NCBI GenBank assembly: GCA_025054775.1
Contig: JANWZA010000054.1
Coordinates: forward strand, 1 to 42,264
Origin: Microscillaceae bacterium
Lineage (GTDB): Bacteria > Bacteroidota > Bacteroidia > Cytophagales > Microscillaceae
DNA: 42,264 nt
Direction of reading: 5' to 3'
This document shows, piece by piece, positions 1-42,264 of the stretch. Each line of letters starts with the position of its first letter. Position 1 is the first letter of the stretch. Under the pieces are notes generated by a model that saw only the letters and a list, made by a program, of their open reading frames with translations, searched no databases and had not been told where the DNA came from. A program made the translations under genes and the position numbers.

Positions 1-1833
1 GCCAATCACGGTAGAAAGAATTCCTTGCGACAGGTCGGCACGAATTTTTTGCAAAAATTGCTTGGAGTTAGGATTAGAGTAATTAGCATTGCTTACAGGA
101 TAATTTCCTAAACTTATTCCAAAAGTGTATAGGTTGCCATCGGTGTCAAAATCAATAAAATAGCATTGGTCAGCTTGGTTTGTACCTATGTAAGTAGTTT
201 GCACATGAGAGCCGTTAGCGGTAAAGCGTGCAATAAAACCATCTTCTACTCCTAAAAAATTCTGCCTAAATGCGCCTGGTTGTGTGGGTAAATTGTTGCT
301 ATTAGTCATTCCACAGATATAAATATCTCCTGTGGGGCCTTCCTTGAGGTTGTAGATGGCTTCATATCCATTTCCTCCATAGTAAGTACTCCAAATGAGA
401 GCAGAGAGGTTAGTATTAAGTTTAGAGATTACGCCATCGTGAGTACCTGTAATGCTATTTTTGAAGGCATTGAGCAAAGGGTAATTACTAGAGGCAGTAA
501 TTGTAGCTACGTAAATATTTCCTTGGGTATCTACATAAATATCACCTCTAAAGTTATCTCCATAATTGTAAATAACTGAAAAATTGTCTTCGGTCAAGCC
601 ATCATTAGCACTACCTCCCAAATAGGTAGAACCTACTAGACCGTTACCATTGAAGTTAAATTTAGTTACAAATAAATCCGTACCATTATTAAATGTAATT
701 CCACCGATAGGTGCGGTATTGCCTGCTCCTCCTCGAAAGGTATTTTGGAAGGCATTTTGGCGTGGAAAGTTAGTAGAACCTGTTGTACCAAAAACCACTA
801 GTTGATCGTTAGCATCAGTAACCAGACTATGGGGTACATCCGCATCGTTTCCACCTAAAAAAGTACTGTAAATTAGATTTCTACCATCACTACTAAATTT
901 CATGATTACTACATCAATATTTCCTGAAAAACCTACCTGAAAAGCTCCTGTGGTAGCAGGAAAGCGCCCTCCGAATACAATACCTCCCAAGTAAAAGTTT
1001 TCAGCCTTGTCGTAGGTTGCTGTAAAGCCCCAGTTATCATCTCTGGATCCAGAGTAGGTAGAAAAAATAAGTTCAGGGTCTATGGTAAGGGTTTGTTTTT
1101 TGTCATATTGTCCTATACTAAAAGTAATAGTTTGGTCTTTCAGCTGAAAAGCCGAAGGTATTTCAAGGATTTTACCGCTAATGTTTTGAAAAGTATGAGG
1201 CTTTTTCTCTACAATTTTCATTAAAGGTGTTTCTATGAGCAAGTGCCCATTTTCTAAGGATATTTTGCTTACATGGTTATATTTCAAGCGAATTTGGTCG
1301 GGATTAGCTTGTGGGTGTAAAATAAATTCATATTTCAAGTTGTGGTAATGTTCAAAGATGCGAAGGTCAATATTAGGGTAAATATCTTTGTAAATCAATT
1401 CGCTAAAAGCAGGTAAGTCAGTTGCCCATTCATTAGGATTATCTCCTAAAAAAAAGTTATATTTTTCTGGGTGAGGTTTTTGAGGTATTAAAATGGTATT
1501 ATGATTAGCTCCCACGATTTCTATTTCAAAGCTACAGGCTTGAATACTATCTGTAAATTTCTTGTTCTTATCACGATTGTAGTGGCGTTCACGCAAAGCA
1601 TTAACATCGTAAAAACTATATTGTAAAGCATTTTTTTTCAAAAATAGATAGCCCGAAGGAATAGAAGCTCTGTAGATCACCGAGGCATCCCATTGATTTT
1701 GATTAGGAATAAAGCGTATTTGTGAGGCAAGCTCTTGGGCATGAGCCAGGGGTACTGCTTGCTTTTGGGCTTTCGTAGTGTGGGTTAGAATAACTAATAG
1801 CCCTAAGAGATAGAATAACTGAAGGTTTCTCAT
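1..1833 (-). CDS. SBBP-repeat (beta-propeller) secreted protein, C-terminus cut by window edge
   Basis: Open from an ATG at 1833 to the left edge (611 codons, no stop), so only the N-terminal part is present. It begins with a signal peptide (hydrophobic core LFYLLGLLVIL, then TKAQ). An N-terminal region of about 250 residues follows, of the kind that precedes SBBP repeats in Bacteroidota (contains RFIPNQNQWD and YKDIYPNIDLRIF). Then come repeated propeller units with the signatures STFLGG, STYLGG and STYYGG, each followed by GDIY/GNIYV and NFP/NLPTQPGAF-type segments. Such proteins are exported and often carry a type IX secretion tail; that part would lie outside the window. A TAnnTTTG element (CAAAAATA on the plus strand, 1867-1874) sits upstream. 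Ligand and role are unknown. The family call is firm; the full length is not known. Confidence 0.85.
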   Translation of the reverse strand, partial: MRNLQLFYLLGLLVILTHTTKAQKQAVPLAHAQELASQIRFIPNQNQWDASVIYRASIPSGYLFLKKNALQYSFYDVNALRERHYNRDKNKKFTDSIQACSFEIEIVGANHNTILIPQKPHPEKYNFFLGDNPNEWATDLPAFSELIYKDIYPNIDLRIFEHYHNLKYEFILHPQANPDQIRLKYNHVSKISLENGHLLIETPLMKIVEKKPHTFQNISGKILEIPSAFQLKDQTITFSIGQYDKKQTLTIDPELIFSTYSGSRDDNWGFTATYDKAENFYLGGIVFGGRFPATTGAFQVGFSGNIDVVIMKFSSDGRNLIYSTFLGGNDADVPHSLVTDANDQLVVFGTTGSTNFPRQNAFQNTFRGGAGNTAPIGGITFNNGTDLFVTKFNFNGNGLVGSTYLGGSANDGLTEDNFSVIYNYGDNFRGDIYVDTQGNIYVATITASSNYPLLNAFKNSITGTHDGVISKLNTNLSALIWSTYYGGNGYEAIYNLKEGPTGDIYICGMTNSNNLPTQPGAFRQNFLGVEDGFIARFTANGSHVQTTYIGTNQADQCYFIDFDTDGNLYTFGISLGNYPVSNANYSNPNSKQFLQKIRADLSQGILSTVIG

Positions 1834-1919
1834 ATTCTGAGTAGCTAAATGTAACGAATCTACTTACAAAAATACGCTTTTTTTAGGAATTTATTACATG
1901 CTTGCGTCCGAAAAGTAAA

Positions 1920-1964
1920 AGAGATAACACATAAAAGTTTTTAAGGCTTCTTAGTGTTATCTCT
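1920..1964 (-). terminator. Hairpin terminator after the FMN reductase gene
   Basis: An 11-bp perfect inverted repeat (AGAGATAACAC at 1920-1930, GTGTTATCTCT at 1954-1964). On the minus strand it is followed by a T-rich stretch (TTTTACTTTT). It lies just downstream of the stop of the 1987-2580 gene, so it probably ends that transcript. Confidence 0.65.
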
Positions 1965-1986
1965 CTGTACGATTTTTAAGTGTTGT

Positions 1987-2580
1987 TTAAGCTAACACTT
2001 CTTCAAAGTTCCATTTTTGAGCAAGAGTATAGGTATACTTTACAAAACTTTGTGCGGTTGTTTCATAGAGCGAGTTACCTAAGCTATTACCTTGCTCGTC
2101 AAGGTTTTGGTCGGTTTCATGCGACTCTAACAAGCGAGGAGAAATAACACTGAACTTATTACTAAAGCTAATTACCTTGTTTAATACTGTGGTAATATCT
2201 AAACAAGGAATTCTACCGCCACGCCCCGCAGAGACCCCTACCAAAGCAAAGATTTTATTGTCTAACAGGTAGCTAAAATCTTTGCTTGCAATTTGGTGAA
2301 AAAGGTTAATTACTTCAGCGTTCGTACTCCAGTTGTATTCGGGTAATACCCAAATAATGACTTGTGCTTTATGCCATTTTTCTATCAACTCCGCTTGAAA
2401 GGTAGTAAGTTTCTCTTTTTGAATAGAACCCCGTCCTACATTAGGTATATCATAATTTTCAAAATCTACGATTTGTGTGGTAGCATTTTCTTGTTGGCAA
2501 AGTTGTTGTAAGTACCGAGCTACGCGTAGGCTGTTGCTATTTTTGCGGGATGAAGTAGAAATAATAAGTGTTGGTAACAT
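1987..2580 (-). CDS. NAD(P)H-dependent FMN reductase family protein
   Basis: 197 residues, a usual length for the flavodoxin-like NADPH-dependent FMN reductase family. It opens with a beta strand and phosphate-binding loop typical of the fold (LIISTSSRKNSNSLRVA). The family motif PEYNWSTNAEVIN is near residue 80, where consensus is PEYN-(G/W)-S, and a GVSAGRGG loop is near residue 117. These enzymes bind FMN and reduce flavin, quinone or azo substrates with NAD(P)H in the cytoplasm; the real substrate cannot be told from sequence. It is a single gene on the minus strand, separated by hairpins on both sides (2662-2697 and 1920-1964), so it is probably monocistronic. Confidence 0.85.
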   Translation of the reverse strand: MLPTLIISTSSRKNSNSLRVARYLQQLCQQENATTQIVDFENYDIPNVGRGSIQKEKLTTFQAELIEKWHKAQVIIWVLPEYNWSTNAEVINLFHQIASKDFSYLLDNKIFALVGVSAGRGGRIPCLDITTVLNKVISFSNKFSVISPRLLESHETDQNLDEQGNSLGNSLYETTAQSFVKYTYTLAQKWNFEEVLA

Positions 2581-2661
2581 ATCTGTTCTTAAAAAAGTAA
2601 AGGTATTTAGATTTCAAAACGTTAAATTTTATCAAATTGTTTTTCTAGATTTCACAGAAAT

Positions 2662-2697
2662 TGAAACCTTGCTTACTTTGATACAAACAAGGTTTCA
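2662..2697 (-). terminator. Inverted repeat, probable terminator after the OmpA/TSP3 gene
   Basis: A 10-bp inverted repeat (TGAAACCTTG at 2662-2671, CAAGGTTTCA at 2688-2697) lies 16 bases past the stop codon at 2713 of the OmpA-family gene. No clear T-run follows on the minus strand, so termination is inferred from position and stem only. Confidence 0.5.
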
Positions 2698-2712
2698 TAT
2701 GAAGACTATGTT

Positions 2713-3567
2713 TTACCTACTAATAATATTCATTTCTACGCGTCGGTTGCGTTGTCTGCCTTCGGGAGTAGCATTTGTATCGATAGGACGCGTTTCCCCG
2801 AACCCTTTGGCTTCTATGCGGTGCGGTTCTATACCCTTATTTATAAGGTATTGACGTACAGCATTAGCACGATTGTTAGAGAGTATCATATTAGCCTCTT
2901 CTTCTCCCTCACTATCGGTATGTCCTTCTAAGTTGATATAAGAGTTTGGATATTTTTTTAGCAAAGCAACCAACTCATCTAAGATAGGAAAGGAAACGGG
3001 CTTTATTTCTGCTTTGGCAGTCTCGAACAGCACACGGCTAGCTTTTTCTAAAATTACTTTCTCTTCTTGCTTAATTACTTCAGGGCAGCCCCTATTTGTT
3101 CTCGGACCAGGGGTTTCAGGGCAGAGGTCGTCTTTGTCAAATGTGCCATCTTTATCGCGGTCTTCCTCACGAGCTTTTTCAGGACAACCTCTGTTGTACT
3201 TTGGACCAGGAACATCGGGGCAGAGGTCGTCTTTATCAGGAATGCCATCTCCGTCGGTATCAGGGCAACCCTTGAACAGGGGTATTCCTGGAATGTCAGG
3301 GCATTCATCTAAGTAATCATAGATGCCGTCGCCATCTCTATCAGGAGGGCAACCGAACTCATCAACTTGTATTCCTCTAGGTGTGTTAGGGCATTTATCG
3401 CGTACGTTGGGAACTCCGTCTTGGTCGGAGTCCTCTTTGTAAACACCAGGTACAGTAATGTTACGGTTATTAGTCGGTTTTTTGTCTTTATCTTTTTGAG
3501 CGATTGCGGTAAGAGATACGCTAATAAGTACTATACCTATCACGAGATAGAAAATTGGTTTGAACAT
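2713..3567 (-). CDS. OmpA-family protein with thrombospondin type 3 repeats
   Basis: With the start at 3567 it has 284 residues: a signal peptide (MFKPIFYLVIGIVLISVS, then LTAIAQ), four acidic calcium-binding TSP3-like repeats (DSDQDGVPN, DRDGDGIYD, DTDGDGIPD, DRDKDGTFD, each followed by a C-P-x-x-P-G/R segment), and a C-terminal OmpA-like peptidoglycan-binding domain. That domain has GHTDSEGEEEANMILSNNRA, then VRQYLINKGI and RNRRVEMNI, including the Asp and Arg expected to hold diaminopimelate. It probably links the outer membrane to peptidoglycan. An in-frame ATG at 3594 would add nine residues. I chose 3567 because it gives a cleaner signal peptide, and because a TAnnTTTG box (TAGTTTTG, immediately upstream of 3594) would start transcription near or after that first ATG. 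Confidence 0.9.
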   Translation of the reverse strand: MFKPIFYLVIGIVLISVSLTAIAQKDKDKKPTNNRNITVPGVYKEDSDQDGVPNVRDKCPNTPRGIQVDEFGCPPDRDGDGIYDYLDECPDIPGIPLFKGCPDTDGDGIPDKDDLCPDVPGPKYNRGCPEKAREEDRDKDGTFDKDDLCPETPGPRTNRGCPEVIKQEEKVILEKASRVLFETAKAEIKPVSFPILDELVALLKKYPNSYINLEGHTDSEGEEEANMILSNNRANAVRQYLINKGIEPHRIEAKGFGETRPIDTNATPEGRQRNRRVEMNIISR

Positions 3568-3702
3568 TCGCTTAACTTTTATTAGGTTAAACATAGTTTA
3601 CAAAACTACAAAGTAGTTATTAGTCAAATAAGCACACCACATTAATACGTAAAAGAAGGAAAAAAAGAAACTCTTTTTGGCAAAAAAAGTATTTTTTTGT
3701 TA

Positions 3703-4299
3703 CTAAAATAATTTTTGGGTAATTAGGGCAATCATTTTTTGAATAGCTTGGCCTCGGTGGCTTATTAGGTTTTTAGTTTGTTTATCCATTTCTGCAAAGG
3801 TTTGCATGTAGCCTTGAGGTACAAAAATTGGATCATAACCGAAGCCGTTTATTCCTCTTGGTGTATCTATAATAGTCCCTTTTACTTCTCCTTCAAATTG
3901 CCAAAGTGTACCTTCCTGTATTAAGGAAATAACACACACAAATCGTGCATTTCTGTTGCTGTGCTGATGTAAGTTTTTTAATAAAAGTGTAATATTTTTT
4001 TTATCATCCTTAGGCAAACCTGCATAATAGGCAGAGTGTACGCCAGGGGCACCGTCAAGGGCTTCTACTTCCAGGCCTGAGTCATCGGCAAAGCAAGCAA
4101 TTTGGTAATTTTGCCATACATACATAGCTTTTTGTGCCGAATTGCCTGCAATTGTATCGTTAGTTTCAGGCAGCTCCTCGTGGCAGCCAATGTCATTTAG
4201 CCCAATTATGTGAAAATGGTTAGCTAAAAGGGCTCGCATTTCAGCAATTTTGCCTGCATTGTGCGAAGCGAAGCAAAGTGTAGGTAACTGGTTAGCCAT
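3703..4299 (-). CDS. rdgB: XTP/dITP diphosphatase (RdgB/HAM1 family)
   Basis: 198 residues, the normal family length. It hydrolyses the non-canonical purine nucleotides dITP, XTP and ITP to monophosphates, keeping deaminated bases out of DNA and RNA. Visible motifs are the N-terminal substrate loop FASHNAGKIAEM (residues 10-21), the metal-site segment FADDSGLEVEALDGAPGVHSAYYAG (about residues 70-94, written here only as a landmark), NGFGYDPIFVP, and the C-terminal SHRGQA base-recognition motif. The Lys of NAGK and the Asp pair of ADDSG are present, so it should be active. It is a single gene. A TAATTTTG -7 element lies on the minus strand at 4413-4420, without a clear -33 partner. Confidence 0.95.
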   Translation of the reverse strand: MANQLPTLCFASHNAGKIAEMRALLANHFHIIGLNDIGCHEELPETNDTIAGNSAQKAMYVWQNYQIACFADDSGLEVEALDGAPGVHSAYYAGLPKDDKKNITLLLKNLHQHSNRNARFVCVISLIQEGTLWQFEGEVKGTIIDTPRGINGFGYDPIFVPQGYMQTFAEMDKQTKNLISHRGQAIQKMIALITQKLF

Positions 4300-4627
4300 A
4301 AGCTAGAAAGTTGCAAATTGAGCAGACTCAAAAACCCTTTGGTTTTCTAATTGTTTTCTACTCTACATATTTCAAATCGTTGTAATTTAATAATATAGCT
4401 TATTAAGTTTTGCAAAATTATGAAAAAAGTTAGATTTCAGATAGGGATAGAATGTGAAATGCCACGAGGTTTTATTAAGGGAATTAAACTGAAAATTGTA
4501 TTTTGTAAGTATGAAACTACATTATCATTCATTACTTTGAACTCCCAACCTTAACACAATTTGTAGGCTTTCAACTTGACATAACCATAAATCTTGTTTT
4601 TATTTGAATGTAAGTATTGTTCGTTTG
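4300..4627. other. Intergenic, no gene seen
   Basis: 328 bp between rdgB and the parC-like gene. Apart from the -7-like TAATTTTG for rdgB (minus strand, 4413-4420), I see no ORF with family features, no strong hairpin, and no remnant of the missing ParC C-terminal blades in any minus-strand frame. Confidence 0.6.
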
Positions 4628-6661
4628 TTATTTATTTTTTTCTTGAAACATATCAACTTGACTCACTTCTTTTTTGTTATTTTGATTTGCCAAAGGTATT
4701 TCTGCTTGGTTTTGCTCAGCTTTGAATGTAATACTTCTTACAGGGTATCGCGTAAGGATATTTCCTGCTACATTTTTACCTTTAATCTCAATATTAGCAA
4801 AATTATACTCAAAAACTTTATTTTTAGCTGTGCAACTAGGGCTTAATTTTATGGTAACAATATCACACACGGCTTCAGGTTTAGCACTGATATACAAGAG
4901 CTTAGAATTGTCTGTGCCTTTGGTGACATCATATTCCCGGTCGCGAATATAGCCTTCTAGCTTAAATTTTTTTACCATAGTATTTCCCTCTTCGCCATCC
5001 CGATAAATTGCCTGAAATACCCAGTCTTTGGTTTGCTTATCTAATACACCTACGTACAAAATGTCTTTACCTACGAAAACTTTTTCTGCAATTTTCTTAA
5101 CGATATATTTGCCATCTGCCTTAAAAACGATAATATCGTCGATATCTGAACAGTTGCATACAAACTCATCTTTTTTCAAGCCATATCCAATAAAGCCCTC
5201 TTCGCGATTTACGTATAATTTTTGGTTATTTGCCACAACTTCAGTGGCTTCAATGGTTTCAAAAGTGGTAATTTGTGTTTTCCGTTCTCTTCCTTTGCCA
5301 TATTTTTTTAATAAATCTTTGAAGTATTGGATGGCGTATTTGGTCAAATTAGCTAAATGGGTTTCCACTTCGGCTAACTCCTCTTGTATTTTTTGTATAG
5401 CCTCATCAGCCTTGAAGGCATCATACCTAGAAATGCGTTTAATCCGAATTTCAGTGAGTTTCAAAATATCCTCTTGCGTAATTTTGCGGTAGAAATTTTT
5501 TTTGTAAGGTTCTAACCCTGCGTCAATAGTTTGTAAAACGGCTTCAAAAGTTTCGCACTCCTCAATATTGCGGTAGATGCGATTTTCAATAAAAATTTTC
5601 TCTAATGAACTATGCAACAATTTTTCTAGTAGTTCGTGCTTGCGTATTTTGAGTTCTTGTTCTAATAAATTAACTGTATTTTGGGTATTGATTTTGAGCA
5701 GTTCGTGGACATCAATGAATTGCGGCTTTTTGTCAATAATGACACAAGCATTAGGGGAGATGCTTAATTCACAAAGTGTGAAAGCGTACAAGGCATTGAT
5801 GGTGGTTTTGGCATCAGCTCCTGGGGCGAGTTCTAGCAAAATAGCTACCTCTTTGGCAGTATTGTCAGTTACTTTTTTTATTTTGATTTTGCCTGCTTCA
5901 ATAGCTTTAAGAATACTCTCAATTAAGACGGTAGTAGTAACTGAAAAAGGTACATCTTTGATAATGAGGTGCTTGCGGTCAAACTCCTCTATCTTTGCTC
6001 TAATTCTTACTTTGCCTCCTTTTTTGCCTGCTTTGTATTGCGAAGCGTCAATCAGCCCGCCTGTGGGAAAGTCAGGAATAAGCAAAATTTCTTTGCCTTT
6101 CAAAATATTTATGGAAGCCTCAATCAGTTCGCAAAAGTTATGTGGTAAAATTTTGGTAGAAAGTCCCACGGCAATACCTTCTGCCCCTTGCGCCAAGAGT
6201 AAAGGGAATTTGACAGGGAGTGTAATAGGTTCTTTTTTTCTGCCATCATAAGAGAGTTGCCATTGGGTAGTTTGTGGATTGAAAACCACTTCAAGGGCAA
6301 ATTTAGAAAGGCGTGCCTCGATGTAACGAGGTGCAGCGGCGGAGTCTCCTGTTCGGATATCCCCCCAGTTTCCTTGTGTATCAATAAGTAAATCTTTTTG
6401 CCCTAAATTTACCAAAGCCTCTCCGATAGAGGCATCCCCATGTGGGTGAAACTGCATGGCTTGCCCAATGATATTCGCTGCTTTGTGGTATCGTCCATCG
6501 TCCATTTCTTTCATGGCATGCAAAATTCGCCTTTGTACAGGCTTTAGCCCATCTTCTACGGCAGGCACGGCACGCTCTAAAATAACGTATGAGGCATAAT
6601 CTAAAAACCAATCTTGGTAGAAATCGGCTACGCTTAAATGATTGTCTCTGGTTTGGTTCAT
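4628..6661 (-). CDS. parC: DNA topoisomerase IV subunit A (ParC-like), shortened C-terminal domain
   Basis: 677 residues. It is the DNA-cleaving subunit of a type IIA topoisomerase, which decatenates chromosomes together with ParE (not in this window). The breakage-reunion domain is complete: LKPVQRRIL (residues 39-47), FHPHGDASIGEALV (71-84), the active-site Tyr at 113 in AAPRYIEARLS, and GLSTKILPHNF near 190. A coiled-coil arm lies around 400-470. The CTD starts as in other Bacteroidota ParC proteins (KLYVNREEGFIGYGL, NCSDIDDIIVF, KKIAEKVFVGKDILY) but ends after GNILTRYPVRSITFK with a polar tail. From memory of the family, homologues run about 850-900 residues, so roughly 200 residues of the CTD, including later blades, are absent. 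A two-element promoter lies at 6802-6832. The gene call is sure; the choice of ParC over GyrA rests on overall resemblance. Confidence 0.88.
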   Translation of the reverse strand: MNQTRDNHLSVADFYQDWFLDYASYVILERAVPAVEDGLKPVQRRILHAMKEMDDGRYHKAANIIGQAMQFHPHGDASIGEALVNLGQKDLLIDTQGNWGDIRTGDSAAAPRYIEARLSKFALEVVFNPQTTQWQLSYDGRKKEPITLPVKFPLLLAQGAEGIAVGLSTKILPHNFCELIEASINILKGKEILLIPDFPTGGLIDASQYKAGKKGGKVRIRAKIEEFDRKHLIIKDVPFSVTTTVLIESILKAIEAGKIKIKKVTDNTAKEVAILLELAPGADAKTTINALYAFTLCELSISPNACVIIDKKPQFIDVHELLKINTQNTVNLLEQELKIRKHELLEKLLHSSLEKIFIENRIYRNIEECETFEAVLQTIDAGLEPYKKNFYRKITQEDILKLTEIRIKRISRYDAFKADEAIQKIQEELAEVETHLANLTKYAIQYFKDLLKKYGKGRERKTQITTFETIEATEVVANNQKLYVNREEGFIGYGLKKDEFVCNCSDIDDIIVFKADGKYIVKKIAEKVFVGKDILYVGVLDKQTKDWVFQAIYRDGEEGNTMVKKFKLEGYIRDREYDVTKGTDNSKLLYISAKPEAVCDIVTIKLSPSCTAKNKVFEYNFANIEIKGKNVAGNILTRYPVRSITFKAEQNQAEIPLANQNNKKEVSQVDMFQEKNK

Positions 6662-6801
6662 AATTGAAAATATCTTTTATATATCCTTACACTTACAAAG
6701 GGCAGCTGTTATTGAAAATGTAACGGGTCTTGATGAGTTCTAATTTGTTTTTATTTTAGTTGGTTTCAGGTTTATGCTATTCTCAAATAGCTTGTTTTCT
6801 G

Positions 6802-6832
6802 CAAAGGTATAAAAATTTACAAAATATTGCAA
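6802..6832 (-). promoter_or_regulatory. Bacteroidota-type promoter for the parC-like gene
   Basis: On the minus strand TTG (6830-6832), a 20-nt spacer, then TACCTTTG (6802-6809), matching the TTG-N19-TAnnTTTG consensus of the primary sigma factor of this phylum. It lies about 140 bp before the start codon at 6661. Confidence 0.6.
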
Positions 6833-6920
6833 AAATCACTCAAAATTTGAGCAAAGCTAAATTACTTTGGCTAACCTTATAGCTTTTTATTACAGTTTAA
6901 GTTTGGTATTGACTGCCCAA

Positions 6921-7008
6921 ATGCGTTGGAAGTGAGAGGCAGACTCTGCAAAACAGGACTTTACGCAAAGCACCAAAGCATAAGTAAAGCTCTCTGAAGA
7001 TACACCTT
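6921..7008. repeat. Diverged intergenic repeat, copy 1 (partner at 26033-26115)
   Basis: This 88-bp stretch shares its ends and several internal blocks with 26033-26115: ATGCGTT at the left end, CACCAAAGCATAAG (against TACCGAAGCATAAG) in the middle, and CACCTT at the right end. The order of blocks is the same. It sits in the 512-bp gap between the parC-like gene and the LptF/G gene (6662-7173), which otherwise holds only the parC promoter. Function is unknown; it may be a decayed dispersed element. Confidence 0.45.
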
Positions 7009-7173
7009 CTGTTCTTGAAGCAAGAGCAAAAAGTAAGAGAAAGTTTATAAAAAACATAAACACGAGAGATTTTGGCCTAGTAAATGATTGACTTTTAAGT
7101 CTAATAATTCTACTTTCTCAAAAACAACTCTACTTACTTGTAGTGCCTTACTTACAAGGTTCTTTGAATGCTA

Positions 7174-8853
7174 CTAGCCCTTGCTTACGCTCATTTTTAT
7201 TTTTTCCTTTTGTTTTTTCCACTTTTCTTTTAAGCGATAAAACCATACAAAGTAGGCATCAACTTCCAAAAGGCGAGAGTCGTTTTTAGCTTGTTGTAAG
7301 AAAAATAAGCCTACTAAGAGCAAGATTAAGTTAGGAGTCCACATTCCAGCAAGAATGGAAACGAAATTTTCTTTTGCCCATTTTTCTCCTGTCATTGTCA
7401 AGATATAATGTACTACAAAAAATGCTACTGAAATAATAATCGGCACTCCTAGGCCTCCCTTTTTAATAATTGCACCAAGGGGTGCACCAATTAAGAACAT
7501 AAGCAGACAGCCAAGAGATTCAGCATATCGTTTATGGATTTGAATAGAATATTCATTAAAATCACTTCTTACGTGTGCAAGTTCTTGGACACGGCTTTGC
7601 GTAGCCACACGTACGTTGCGGGCTTGCATGACAGCACGCTCCAAAACCGTTTTTTCGGTACTAGCTATTTTATTTTCTTGCATTTGTACCTGTATATTAT
7701 TAGGAGAGAAAGTGTGTATCTCCTCGGTGGCTAGCAATTTTTTATTGATTTTTAGTTTTACTGCCTCTTTGGGAGAACGTTCTTGTAATTTCTCTTCACT
7801 TCTAAACATAGCATTTTGTTTTTCATATTGCTCTTGTCTTTTTTTTATAAGTTCTACTATTTCACGTACAGCTTCCTTTTTACTATATTTTTGCTTGGCT
7901 TCTTGGTAATATTTGCGAATACTGTCGCTTTTAATCCATTCTTTGCCGTAGTACACATAATAAGACTGTACTGCAGAGAAATTAGCGTTTTCCAAACTTT
8001 CAGCTCTTTTTTGAATAGAGTCCAAATCGCTCCAAAGTTTTCTTGTGTTTTTCATTTGCCTGTTATGCAAAAAAAGCGATTGGTCAGTACGGCTTAAATC
8101 AAAAGAAGCGAGACTAAATACTAATTTGCTTTGCTTAAAGGAGTTGCGAACAAACCTATCACGAGAAGCCTGAGGAGTACTATAACTATAATCCTGCTGG
8201 TCGTTATAGCTATTGCCATTAAAAAGCTCTAATACAAGGTATCTTTCATTGAGAATAGTGTACATTTTGCCTGAGTCAGCTAAAATGACTTCCCGATTAC
8301 CTGCATTTTGCGTATGATTGTAAATAATAATTCCTTTGAGCGTTTTTCCGTCTTTATATTTTTGTTTAATCTTGATGCTATATCCAGGAATACCGTTGTA
8401 GAAAACACCTTCCTTAATATCTAAAGTAGGTTTTTTTTGTTTTAAGTCATACAAAAGGCTGTAAGCCTGCAGATTAGCCCAAGGGACTACACGTTCTTGA
8501 AACCAAAATGAGAGGATAGTAAGTAAAAAACAGAACATGCCCACAGGCAATAACACACGTGGCAAAGAGATGCCTGCTCCTTTGAGGGCAGTAAGTTCGT
8601 AATGCTCCCCTAAGTTGCCAAAAGCCATGAGTGTTCCTACTAATACAGCCAAAGGTAATGCCTGCGGGGTAAGGGATAAAGCAAAGTAGCTCATCAATTC
8701 CGCAAATAATTGATAACTAATATCCTTGCCTACCAATTCCTTGAAATAATTAACTACCACTTGCAATAGTAAGATAAATAATACTACTGAAAAGGTAAGC
8801 AAAAAAATACCGATAAAATTACGAATGATAAAACTATCTACTTTTTTGAGCAT
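7174..8853 (-). CDS. LptF/LptG (YjgP/YjgQ) family permease
   Basis: 559 residues. LptF/LptG proteins are the inner-membrane permease subunits of the Lpt complex that moves lipopolysaccharide to the outer membrane. The N-terminus is typical: FIIRNFIGIFLLTF, a first TM pair, then SLTPQALPLAVLVGTLMAFGNL and an ELTALKGAGIS coupling segment near residue 90. A third TM and a large periplasmic domain follow. The C-terminal three TMs span about residues 440-530 (CLLMFLIGAPLGAIIKKGGLG). The middle contains a long charged insertion (about residues 255-390, rich in K/E/Q) beyond the usual beta-jellyroll. Only one such gene is present here, so I cannot say F or G. The start region carries a 10-bp tandem duplication (8848-8867). 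Confidence 0.88.
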   Translation of the reverse strand: MLKKVDSFIIRNFIGIFLLTFSVVLFILLLQVVVNYFKELVGKDISYQLFAELMSYFALSLTPQALPLAVLVGTLMAFGNLGEHYELTALKGAGISLPRVLLPVGMFCFLLTILSFWFQERVVPWANLQAYSLLYDLKQKKPTLDIKEGVFYNGIPGYSIKIKQKYKDGKTLKGIIIYNHTQNAGNREVILADSGKMYTILNERYLVLELFNGNSYNDQQDYSYSTPQASRDRFVRNSFKQSKLVFSLASFDLSRTDQSLFLHNRQMKNTRKLWSDLDSIQKRAESLENANFSAVQSYYVYYGKEWIKSDSIRKYYQEAKQKYSKKEAVREIVELIKKRQEQYEKQNAMFRSEEKLQERSPKEAVKLKINKKLLATEEIHTFSPNNIQVQMQENKIASTEKTVLERAVMQARNVRVATQSRVQELAHVRSDFNEYSIQIHKRYAESLGCLLMFLIGAPLGAIIKKGGLGVPIIISVAFFVVHYILTMTGEKWAKENFVSILAGMWTPNLILLLVGLFFLQQAKNDSRLLEVDAYFVWFYRLKEKWKKQKEKIKMSVSKG

Positions 8854-8867
8854 AAATGAGCATAAAT
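8848..8867. repeat. 10-bp tandem duplication over the LptF/G start codon
   Basis: GAGCATAAAT occurs twice in a row (8848-8857 and 8858-8867, plus strand). On the minus strand this makes two ATG codons 10 bases apart, in different frames. The lower one (8851-8853) starts the permease. The upper one opens only a nine-codon ORF (8863 down to 8834). Confidence 0.8.
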
Positions 8868-8964
8868 GTTTGATTTTGTATTCAAATCCATAAAATCTAT
8901 AAACAATTTCAAAATTTCAGAGATGTTTATGATGCTAAATTGTACTAATTGAAGGTAGCGAAAT

Positions 8965-9765
8965 TTAAATTTTATTGATTTTCTTCTTACGGAAGGCAGT
9001 TACCGTTTTTTGCAATATAAACGTATTAACCATAGTTGGAAATAATTTCTCTAACCAAGCAGTTAGACGGGTATAAAGAGGAAAAGTTACTACGGCTTTA
9101 TTTTTAACAATGCCTCGTAGAATATACTTAACCGCTTTTTCTGTGGGTAAAATCGGAAAGGGGATAGTAGATTTAATCTTCTCTGTAGTGGTTTGGGCTT
9201 TGATAGCATTATCATACAATGCACTCTCTACAAATCCAGGGCAAATGGCTGTAACTCTAACTCCTAGGGCGAGTCCCTCAATACGAAGTGATTTAGAAAG
9301 TCCAAGTACAGCGTGCTTGGCAGTAGCGTAAGGCACAGCAAGCGGAAAAGGAATAAGGGCTGCCATAGAAGCCATATTGACTATGTGCCCAAAACCTTGT
9401 TGAACCATAAGGTCATAGGCTAATTTTGAACCGTTGATTACTCCGTGTAGATTTACATCTATTACTTTTTGCCATTCTGCAATGCTTAAATCTTGAGCTT
9501 CGCCTGCTATGCCAATACCTGCATTGTTGATAAGTATATCAATCCGATTGTGTGTGTGGTAAATTTGCTGTATTACCTGCTGAAATTGCTCATAGCTTCT
9601 TACGTCTAGAAAAATATGATTTACTTTGGGTAAAGGTTGCGAAGGTGCTTGTAAATCAGCATTATATACGATAGCTTTTTGCATAGCTAAGGTCCTGCAA
9701 AGGGCTTGCCCAATACCCGAACTCCCGCCTGTAACAAGGATAACTTTATTTTCAAAGAAACTCAT
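8965..9765 (-). CDS. Short-chain dehydrogenase/reductase (SDR family)
   Basis: 266 residues, a classical SDR with Rossmann fold. The NAD(P)-binding motif TGGSSGIG is at residues 12-19, LDVRS near 55, NNAGIG near 80, the catalytic Ser region NMASMAAL near 135, and YATAK with the active-site Tyr and Lys near 150. The C-terminal part has ICPGFVESALYDNA, the usual SDR loop PG-(F/W)-V-x-T/S. The basic C-terminus (FRKKKINKI) and a hydrophobic helix before it could bring it to the membrane. The substrate is not evident. A TATCTTTG -7-like box sits upstream on the minus strand (9794-9801). Confidence 0.9.
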   Translation of the reverse strand: MSFFENKVILVTGGSSGIGQALCRTLAMQKAIVYNADLQAPSQPLPKVNHIFLDVRSYEQFQQVIQQIYHTHNRIDILINNAGIGIAGEAQDLSIAEWQKVIDVNLHGVINGSKLAYDLMVQQGFGHIVNMASMAALIPFPLAVPYATAKHAVLGLSKSLRIEGLALGVRVTAICPGFVESALYDNAIKAQTTTEKIKSTIPFPILPTEKAVKYILRGIVKNKAVVTFPLYTRLTAWLEKLFPTMVNTFILQKTVTAFRKKKINKI

Positions 9766-9853
9766 AAGAACTTAAAATGAATTTGCTAATAAGCAAAGAT
9801 AACCACAACTTGTTTTAATTTGAATTTTCTTTATATTTTTTTTCATTTTTAGC

Positions 9854-9882
9854 TTGTAAATTGTAAAAATTTTATATATTTG
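9854..9882 (+). promoter_or_regulatory. Promoter for the small ORF at 9959
   Basis: TTG (9854-9856), an 18-nt spacer and TATATTTG (9875-9882) form a full Bacteroidota promoter, about 70 bp before the ATG at 9959. Confidence 0.6.
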
Positions 9883-9958
9883 TTATGCAAGCATACTATT
9901 TTAAGAACTAGCTTTACTTTAGTTTGATTGTCTTACTCTAAACTTTTCACAAAAAACT

Positions 9959-10120
9959 ATGAACAGCCCAGAAAAGCCCTTTCACCTTCACAGAGATTTG
10001 CTAAGTGATGAGTATCCTAACCTTCCAGTTAATCAGACACTCGATAATCAACAAGTCAATGTTTCAACTTCGGAGGTTTCTCAAGAAGATATGTTAGATG
10101 TTCTGCATAGTGCAGAATAG
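9959..10120 (+). CDS. Small acidic protein, 53 residues, unknown
   Basis: ATG at 9959, TAG at 10118-10120. The product starts MNSPEKPFHLHRDLLSDEYP and ends SQEDMLDVLHSAE. It is polar and acidic with no TM segment, signal peptide or cysteines. I do not recognise a family. Support for it being real comes from context: a two-element promoter 70 bp upstream, an A-rich leader (ACAAAAAACT) directly before ATG, as is common for genes in this phylum, and a strong hairpin shortly after its stop. It is divergent from the SDR gene and convergent with the Wzz-like gene. Confidence 0.5.
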   Translation: MNSPEKPFHLHRDLLSDEYPNLPVNQTLDNQQVNVSTSEVSQEDMLDVLHSAE

Positions 10121-10140
10121 CTTTTTAAGTCTAATTCAAT

Positions 10141-10183
10141 AAAAAAACAAAAACTCGTGCAGAGGTTATAACATAACCTCTGC
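10141..10183 (-). terminator. Strong hairpin terminator between convergent genes
   Basis: A perfect 11-bp stem with a 3-nt loop (GCAGAGGTTAT, AAC, ATAACCTCTGC; 10159-10183). Reading the minus strand, the stem is followed by CGAG and then a T-rich tract (10141-10155), so it is a canonical terminator for the Wzz-like gene. The stem could also act on the small plus-strand gene ending at 10120. Confidence 0.8.
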
Positions 10184-10300
10184 CAAAGGTTCAGTAGTGA
10201 TATAAAAGTGTATGATTGTAAAAAAACTACAAAGTTCTTATCAGAAGTTGAAATCTCAGATTCTGAATGTGAGACTCACATAATCATATATTTTTAATCA

Positions 10301-11158
10301 CTACCCAATATTTTGCAATGCTTCGCTGATTTCACGTATAACAGCGATAGCTATCCAGATAAAAAATACTAAGAAAGCAATAGTAAAGTAAACCGTATTA
10401 GCTTTATAGTTAATAGCTACTGCCGAGGGTGCAAATTTTTCTACTACATTTATTGCATCAAAGGCTAAACGTTTTGTTATCAAAGCTTCTTTTTCAGTGG
10501 CAAGTATACTTTGTTGGTATAATCCACCTGCTTCCATACTCAAAGCATTTACAATATTTTGTGAGAGTAATTTATTAATTTGCCTTTTAAGCGTATCCAT
10601 GTGGGCTATATCTTGGCGTACTTGTGCTAATATTTTCTCATCAGCTTGCCGAGTCATTTGATATTTTTTTTGAATAACGGGCAAATTTTTGATGTAGTTA
10701 GGGATAGCTTGGTTTAGTGTCTCTATCAATTGATTATCCGAAATCATGACTTCAATCACAAAAACTGAGTCTTTCTTATCAGGTAGATTAGGATTGTAAT
10801 CTTCTCCTGTGATTCCATAAGCATTAAATCCTTTTATTTTCTCTGCCTCTTTGCGTTTTATTTGCAGTTTTTGAGCTAATATATCATAGTTCTCTTCTTT
10901 GCTAATTTCATCTAATTGCGTAGCGATGGCTTTTACTTCTTTATCGTCAGTAAAATTAGAATTAGCTATCATTCGTACCTTATAGAGGGGGGTAGCTAAT
11001 TGAAAGTATAGCCAAGAGGTGAGTATCCCTAATGCTATTAGAATGAAAAGAACAACTAAATTTTTTCGTACAACTCGTATCAAGTAGGCGATGAGTTGTA
11101 GCAAATTTATCTCGTCATTTTGAATGATGGGAGTAGGGTTTATCGTGTTATTAGCCAT
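10301..11158 (-). CDS. Wzz/chain-length-determinant family inner-membrane protein
   Basis: 285 residues from the ATG at 11158. The topology is that of polysaccharide co-polymerases: a short cytoplasmic N-terminus with NDEINLLQLIAYLIRVVRKN, TM1 at about 33-53, a Wzz-type beta segment (PLYKVRMIANSNF), a long mostly helical periplasmic part (about 60-250) and TM2 at about 253-273. No C-terminal tyrosine-kinase domain is present. Such proteins set the length of O-antigen or exopolysaccharide chains, but here no glycosyltransferase neighbours support a pathway. The reading frame stays open upstream to 11272; I reject that start because it adds 38 residues with no family resemblance and would reach the end of the upstream Rieske remnant. 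Confidence 0.75.
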   Translation of the reverse strand: MANNTINPTPIIQNDEINLLQLIAYLIRVVRKNLVVLFILIALGILTSWLYFQLATPLYKVRMIANSNFTDDKEVKAIATQLDEISKEENYDILAQKLQIKRKEAEKIKGFNAYGITGEDYNPNLPDKKDSVFVIEVMISDNQLIETLNQAIPNYIKNLPVIQKKYQMTRQADEKILAQVRQDIAHMDTLKRQINKLLSQNIVNALSMEAGGLYQQSILATEKEALITKRLAFDAINVVEKFAPSAVAINYKANTVYFTIAFLVFFIWIAIAVIREISEALQNIG

Positions 11159-11268
11159 ACAGAAGACAAAAAGTGAATTTGAACGTTTAGTTTGTAGCAA
11201 AATTAGTAAAAAAACGTAAATCGCATTTTGCGAACTATTATTTGGAACGTAATGAGTCTCCTTGTATA

Positions 11269-11596
11269 TCAAGAGGTGGGTATATTCAAAAAAATGCCTT
11301 CTGTATTTTGTGTGATTTCAAAAAAATGCAAGGGAGCTAGGTTTCGCCCATTACATTCTTGTCCTGTATGTAAGTCAACTGTAATGATGCCAAGGGCATA
11401 CGATGGCTTGTTTTTCAGTAATTATTCCCTTACTCAAAGAAGTGCCCATGTGCGGGCATGCATCTTTAAAGGCAATAATCTGGTTGGTAGAAAGACGTAC
11501 TAAGCAAATTTTTTTCTGTTGGATATGTCTTGCAACGGGTTGGTTGAGTGGTAGTTTTTGTATAGCATCGTGCCAAGAGGCAAAGATTTTTTCCAT
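11269..11596 (-). pseudogene. Rieske [2Fe-2S] ferredoxin-like gene, frameshifted
   Basis: The first frame (11596 to the stop near 11375) encodes 73 residues with both Rieske cluster boxes: C-P-H-M-G-T-S and C-P-W-H-H. It stops two residues later (HHYS, then TGA). Shifting by one base at that point, the next frame continues VDLHTGQECNGRNLAPL, then HFFEITQNTEGIFLNIPTS, stop at 11269-11271. This is what normally follows CPWHG-x-x-FDL-x-TG in small Rieske ferredoxins. The two halves fit end to end with no missing family segment, so a 1-base insertion or 2-base loss near 11377 broke the gene, or the read is wrong there. If intact it would be a roughly 108-residue electron-transfer or dioxygenase-ferredoxin-like protein. 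Confidence 0.8.
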
Positions 11597-11714
11597 AAAT
11601 GTAAGTTAAATATATTTTTTTGGTACTTATTTTGAAAAATCAAAGATAATGCTTTTTTTTTCCAAATAAACCTATTTACTTTGTAGCTTAAATTTTTAGT
11701 ATTTACTTGTAACT

Positions 11715-12680
11715 ATGCAAGATAAAAAAACTTATGCCAATTTATGGGAAAAGCCTATCAGGATTGGCACACGTGGTAGTAAATTAGCCCTTTGGCAGGC
11801 TAAGTTTATAGCAGAGAAGATAGAAGCACAAGGCGTACCTACCGAAATAATTACCATAGAAACCAAAGGCGATAAAATTCTTAATAAATCCCTAGCTAAA
11901 ATAGGAAGCAAAGGCATCTTTACTGCCGAGATTGAAGATAAATTACGTGATGGAAGCATAGATATTGCCGTACATAGTGCCAAAGATGTGCAAGCAGATT
12001 TAGCTGAAGATTTAAAGATAATAGCTTTTTCTGAGCGTGAAAATCCTGCTGATGTTGTGGTCAGTTTTAATAAAAATACGAAGCTTACTCATTTTGATAA
12101 CTCCTTTATTGTAGGAACCTCCTCCACTCGCCGTGTTGCTTTACTTCGGCACATGTATCCGAATATTCGCACTGCTGATGCACGTGGTAACTTGACTACC
12201 CGCATGAAAAAATTAGAAGAAGGCTACTATGATGCTCTTATTTTGGCATATGCAGGTGTATTACGTATGAATTACCACGAATATATTGTGCAGTATTTAG
12301 ATATCAATACTTTTGTACCTGCGGTAGGGCAAGGGGCTATTTTAGTAGAAGCCTCTTGTGAATTGAATGAAGCACAAGCTCAGCAATTGCGTCAATGGCT
12401 TAACCATGAACCTACGGAGTGGTGTATTACCGCTGAGCGTGCTTTCTTGAAGGAGTTTCAGGGGGGGTGTAGCGTACCTGTATTTGGATATGCTAAATTA
12501 GAAAATGAGACCTTAACACTCACAGCAGGTGTTGTAAGTTTAGATGGGCAACGCATAGTAAAGCAAACAGCCCAAGCCCATTATCTGCAAGCCGAGAGAT
12601 TAGGTATTGAAGTTGCGCAACAAGTAATAGCCCATGGTGGAAGAGAGGTTATTCAAAGCTTAAAAAAGCATACTTCATAA
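11715..12680 (+). CDS. hemC: Hydroxymethylbilane synthase (porphobilinogen deaminase)
   Basis: 321 residues. It joins four porphobilinogen molecules into hydroxymethylbilane in haem and tetrapyrrole synthesis. Diagnostic segments are IRIGTRGSKLALWQA near residue 16, HSAKDVQ with the catalytic Asp near 95, GTSSTRRVALLR near 135, ADARGNLTTRMKKLEEG near 155, and FVPAVGQGAI near 205. Cys252, in FQGGCSVPV, carries the dipyrromethane cofactor. All key residues are present. It is a single gene divergent from the Rieske remnant, with the next gene convergent; other hem genes are not in the window. Confidence 0.97.
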   Translation: MQDKKTYANLWEKPIRIGTRGSKLALWQAKFIAEKIEAQGVPTEIITIETKGDKILNKSLAKIGSKGIFTAEIEDKLRDGSIDIAVHSAKDVQADLAEDLKIIAFSERENPADVVVSFNKNTKLTHFDNSFIVGTSSTRRVALLRHMYPNIRTADARGNLTTRMKKLEEGYYDALILAYAGVLRMNYHEYIVQYLDINTFVPAVGQGAILVEASCELNEAQAQQLRQWLNHEPTEWCITAERAFLKEFQGGCSVPVFGYAKLENETLTLTAGVVSLDGQRIVKQTAQAHYLQAERLGIEVAQQVIAHGGREVIQSLKKHTS

Positions 12681-12736
12681 AAATAAAAAAATTAAGAAGT
12701 TAAGTGTTTATCTTCAAAGGAACAGGAGAACTACTA

Positions 12737-12769
12737 CCGTTACCTAAACTGAAGGTTGTCAGGTAACGG
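12737..12769. terminator. Inverted repeat between convergent hemC and M13 peptidase genes
   Basis: A perfect 9-bp stem (CCGTTACCT at 12737-12745, AGGTAACGG at 12761-12769) with a 15-nt loop lies in the 109-bp space between two convergent stops. No T-run is seen on either side, so it may be a bidirectional terminator or an mRNA 3' end structure. Confidence 0.45.
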
Positions 12770-12789
12770 ATAAAGAGTTAGAGAAACAA

Positions 12790-14835
12790 CTACCAAATTT
12801 CAATCAATTTATCTTTAGGGCGCCGCATCTTATCACCTTCTTTTACATTGAAGGCTTTGAAAAAAGCTTCCATGTTAGAGATAGGTCCAATGGCACGATA
12901 ATAGCCTGGGGAGTGTGGGTCTGTTTTAATAAGATTAAGAATTGCCTCATCACGAGCTTTGGTACGCCATGCTGTAGCCCAGCCGATAAAAAAGCGTTGT
13001 TCGGCTGTAAAGCCGTCAATAGGTTTAGGTTTGCCTTTTTTAGCCCAGGCTTTCTCCAAAGCGGCATAAGCAATGGCTAATCCACCAAGGTCAGCAATAT
13101 TTTCACCTAAGGTAAGTTTACCATTTACTTTTACGGTGTCTAGTACGGTATAGTTATTAAACTGCTCTACGAGCATACCTGTAAGAGCCTCAAATTTGGT
13201 ACGGTCTTCTTTTGTCCACCAATTTTTTAGATTTCCTTCAGCATCGTATTGACTACCTTGGTCATCAAAACCGTGTGAAAGTTCATGCCCAATAACTGCT
13301 CCGATAGCTCCGTAGTTTATGGCATCGTCTAAATCAGGGTCGAAGAAGGGAGGCTGTAAAATTCCTGCAGGGAAGACGATTTCATTGTTCAAGGGAGAGT
13401 AATAAGCATTGACAGTGGGAGGGGTCATTCCCCAAAGGGTTCTATCTACGGGCTTACCCCAACGATCCATCATTTCTTTCCTACTAACTTCACGTATGCG
13501 AAGCAGATTACCGTAGAAATCATTTCGTTTGATTTCTAGCCCCATGACTTTGTAGTCTTTCCATTTGTCAGGGTAGCCAATTTTGGGTACAATTGCTTGC
13601 AATTTAGCAAGGGCTTTTTGTTTGGTCTCCTCGCTCATCCAGGGGCGTGATTTAATGCGGTCTGCCATAGCTTGTTTTAAGTTTTCAATCATTTCTGCCA
13701 TACGTTGCTTGGCTTCAGGCTTAAAGGCTCGTTCTACGTACATTTGTCCGAGGGCATCTCCGAGGCTGTTATCTACCAACCGCATCATTCTTCGCCAGCG
13801 CGGTTGCATTACCTGAATACCTGCTAAAATACCGCTATTAAATCTGAAATTTTCAGCTACGAAGGCATGGCTTAAATAGGGAGCCATACTAGAGACCACT
13901 TTCCATTTAGAATACGAAATCCAGTCTTGCAGTGAAAAGTCTCCTAAGGCACGGTCAAGCATAGCAACGGTTTCAGGGGCGGCTACAATTACAGAGTCTA
14001 ATTCTTTGAAATCCAGTGCATTGATAAAATTATCCCAGTTGATATTGAAGGTCATTTGTTTCAAATCGTCAATACTCTTTTTATTGTAGCGCTTTTGTGG
14101 GTTGCGGTTTTCTACAGGAGTACGTGCTGCTTCGGCGAGGCGTTTTTCTATACTATAAATACGTTCTGCATTCTTTTTAGCGCTTTCGGAGTTTATACCA
14201 ATTAGTTCTAACATTTTAGCAATATGTTGCAAATATTCCTCGCGGATTTTAACAAAGCGAGGTGTTTCTTCTAAGTAATAAGAGCGATTAGGTAGACCTA
14301 TTCCACTAACACCCAAATAAACGGCATATTTTCGGCTGTTTTTCGCATCAGGGCTAATGCCTAAGCCAAGGGGGGTGGAGATTCCCATTTTGGCGTGGGT
14401 TGCCCATGTCATTACAATCTCATCTTTGCTTTTTAAGTTGTCAAGGCGTGCAAGTTCAGGCTCTATTGGTTTTTTTCCTAATTGCTCAATAGTAAGACTA
14501 TCCATGGCACTTGCGTACAAGTCCCCTACTAGTTGAATAGGACTGCCTGCAGGGGCTTTTTCAGCCTTTTTCAAGGCATCATTTAAGATTTCAAGTAAAA
14601 TTTTCCGATTCCTCTCTTCTATTTCATTGAAAACCCCCCAACGCGATTCAGAGGCAGGAATTTCTGTTTTTTTCATCCAGCCTCCGTTTACAAACATGTA
14701 GAAATCGTCTTGCGGGCGAACAGACTTGTCAAAATTACTCAAGTCTAATCCTTTTTTTTGGGCAAAAGTAGGCACGAATAATAGCCCAGAGCAAAGATAG
14801 CAGAGAAGTTGTAGCCAAATTGTTGGTTGTCTCAT
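12790..14835 (-). CDS. M13-family zinc metallopeptidase (neprilysin/PepO-like), exported
   Basis: 681 residues, the normal length. An N-terminal signal peptide ends FVPTFAQ, then KKGLDLSNFDKSVRPQDDFYMFVNG, which is typical for bacterial M13 enzymes. The zinc site is complete: HELSH with His517, Glu518 and His521, and the third ligand Glu578 in ENIADLGG. The substrate-binding NAYYSP motif (VNAYYSPLNNEIVFPAGILQ, 20 residues) and the C-terminal RRPKDKLIEIW match the family. It probably degrades peptides in the periplasm or as a membrane-linked enzyme. A TATATTTG -7 box is on the minus strand at 14914-14921. It is monocistronic by layout. Confidence 0.95.
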   Translation of the reverse strand: MRQPTIWLQLLCYLCSGLLFVPTFAQKKGLDLSNFDKSVRPQDDFYMFVNGGWMKKTEIPASESRWGVFNEIEERNRKILLEILNDALKKAEKAPAGSPIQLVGDLYASAMDSLTIEQLGKKPIEPELARLDNLKSKDEIVMTWATHAKMGISTPLGLGISPDAKNSRKYAVYLGVSGIGLPNRSYYLEETPRFVKIREEYLQHIAKMLELIGINSESAKKNAERIYSIEKRLAEAARTPVENRNPQKRYNKKSIDDLKQMTFNINWDNFINALDFKELDSVIVAAPETVAMLDRALGDFSLQDWISYSKWKVVSSMAPYLSHAFVAENFRFNSGILAGIQVMQPRWRRMMRLVDNSLGDALGQMYVERAFKPEAKQRMAEMIENLKQAMADRIKSRPWMSEETKQKALAKLQAIVPKIGYPDKWKDYKVMGLEIKRNDFYGNLLRIREVSRKEMMDRWGKPVDRTLWGMTPPTVNAYYSPLNNEIVFPAGILQPPFFDPDLDDAINYGAIGAVIGHELSHGFDDQGSQYDAEGNLKNWWTKEDRTKFEALTGMLVEQFNNYTVLDTVKVNGKLTLGENIADLGGLAIAYAALEKAWAKKGKPKPIDGFTAEQRFFIGWATAWRTKARDEAILNLIKTDPHSPGYYRAIGPISNMEAFFKAFNVKEGDKMRRPKDKLIEIW

Positions 14836-15016
14836 GGTTTGGGTTATTGATTAGAATTGTACAAATTGAGGTGAATAAAGTGGAAACTTAATTTTTAAGT
14901 TTAATTTAGATTGCAAATATACACTTCAAGAGCAATCACTGGGTTAGTTTACTTTGGTCTCAACTCACGATTTTTTTAAGTTTTTTTGAAAAGTACACTA
15001 ATTTAGAATTTTGTCT

Positions 15017-15024
15017 TATATTTG
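15017..15024 (+). promoter_or_regulatory. -7 element for the 15109 gene
   Basis: TATATTTG, a perfect TAnnTTTG box, 85 bp before the ATG at 15109. No TTG is found at the right distance upstream, so this is only half a promoter. Confidence 0.4.
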
Positions 15025-15108
15025 TAATCAATACCGACCCTGTGCTGTGTGTTTGGATTTCTACCAATTTAATTTTTTGAATAAAAGATAAATACATAAA
15101 CTGATATA

Positions 15109-16857
15109 ATGTATAAACTAAACAATTCGTTCATAGGGCTTCAGCTATACAACCTAACGCGAAAGTACCAGCTATTCGTATTATTTGGAGTAGTCGTGGG
15201 TGTACTCGTGCTTTCTAATATTACTTTTAGCTATGTGGCTGACTGGCTTGATTTAGTACCTGAATTAAAAGCTAGAGTGGATATTTCCAAACTTTCTGAA
15301 GATGCTAAAAATGCTGTAGAAAAGGATATCAAAGACGAGGAGATTCAGTCTATTACCCAAGAAGCTGCCCCAGAGATTTGGTTAAGTTTGTTAGGTTTGG
15401 TACTAGGAACGCTTATTATCGTAATCTCTATTGCTTCTCAAAGTACCCCTAAACTGATTGACCTTTACATTCAAGACCGTACCAGCATTCTATTTGTATG
15501 GTTTTTGGTAGTGGGTCAGATACATATTTTATACTTACGATACTTTGCCCACTATGCTTATGGCAACAGGGAAATGTATCACTTTATCAAAAAGTCAGTA
15601 TTCCTTAATACATACATTTTATTGCCTTTGGCTTTGGCAATGTCAATTCCTTATGTGCTTTACATTTTGCGTTATACCAAAACGCGCAACGTTATTGAAA
15701 AAATATACCAAGGTAATCTAGAGCGTATAGCCCTTATCCAGTTGCATTCTAAACTAGGTTCTTTCAGTAACAGTAAGCTCGTGCAACTGTTTCAGTATGA
15801 GATGTTTGAAGCATTAAACCAATTAGATGACCTACTTACGTATGTAACCTTCAAAGAACCCAAGGGAGATATTTTGCATAAAATTAGCCTTTCAATACAA
15901 ACTTATATCTCCTCCAAGAAGAATTTTGCAGAAGAATTTTTTAAGATATCACCTAAAATTAGAGGAGATATCTCATTCAAAACCATGACTAATCAATTTG
16001 AAGAGATGGAACGTACACGAACCTTTTATGAACAAAAAGGATTTCGCATGCTGGGCAATGCATATCTCAATTTGATTGAAGCGAACTATTTTGATTTAGC
16101 CTCTCTTTGTGTCTCTGAATTAGCCAGTTGTGGTAAAGCCGCTATTGATGCCGAAGACTATCCCCTAGTATCCGCTGTATTGGTTCGTTTTAATACTTTC
16201 CTACGTTTTGGTATTAAACACGGTCTAAGACACGGAGAAGCCCGTAATTTGTATAATTCCATTTTCCATTACAGCGATTTCTTAACATATGTGGTACGTA
16301 CTAAAAATCAAGAAATTATACGAAATGGTTGTAAATATCTTAACATCTATGTGCGTGAAATTTACAGGCACAGCCAGCAAAAAGAACCCTCTTTTATCTT
16401 TTTGGTAGATGTATTTACGTGGGAAATGAAAAAAATCTTAATACAATTAGAAAGTGATGGATTACCTCTTGAATTTCAAGAAGAAATGTTGGGCTTGTTT
16501 ATGCAAATAGATAACTTGTCTGATGGCGATCTCTCCCAGGCAAAAAAATACAACGATGGTGTACGCATGTTACAGGTAGCTCTTTCATTGTACTATATTC
16601 GTAAAAAGCAATATAGCTTAGCAAAAGTTATTATAGAAGATATCGCTAACGATGCCAAATACATGGGTGAGAAAGCCATCCGTAATGCCGTTGAAGCCAC
16701 TTGCCATCGCTTACGTATTTCAAGCCCTACCTTTTGGGAAGATACCGATAGAGGAAACTCTAATTTGTATTTTTCACCTGACAAAGAGTATATTCCTGCA
16801 TTTTTAGATATTTTTGAAAAGAAACTACTTGAAGTTACAGCAGAAAAGAATATATAA
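15109..16857 (+). CDS. Membrane protein, DUF2254-like
   Basis: 582 residues. TM segments are at about 20-40, 98-116, 128-150 and 165-190; the remaining 390 residues are soluble and mostly helical. The stretch around residues 108-145 (IASQSTPKLIDLYIQDRTS, then LFVWFLVVGQIHIL) resembles the conserved core of DUF2254 membrane proteins (S-x-Q-F-S-P-R-L followed by x-D-R and a TM). I call it DUF2254-like on that resemblance only. The acidic loop between TM1 and TM2 would be extracytoplasmic. The next gene starts 42 bp after its stop on the same strand, so the two may be co-transcribed. Function is unknown. Confidence 0.55.
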   Translation: MYKLNNSFIGLQLYNLTRKYQLFVLFGVVVGVLVLSNITFSYVADWLDLVPELKARVDISKLSEDAKNAVEKDIKDEEIQSITQEAAPEIWLSLLGLVLGTLIIVISIASQSTPKLIDLYIQDRTSILFVWFLVVGQIHILYLRYFAHYAYGNREMYHFIKKSVFLNTYILLPLALAMSIPYVLYILRYTKTRNVIEKIYQGNLERIALIQLHSKLGSFSNSKLVQLFQYEMFEALNQLDDLLTYVTFKEPKGDILHKISLSIQTYISSKKNFAEEFFKISPKIRGDISFKTMTNQFEEMERTRTFYEQKGFRMLGNAYLNLIEANYFDLASLCVSELASCGKAAIDAEDYPLVSAVLVRFNTFLRFGIKHGLRHGEARNLYNSIFHYSDFLTYVVRTKNQEIIRNGCKYLNIYVREIYRHSQQKEPSFIFLVDVFTWEMKKILIQLESDGLPLEFQEEMLGLFMQIDNLSDGDLSQAKKYNDGVRMLQVALSLYYIRKKQYSLAKVIIEDIANDAKYMGEKAIRNAVEATCHRLRISSPTFWEDTDRGNSNLYFSPDKEYIPAFLDIFEKKLLEVTAEKNI

Positions 16858-16899
16858 TTTTTTGTTATTACTCTTCCACTCATAAACTTAGCAGTTACC

Positions 16900-17754
16900 A
16901 TGAAAAAGCAATATGTTTTACTACTATTAGCTTTATTAGGAGTGTTGGGTGCCTGCACGCGTATTGATGCAGGATATGTAGGACTTGTGGTAAAGTTGTA
17001 TGGTTCTGAACGTGGTGTACAAGATGTAGCCGAAGTTACAGGATTTGTATGGTATAATCCCCTCACAACTACTGTGTATCAGTTTCCTGTGTACGTGCAG
17101 AATGTAGTTTATACACAAGACAAGACTGAAGGAAGCCCTGAAAACGAGGAATTTAAGGTTACAACAAAAGATGGCTTAGTGGTTTCTTTTGATGTTTCTA
17201 TGAACTATCGCGTAAACCCTAATAAAGTAGCCCAAATCTTTGTCAAGTATCGTAAACCCTTAGAAGAATTAAATAAAACGATTATGCGTAATTACCTGCG
17301 CGATGCCTACAATTTAGTTTCAGGGAACTATACCGCTGAGCAGTTGTATGAAAATAAAAATAAGTTTCAAGAGGACTCTGAGGAAGCTATTCGTAAAGTG
17401 CTGGAACGCGAGGGCTTTATTGTAGAGCAGGTGGTACTTTTGAACGAACTTCGCTTACCTAAAGCGGTAGTAGATAACATTAATGCTAAAATCAACGCAC
17501 GGCAAATTGCCCTTAAAAAGGAGCAGGAAGTAGCTCAAGAACGAGCCGAAGCCCAAAAAGCCATAGAACGCGCCAAAGGGATTGCCGAGTCTATTCGTAT
17601 TCAAGCCGAAGCCCAGGCTAGTGCTAATAGAATCCTTGCTGAATCACTTACTCCTAACCTAATTGAATACGAAAAAGTAAAAAAATGGGACGGAAAGAAC
17701 CCCCAGATGGTTACAGGTTCAAGTGGTGCCGCGGTATTTTTGGGAGGAAAATAA
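16900..17754 (+). CDS. SPFH/Band 7 (prohibitin-like) lipoprotein
   Basis: 284 residues. The signal sequence ends in a lipobox LGAC with Cys19, so the protein is probably lipid-anchored on the outside of the inner membrane. The prohibitin-type SPFH core follows: RIDAGYVGLVVKLYGSERG, VWYNPLTTTVYQFPVYVQN, TKDGLVVSFDVSMNYRVNP. Then comes the coiled-coil part (VLEREGFIVEQVVLLNELRLP, seen here up to its LRLP end; AQERAEAQKAIERAKGIAES). Such proteins form oligomeric rings that scaffold membrane proteins. The preceding membrane protein 42 bp upstream is a candidate client, which is inference from spacing alone. Confidence 0.85.
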   Translation: MKKQYVLLLLALLGVLGACTRIDAGYVGLVVKLYGSERGVQDVAEVTGFVWYNPLTTTVYQFPVYVQNVVYTQDKTEGSPENEEFKVTTKDGLVVSFDVSMNYRVNPNKVAQIFVKYRKPLEELNKTIMRNYLRDAYNLVSGNYTAEQLYENKNKFQEDSEEAIRKVLEREGFIVEQVVLLNELRLPKAVVDNINAKINARQIALKKEQEVAQERAEAQKAIERAKGIAESIRIQAEAQASANRILAESLTPNLIEYEKVKKWDGKNPQMVTGSSGAAVFLGGK

Positions 17755-17843
17755 GTCATTTGTTTTAGCTTAAAGTCATAATTTATTACAAGTAAATTAC
17801 TTACATGTTCTTGTTTTTAATTGATTGAATAGCTATTTTTTGG

Positions 17844-19037
17844 GTGGCACATTCTACTTTTACTAAAATACGCTTTTATTTTTTCCTTCGCGATGTACTC
17901 TGGTTAGCTCTAACCGCCTTCGGCGGTCCGCAAGTACATTTAGCTTTGTTTATTGATCTATTAGTAAGGAGGCGAGGCTATATCAAAGAAGAGGAGTTTT
18001 TGGAATTGAATGCCTTGTGCCAAATTTTGCCTGGACCTAGTTCATCTCAAACTTTGGTAGCCATTGGTTACAAAATAGGAGGTACATATTTGGCTTTTCT
18101 TACCTTATTTGTTTGGATTTTTCCCGCTATTACCTTTATGACTATGGCGGCAGTATTGTTCTCTTTTTTCCAACGTAATCAAATTTCATTGGAGTTCATG
18201 CGGTTTGTGCCACCTATTGCCTTAGGGCTAGTACTTGCTTCTGCAATTATTATTACATATAAGACGGTGCGCACCAAAACGGGCTTAATCCTCATGCTTT
18301 TAGCTGCCGTAAGTGCATATTATTTTCGCTCTGCATGGGTATTTCCCCTGACGGTAATCATAAGTGGAATAGCTACTACCTATAAATTTCAAAAGCAACC
18401 CAAACAACCACATAGTCCTCTTAAAATTCGGTGGAAATATTTTTATCTTTTTATCGGCTTTTTGGTAGTTTCTGCTATTGTAGGAAATCTCATCAAGTCC
18501 AAACCTATTCTCATTTTTGAAAATTTCTATCGGAATGGTAGTCTTATCTTTGGGGGAGGGCAAGTACTTACTCCCGTGCTTTTTACTGAATTTGTGCAAC
18601 AAAAGCAATATCTTACTACTGACGAGTTTCTCTCAGGTTTTGCCATTGCTCAATGCCTGCCTGGACCTGTATTCGCTTTTGTTGCATTTATTGGGGCTTT
18701 ATCTCTAAGAAAATTAGGGGTAGGGGGGGAGATTTTAGGCGGCTTCCTTGCGAGTGCAGGTATATTTCTGCCAGGTACTTTTCTTATCTTTTTTGTAATT
18801 CACTTTTGGAATCAAATTAAGACCTATCGCTTTGTGCGGGCTTCCTTAGAGGGAATTTTAGCTGCAAGTGCGGGGCTAGTGGTAGGTAATGCGGGTATTC
18901 TTTTAGAGCCTGTTCTTGTGGCTCAAAAGTGGCTACATATCTCTCTGATTATCAGCACCTTTGTTGCTATGCAAATGCGGTGGTTTTCACCGCCTGTGCT
19001 CATTCTTTTAGCAATCTTGTTAGGAGTAATATTTTGA
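17844..19037 (+). CDS. chrA: Chromate transporter, ChrA/CHR family
   Basis: 397 residues, the two-domain form. Each half carries the family core: FGGPQVHLALF with ALCQILPGPSSSQ in the first half, and FGGGQVLTPVLF with AQCLPGPVFAFVAFIG in the second, each followed by several TM helices. Members export chromate, and sulfate or other oxyanions have been proposed; specificity cannot be read here. The start is GTG at 17844, since no in-frame ATG precedes the conserved RFYFFLRDVLWLAL segment at a better place. It is 89 bp after the SPFH gene on the same strand. Confidence 0.93.
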   Translation: MAHSTFTKIRFYFFLRDVLWLALTAFGGPQVHLALFIDLLVRRRGYIKEEEFLELNALCQILPGPSSSQTLVAIGYKIGGTYLAFLTLFVWIFPAITFMTMAAVLFSFFQRNQISLEFMRFVPPIALGLVLASAIIITYKTVRTKTGLILMLLAAVSAYYFRSAWVFPLTVIISGIATTYKFQKQPKQPHSPLKIRWKYFYLFIGFLVVSAIVGNLIKSKPILIFENFYRNGSLIFGGGQVLTPVLFTEFVQQKQYLTTDEFLSGFAIAQCLPGPVFAFVAFIGALSLRKLGVGGEILGGFLASAGIFLPGTFLIFFVIHFWNQIKTYRFVRASLEGILAASAGLVVGNAGILLEPVLVAQKWLHISLIISTFVAMQMRWFSPPVLILLAILLGVIF

Positions 19038-19232
19038 TGGGTTTATTTAGAATTACCAAGCGACTTACCCTAGCAAACTCTGAAAGATAAAACAACAAGG
19101 TTGAGCATTCTATACTAAATTACCCAAAGTTTTAGCTTTTTGTAAGCTACAAACTATTTGTAAATCAAACATTTAACTTTTCTAACTTTGAAAGTTTACA
19201 AAATTATCTCTCACATAAATTAGCAAAATAGC

Positions 19233-20030
19233 TTATGATTTGAGAGCTGTTATCTGCTCCTCTAACCTAAATACTACTTCTTTCAAGTTTTGGATGCTAT
19301 GGATACTATCCTGACACATAGGAAGTTGCCTGCTGATATATGCTACGAACTTCCAAATCTCTAATACCTCTTCTTGGGCTACCTCATAAGGGGCATAAAT
19401 TACATTAGTAGATTTGAGTAAAAAAGTACCCCGTTCTGCTATACGATTATACACCTTCTTAAATACAATTCCTTCACTTTTTAACACTACGATACAGGGT
19501 TGTCCATCTTTTACATCTTTAGTTTGTTCTAGTTTTTCTGCAATAATAATACTGCCGCTGGGGATAGGTAGCATAGAGTCCCCTTGTATTTGAAAAGCAC
19601 GATACAACCTTCCTTTGGTCAAGAAGGGTAAGTTATACTTGGGCAGTTTTTCTATATAGTTCAAATCGGCAAAACCTGCCGTATAACCTGCTGCCGCTTT
19701 CTCTGCTACCAAAGGAATCTCCTCTCTATTTTTTTGAGTAATAATCGTGGAATTGATGCGTAAATTTTTAGCTGAAGCGTAATGATGGATTTGTTTCTTA
19801 TATTCCATTTGTTCTAGATCTGTCTTCTCTAAGTCAGTATTAACAAGATTTTCCAAAGATAAGCCAAAATAGTTAGCTATTTTGTTCAAAGTAGCTATGC
19901 TAGGTTCTGCTCTTCCGTCTTCGTACGAACTGATAACACTTCTTGTAACATTGAGGCGTTGGGCTAATTCTTCTTGGCTTTGTTTGCCATTTTTCTGACG
20001 AAGGTAACGTAAGTTCTTGCTTAAAAACAT
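19233..20030 (-). CDS. XRE-family HTH / S24 (LexA-like) self-cleaving transcriptional regulator
   Basis: 265 residues from the ATG at 20030. The N-terminal HTH_3 domain (SKNLRYLRQKNGKQSQEELA, then TRSVISSYEDGRAEPSIATL) is at about 4-62. The C-terminal S24 peptidase domain has the cleavage-site region EKAAAGYTAGF near residue 110 (Ala-Gly bond), the nucleophile Ser in QGDSMLPI near 155 and the general-base Lys in VVLKSEGIVFKKV near 190. A helical tail (about residues 235-265) may help oligomerise. It is like lambda CI or LexA-type repressors that inactivate themselves with RecA. No phage genes flank it. The frame remains open to an ATG at 20084, rejected because that region holds the promoter (20062-20092). 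Confidence 0.88.
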   Translation of the reverse strand: MFLSKNLRYLRQKNGKQSQEELAQRLNVTRSVISSYEDGRAEPSIATLNKIANYFGLSLENLVNTDLEKTDLEQMEYKKQIHHYASAKNLRINSTIITQKNREEIPLVAEKAAAGYTAGFADLNYIEKLPKYNLPFLTKGRLYRAFQIQGDSMLPIPSGSIIIAEKLEQTKDVKDGQPCIVVLKSEGIVFKKVYNRIAERGTFLLKSTNVIYAPYEVAQEEVLEIWKFVAYISRQLPMCQDSIHSIQNLKEVVFRLEEQITALKS

Positions 20031-20050
20031 ATACTTTGCGAGTTTATTTA

Positions 20051-20073
20051 TACAACTTTCGCAAAAGTATGTA
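20051..20073. promoter_or_regulatory. Candidate operator of the XRE-S24 regulator
   Basis: An imperfect palindrome with core arms ACTTT (20055-20059) and AAAGT (20064-20068) around CGCA, and outer TAC/GTA triplets at 20051-20053 and 20071-20073. It overlaps the -7 element of the regulator's own promoter and lies about 21 bp before its start codon, which fits autorepression. Binding is inferred. Confidence 0.4.
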
Positions 20074-20092
20074 TTATTGAGCAATTAAGCAA
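20062..20092 (-). promoter_or_regulatory. Promoter of the XRE-S24 regulator
   Basis: Minus strand TTG (20090-20092), a 20-nt spacer, then TACTTTTG (20062-20069). This is a good match to the phylum consensus, ending about 32 bp before the start codon at 20030. Confidence 0.55.
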
Positions 20093-20391
20093 ATTTTTAG
20101 ACTTATTTTTTGCTTTTTTTTTAATTTTTTACACAAAAAATGCGTTTTGAGTTTTTTTTTAGCTTATTTGTATATTTTTGTCAAAAAGTAGCAAATAGTG
20201 AAGTCGTTTAGGATTGTAAAAGGTGTCCAATTCAAAGGTTTGTTTTTAGAGGTCTAATCTAAAATAGCCTTTTATGGAAATCTTAATCAAAGATAGTATT
20301 CATAAATACTTACATAGAATGAATAAAAATGAGTCCTAAGCAACTTAACTTAAAAATAACATTTATTTAATCAAAAAATAACATTTTTCGT

Positions 20392-20423
20392 TTGCAAGGT
20401 TAAATTCTTTCGCATTACATTTG
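20392..20423 (+). promoter_or_regulatory. Promoter of the HEEYH exported protein gene
   Basis: TTG (20392-20394), a 21-nt spacer and TACATTTG (20416-20423), about 100 bp before the ATG at 20526. The rest of the 495-bp gap between 20031 and 20525 shows only the divergent promoter and operator of the regulator. Confidence 0.55.
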
Positions 20424-20525
20424 TAAAAATAAAAAAATATTAAACTATAATGTTCTAAACTGCTCAAATTTAATCAGGGCAGTAATATAAAATTCTATTA
20501 CTTTCAAACAGAATTCTATTTTGAG

Positions 20526-21899
20526 ATGGACTCCAAAAAGAATTTTCTCGTTTTATTTCTTGTTCTATTTCGTTTCCATATACTTACTGCCCAAAGCCCG
20601 ACTGATACAACAAGTCTGTTGTTAGATTTTCCAATACTAGATTTGCCCTATCAAAACTATGCAAGCCGTACCACAGGCAATTTTTTGGCAGGCTATGCTA
20701 ATCCGAGTATGCCTCAATCGTTAGCAGTTTCTAGTAATTTTTATAGTGCCGTTCATTATGGCATAGGTAAAGCCATCAAAGTTAAAAATCAAGCATTGCA
20801 GTCTCTGCTTACGATTACAGCAGTCTCTGTATTTGATATACTTTCTCTTTCTATTCCTCCTGGAGTAGCTTGGTTGCACGAGGAGTATCACCGAGCCGTA
20901 CTAACACGTCGTAAGATAAATAGCTATAATGATGTGAACAAGTTTCCTATTGGGCAAAGTGTAATCAATGTGAGTAATTTGAGAGACGAGGATTTAACAC
21001 GACTTTATGATAATCATCGAAAGGATTTTATTCGTTTACAGGCGGCGGGTATAGAAGGGCAATATCAGCAAATTCAGGTTTTACAAAGAGATAATTTTTT
21101 CTTTAATTCTGATTTAATGCACGTACCCTTGTATTGGTTTAGCACAATAAATAGTATAGTTTATGTAAACGACTCAGGAAAAGGAGATTATTTTGATAAA
21201 GTAATAGATGAAGCTAATGCCAAAGAAACGGATATTCGCGAACGTGATTTCACAGGACCTGATTTTACGGCTTGGGTAGAAGCCCTGTTTAATCCACAAA
21301 AAGTGTATGCTGACCGAGGTACACACCCAACAGGTATAGGTATCAATCGTTATATCAAACCTTCGCAACTTACAGACGAGGAGCGCAATTATTTGCAAAA
21401 CCAAGGGGCTTTGCAATGGCTTAATATCCTATCTCCGCACTTGTTTGGTTTCACTAAAATAAAGTTAAGAACTTCGGGAAAGGGTAATTATTATGGTAAT
21501 TTTGCTATACGGCACTTGCTTACTTCTTTTGGGCATAACGTAGGGTTTGATATTTTTTACCAAAGTCCTAAAATAAACCTGTTGTTCACTTTGCATCGCT
21601 ACAAAAACTTTAATCAAGGTTTTTGGGGAGTAGAAACTCACCTTATAGACAAACTTTTACTTAACGACCGTCTACGCCTCAATACAAGAGCTATGCTTTG
21701 GGTACAACCTAAAAATCAAGCTTTTAGGACAACAGAAGGAAATTTGGGAGGATTGCTTGGACTAAAAGCTATGTACCAAGTGGGTAAAGTATTTCCTTAT
21801 CTCTCTTTGGAAGCAAAAACACAAGGCTGGGTTATGGGGAATGTCTTTTTAGAAGAGAATGTTTCCGTAAATGCAGGTTTGCAATGGCGAATAAAGTAA
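20526..21899 (+). CDS. Exported protein of unknown function with an HExxH motif, probable outer-membrane barrel
   Basis: 457 residues. The N-terminal signal peptide (FLVLFLVLFRFHILTAQ) ends A-Q. A hydrophobic stretch with GVAWLHEEYHRAV follows, placing HEEYH at 118-122, the classical zinc-metallopeptidase HExxH pattern. A possible third ligand Glu lies about 50 residues on (GIEGQYQ). The last 150 residues alternate polar and hydrophobic positions in short strands (NYYGNFAIRHLLTSF, FDIFYQSPKINLLFTLHRY, TRAMLWVQP, YLSLEAKTQGWV) and end in an aromatic/basic strand LQWRIK. That is compatible with a small outer-membrane barrel. I do not recognise a named family; protease activity is only a hypothesis. 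Confidence 0.75.
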   Translation: MDSKKNFLVLFLVLFRFHILTAQSPTDTTSLLLDFPILDLPYQNYASRTTGNFLAGYANPSMPQSLAVSSNFYSAVHYGIGKAIKVKNQALQSLLTITAVSVFDILSLSIPPGVAWLHEEYHRAVLTRRKINSYNDVNKFPIGQSVINVSNLRDEDLTRLYDNHRKDFIRLQAAGIEGQYQQIQVLQRDNFFFNSDLMHVPLYWFSTINSIVYVNDSGKGDYFDKVIDEANAKETDIRERDFTGPDFTAWVEALFNPQKVYADRGTHPTGIGINRYIKPSQLTDEERNYLQNQGALQWLNILSPHLFGFTKIKLRTSGKGNYYGNFAIRHLLTSFGHNVGFDIFYQSPKINLLFTLHRYKNFNQGFWGVETHLIDKLLLNDRLRLNTRAMLWVQPKNQAFRTTEGNLGGLLGLKAMYQVGKVFPYLSLEAKTQGWVMGNVFLEENVSVNAGLQWRIK

Positions 21900-22189
21900 A
21901 AGCTATAAATGGGAAAATTTTGATTTGTAACTTATTGACTTACGAAATCAACTTTTTACAAAACGCTTAATATTCGTAAACTCTAGGAAGTAGTTAAAAA
22001 GTAACTAGGTTTATTTTTGAGGTAGATTGCAAAAGAATACCTATTACCCCAAAACAAAGCAATTTTTGTATTTTAAGAGAAATAAATTTTTGAAAATCAG
22101 TGAATTATATCAAAAAAAGAAACCATTCAGGGTGTTATATGTTTTTGTTTTTTTCCTAGCAAAGCTATTGTTGGAGTCAATTTTCGTAC

Positions 22190-25100
22190 TTAATAGTTAA
22201 GTGTCTGTAAATCAGCAGGCACTGTACGTGAAACACCTTGCTCTATCATAGTTACCCCATAAAGTACATCTGCCATGAGCATAGTTCGTTTGTTATGTGT
22301 AACGATTAAAAATTGAGATTGCTTTGAAAAATTTTTGATAATATTGTTGAATTTGTCTGTATTAGCATCATCAAGTGGGGCATCTACTTCATCAAAGATA
22401 CAGAAAGGAGCAGGTTTGAGTAGGTAAAGTGCAAAAAGTAACGAAATAGCTGTTAAGGCTTTTTCCCCTCCTGAGAGTTGATTGATACTCAAAGGGCGTT
22501 TGCCCTTAGGCTTGGCAATGATTTCAACTTCACTTTCTAATGGATTTTTCTCGTCTGAAAGTAGCAAATCGCAACTATCTTGTTCTGAAAACAAAGAACG
22601 AAAAACTTGGATAAAATTACTACGGATAGCTTGAAATGCTGTCATAAACGATTGGGTAGCATGCTGTTCCATTTCTTGAATGGTTTTGAGCAGTGTATTT
22701 TTTGAGCCAAGCAAATCATTTTTTTGTTCTTGAATAAAGTCGTAGCGTTGTTTCATTTCATTATAGGCTTCCATTGCCATGGGGTTGATTGTGCCAACAC
22801 GTTCAATTTTTTCCTTCAGGTCATCAATTTGTATTTTCAATTCCTTTTCAGAAAGTGGGCTATCGTATTCAGGCTTATTCTCTTTGAGCCAAGTAGTAAC
22901 ATTGATGTTAAACTCTGCCGAAAGTCGCTCTTGTACAGAGGTGAGTGCGAGTTGGCTTTCATGCAGTTTTTCATTTAGTTGGTTAAGCACAAAATCCAAA
23001 TTTTCTTTGGATTTTTGCTTTTCTTTTATCTCTCTTTCTATTTCTACGATATTTCCTTTGGCTTTATAGTAGTCAAGTTCGGCTTTTTTTAGTTCAGCTT
23101 CAAGTGTATTTGTTTGGTTTTTTAGTTGTGCTATTTGGTCGTTGTCGAACAAGTTATTTTGGTTTAGGGTTTCAATTTCGGTGAGAAGTTTTTTTAATTC
23201 AACCTCATTATTTTCTACCTTTTTTTGTAGATTTTCCTTTGTTTGCGTCTTAAAATTTATTTCCTGCCAAAGTGTATTGAGTTTGTTTTGTTGCTGAAAA
23301 AAAGCCATATTTTGTTGGGTATATTGCGAAATTAGATTTGTAAGTACTTCATTTTCAGCTTGTAGTATGTCTTGTTGTGTTTCAATATAATTTTGGTTTG
23401 TTTGTAGGTTCTCTTGTAGGGTTTTAATTTGTGGTATCAATTCCTGTAATTCATACTGCCATTCATTGAGGTCGGCTTGTAAATCTTCTTTTTGTAGAGA
23501 GGAGTTAGAGAGTAATTTTTGAATTTGCTCTTTTTTAGTTTTCAGAGCAATCAGCTGCTCGTTAAGGTAGTTAATTTCTTTTTGTGTGTCTTCAATAGCT
23601 TTTTTAAGCGAACTTTGCTTAGTTTGGATCAACTGCTCTTGAATTTGGGCTAATTGACTTTGGATTTGCTTATATTGTGTTTCTAAATTTTCTATTTCAG
23701 TAGTTAATTTTTCAAGATGTTTAGCTCTGCCGATACGCTTGCCCTCAAAGGCTCCTACCGAGCCTCCAGAAAGGCTTACTTTTTTCTTGATAATGCTTCC
23801 GTCTTTGGTGATAAAGGTTTTGTCATGGTGTTTTAGTTCTTTTATATCGCTTTGATTTTCAACGATATATACATCTGCAAGTAGTTGTTCAATTAATTTG
23901 CTATATTTTTTTTCTGTTTCTACTACTGAAAGTGCGGCGATAGCTTTTAGTTCTCCGTTAGTAGGCATTGAGCCATTAGGCTGAATATTATCCAAGACGA
24001 AAAAATGAGCCTTGCCTTTCAAATCTTGTCGTAAAAAATGGATAGCTTTATATGCCTCTAATTCAGTTTCTACCACGTAATAATTGATGAAAGGTTCAAG
24101 ATAATTTTCAATTGCTATGCGATACTCTTCTTGGCATGTTAAGACATCGGATAGGAGTTGAGCATTATTACTCCATTCTGTATTTTTTTTCAAAAATTTC
24201 AAGGCTTCGGGAAAGCCTTCCATGTTGTCAATCAAGGATTTAGTAAGTAGATATTCGTTCTTTTTAGCATCAATCAATCGGTTTAAGTCTACTAAATTAT
24301 TGCGTAAATGTTCAATTTCCTGTTCAAATTCCGTAATTCGTTGTGCCTTTTGTTCTTCTTCTTTCTGCAAAAAAGTATGTTTTTGGCGTACCTGTTCTAG
24401 TTCACTTAGTATTTCCTGTAAATCTTTTTCATATCTTGAAACTTCGCTTACTTGTTGCGAATTTGCTTGCAATAATTTTTCTAATTGTAGCCTTGTGTTT
24501 AGAATTTGGCTATGTTTAACTTCGTACTGCTTATTAAGTTGAAAAGAGTAATGTTGTAACTTTTCAGTTTCTTGACGTTTTTGTTTGAGGATTTGCTCAA
24601 TTTCACTAATTTTAGTGCGATGCCATTCAATTTGTTGTTTTAGTTCCTGTAAATTTTTTTCTTGTTGCTCAAAATTTTGTTGTGCGATTTGGGCTTGTTC
24701 TTTTAGGGTTTCAAGTTGTGTGCATAGGTCTTGAATAGCTCGGCTATCTTGTGAAATTTGTTGTTTGAAATTATTTATTTTTTCGTTATTAAAATGCAAG
24801 CGTTCTGTTTTTAGTTTGTTTTCGTTTTCCAGTTGCCGTAGTTGGGTAAGATGTTGGGTATATTCTTTTTGTTTTTGGGTAAAAAGTTGTTCTGCTTTTT
24901 CAGCTATATTTTTTTGGTTTTCAAGTTGTTGCTCTAGGTTTTGTAGTTGCGTATGTAATTGTTTTCGCCTCTCGGTTTCAGTTTTTATTTTTTCAGCTAA
25001 TTGTGTGTATTCGGTTTGTTGGTTGTGTATGGCTTTTTTAGCATATTGTAGACTGACGGTTTTGTATTCGTTTTTAAGTGAGAAGTATTTTTCGGTTTGT

Positions 25101-25729
25101 TTGGCTTGTTTTTCTAGAGTTTTAAGGTTTTTTTCTATCTCTGCAAGCAAATCTTCTATCCTTGCAAGGTCAGTATCTACTTCAGCAAGGCGGTTAAGTG
25201 CCTCTTTTTTGCGTGTTTTGAATTTAGAAATTCCTGCAGCTTTTTCAAATAATCCTCTACGCGAGCCGTCTTTATCGCTTAAAATTTCATCAATCATTTT
25301 GAGTTCAATGATGGCATAACTATCTGCTCCGATGCCTGTATCCAAAAAGAGGTTGGTAATATCTTTCAAACGGCATGGCACGTGGTTTAGCAGGTATTCG
25401 CTCTCTCCTGTGCGGTAGTAACGCCGAGTAATAGTTACTTGCGTGTATTCAGGAGGGAGAATTTGTTTGTGGTTTTCAAAGGTGAGCGAAACTTCTGCCA
25501 TTTGAGCAGGTCTGCGAGTCTGGGTACCATTGAAAATCACACTTTCCATTTTGTCAGAGCGTAAAGTTTTGATTTTCTGCTCACCCAATACCCAACGAAT
25601 AGCGTCTACTATGTTAGACTTTCCGCAACCATTCGGTCCAACAATTGCCGTAACGCCCTCGTGGAATTCAATTTCTGTTTTATCGCCAAAACTTTTGAAT
25701 CCTTTAATTTCTAATTTCTTTAATCGCAT
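22190..25729 (-). CDS. smc: Chromosome segregation ATPase SMC
   Basis: 1179 residues, the standard bacterial SMC length. The N-terminal ATPase half has the Walker A GPNGCGKSN at 31-39 followed by DAIRWVLGEQ. A coiled-coil arm covers about 170-500, a hinge about 510-660 (GSVGAFEGKRIGRAKHLEKL at its end) and the return coiled coil 665-1000. The C-terminal half has the ABC signature LSGGEKAL starting at Leu1085 and Walker B CIFDEVDAPLDD shortly after, then VTHNKRTM. With ScpA and ScpB it organises and separates chromosomes; those partners are not here. The gene is divergent from yhhQ. A TAATTTTG box lies upstream (minus strand, 25795-25802). Confidence 0.98.
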   Translation of the reverse strand: MRLKKLEIKGFKSFGDKTEIEFHEGVTAIVGPNGCGKSNIVDAIRWVLGEQKIKTLRSDKMESVIFNGTQTRRPAQMAEVSLTFENHKQILPPEYTQVTITRRYYRTGESEYLLNHVPCRLKDITNLFLDTGIGADSYAIIELKMIDEILSDKDGSRRGLFEKAAGISKFKTRKKEALNRLAEVDTDLARIEDLLAEIEKNLKTLEKQAKQTEKYFSLKNEYKTVSLQYAKKAIHNQQTEYTQLAEKIKTETERRKQLHTQLQNLEQQLENQKNIAEKAEQLFTQKQKEYTQHLTQLRQLENENKLKTERLHFNNEKINNFKQQISQDSRAIQDLCTQLETLKEQAQIAQQNFEQQEKNLQELKQQIEWHRTKISEIEQILKQKRQETEKLQHYSFQLNKQYEVKHSQILNTRLQLEKLLQANSQQVSEVSRYEKDLQEILSELEQVRQKHTFLQKEEEQKAQRITEFEQEIEHLRNNLVDLNRLIDAKKNEYLLTKSLIDNMEGFPEALKFLKKNTEWSNNAQLLSDVLTCQEEYRIAIENYLEPFINYYVVETELEAYKAIHFLRQDLKGKAHFFVLDNIQPNGSMPTNGELKAIAALSVVETEKKYSKLIEQLLADVYIVENQSDIKELKHHDKTFITKDGSIIKKKVSLSGGSVGAFEGKRIGRAKHLEKLTTEIENLETQYKQIQSQLAQIQEQLIQTKQSSLKKAIEDTQKEINYLNEQLIALKTKKEQIQKLLSNSSLQKEDLQADLNEWQYELQELIPQIKTLQENLQTNQNYIETQQDILQAENEVLTNLISQYTQQNMAFFQQQNKLNTLWQEINFKTQTKENLQKKVENNEVELKKLLTEIETLNQNNLFDNDQIAQLKNQTNTLEAELKKAELDYYKAKGNIVEIEREIKEKQKSKENLDFVLNQLNEKLHESQLALTSVQERLSAEFNINVTTWLKENKPEYDSPLSEKELKIQIDDLKEKIERVGTINPMAMEAYNEMKQRYDFIQEQKNDLLGSKNTLLKTIQEMEQHATQSFMTAFQAIRSNFIQVFRSLFSEQDSCDLLLSDEKNPLESEVEIIAKPKGKRPLSINQLSGGEKALTAISLLFALYLLKPAPFCIFDEVDAPLDDANTDKFNNIIKNFSKQSQFLIVTHNKRTMLMADVLYGVTMIEQGVSRTVPADLQTLNY

Positions 25730-25891
25730 GTTATGCCTAATGAGTGTAAGTGCTATTTGTATTTGGAGGGATTTTTTTTGGTTAAAGTAGCTTACAAAAT
25801 TATGGTTTTTGGCTGAAAAGACTTATTAAAAACTGCTTAAAATAAGCCAAAAAGCCTCTTCTTTTTGCAGAACACTTTGCTAACCAACTAC

Positions 25892-25925
25892 TTGTAATCA
25901 ATCTGTAATTGTAATCAATCTGTAA
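25892..25925. repeat. Perfect 2 x 17 bp tandem repeat between smc and yhhQ
   Basis: TTGTAATCAATCTGTAA is repeated exactly, back to back (25892-25908 and 25909-25925). It lies in the 502-bp divergent region 25730-26231, which also holds the second copy of the 83-88 bp repeat and a weak promoter-like TTG/TATTTTTTG pair at 25943-25972. Confidence 0.85.
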
Positions 25926-26032
25926 CTTTTTAGTCTTCAAAGTTGTTAATAAAATAATACATTTATTTTTTGTTGCGAGCTTTCAGAGAGTAGAAACTTC
26001 TTTGGCTATTGGCAGGTTTAGTAACTAACTCT

Positions 26033-26115
26033 ATGCGTTAGGGATTGAAAGGTAAGCCTGAGAAGTTTTAGTGCGAGATACCGAAGCATAAGCGAAGCCC
26101 TGTAAAGTCCACCTT
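26033..26115. repeat. Diverged intergenic repeat, copy 2 (partner at 6921-7008)
   Basis: An 83-bp stretch that starts ATGCGTTAGGGATTGAAAGG, has TACCGAAGCATAAGCGAAGC in the middle and ends CACCTT. The same blocks in the same order and orientation occur at 6921-7008, with about five bases of length difference. Both copies are intergenic. Confidence 0.45.
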
Positions 26116-26231
26116 ATAGCTTTAAGCAATGTGAAAATTCTACAAAGAACCTCTAAAAGTGATTCTTAGCAAGTTCTACTGACTTTAATCCAAAAAATAC
26201 CATTTTTTCAACTTTTTTTATTGTTAAGTTT

Positions 26232-27002
26232 ATGAAATTGAGCTTATTACAAGACAAAAAAACTACACTTTTTCTGATATTAGGAGGTATTTTTTTTACT
26301 AATGCCATGATTGGTGAAACACTGGGTATGAAAATCGTTTCTTTGGATATTTTATTAGGCTTATCAAAAGAGACTACTGGAAATAGACTCAATTTTACCA
26401 CAGGTGTATTAATTTGGCCTATCGTATTTGTAACTACTGATATTGTAAACGAGTATTTTGGTAAGCGCGGGGTGCGGTTGCTTACGTTTTTTAGTCTTAT
26501 ACTTATGGTTTATACCTTTGTTTTGTTAGCTATTTTTGTGCGAATGCCTCCTGCTCCCTTCTGGATAGATTTGCACGCAAGAGAAGCCGCTATAAAGCCT
26601 TTTAACATTAACTACGCTTTTGCACACATATTTCAGCAGGCTCCAGGCATTATTATTGGTTCGCTGACTGCCTTCGTGGTAGGGCAGTTATTAGATAGTC
26701 ATATTTTTCATGCTATTCGCAGAGTTACGGGGGCAAAATATATTTGGTTACGTGCCACAGGTTCTACCATTATTTCGCAAATGATAGATAGCGTATTGGT
26801 CTTATTAATTGCCTTTTATTTTTTAGGCTCTCCTGCCTGGACCTTGGAGCAGGTATTCTCTACTGCAGCTATTACGTATGCTTACAAACTGTTGGTAGCT
26901 ATTGCTCTCACTCCTGTTTTATACCTTACGCATTACTGGATAGATAGTTATTTAGGTATTACCCCGCATCAAATCACCGAAGAGGCTATGCAGGAAGTGT
27001 AG
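26232..27002 (+). CDS. yhhQ: Queuosine precursor transporter (YhhQ/VUT family)
   Basis: 256 residues with about six TM helices. Family signatures include FFTNAMIGETLGMKI near the start, WPIVFVTTDIVNEYFGKRGVR near residue 60 (quoted to its FGKR part), and RATGSTIISQMIDSVLVLLI near 180, with the conserved Ser/Gln/Asp of the membrane core. Members import queuine-pathway precursors (preQ0/preQ1) for tRNA modification. This copy has a long loop between TM2 and TM4. No que genes are adjacent. It is divergent from smc and convergent with the aminopeptidase gene. Confidence 0.9.
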   Translation: MKLSLLQDKKTTLFLILGGIFFTNAMIGETLGMKIVSLDILLGLSKETTGNRLNFTTGVLIWPIVFVTTDIVNEYFGKRGVRLLTFFSLILMVYTFVLLAIFVRMPPAPFWIDLHAREAAIKPFNINYAFAHIFQQAPGIIIGSLTAFVVGQLLDSHIFHAIRRVTGAKYIWLRATGSTIISQMIDSVLVLLIAFYFLGSPAWTLEQVFSTAAITYAYKLLVAIALTPVLYLTHYWIDSYLGITPHQITEEAMQEV

Positions 27003-27114
27003 GTAATAATGGAGTAGAACAAATCCACTTACAAGCGAGGTTGCCTCTTTGGACTGTAGGGCAAAATCAGTAGAAACTTTGTAATTATGGTTAATGCTCA
27101 AAATTTTCTATCGT

Positions 27115-27193
27115 AAGGCTTTCTAAATGCCCTGAAATTTTAGCTTTTTTTATTCCCTGTTGCAAGCCTTGTTTATCCCTAACACGATAGAAA
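27115..27193. repeat. 79-bp segment bounded by 10-bp inverted repeats
   Basis: TTTCTATCGT (27115-27124) and its exact complement ACGATAGAAA (27184-27193) flank 59 bp, inside the 342-bp gap between convergent yhhQ and the aminopeptidase gene (27003-27344). On the minus strand its right end reads CTATCGTGTTAGGGAT, close to the CTATGCGTTAGGGAT at 26031-26045. It may be a small non-coding element or a long-stem transcript end. No gene is seen in the gap. Confidence 0.45.
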
Positions 27194-27344
27194 CAAATAT
27201 ATTTCTTTCAGCAAAGTTGGTATTGTAGTAATCTTGTACTTCAATGTGCATTAAAACTATTGTTCGTTGCTTTTATGTAGTGAGCAATCAAGAGTAAAAG
27301 TAAAAGGGGAAGAGGTCAAAACAGGGATATGATTGGCTTATTTT

Positions 27345-28637
27345 TTATCTTTTCTGCATAATTTCCTCAATTTCTTCTGCTTCAATAGGAATATTTTGCA
27401 TAAGGTCAAGATTACCATCTTTGGTAATAAGAATATCGTTTTCTAAACGAATACCTAATCCTTCCTCTCGGATGTAGATTCCTGGTTCACAAGTAAATAC
27501 CATACCTGGCTCTAACTTTCGGTAAAAACTTCCTACATCGTGTACATCCAGGCCTAAATAATGCGAGGTGCCGTGCATAAAATATTTTTTATAGGCTGGT
27601 TTTTTTTTGTCTTGTTTGTTCACCTCGTTCATAGTGAGTAAGCCTAAATCTACTAGTTCTTTGGTTACGATTTCCCCTACGGCTTTGTGATATTCTACAA
27701 TGGTATTACCCACTTTTAGCAACTCTTTGGCTTGACGCATCACACGCAAAACAGCATCATACACAGCGCGCTGGCGTGAATTGAACTTTCCATTTACAGG
27801 AATAGTACGGCTCATATCTGCATTATAGTTAGCGTATTCTGCTCCAATATCTATCAGAAGTAAATCGCCATCTTTGCAAGGCTGATTGTTCTGCGTATAA
27901 TGCAAAATACAAGCATTCGCTCCTGAGGCAATAATCGGGGTATAACCTGAGCCACGTGAGCGATTACGTATAAATTCATAAATAAACTCGGCTTCTATCT
28001 CATACTCCATCATACCTGGTTTAAGCGTTTTTAGCACCCTTCGGAAGCCTAGTTCAGTAATGTGGCAGGCAGTTTGCAAGAGTTCAATCTCCCAAGGACT
28101 TTTTACAGCCCGGAGTTGGTGCATGATAGGAGCGAGCCTTTCGTATTTATGCAAGGGGTAGCGTTCTTTACAATACTTGATAAATCGTGCATCTCGTGTT
28201 TCTACCTCTACCACGGCGCGGGTGTGTTCGTTGGTATTCAAGTATACGTATTCAGCTTCGCTCATCAACGTATGGAAAATTCTAGGAAATTCGTACAACC
28301 AGTGTACTGCTTTAATTCCTGAAATTGAATAGGCTTTCTCTTTGGTAAGTTTCTCACCTTCCCAAATAGCAATTTCTTCATTAGTTTCGGTCAAGAATAG
28401 GAGTTCTCTCATATCTTCATCTTGGGCATCGGGAAAAAGCAGTAGAATGGTCTGCTCTTGGTCAATACCTGAAAGATAGAAAATATCACTATTTTGGCGA
28501 AAGGGCATAGTGCCATCGGCATTAGTGGGCATAATATCATTAGCATTTAATACTGCCAAACTTTTAGGTTTAAGGTACTGAACGAACCGATTGCGGTTAT
28601 GGATAAATAATTCTTTAGGAATGAGCGAATATCTCAT
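27345..28637 (-). CDS. pepP: Xaa-Pro aminopeptidase (aminopeptidase P family, M24B)
   Basis: 430 residues from the ATG at 28637. It removes an N-terminal residue before proline. An N-terminal AMP_N domain (MRYSLIPKELFIHNRNRFVQ; FRQNSDIFYLSGI) is followed by the pita-bread M24 domain with five metal ligands in order: LIDIGAEY (Asp), NADMSRTIPV (Asp), HGTSHYLGLDVHD (His), TCEPGIYI (Glu) and IRLENDILI (Glu). The upstream open stretch to 28742 was rejected because its 35 extra residues have no family match and would overlap the neighbouring start. A TAATTTTG box with TTG 21 nt upstream lies on the minus strand within 28700-28740. Confidence 0.93.
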   Translation of the reverse strand: MRYSLIPKELFIHNRNRFVQYLKPKSLAVLNANDIMPTNADGTMPFRQNSDIFYLSGIDQEQTILLLFPDAQDEDMRELLFLTETNEEIAIWEGEKLTKEKAYSISGIKAVHWLYEFPRIFHTLMSEAEYVYLNTNEHTRAVVEVETRDARFIKYCKERYPLHKYERLAPIMHQLRAVKSPWEIELLQTACHITELGFRRVLKTLKPGMMEYEIEAEFIYEFIRNRSRGSGYTPIIASGANACILHYTQNNQPCKDGDLLLIDIGAEYANYNADMSRTIPVNGKFNSRQRAVYDAVLRVMRQAKELLKVGNTIVEYHKAVGEIVTKELVDLGLLTMNEVNKQDKKKPAYKKYFMHGTSHYLGLDVHDVGSFYRKLEPGMVFTCEPGIYIREEGLGIRLENDILITKDGNLDLMQNIPIEAEEIEEIMQKR

Positions 28638-28646
28638 ATTTTTTGT

Positions 28647-28654
28647 TATATTTG
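28647..28654 (+). promoter_or_regulatory. -7 element for the subtilase gene
   Basis: TATATTTG, a perfect TAnnTTTG box about 88 bp before the ATG at 28742. No clear TTG lies at the expected distance. Confidence 0.35.
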
Positions 28655-28741
28655 TGAAATAGTGATTTTTATATCTCCTATATAAGGACCTAAATATGGT
28701 ATTTGCAAAATTAGGCAAATAATCTACAAACCTACAAAACA

Positions 28742-30313
28742 ATGAAAATATTTTTTGCCCTTGGAGTGTATAGTTTAGGGTTAGTAGTGCAAATGGGATA
28801 TGCCCAAAACCGATACTGGATTTGTTTCAAAGACAAAGGTAATTTGCCCGTAGAGCAGGCTTGGGTATCAGAACAGACACTTGCTAATCGCCAAATGCTC
28901 GGATTAGAGATATATCAAGAAACTGATGTGCCACTTTATCAGCCTTATCTTAAAGCTTTACAATCTCTTAATATTCAGCCCATTTTTCATTCTAAATGGC
29001 TTAATGCCGTCTCGGCTTATCTTACTCCAGAACAGCAAAAGCAAGCCGAACAAATGCCTTTTGTAAAAGAAATTGTACCTATCACAACGCGTTTTTTACC
29101 TACTAAAATGCCTAAAAACTTGGGCATAGAATACACTACAGCACTTATGCAGGTACAAGCCGAGCAGTTGAAAAAGGCGAATTTAGCTGCAAGACACGTC
29201 AAAATCGGTATTATTGATGTAGGTTTTGAAGGAGCGCATAAAGAAATGCGTTTGAAGCATGTGTTCAGAGAACAACGGCTTATCCAAACACGAGATTTCC
29301 TTTTGCCAAACAATAAATATTTCTTTATAGGAGAAACTCCCGAAGATGACCATGGACGCGACGTTTGGACCTTGATTGCAGGCTATAACGAAGAGGAAGG
29401 AACTTATTTTGGTATGGCAACGAAAGCCGAATTTTATCTGGCAAGAACTGACCATGGCATTTTAGAGAGCCGTGTTGAAGAGGATAACTGGATTGCCGCC
29501 GTAGAGTGGTTAGATAGTCTGGGGGTAAGGTTGGTAAATACTTCTTTGGGCTACACTAACGGCTTTGATGATAAAAATGAAAACTATACCCCTGCTGACA
29601 TGAATGGCAAAACAAGTAAAGTAAGCCAATTTGCACAAATAGCCGCTGACCAAAAAGGTATGATACTTGTGGTTGCCGCAGGAAACGAGGGCGATAACCC
29701 TAAATGGAGAGTTGTCTCTACTCCTGGAGATTGCGAAGGGGTAATCTCTGTTGGAGCCACTAAGCACAATGAACGTACCAAAGTATCTTATAGTAGTATC
29801 GGTCCCGAGTTTTTAGATTATCTTAAGCCTAATGTTTCTTGTTTTTCCTTTAATGGTACATCTTTTTCTGCACCAATTATTACAGGGCTAATTGGTTGCT
29901 TATTAGAAAAAAATCCTAAACTTACGCAAAAACAAGTACGGCACATCGTAGAAAAAGCGGGACATCTTTACCCCTATGGTAATAATTACCTGGGCTACGG
30001 AGTGCCGCAAGCAGGTTTCGCCTTGGAATTAGTTGAAAACATAAACAAGGAAAAACACAATCACCTTTACCTCAAAGCCTCAGGAAATTGGTTTGTGCTT
30101 TCAGAAATGTATTTAAAGCAAATATTCAAAGGGCGAGTAATACAAGATAAAGACTGGGTAATTTTCTTTCACAAACGCAACCCATGGAGTGTAATCAAAC
30201 AAGGAAAGGTAAAAGTTGATGATGGACGCGTGCTTATCAAACGTGAAAAACATGCGCAGTATACTACTTTAGATGCAAACGGCAAAATTATTGAACTGAT
30301 TTGGTTAGATTGA
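28742..30313 (+). CDS. Secreted subtilisin-like serine protease (S8 family)
   Basis: 523 residues. A signal peptide is at 1-22 (ends MGYAQ). An N-terminal prodomain-like region follows (RYWICFKDKG, SKWLNAVSAYL, about 24-118). The catalytic domain has Asp159 in IGIIDVGFEG, His204 in DDHGRDVWTLIAG, the oxyanion Asn315 in VAAGNEGDN and Ser374 in NGTSFSAPIITG. The triad is complete, although the His box is HGRDV and not the common HGTxV. About 100 residues after the domain (from 425) form a small beta-rich tail. No type IX tail motif is evident. It probably digests protein outside the cytoplasm. It is divergent from pepP, which starts 104 bp away. Confidence 0.93.
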   Translation: MKIFFALGVYSLGLVVQMGYAQNRYWICFKDKGNLPVEQAWVSEQTLANRQMLGLEIYQETDVPLYQPYLKALQSLNIQPIFHSKWLNAVSAYLTPEQQKQAEQMPFVKEIVPITTRFLPTKMPKNLGIEYTTALMQVQAEQLKKANLAARHVKIGIIDVGFEGAHKEMRLKHVFREQRLIQTRDFLLPNNKYFFIGETPEDDHGRDVWTLIAGYNEEEGTYFGMATKAEFYLARTDHGILESRVEEDNWIAAVEWLDSLGVRLVNTSLGYTNGFDDKNENYTPADMNGKTSKVSQFAQIAADQKGMILVVAAGNEGDNPKWRVVSTPGDCEGVISVGATKHNERTKVSYSSIGPEFLDYLKPNVSCFSFNGTSFSAPIITGLIGCLLEKNPKLTQKQVRHIVEKAGHLYPYGNNYLGYGVPQAGFALELVENINKEKHNHLYLKASGNWFVLSEMYLKQIFKGRVIQDKDWVIFFHKRNPWSVIKQGKVKVDDGRVLIKREKHAQYTTLDANGKIIELIWLD

Positions 30314-30391
30314 AAAAACCCTCAATTTTAGTTACGAAAAAGCAAAAGGCTTACAAGTAAAAATATTTTTTCATAAAAGTGGCTCAAAAGT

Positions 30392-30422
30392 TTGGTTTTG
30401 AGGCATAATTTAGTTACTTTTG
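30392..30422 (+). promoter_or_regulatory. Promoter of the small exported protein gene at 30490
   Basis: TTG (30392-30394), a 20-nt spacer and TACTTTTG (30415-30422), 67 bp before the ATG. Confidence 0.6.
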
Positions 30423-30489
30423 TTCAGTATTATATTTCAAAATCATGCAAGAAAAACTATTTCCCACCAACAAATTCAAGTAATTTTTT

Positions 30490-30822
30490 ATGAACAAAAT
30501 CGTAATTCTTCCGTTCCTAACAGGATTGTTTCTGTTAATCTTTCAACCAACCCAAGCCCAAGAGGCAATGGTGCTAAACCCTAACGATACCAAATGTGTG
30601 GTGCGAGCCTATACAAAAATGGGTGGAGTTAGAGGTGATATAAAAACTGTAGTCATTAGTGTAGATAACGGACAGAAATACCGTTATGAGTATAACTATA
30701 AAAAACAAAGAGGCTACAATGGAGTAAAATGTAACTGGGAAGGTGATGTTATGAAAATTGCCAAAGAAGCCTGCCAAAAAGGACAAAGCCTAGAAAGCCA
30801 CGGCTTCAAACCATATTATTAG
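30490..30822 (+). CDS. Small exported protein, unknown
   Basis: 110 residues. A clear signal peptide (ILPFLTGLFLLIFQPTQAQ) leaves a mature part of about 85 residues, basic at its end, with three cysteines (in TKCVVRAY, GVKCNWEGD, KEACQKG) and a tyrosine-rich strand (KYRYEYNYKK). No family is recognised. It has its own promoter (30392-30422) and a terminator (30887-30914), so it is probably a single-gene transcript and truly expressed. Confidence 0.7.
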   Translation: MNKIVILPFLTGLFLLIFQPTQAQEAMVLNPNDTKCVVRAYTKMGGVRGDIKTVVISVDNGQKYRYEYNYKKQRGYNGVKCNWEGDVMKIAKEACQKGQSLESHGFKPYY

Positions 30823-30886
30823 ATTACTCCAAAATGTCCACTTCTCGATTTGACTATTCCTGAAGATTAGTAACCCCAAAAAAAAA

Positions 30887-30914
30887 TTCTTGGATAAGGC
30901 CGAGAAGTTTTTTT
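30887..30914 (+). terminator. Rho-independent terminator after the small exported protein
   Basis: A 7-bp stem (TTCTTGG / CCGAGAA, one G-U pair) with a 6-nt loop, followed by G and seven Ts. An A-run before the stem means it could work on the other strand as well. Confidence 0.7.
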
Positions 30915-31031
30915 ATTGAGTCTTTGCTGTTATGTAAACCTTTTCTAATTATTGTTCATTAGCAAACTTATTAAAACTTGAATAGCTAACCACCTTGCTA
31001 ATCTGTTAGAATAATTAGATCTAGTATTTGC

Positions 31032-32075
31032 ATGAAACCTCAAAATACTATGATAGCAAAACCTCCTAATCAAAAACAAATGGCAGAGGCTATTTGGAGA
31101 GAGTATGAACAACTATCAGAATGGGATAAGGAGATTATTCAAAAAAGAGAGATTAAAGGTATGCGAACTCTCTCTGAATGGTTGCAACTCATTCAGAAAC
31201 TAGCCAAATTTGATGCTCAACTTGAGGAGTATCTTTCTTACTTTCCTAAAAAAGCAAAAGGTTGTTTGCAAAACTTTCTTGTAGGATTGATGTTTATCAC
31301 CTTTTTTGCCTCTCTTGTGATGCTCAATCCTGCTCCTTTCATTTTTGCTTTGTTACTTTACCTGCTTAATGCAGGGTGTCGTAAAGCCACAGGACAAGAA
31401 AAACTAGAAAAAATTTATCAATTAGATTTGCCTAACTATCTGAAAAATTGCATTTATCCCTTTTTGCAAATTTTGCAAGAGGACGTGCAACCTGATAAAC
31501 TAATTAGCTTGAAAGTAGATATGCGTTCTCCACTAGATAAGTTTTGGAGAAAAGTAAACAGTGTTTCAAAACGAAACGAAACAACTTATGAGTATACTTT
31601 TTTAGAAATAGAGGGTTCGTTGCAAGATAAAACTAAATTCTTTTTGCGGGCTTTTGCTCAAGTGAGGGAGCGAAGAAAATATCATTACAAAGGCGACAAA
31701 TACAAAATGCGGCTTCGTATCATTATCCAAAGTACTTTTGTATTCTCTGCTGACAAATATCTATCCAAAATACACACCCTGTATACAGAAGAAAGTAAAT
31801 TGCACAAGTTGCGTTTGCAAAAAATAAGCCTTGAACCCCCGACAATAGTTCCTGATGAACCCCGCCTAAGAGTCCGACAAGCAACGGGGAAGTATCTTGT
31901 GCATATAAAAAAGATAGAACCCCTTTACCAAACTAAAAACCCTATGAAAAACAATAGAGCCTTAGAATACTTTTACATAGAGGAATACTTTACTACACGA
32001 TTCCCATTTTCACCTCAACTTTTGCTCGAGGGTTTTGCCAAAGCATATAGTTTGTTTGAGCTCAAGAAAAAATAA
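31032..32075 (+). CDS. Membrane-anchored protein, unknown, upstream of tsaD
   Basis: 347 residues. A helical N-terminus (about 1-75, with AIWREYEQLSEWDKEIIQKR) precedes a hydrophobic hairpin at about 80-115 (FLVGLMFITFFASLVML, FIFALLLYLL). The C-terminal 230 residues are soluble, mixed alpha/beta and rich in basic residues (ERRKYHYKGDKYKMRLRIII). There is no signal peptide, so both ends are probably cytoplasmic. I do not recognise the family. The stop is only 11 bp before the tsaD start, so the two are likely one operon. The ATG at 31032 was taken; a second Met six residues on is possible. Confidence 0.75.
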   Translation: MKPQNTMIAKPPNQKQMAEAIWREYEQLSEWDKEIIQKREIKGMRTLSEWLQLIQKLAKFDAQLEEYLSYFPKKAKGCLQNFLVGLMFITFFASLVMLNPAPFIFALLLYLLNAGCRKATGQEKLEKIYQLDLPNYLKNCIYPFLQILQEDVQPDKLISLKVDMRSPLDKFWRKVNSVSKRNETTYEYTFLEIEGSLQDKTKFFLRAFAQVRERRKYHYKGDKYKMRLRIIIQSTFVFSADKYLSKIHTLYTEESKLHKLRLQKISLEPPTIVPDEPRLRVRQATGKYLVHIKKIEPLYQTKNPMKNNRALEYFYIEEYFTTRFPFSPQLLLEGFAKAYSLFELKKK

Positions 32076-32086
32076 GAGATACTTCA

Positions 32087-33118
32087 ATGAATAAGGATTG
32101 TGTTTTATTAGCCATAGAGTCTTCATGCGATGAGACCTCTGCAGCAGTACTCAAGAATGGTGAAATTTTATCTAATTTGATAGCCAACCAGCAAATCCAT
32201 GCTCAATACGGGGGGGTAGTACCTGAATTAGCTTCCCGCGAACACCAAAAGAATATTGTACCTGTGGTGAGCGAGGCCTTAAAGAAGGCCCAAGTACAAT
32301 TACATGATTTGAATGCAGTGGCTTTTACGCAAGGTCCTGGCTTAATGGGTTCGCTTTTGGTAGGCACGTCTTTCGCTAAGGGGCTTGCTTTGGCTTTGCA
32401 TCTGCCTTTAATTGAAGTAAACCACCTGGAAGCGCATGTGTTGGCTCATTTTATCCCTGAATATTTGCCCGACGGTACACTAAAACCGCAACCTAAGTTA
32501 CCTTTCTTGTGCCTTACTGTGAGTGGAGGGCATACCCAAATTGTATTAGTAAAAGATTACCTTTCTATGGAAATTATAGGTGAAACCCAAGACGATGCTG
32601 TGGGGGAAGCCTTTGATAAAACTGCTAAACTACTGGGCTTACCTTACCCGGGCGGTCCTTTGATTGACAAATATGCTCAACATGGCAACCCCCATGCCTT
32701 CACTTTTGCTAAAACTACAATGCCGAATTTGGATTTTTCGTTTAGTGGTATCAAAACAGCAATCCTGTACTTCCTACAAAGCCAAACTCAAAAAAATCCG
32801 CAATTCATTCAAGAGCATTTAGCTGATATTTGTGCAAGCATACAAAAAACTTTGGTAGATATGCTCATGGCTAAGCTCATTCAGGCAGCAGAGCAATCAA
32901 ACATTAAGCAAATAGCTATTGCAGGAGGCGTAGCAGCGAACTCAGCTCTACGGCAAGCCCTCCAAAAAGAAGGACAGGCACGAGAGTGGCAAGTATTTAT
33001 CCCTAAATTAGAATACTGTACTGACAATGCCGCCATGATCGCTATGGCTGCTTATTTCAAATATCAAAAAGGGTTGTTCGCTTCACAACGAACTAGCCCC
33101 TATGCTAGACTGCAATAA
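32087..33118 (+). CDS. tsaD: tRNA N6-adenosine threonylcarbamoyltransferase TsaD
   Basis: 343 residues. It transfers the threonylcarbamoyl group to A37 of ANN-decoding tRNAs, with TsaB and TsaE. Clear ASKHA-fold signatures are present: AIESSCDETSAAVL at 9-22, the metal-binding HLEAH with His113 and His117, LTVSGGHTQIVLV, DDAVGEAFDKTAKLLGLPYP and IAGGVAANSALR. All catalytic and metal residues are there. It is co-directional with, and 11 bp after, the unknown membrane protein gene, and convergent with the small secreted protein gene 13 bp beyond its stop. Confidence 0.98.
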   Translation: MNKDCVLLAIESSCDETSAAVLKNGEILSNLIANQQIHAQYGGVVPELASREHQKNIVPVVSEALKKAQVQLHDLNAVAFTQGPGLMGSLLVGTSFAKGLALALHLPLIEVNHLEAHVLAHFIPEYLPDGTLKPQPKLPFLCLTVSGGHTQIVLVKDYLSMEIIGETQDDAVGEAFDKTAKLLGLPYPGGPLIDKYAQHGNPHAFTFAKTTMPNLDFSFSGIKTAILYFLQSQTQKNPQFIQEHLADICASIQKTLVDMLMAKLIQAAEQSNIKQIAIAGGVAANSALRQALQKEGQAREWQVFIPKLEYCTDNAAMIAMAAYFKYQKGLFASQRTSPYARLQ

Positions 33119-33131
33119 GCAAAAAGAAGCA

Positions 33132-33515
33132 CTATCCTCTTACTAACACGTACCTTGTGATAATAGAGCTGGGAGGAGAGCTAGTTTCAGGAGACTTGGG
33201 CTGAGTTGAAGAAGATACCACTGAAATGCGCCAACCTTTTTGTAAAAATTCGTTCAATTTAGTTACTACCGTCTTATCATTTTCTTTAATTTTCTTATCA
33301 CTAATGTACCCTGCCAAGGCATAAAGTCCTCTTAATTGCAAGCTCTCGCTTTTTCCGTCAGGGTAGGTGATGTGCATTTGCGAACTGCTACCATCTAAAA
33401 AATCCATGTATTCAATAGTAGTTATCATCATCACTTCTTGTTGAGCATATATATTAGCAGAGGCTAACACGCCCAATACAAGCAAAAAATAAGATGCTAT
33501 AAAATACTTTTTCAT
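33132..33515 (-). CDS. Small exported protein, unknown
   Basis: 127 residues. A signal peptide (FIASYFLLVLGVLASANIYAQ, ending A-Q) precedes a domain with EYMDFLDGSSSQMHITYPDG and LNEFLQKGWRISVVSSS, then a Ser/Pro-rich loop (PKSPETSSPPSS) and a final strand ITRYVLVRG. The pattern of a regular strand, a helix and GWRI-x-x-V resembles small periplasmic domains seen often in this phylum, but I cannot name one. It is convergent with tsaD, with only 13 bp between the stops and no visible terminator. Confidence 0.65.
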   Translation of the reverse strand: MKKYFIASYFLLVLGVLASANIYAQQEVMMITTIEYMDFLDGSSSQMHITYPDGKSESLQLRGLYALAGYISDKKIKENDKTVVTKLNEFLQKGWRISVVSSSTQPKSPETSSPPSSIITRYVLVRG

Positions 33516-33744
33516 AATTGTTTTACAATTTTGAAGCGTTATTGTCCTAAAAATTCAAGAATTAAAACACAAACAAAAGACCAAATGTTATACCTCTAAG
33601 GTAACTTTGTAAAAAAATAATACAGAGGCAAAGTTAGATTAAATTCTTAGAAAGTTTTTTCTTTGTGAAAAATTCGACCTAAAGAAAATATACCACAAAC
33701 CAAAATTGATTATATTCAACAATACTAATCAAAAGTGATATGTT

Positions 33745-34206
33745 AATAATCAACAGTTAAACTTTAGTAATAAATACGAATATAATAACAACAAATAATC
33801 TACTTTTAACAGTAAACATTTATACTTTAACGCTAAATATTTATACTTTAATAGCAAATAATTAGTTTTTAATAGTAAATGTTAAGTTTTTAATAATAAA
33901 TGTTTTTACTTTAATAATATATGTTTGTTTTTTAATAATAGATGTTTATTTTTTAATAACAAATACTATGTTTTTAATAATAAACGTATAACATTTAATA
34001 TTGAAGCTTTAGTGTTTGATAATAAAATATTAGTATTTAACAATAAATATTTAACATTAATTATTAAAACCCTAACATTAACCATTAAAAACTTAACATT
34101 AAGTATTAAAATTTTAACATTAAATGATAGAAAATTAAAATTAAACGCTAATACGTTAATATTGAACATTCAAATATTAATATTTATTACTTGTAATAAA
34201 TTATTC
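33745..34206. repeat. 22-unit degenerate tandem array with exact 21-bp period
   Basis: Starting at 33745 the DNA can be cut every 21 bases into 22 units with no insertion or deletion. The approximate consensus is AAYARTAAATRTTTAWMWTTT. Neighbouring units are most alike (33808 and 33829 differ at 3 of 21; 34060, 34081 and 34102 share ATTAAAA and TAACATTA), while distant ones match at about half the positions. Since 21 is 7 codons, one plus-strand frame reads a heptapeptide N-(N/S/A)-K-x-L-x-(F/L) through the array, broken only by stops in units 3, 6 and 7. It ends 22 bp before the DUF2027-Smr gene. The rest of the gap (33516-33744) is plain AT-rich DNA, with possible weaker units back to 33724. 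Confidence 0.85.
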
Positions 34207-34228
34207 ACTACTCAAAATACTCATTATT

Positions 34229-35407
34229 ATGAATATAGGTGATAAAATACGTTTACTTCACTCAAAAGAAGAGGGGATAATTACCAAAATACTTCCTAAT
34301 AATATGTTTGAAGTAGAAATAGAAGAAGGTTTTGGTATTCTGTTACATAAATCGGAAATTGTAGCCATCTCCCCTGAAGAAGAACGTAGATTTGGCAATA
34401 AAACGACTTCATTTGTAAAATTCGGACAGCCTCAAGTAACAGCAAACCCTTTCGAACCCATACAAGAACCTAAACTAATGGCTCAAAGAGGGTTGTTTGT
34501 AGGTTTCTTACCTTTTAATGATAACTTACTTATTGTGCATTTTATTAACAATACCGATTTTGACCTATTGTTTAGTTTAGGTATAGAAAAAACCTATTCG
34601 TATAAAGGCATTATCGCAAGCATCATTGCTCCTAAAAGTGCTATGCGCGTGCACGAGGTAGAGCTTAAAGAGTTTGAAAACTGGGGTACGTTTGTATGGC
34701 AGTGCCTTTTTTTTAGTACCCATACTCACAAAATAAAATTACCTTTCACTAAAAAGCTACGGTTTAAGGCAAAGAGCTTCTTTAATCACCAAAAAGAACT
34801 TCCTATTTTGAGCAAAAAAGGATATGTTTTTCAATTAGACGAAAATGTTGAAACCGAACAAAAAAATATCGAACTTATAGAAGTAACAGATAAAGAAATA
34901 ACACTTCAACCCTCACCTGAAACCCTATCAACAAAAAAAACCAAAACACAAAGCAAACAATTAACCTTAGAAGCTAAACATGAAATATCAGAAACTAAAC
35001 ATAAGACCTTAGAAATTAAACATAAAAGCTCAGAAATTAAACTTGATGCCCAAAAACTGCGCGAAGAGATGTTAGAAAAGAAGACTTGTGCCTCCCCCCA
35101 CAAGGTTCTGTCATATATTAAGCCCCCGAAAAGAGAAATTGACTTACATATAGAAGCCCTAACAGATAGATACGACCAAATGAACAGCCAAGAGATGTTA
35201 GAGCTACAACTCAAAACCTTTGAACGTACCCTCCAAGAGGCTATCGCTGTTGGTATGCCTGAAATTATTTTCATTCACGGGGTAGGGAATGGCAAATTAA
35301 AACAAGAAATTCACAAACTACTTAAACAAAATAAAGAAATAAAAGGCTTTGAAGAGGCTCAAAGAGAAAAGTTCGGCTATGGTGCAACCTTAGTAAGAAT
35401 AAAATAA
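34229..35407 (+). CDS. DUF2027 / Smr domain protein
   Basis: 392 residues. The N-terminal region (about 1-50, MNIGDKIRLLHSKEEGIITK, VEIEEGFGILLHKSEIV) is the small SH3-like barrel of DUF2027 proteins. A beta-rich middle (75-190) follows. A charged linker (about 215-275) contains four near-repeats of (L/S)E-x-KH-K, and the C-terminal Smr domain starts at about 293. The Smr motifs are EIDLHIE and the HGVGNGKLKQEI nucleotide-binding/nuclease-like loop, ending FGYGATLVRI. Smr domains of MutS2-type proteins act on branched nucleic acids or collided ribosomes; the role of this architecture is unclear. The ATG is directly downstream of the 21-bp array. Confidence 0.88.
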   Translation: MNIGDKIRLLHSKEEGIITKILPNNMFEVEIEEGFGILLHKSEIVAISPEEERRFGNKTTSFVKFGQPQVTANPFEPIQEPKLMAQRGLFVGFLPFNDNLLIVHFINNTDFDLLFSLGIEKTYSYKGIIASIIAPKSAMRVHEVELKEFENWGTFVWQCLFFSTHTHKIKLPFTKKLRFKAKSFFNHQKELPILSKKGYVFQLDENVETEQKNIELIEVTDKEITLQPSPETLSTKKTKTQSKQLTLEAKHEISETKHKTLEIKHKSSEIKLDAQKLREEMLEKKTCASPHKVLSYIKPPKREIDLHIEALTDRYDQMNSQEMLELQLKTFERTLQEAIAVGMPEIIFIHGVGNGKLKQEIHKLLKQNKEIKGFEEAQREKFGYGATLVRIK

Positions 35408-35455
35408 CTTGTAAGAAAAGCTATAAAATATAGTGATATTCTCAAAAGTTTTTCC

Positions 35456-35463
35456 TAACTTTG
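35456..35463 (+). promoter_or_regulatory. -7 element for the giant exported protein gene
   Basis: TAACTTTG, a perfect TAnnTTTG box 63 bp before the ATG at 35527. No TTG is found 19-21 nt upstream. Confidence 0.4.
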
Positions 35464-35526
35464 GGCAACGCAATTTGCTAATTATAAGCTAATGCCGTCT
35501 GCAATCAATCTCATTTTCAAAAAAAT

Positions 35527-38500
35527 ATGCAAACTAAAAGAGGGCTTTCTATTCTTGTGTTGTGGCTTTTTAGCCTGATTAGCTACGCTCAAATGAGTAA
35601 ACTTTCTGATAACCCAGAAGAGTTTATTGCCCAAGTGCGTGACATGTTGCTTAAAGTGCAAAAGCCCGAAGTAACAATGATTGCTGAAGCCTTCCTATCA
35701 AACTGGAACGGAGGTAAAATCAACTCCACGCAAAAGGCACAAGTAATCAAAGTTGCTCAGAAAATGCAAAACAAACGTTGCACCCCAGCACGCGAGTTCG
35801 CTCAGTATTTCGCTACCATTAGCAACGCCCTAACCCACCTCACCACAGGCATCGGAGGCCTAGAACGTTACCTAACCGTCTGTGATAAAGTACTAGACAA
35901 GTACCAACAGCGTGAAATAATATTCTTTTTTGAGCGAATACACTATTTGTACGCCTATCGCTCTATTTATCATAATCGGTTCAATCGACTTAAGTTTTTT
36001 GAAGGTAGTTTTGAGCTAGACTTCTTAGACAAACCCATCGAGGAGGTCAAAATAGAAGCTGATAGCCTCAACCCTACCTCTCCCAGCATCAAAGTAGAGG
36101 GAGCAGTAGTAAAATTTAATAATATACACTTACACTTTGTAACCCCTCACGATAGCACGGGCATTCGCGGAGCTACAGGGACGTTCATCGTGTCAAGTAA
36201 TATCTTTACAGGCAAAGGAGGCCGCTTTGATTGGACAAGCCTCGGCTGGGACGCCAACCAAGTCTACGTAGATTTGAATCACTACACCTTTGACGTTTCC
36301 AAGCCCTCTTTCAGTTCTAAAAATTCTACCCTCACTTACACCCCTTTCAACCTTCAAAACGTAAAAGGAGAGTTTAGTTTTTTGAGTAAAATTCGCAAAA
36401 ATGCTGACGCCGCCGAATATCCACGCTTTACAGCAAACGAAAACATTATCGATATTCCTAACTTTGCACGCGATGTAAGCTACCACGGAGGATTCTCCCT
36501 AGAAGGAAAAAAGATTTACAGCACCTCAAAATCACCCGCCCCTTCAGTATTTACAGGTAAAAAGTTCGGAGAATTAGCTTTTAGAGTAATTTCCAAACGC
36601 TTCCTCATTGAGGAAAAATTAGTTACTGCAGACAAAGCACGCATGACTTTCTTCTTGACCACTAACAAAAAAGGACAACGCGACTCCCTCTTCCACTCCT
36701 CTGTAAAGTTCCGATATGTTAGAGATACCAGCGAAATGCAATTTATTCGCGATAGAAACAGCGCCGCAGGAAGTACACCCTTCATTAACACCTCTCACAA
36801 GTTCTTTATTGATGCCGATGTAGTACGTTACAACATCACCAAAGATAGCTTGGACATCTTCATGTTCAATGTAGATTACAAAGGTAAAGACAGTATCGCA
36901 GGGCTTCGCCCCGCCTTCTTTGAATCAGAAGACTTTTTTGACAAAGAGCGATTCAATAACATGATTGGCGTATCAGATTTCCACCCTATCAAACTCTTTA
37001 CAAATTATGCTCGCAAAATCGGTAAGAACGAGTTTTTCACCCAAGAAATTGCCAGAGATTTTAAGCGAAATGAAGGCATCATTAAAGCAACAGCCAGCTC
37101 CTTAATGGCACAAGGCTACATAGATTATGACGAGCAAACAGGACTCATTCGCATGAACGAACGCATCTTCCAAGCAGACTCCTCAGATATCTTCCACAGT
37201 GCTGCAGAAAGAGTAAACTTCGTGAAAAATAAAGAAAAACAAGCCAAAAAAACAGGTACCACCGTAACCGAAAAAATCAGTCCCAAAGATGAACTCCTTT
37301 ATGACTCATACGACCACGACTACTTCCTAGTCGAAAGCCGCACCAAAGGACGAGTCCCTAATGCAAGCATGAAACTACGACTTAGCGATGGAACCCCCGT
37401 CTTTGAAATGATAATACGTGGAATTACGCAAAAATTCCCAATTAGTGCCGAGCTAAACGTATATGTAAAACCTGACTCTACCAAACAAAAAATCACCATC
37501 TTCCCTAACAGAAGTATTTACATGGAAAAAGGAGAAATCACAGTAGGAAAAACACGCTTCATAGGACAAAACTTTTTCCTAAACTACAACGATTTCTCTC
37601 TTGAAATGCCCATCATTGATAAAATTATCTTCGTGGTAGAAGATACTACTGAAAAAAGAAAAGCAGACTACGGAGGAGAAATTAAATTTCAGGCAGGCTC
37701 ACTCAACATCAATGACCCCCTAAACAAAGCAGGTAAGAAAAAAGGAATTATCCGAAAAAGTACCGAAGGACATGAAGACAATATCGGTAAATCCTACGAA
37801 TCCTTTCCACGATTAGTACTTCCCGAAGGTGGAACAATGTATTTCTACAATGATTTTAGACAAAATTATGCCTATGATAGTACTCGCTCATATTTTGAAA
37901 TCTATCCCGTAGATATGGATAGCCTAGACATAAAGCCTCCTTCATTCAAAGGTAAGTTCAAGTCTAATATCTTTCCAACCTTCGAGGACTTTCTTATGCC
38001 AATGCCGCTACCTGACCAAACCATGGGCTTTTTCCATACTCCCCCCAAAGAAGGCTATGATTTATATCCTAACCACCCAAAAGTGAAAAATGCCAAAGCA
38101 AAATTTACCACTAAACTGATTATGTCAAAGGAAGGATTGTATGCAGGTGCTGAAGTAGATTATTTAACTACTAAAATTAAATCCCCTAAAATATTTTTTA
38201 TGCCTGACTCAGCAAGTGCCGACAATACTGAATTTGTTACCCGAAAAGGAAAAATTGGTGAGGCTGAATATGCCGAAGCAGAAGGTAAAATGGCACAACT
38301 GCGATGGAGTGTACGAAATGACAAACTCGTAATCAACAACAGTGCTGAAATGGATACCCTTATCAAATCTCGTTCTCGATTAGAGCCCCAAGTATTCGAG
38401 CAAAAATATCGTGAAAAATTATTTACACTTTACAAATCCTCAGGCAATCCAATTACCTTAAAAGGGGATTATATTCTCTCTGCAGAAGGTGAGTTTGGTA

Positions 38501-40608
38501 ATGGTATCCTAGCAAGAAAAGACTTTACCGTCTCCTCTAATGCAGAAGCTTTAATGAGATTTGGAATTAGTAAATTTTCAGGTTCTAATGTAGAAAACTT
38601 GAAAATCAATTCAGCAGAGAGAGACCCATACAAAACGTATGACCAGTCTTTTTATATTGAGAATGAAGCCATACTAGATGGCATAAATATCGACTTTGAC
38701 TTTGACCTAGAAAAAGGACAATCGCGTATCCTGCCTAATCCAGACCCCCTTTACCGTGAATTTGCCGCTCTCTCTTTCCCTTATGCTAAATATAAAACTA
38801 CTATTAAAGATGCTCTGTGGGATTTGAACAAGCAAATTATTACCCTTACAGGTGATACAACCTCTCGATTTACCTCTACCAAATTCGGGCAAGGAGCATT
38901 AACTAACAAAGACCTTGATTTTAGAGCAGAAAAAGGAGTATATGATATTAAAAAGCTAAGACTTGACCTAGAAGGCGTACCATATATAAACTCTGCCGAT
39001 GCACGTATTATTCCCGACAAAGGCAAAGTAACTATTTTGAAAGATGCTGAAATGCAGGAACTTAAAAAAGCACGCCTTCAAATTGATACTTTAAATCGTT
39101 ACCACAACTTGTTTGATGGAAATATCAAAATCAATGCCCGCGTTACCGATGAATATGACGACTTTGATGCCTTCGAAGGTGATGCTACCTATCAGTTCGT
39201 AAATGTAAAAAAAGATACTTTTAACATTAAATTTGACCGCTTCCGCTTCGTTTCAGATGAGGAGAGTACAGGCAAACGCAAACGAAGAGGTAGAGGAGGC
39301 AAAAAATATACTGTTTCTCAGGGAACAGTAAAAGAAGAAGATAAGTTTTACATTACTACTCGTATTCTTTACAAAGGGCAAGTAAAAATGTTTGCTAATA
39401 GACGTAACCTTGCCCTTGACGGTGCAATTAAACTAGACCTACAATCCGTAGATAACATCAACGACTGGATCCCTTACAAGAGTGATAGAGGAGACTCCGT
39501 ATCGTTGGAAGTTGCTGAAAAGCAGAATGTAGGGGATAAAATCGTATCTTCAGGTTTGCATTTTAGCCAACAACTCTCCCTATATGGTTCATTCTTAAAC
39601 CCTAAACGTGATGTGAATGACCAAGATATTATCTTAGCAAGTGGTATCTTGGATTATACCCCCTCACTTAACGAGTTCAAAATAGAACCTAAGGCAAAAC
39701 GTGAAGGGAAGTCTTTTGTAGGAAATCAACTTATTCTTGACGACTCCAAAGGAAGTATTTACGTGGAAGGTAAACTCAATTTGTTGGATAATCTTACAAA
39801 ACAATATCTCACACACGCGGGAACAGCCCGTGTAAGTCTTAAAGATACATTAGCAGAGTTTGAATTAGTGAAAATATGTAATTTTCAGATGCCTGCCAAA
39901 GCTGCTGAAGCTATGCAAAAAGCTATCCTAGCTAAAGCCCCTGAAAAACCTTTTCGTATAACAAAAGATGATCAACTTACTACAAAGTTAGCCGAAATCG
40001 TAGGAGATAAACCTATCTACAAATACTTAGAAGAGTCAATATTAAAGCCTGTGAATGTATTGGAAATTTCTAGTGAACTCAAAAAGCCACTCGTATTTAG
40101 CAAAATAAACATGAAATGGTCTGAAGCTTATAAAACCTTACACAGTGTAGGCAAGTTAAGACTCTTGGGCGTAAATGGAAAAGTAGTAAATGAAGAGTTT
40201 TTTGGTTTCGTAGAAATTCGTAAAGCTACCACAGGAGATGGCTTTTCCATTTACCTTGAAATAGATCCTGACCTTTGGTATTATTTTGAAGTTGATGAAA
40301 GCAAGTTTCAGGCGCTCTCTTCTGATGCTAATTTTAATAACTTGTTTTTAAGCAAAAATACTTCGCTTGCCTCAGAAGACAAGAAAGAAGCATTTATCAA
40401 CAAATTTAGAGCTTTGTATGGAGGTGTCTTGGGTGAGAGAACTGAAAAACCTGCCGAAAATGAAAGAAAACTAGACGAGGAGAACAAAGACAAAGAGAAA
40501 GAAACTGAAAAAGATAAGGAAAAAGAGAAAGCCAAAGAAAACGATAAGAAAAAAGACAAAGAGAAGAAAGAAAAGAAAGAAAAAGAAGAGGAAAAGGAAG
40601 GATTTTAG
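35527..40608 (+). CDS. Very large exported envelope protein, function unknown
   Basis: 1693 residues in one frame. A signal peptide (GLSILVLWLFSLISYAQ) is followed by a helical region (about 25-150), then more than 1300 residues of mostly beta-strand character. Several stretches look alike in style: a strand pair, then (K/E)G-x-(I/V) and (D/N)-x-A-x-(I/L), for example VYDIKKLRLDLEGVPYINSA, DARIIPDKGKVTIL, FDGNIKINARV. This style recalls the stacked strands of lipid- or LPS-handling envelope proteins, but that is inference. The last 50 residues are almost only K, E and D. I believe similar giants occur across Bacteroidota without a name. The transcript ends at the strong hairpin 40634-40676. 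Confidence 0.8.
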   Translation: MQTKRGLSILVLWLFSLISYAQMSKLSDNPEEFIAQVRDMLLKVQKPEVTMIAEAFLSNWNGGKINSTQKAQVIKVAQKMQNKRCTPAREFAQYFATISNALTHLTTGIGGLERYLTVCDKVLDKYQQREIIFFFERIHYLYAYRSIYHNRFNRLKFFEGSFELDFLDKPIEEVKIEADSLNPTSPSIKVEGAVVKFNNIHLHFVTPHDSTGIRGATGTFIVSSNIFTGKGGRFDWTSLGWDANQVYVDLNHYTFDVSKPSFSSKNSTLTYTPFNLQNVKGEFSFLSKIRKNADAAEYPRFTANENIIDIPNFARDVSYHGGFSLEGKKIYSTSKSPAPSVFTGKKFGELAFRVISKRFLIEEKLVTADKARMTFFLTTNKKGQRDSLFHSSVKFRYVRDTSEMQFIRDRNSAAGSTPFINTSHKFFIDADVVRYNITKDSLDIFMFNVDYKGKDSIAGLRPAFFESEDFFDKERFNNMIGVSDFHPIKLFTNYARKIGKNEFFTQEIARDFKRNEGIIKATASSLMAQGYIDYDEQTGLIRMNERIFQADSSDIFHSAAERVNFVKNKEKQAKKTGTTVTEKISPKDELLYDSYDHDYFLVESRTKGRVPNASMKLRLSDGTPVFEMIIRGITQKFPISAELNVYVKPDSTKQKITIFPNRSIYMEKGEITVGKTRFIGQNFFLNYNDFSLEMPIIDKIIFVVEDTTEKRKADYGGEIKFQAGSLNINDPLNKAGKKKGIIRKSTEGHEDNIGKSYESFPRLVLPEGGTMYFYNDFRQNYAYDSTRSYFEIYPVDMDSLDIKPPSFKGKFKSNIFPTFEDFLMPMPLPDQTMGFFHTPPKEGYDLYPNHPKVKNAKAKFTTKLIMSKEGLYAGAEVDYLTTKIKSPKIFFMPDSASADNTEFVTRKGKIGEAEYAEAEGKMAQLRWSVRNDKLVINNSAEMDTLIKSRSRLEPQVFEQKYREKLFTLYKSSGNPITLKGDYILSAEGEFGNGILARKDFTVSSNAEALMRFGISKFSGSNVENLKINSAERDPYKTYDQSFYIENEAILDGINIDFDFDLEKGQSRILPNPDPLYREFAALSFPYAKYKTTIKDALWDLNKQIITLTGDTTSRFTSTKFGQGALTNKDLDFRAEKGVYDIKKLRLDLEGVPYINSADARIIPDKGKVTILKDAEMQELKKARLQIDTLNRYHNLFDGNIKINARVTDEYDDFDAFEGDATYQFVNVKKDTFNIKFDRFRFVSDEESTGKRKRRGRGGKKYTVSQGTVKEEDKFYITTRILYKGQVKMFANRRNLALDGAIKLDLQSVDNINDWIPYKSDRGDSVSLEVAEKQNVGDKIVSSGLHFSQQLSLYGSFLNPKRDVNDQDIILASGILDYTPSLNEFKIEPKAKREGKSFVGNQLILDDSKGSIYVEGKLNLLDNLTKQYLTHAGTARVSLKDTLAEFELVKICNFQMPAKAAEAMQKAILAKAPEKPFRITKDDQLTTKLAEIVGDKPIYKYLEESILKPVNVLEISSELKKPLVFSKINMKWSEAYKTLHSVGKLRLLGVNGKVVNEEFFGFVEIRKATTGDGFSIYLEIDPDLWYYFEVDESKFQALSSDANFNNLFLSKNTSLASEDKKEAFINKFRALYGGVLGERTEKPAENERKLDEENKDKEKETEKDKEKEKAKENDKKKDKEKKEKKEKEEEKEGF

Positions 40609-40633
40609 AATTTTAGAAAGAATTTCAAAAAGT

Positions 40634-40676
40634 AAATCAGCCACTACTTTATAGCAAGTGGCTGATTTATTTTTTT
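40634..40676 (+). terminator. Strong rho-independent terminator after the giant gene
   Basis: A perfect 12-bp stem (AAATCAGCCACT at 40634-40645, AGTGGCTGATTT at 40657-40668) with an 11-nt loop, followed by A and at least seven Ts. Confidence 0.85.
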
Positions 40677-40787
40677 GGTTTTTAGTTAGCTACGTTTGGT
40701 AAATTTTTACAAAAAAGAATACATTGGCATAATTGTTGAAATTGTAATAAATGCTATTAATTTTGGTGTCATTTTTGTTTTGGGCAA

Positions 40788-40808
40788 TTAGCCTTATTTT
40801 AAGGCTAA
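40788..40808. promoter_or_regulatory. Perfect 9-bp inverted repeat before the TIGR03643-type gene
   Basis: TTAGCCTTA, TTT, TAAGGCTAA (40788-40808). It ends 12 bp before a TATTTTTG -7 element (40821-40828), exactly where a -33 TTG would be expected but is missing. It could be an activator or repressor site, or a hairpin unrelated to regulation. Confidence 0.4.
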
Positions 40809-40917
40809 CATGCCTTTCTTTATTTTTGTATATTTAGCTTAATCTCAAAACAAAATAATTACATAAAAGTTATAACTAAAAAACAAAAAATTTCAGGTTG
40901 ATGCTTTTTTGGGGCGT

Positions 40918-41211
40918 ATGTCTCTAAAATCTATTTATGATAAACTTACCCCTATGGAAATTGACCGCATAGTAGAAATGGCATGGGAAGACCGTACCCC
41001 CTTTGATGCAATAAAATCTCAATTTGGCTTGCGCGAGCAAGAGGTAATAGCTCTCATGCGACGTGAACTTAAACCTCATTCTTGGAAACTTTGGCGTGAG
41101 CGTGTTAAAAAAATAAGCTACAAGCATGCAAAAAAACGTCCCAAAGATATTATTCGGTTTAAGTGTAGTTTGCAAAGAGCCATTACACATAACAAAATTA
41201 GCAAAAGATAA
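40918..41211 (+). CDS. TIGR03643 / DUF2805-type small conserved protein
   Basis: 97 residues from the ATG at 40918. The whole protein follows the family pattern: LTPMEIDRIVEMAWEDRTPF, AIKSQFGLREQEVIALMRRE, LKPHSWKLWRERVK, then a basic tail with KHAKKRP and RFKCSLQRA. The family is widespread in Bacteroidota and Proteobacteria. The first part looks like a helix-turn-helix-type fold and the second is strongly basic, so nucleic-acid binding is a reasonable guess; the function is unknown. A TTG nine bases upstream (40909) is a possible but weaker start. It is convergent with the next gene, with 3 bp between the stop codons. Confidence 0.88.
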   Translation: MSLKSIYDKLTPMEIDRIVEMAWEDRTPFDAIKSQFGLREQEVIALMRRELKPHSWKLWRERVKKISYKHAKKRPKDIIRFKCSLQRAITHNKISKR

Positions 41212-41214
41212 ATA

Positions 41215-41901
41215 TTAAAACCCTAGCGCCAAGAGTTCAGCCAAGATGATATACCTTTGAACCGACGGAATATCTTTGATAGTGAGTACACCCCACGCCA
41301 GCGGTGCTTTGCGATATGATCGTATTATCATATTTCCTAAACTACTTTCCACTATTACTTGCGAACCATTGTATTTTACTTGTCCAAGCTCAACATTTTT
41401 AGTTAGGACTTTCAAGTTACCATTCTCTAACTTCTTGATTTCAAATGGATTACGATCATTATCCTCTTGGGCATAAATCTTAATTTTATCTCCTTTGTAT
41501 TTTACTTTCCACAAGAATTTCCCTTCTGCTGTGTGTAGCTTGAAGCCCTCTTCTTTGTACTTTACCTCACATACTATATCCCCTTTAGTGTTGCTATATT
41601 GAGTTTTATTATCTTTTTTCGCTTGTCCTGTCAAGACTTCACTTTCAAATTCTAAAATGTTCTCTTGCGGAGCTAGCTCAATACTTACAATTTTTCGTTT
41701 TCCATTATCAGCATATACCCTAATTTTTTGATTACTGATTTTACTAACCTTTGCCAATAGATCTTGTTCTTTTTGTATGGTTTCCTGTACTTCTTTTTCG
41801 CTTGAGCGACAGTAGGTAAGCAGTAAAATACAAGAGGTAAGTTTTAAGAATAATGTAGCTAGGCTTATGATAAATTTTGACGTAAAATATTTATATAACA
41901 T
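41215..41901 (-). CDS. Probable lipoprotein or membrane-anchored protein with short beta repeats
   Basis: 228 residues. The N-terminus is hydrophobic (FIISLATLFLKLTSCILLLTYC) with two possible lipidation cysteines, at about 24 (LTSC) and 31 (LTYC); the second, before RSSEKE, fits a mature start better. A short helix (about 36-55) precedes a domain with at least three similar beta segments: (C)EVKYKEEGFKLHTAEGKFL, WKVKYKGDKIKIYAQ, GQVKYNGSQVIVESSLG. The end has LAWGVLTIKDIPSVQRYIIL. I do not recognise a family, though similar lipoproteins occur in this phylum. It is convergent with, and almost touching, the TIGR03643-type gene, with no terminator between them. Confidence 0.7.
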   Translation of the reverse strand: MLYKYFTSKFIISLATLFLKLTSCILLLTYCRSSEKEVQETIQKEQDLLAKVSKISNQKIRVYADNGKRKIVSIELAPQENILEFESEVLTGQAKKDNKTQYSNTKGDIVCEVKYKEEGFKLHTAEGKFLWKVKYKGDKIKIYAQEDNDRNPFEIKKLENGNLKVLTKNVELGQVKYNGSQVIVESSLGNMIIRSYRKAPLAWGVLTIKDIPSVQRYIILAELLALGF

Positions 41902-42264
41902 AATTCTTGAATAGCAAGTGCGTGAAAGCTTTAATTAGGCTTGTTTTGAAAAAATTTTGTAAGCTAATGCAAAAATAATAGATTTTGCGAATATATAATA
42001 CCTTAAATCGTAAAACCATTGATTTTCAAGGCTAACTTTTTGTAAAAAGCCTAGCTTTTATCAAAGCTACTTTTAATTAGGTATAAATCTTAAAAAAAAA
42101 TGAAAAAAATTATACAACAAAGACAACCGTTTTCGCATTTTTTTCGTGCTTTGAAATAGAAAGAACAAGATAATAAATCTAATCAAAGCACCGCATTGCA
42201 ACGCTTCTGCTAAACGCAAAACCCACGAGTGGGGAAGGTGTAGCTACACAGACAAGGCAAGAGT
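41902..42264. other. Right-edge intergenic region, no confirmed gene
   Basis: 363 bp, AT-rich to about 42180 and then visibly richer in G and C to the edge. It holds a 19-codon ORF (42100-42159, starts MKKIIQQRQP) with no support beyond its ATG, and at the edge a stretch with CCCACGAGTGGG that could fold. The last 85 bases may belong to a repeat or gene continuing outside the window. Confidence 0.4.

Follow-up and report, generated by a model that had tools for sequence, protein, structure and literature searches.

Conserved HExxH motif in an exported protein

The locus analyzed here raises the question of whether an HExxH motif in an exported, apparently barrel-forming protein marks a genuine metal site or a coincidence of composition. 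The window, i.e., the whole stretch of 42,264 nucleotides under study (contig JANWZA010000054.1 of a Microscillaceae bacterium), carries at positions 20526..21899 of the forward strand (stop codon included) an open reading frame for a protein of 457 amino acids, the extent of which is supported by near full-length homologues. The protein begins with a signal peptide (residues 1–23; 20526..20594, +), which was recognized by sequence reading and hydropathy only, with no dedicated predictor, and which comprises a hydrophobic stretch at residues 5–16 followed by TAQ, with no lipobox cysteine; Q23, at its end, is present in 89 of 96 aligned sequences. Approximately 100 bases 5′ of the start codon lies a Bacteroidota-type promoter-like pattern match, TTTG-N21-TACATTTG (20391..20423, +). 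The general pattern, TTTG-N17-23-TAnnTTTG, which we take to represent the Bacteroidota promoter consensus, occurs at 12 places in the window compared with 4.0 expected by shuffling and is thus 3 times commoner than expected.

The HEEYH motif that the sequence-only reading had placed at residues 118–122 is indeed there (20877..20891, +), with H118 and H122 as the proposed ligands and E119 as the proposed general base, and it is preceded by a hydrophobic helix (residues 89–106; mean Kyte–Doolittle value of 1.42). Approximately 0.010 HExxH motifs are expected by chance in a protein of such length and composition; by composition, a single HExxH is mildly unusual, and the real test is conservation. 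We relied on 32 sequences, the window protein included, which were obtained in whole-genome searches without any motif requirement (21 via a single-protein search and 11 via a profile that itself contains the motif) and which have a median pairwise identity of 29%. H118 is conserved in all 32, and E119, E120, and H122 are each conserved in 31, so that the conservation of the two histidines and of Glu119, on which the earlier reading had made its case depend, held up. After reduction to 70% non-redundancy (n = 26), the respective counts were 26 for H118 and 25 for each of the other three, and for comparison, the mean frequency of the commonest residue per column is 0.46.

Across the larger set of 96 aligned sequences, the motif is similarly close to invariant (H118 in 96; E119, E120, and H122 in 95 each; R123 in 94), and a later homologue, L140, also carries HEEYH. 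Loci L038–L117 are, however, uninformative on the retention of HExxH, because the search pattern with which they were found required HEE[FYG]HR. The classic zincin pattern, abXHEbbHbc, calls for residues without charge both at the x positions and directly behind the second His; the uncharged pattern is absent here, as E120 and R123 are charged in nearly all members.

Distribution of the family

The single-protein whole-genome search matched 21 of 390 genomes from the same order, and the profile search matched 14 of 395 from the class and 3 of 395 from the phylum; these genome sets overlap, and the genome carrying the window is part of each count. Of 123 genomes from another order, 4 gave a match, 2 of them known from the preceding searches. 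A pattern-based scan returned 95 confirmed places, of which 80 were kept; these were mostly from Bacteroidota, with additional matches in Gemmatimonadota, in an Orenia isolate, and in metagenome bins labeled Treponema, Fibrobacter, WOR-3, Marinimicrobia, and Kapaibacterium. The distribution of the family is thus patchy. In a quick tree, the Gemmatimonadota rows formed one group and the Spirochaetota rows another. Two plasmid records matched, both annotated and both from Spirosoma plasmids, in which the family member is labeled as a hypothetical protein; no match was obtained in the phage records searched, and no described protein of this type was found in the open-licence PMC literature.

The combined collection comprised 117 loci, 11 of which were dropped, leaving 106 with 96 distinct sequences. 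The dropped entries were the window itself encountered again (L022), four loci matching mainly via the C-terminal barrel (L033, L034, L035, and L037), one in which the frame enters another gene (L108), and five that were split or cut (L052, L071, L077, L083, and L085). In L052, L071, L077, and L083, the reading frame of the homologue is split into two or more pieces. In L108 (43-2520), at a contig start, the reading frame of a family member's N-terminal portion continues into an apparent DNA polymerase I, which may reflect chimeric assembly or gene truncation. L037 differs in its N-terminal part and lacks HExxH, an indication that other inserts may occur on this barrel.

None of the Pfam or NCBIfam models matched more than 2 of 73 members, and searches against Pfam, NCBIfam, and PHROGs gave isolated weak matches only, the best single one being Pfam DUF6950 in 1 of 73 members (E = 0.00097). 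Among the Pfam peptidase families, there was no match at an E value of 0.1 or better. We discarded an NCBIfam match of the CPBP type (2 of 73 members, best E = 0.0028), given that the protein has EExxR in place of the EExxxR of the CPBP type. A match to a phage T5 fibre protein in a PDB sequence search (E = 0.0018, 63 residues around RDFTG) was taken as chance because it spans neither HExxH nor the barrel. An M50-like reading, based on HExxH together with AGxE, was dropped, as most of the helices are not long hydrophobic spans.

Predicted barrel with a helical insert

AlphaFold2 modeled the full-length protein (73 sequences) with a pLDDT of 94.7 and a pTM of 0.91, as a strand at residues 31–40, helices from 42 to 307, and then nine strands up to residue 456. 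The whole protein is accordingly predicted to be a ten-strand barrel of the outer-membrane type, in which a helical insert of approximately 270 residues separates strand 1 (residues 31–40; 20616..20645, +) from strands 2–10 (residues 312–456; 21459..21893, +). The number of antiparallel strands in the model is even (10), and hydrophobicity alternates in 9 of them, strand 1 included, with the strand at residues 365–378 not being clear-cut. The last strand carries the pattern N-x-G451-x-x-W-x-I, in which G451 is conserved in 94 of 96 sequences and which resembles what we take to be the beta-signal. Foldseek comparison of the whole model with the PDB recovered mostly outer-membrane barrels, albeit with a best E value of 1.8e-3 and none below 0.001, and the best 50 VIA matches listed were all barrels (Z of 6.4 to 8.3), the top one having a Z of 8.3 and an rmsd of 5.2 over 216 aligned residues. 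The model, the strand alternation, and the PDB matches thus bear out, as a prediction, the earlier view of an exported barrel protein. The description of a small outer-membrane barrel was correct as to the predicted barrel and incomplete as to the remainder, since residues 41–311, more than half of the protein, are predicted to fold as a helical domain of their own, with the motif inside it.

This all-helical domain (20646..21458, +), which appears in the full-length model, was also predicted with high scores on its own (pLDDT of 95.8, pTM of 0.93). Its comparison with the PDB gave no convincing match (best Foldseek E of 1.0; best VIA Z of 5.6, with an rmsd of 4.6 over 149 residues), and the best match among viral structures had an E value of only 1.6. 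No known fold was therefore recognized in the predicted domain, which does not prove a new fold. A zincin fold gains no support from these comparisons, in which the modeled domain convincingly matches no solved fold of the PDB; the fold-match lists of the domain contain no zincins, an absence that is not counted against membership.

The orientation of the domain was assessed from the loops of the barrel. The four turns on the side of the domain have lengths of 2, 4, 7 or 9, and 13 residues (95 rows counted) and a mean conservation of 0.51, whereas the four turns on the opposite side are variable in length and have a mean conservation of 0.18; we infer that packing of the helical domain against these conserved loops is probable. 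The N and C termini are both found at the opposite end of the barrel, and termini are periplasmic in known outer-membrane barrels; the domain would therefore face outward, as the first extracellular loop of the barrel. Conserved loops on the side of the domain and variable turns on the opposite side are not usual for an outward-facing side, and they lend some weight to a reversed topology, given that the turns away from the domain vary in both length and sequence, as outward loops usually do. With the domain in the periplasm, the enzyme could serve outer-membrane proteins or the cell wall, an arrangement combinable with any of the chemistries considered below. Such a topology would place both chain ends outside, contrary to known outer-membrane barrels, and we regard it as decidedly improbable.

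Candidate third ligand and natural variants

Besides the motif, several residues of the helical domain are invariant or nearly so in the 96 aligned sequences, including D154, G175, D241, G244, R275, N300, and P304 (96 each) as well as Y213 (21162..21164, +) and D246 (95 each). The last is located in the segment R240-D241-F-T-G-P-D246-F-T-A-W250 (21243..21275, +) and is, from its conservation and from the variants and cousins described below, our preferred candidate for a third metal ligand. The sequence-only reading had proposed instead the Glu of GIEGQYQ, i.e., Glu177 in the conserved element G175-x-E177-x-Q179 (21048..21062, +). Position 177 is Glu in 69, Gln in 22, and His in 5 of the 96 sequences, so that 27 of 96 have Gln or His; on these counts, Glu177 appears a weaker candidate than D246. 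Residue 177 or 179 is nonetheless Glu, Asp, or His in all 96 sequences, with Gln177 being paired with Glu179 in 22 of 22 cases, and the two positions together stay an alternative.

The only one of the 96 sequences without HExxH is L007, which has HNEFT at this place. Up to residue 361, 17 columns are conserved in 94 or more of the 96 sequences, and L007 departs at 5 of them (E119N, H122T, R123K, Y213A, and D246E), followed by L021 with 2 departures, and no other member has more than 2; at the 90% level (27 columns), L007 additionally has S133G and R240I. L007 keeps D154, G175, D241, G244, R275, N300, and P304 and has Glu at position 177. The concurrent loss of HExxH, Y213, and D246 ties the latter two residues to the site of the motif, as judged from a single sequence that is cut by a contig end and sits on a long branch; no homologue was found in 9 other genomes of the same bacterial family. 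L021 departs at E120, R123, and R240, and in addition has W250Y, yet retains HExxH, Y213, and D246, a pattern that sets the core of the putative site apart from a presumed second shell formed by E120, R123, and R240.

A cousin branch varies the motif itself. At the position of the motif, 6 of 13 cousins (L118, L119, L139, L142, L144, and L145), of which L142 came from among the genome-search matches, have H-E-x-[FY]-G-H, and the four residues H, E, G, and H, the Asp aligned with D246, and many barrel residues are invariant in these six sequences. Glu at the position of residue 177 is absent from one of them (L144). The other 7 cousins (L120–L125 and L129) belong to a single bacterial family; they retain the barrel and have QDxxG(H/S), e.g., QDFFGS, in place of HExxGH, apparently representing a lineage that lost the site; the 13 cousins include near-copies (L120 and L121; L124 and L129). 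An HExxH elsewhere in the sequence of one of the QD cousins, L122, was taken as chance. The Asp opposite D246, placed by eye, persists in 6 of these 7 QD cousins and may thus have another role, which weakens D246 as a pure ligand. An hhalign comparison of a profile of 8 cousins (2 with HExxGH and 6 without) with the family aligned residues 118–457 (97.6%, E = 2.9e-12); the helical domain alone gave only an E value of 0.098, and the link between the family and the cousins is therefore mostly barrel-based. A profile of 4 HExxGH cousins likewise matched the gene of the window in its own genome within the barrel (E = 4e-4). L007, L021, and the cousin branch provide a short list of residues for a direct test of the site.

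Comparison with known metallopeptidases and barrel enzymes

The exchange between HExxH and HExxGH has a precedent in dipeptidyl peptidase III (M49), for which a published report describes both motifs within one family with no significant change in the zinc site (PMC5805324); a second example of HExxH in M49, HELMH, appears in another report (PMC9820243), and M49 enzymes are described as cytosolic. Similarly, 6 of 13 cousins have HExxGH, and the present branch has HEExH, with HExxH in 95 of 96 members. The M49 precedent implies that such an exchange is natural for a metal site and does not imply membership; in contrast to M49, the second motif of that family, EEC(K/R)A(D/E), is found in none of the 96 members or 13 cousins. 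A combination of HExxH with Asp as the proposed third ligand is shared with the Asp-zincins (M35 and relatives), in which the Asp reportedly follows close behind the motif, as HExxHxxGxxD (PMC3890501). This extended motif is, however, absent from all 96 members and all 13 cousins, and D246 is located 124 residues after H122.

With the omptins (OmpT), the protein shares a predicted ten-strand outer-membrane barrel and a presumed extracellular hydrolytic site, a likeness by position only. To our knowledge, omptins have neither a separate catalytic domain nor HExxH, and the Pfam omptin model gave no match to the protein up to an E value of 10. In shape, the barrel compares with NanC, PorB, and OMPLA (Foldseek E of 0.0034, 0.018, and 0.076, respectively) and with PorB, KdgM, NanC, and OMPLA (VIA Z of 8.3, 8.1, 7.5, and 6.8), which are 7–11% identical to the protein and none of which, as far as we know, has a helical HExxH domain. 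We are aware of few outer-membrane barrel enzymes and of no case in which such an enzyme bears a metallopeptidase-type site within its own helical domain.

Proposed function

An outer-membrane metalloenzyme of undescribed type had been suggested on the basis of the motif. The conserved HExxH triad, the predicted barrel, and the lack of a covering family model among those searched agree with this suggestion, and the chemistry that follows is a proposal. We consider it reasonably probable that the protein is an outer-membrane-anchored hydrolase, most likely a peptidase, that depends on a metal, probably zinc. H118 and H122 would bind the metal, with D246, or else residue 177 or 179, completing the site; E119 would activate water, Y213 would stabilize the transition state, and E120, R123, and R240 would form the second shell. 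Given an outward-facing domain, cleavage of some target on the cell surface or in the surrounding medium might be expected, and an active protein would add both a type of surface enzyme and a fold. More tentatively, and with the balance of probability against it, the family might constitute a new metallopeptidase clan with an undescribed all-helical fold and a site of two His and one Asp, held in the first extracellular loop of a ten-strand barrel. In that case, we would know of no earlier example of a metallopeptidase that is itself an integral outer-membrane barrel, and its HExxH and HExxGH branches would repeat the M49 motif switch in another fold.

Other roles for the conserved cluster have to be weighed against a hydrolase. 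PagL, LpxR, PagP, and OMPLA are barrel enzymes that act on lipids, and OMPLA is among the barrel matches, both of which would fit a lipid- or LPS-modifying outer-membrane enzyme, such as a deacylase or phospholipase, using the same metal site; the active sites of these enzymes are nevertheless on the barrel and not in a separate helical domain, and the barrel matches are generic, making this an unlikely reading. A metal-binding surface protein without hydrolytic activity, in which the HExxH/Asp cluster would be a structural center or serve metal capture or sensing, would also fit the near-invariant motif residues, which are conserved whatever their role; moreover, the neighboring genes give no clue to a substrate, and the fold-match lists are devoid of zincins. 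Yet E119, kept in nearly every member, is not needed for binding alone, and the joint change of E119, H122, Y213, and D246 in L007, with the other conserved residues kept, suggests a loss of activity rather than of fold, so that we view such a protein as quite unlikely. The all-helical character of the domain and the near-invariance of E119, E120, H122, D154, D241, and D246 would also be consistent with a metal oxidoreductase or oxygenase, with HEExH belonging to a 2-His-1-carboxylate iron site or contributing ExxH as one half of a di-iron site. A second conserved motif of this kind is lacking, however, and the exchange of HExxH and HExxGH between branches has its precedent in zinc peptidases; an oxidoreductase is accordingly very unlikely, and a metal-dependent hydrolase is the reading that we prefer.

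Genomic context

The gene is divergent from a repressor-like gene with HTH_3 and Peptidase S24 domains (19233-20084, −), located 441 bases away. The predicted repressor neighbor to which the earlier reading had drawn attention is present in the window, but it is unmatched beside the homologues: blastp at an E value of 1e-8 recovered no match to the S24 repressor in the flanking sequence retrieved for 80 homologous loci, which extended to 6 kb at most and was often shorter. No constant partner gene was found across the 80 loci, and the gene looks self-standing. By our reading of the neighboring genes, 12 loci contain LytTR-type regulators and 10 contain sensor-kinase-type genes.

Several neighborhoods are recorded here as read from the sequences. 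Four homologues (L042, L048, L079, and L081) lie directly beside genes for secreted proteins that look like the erythromycin-esterase type, and three (L086, L088, and L094) directly beside genes for secreted proteins that look like S41-type peptidases, with LytTR or AraC-type regulators nearby. Four further loci with HEEGH-type motifs (L111, L113, L114, and L115) are near an HlyD-type-looking gene and a gene that looks like a C39-peptidase ABC exporter. The window itself also encodes a 681-amino acid protein with HELSH (12790-14835, −), which presumably resembles an M13 neprilysin-type peptidase and which we take to be an ordinary second metallopeptidase in the window.
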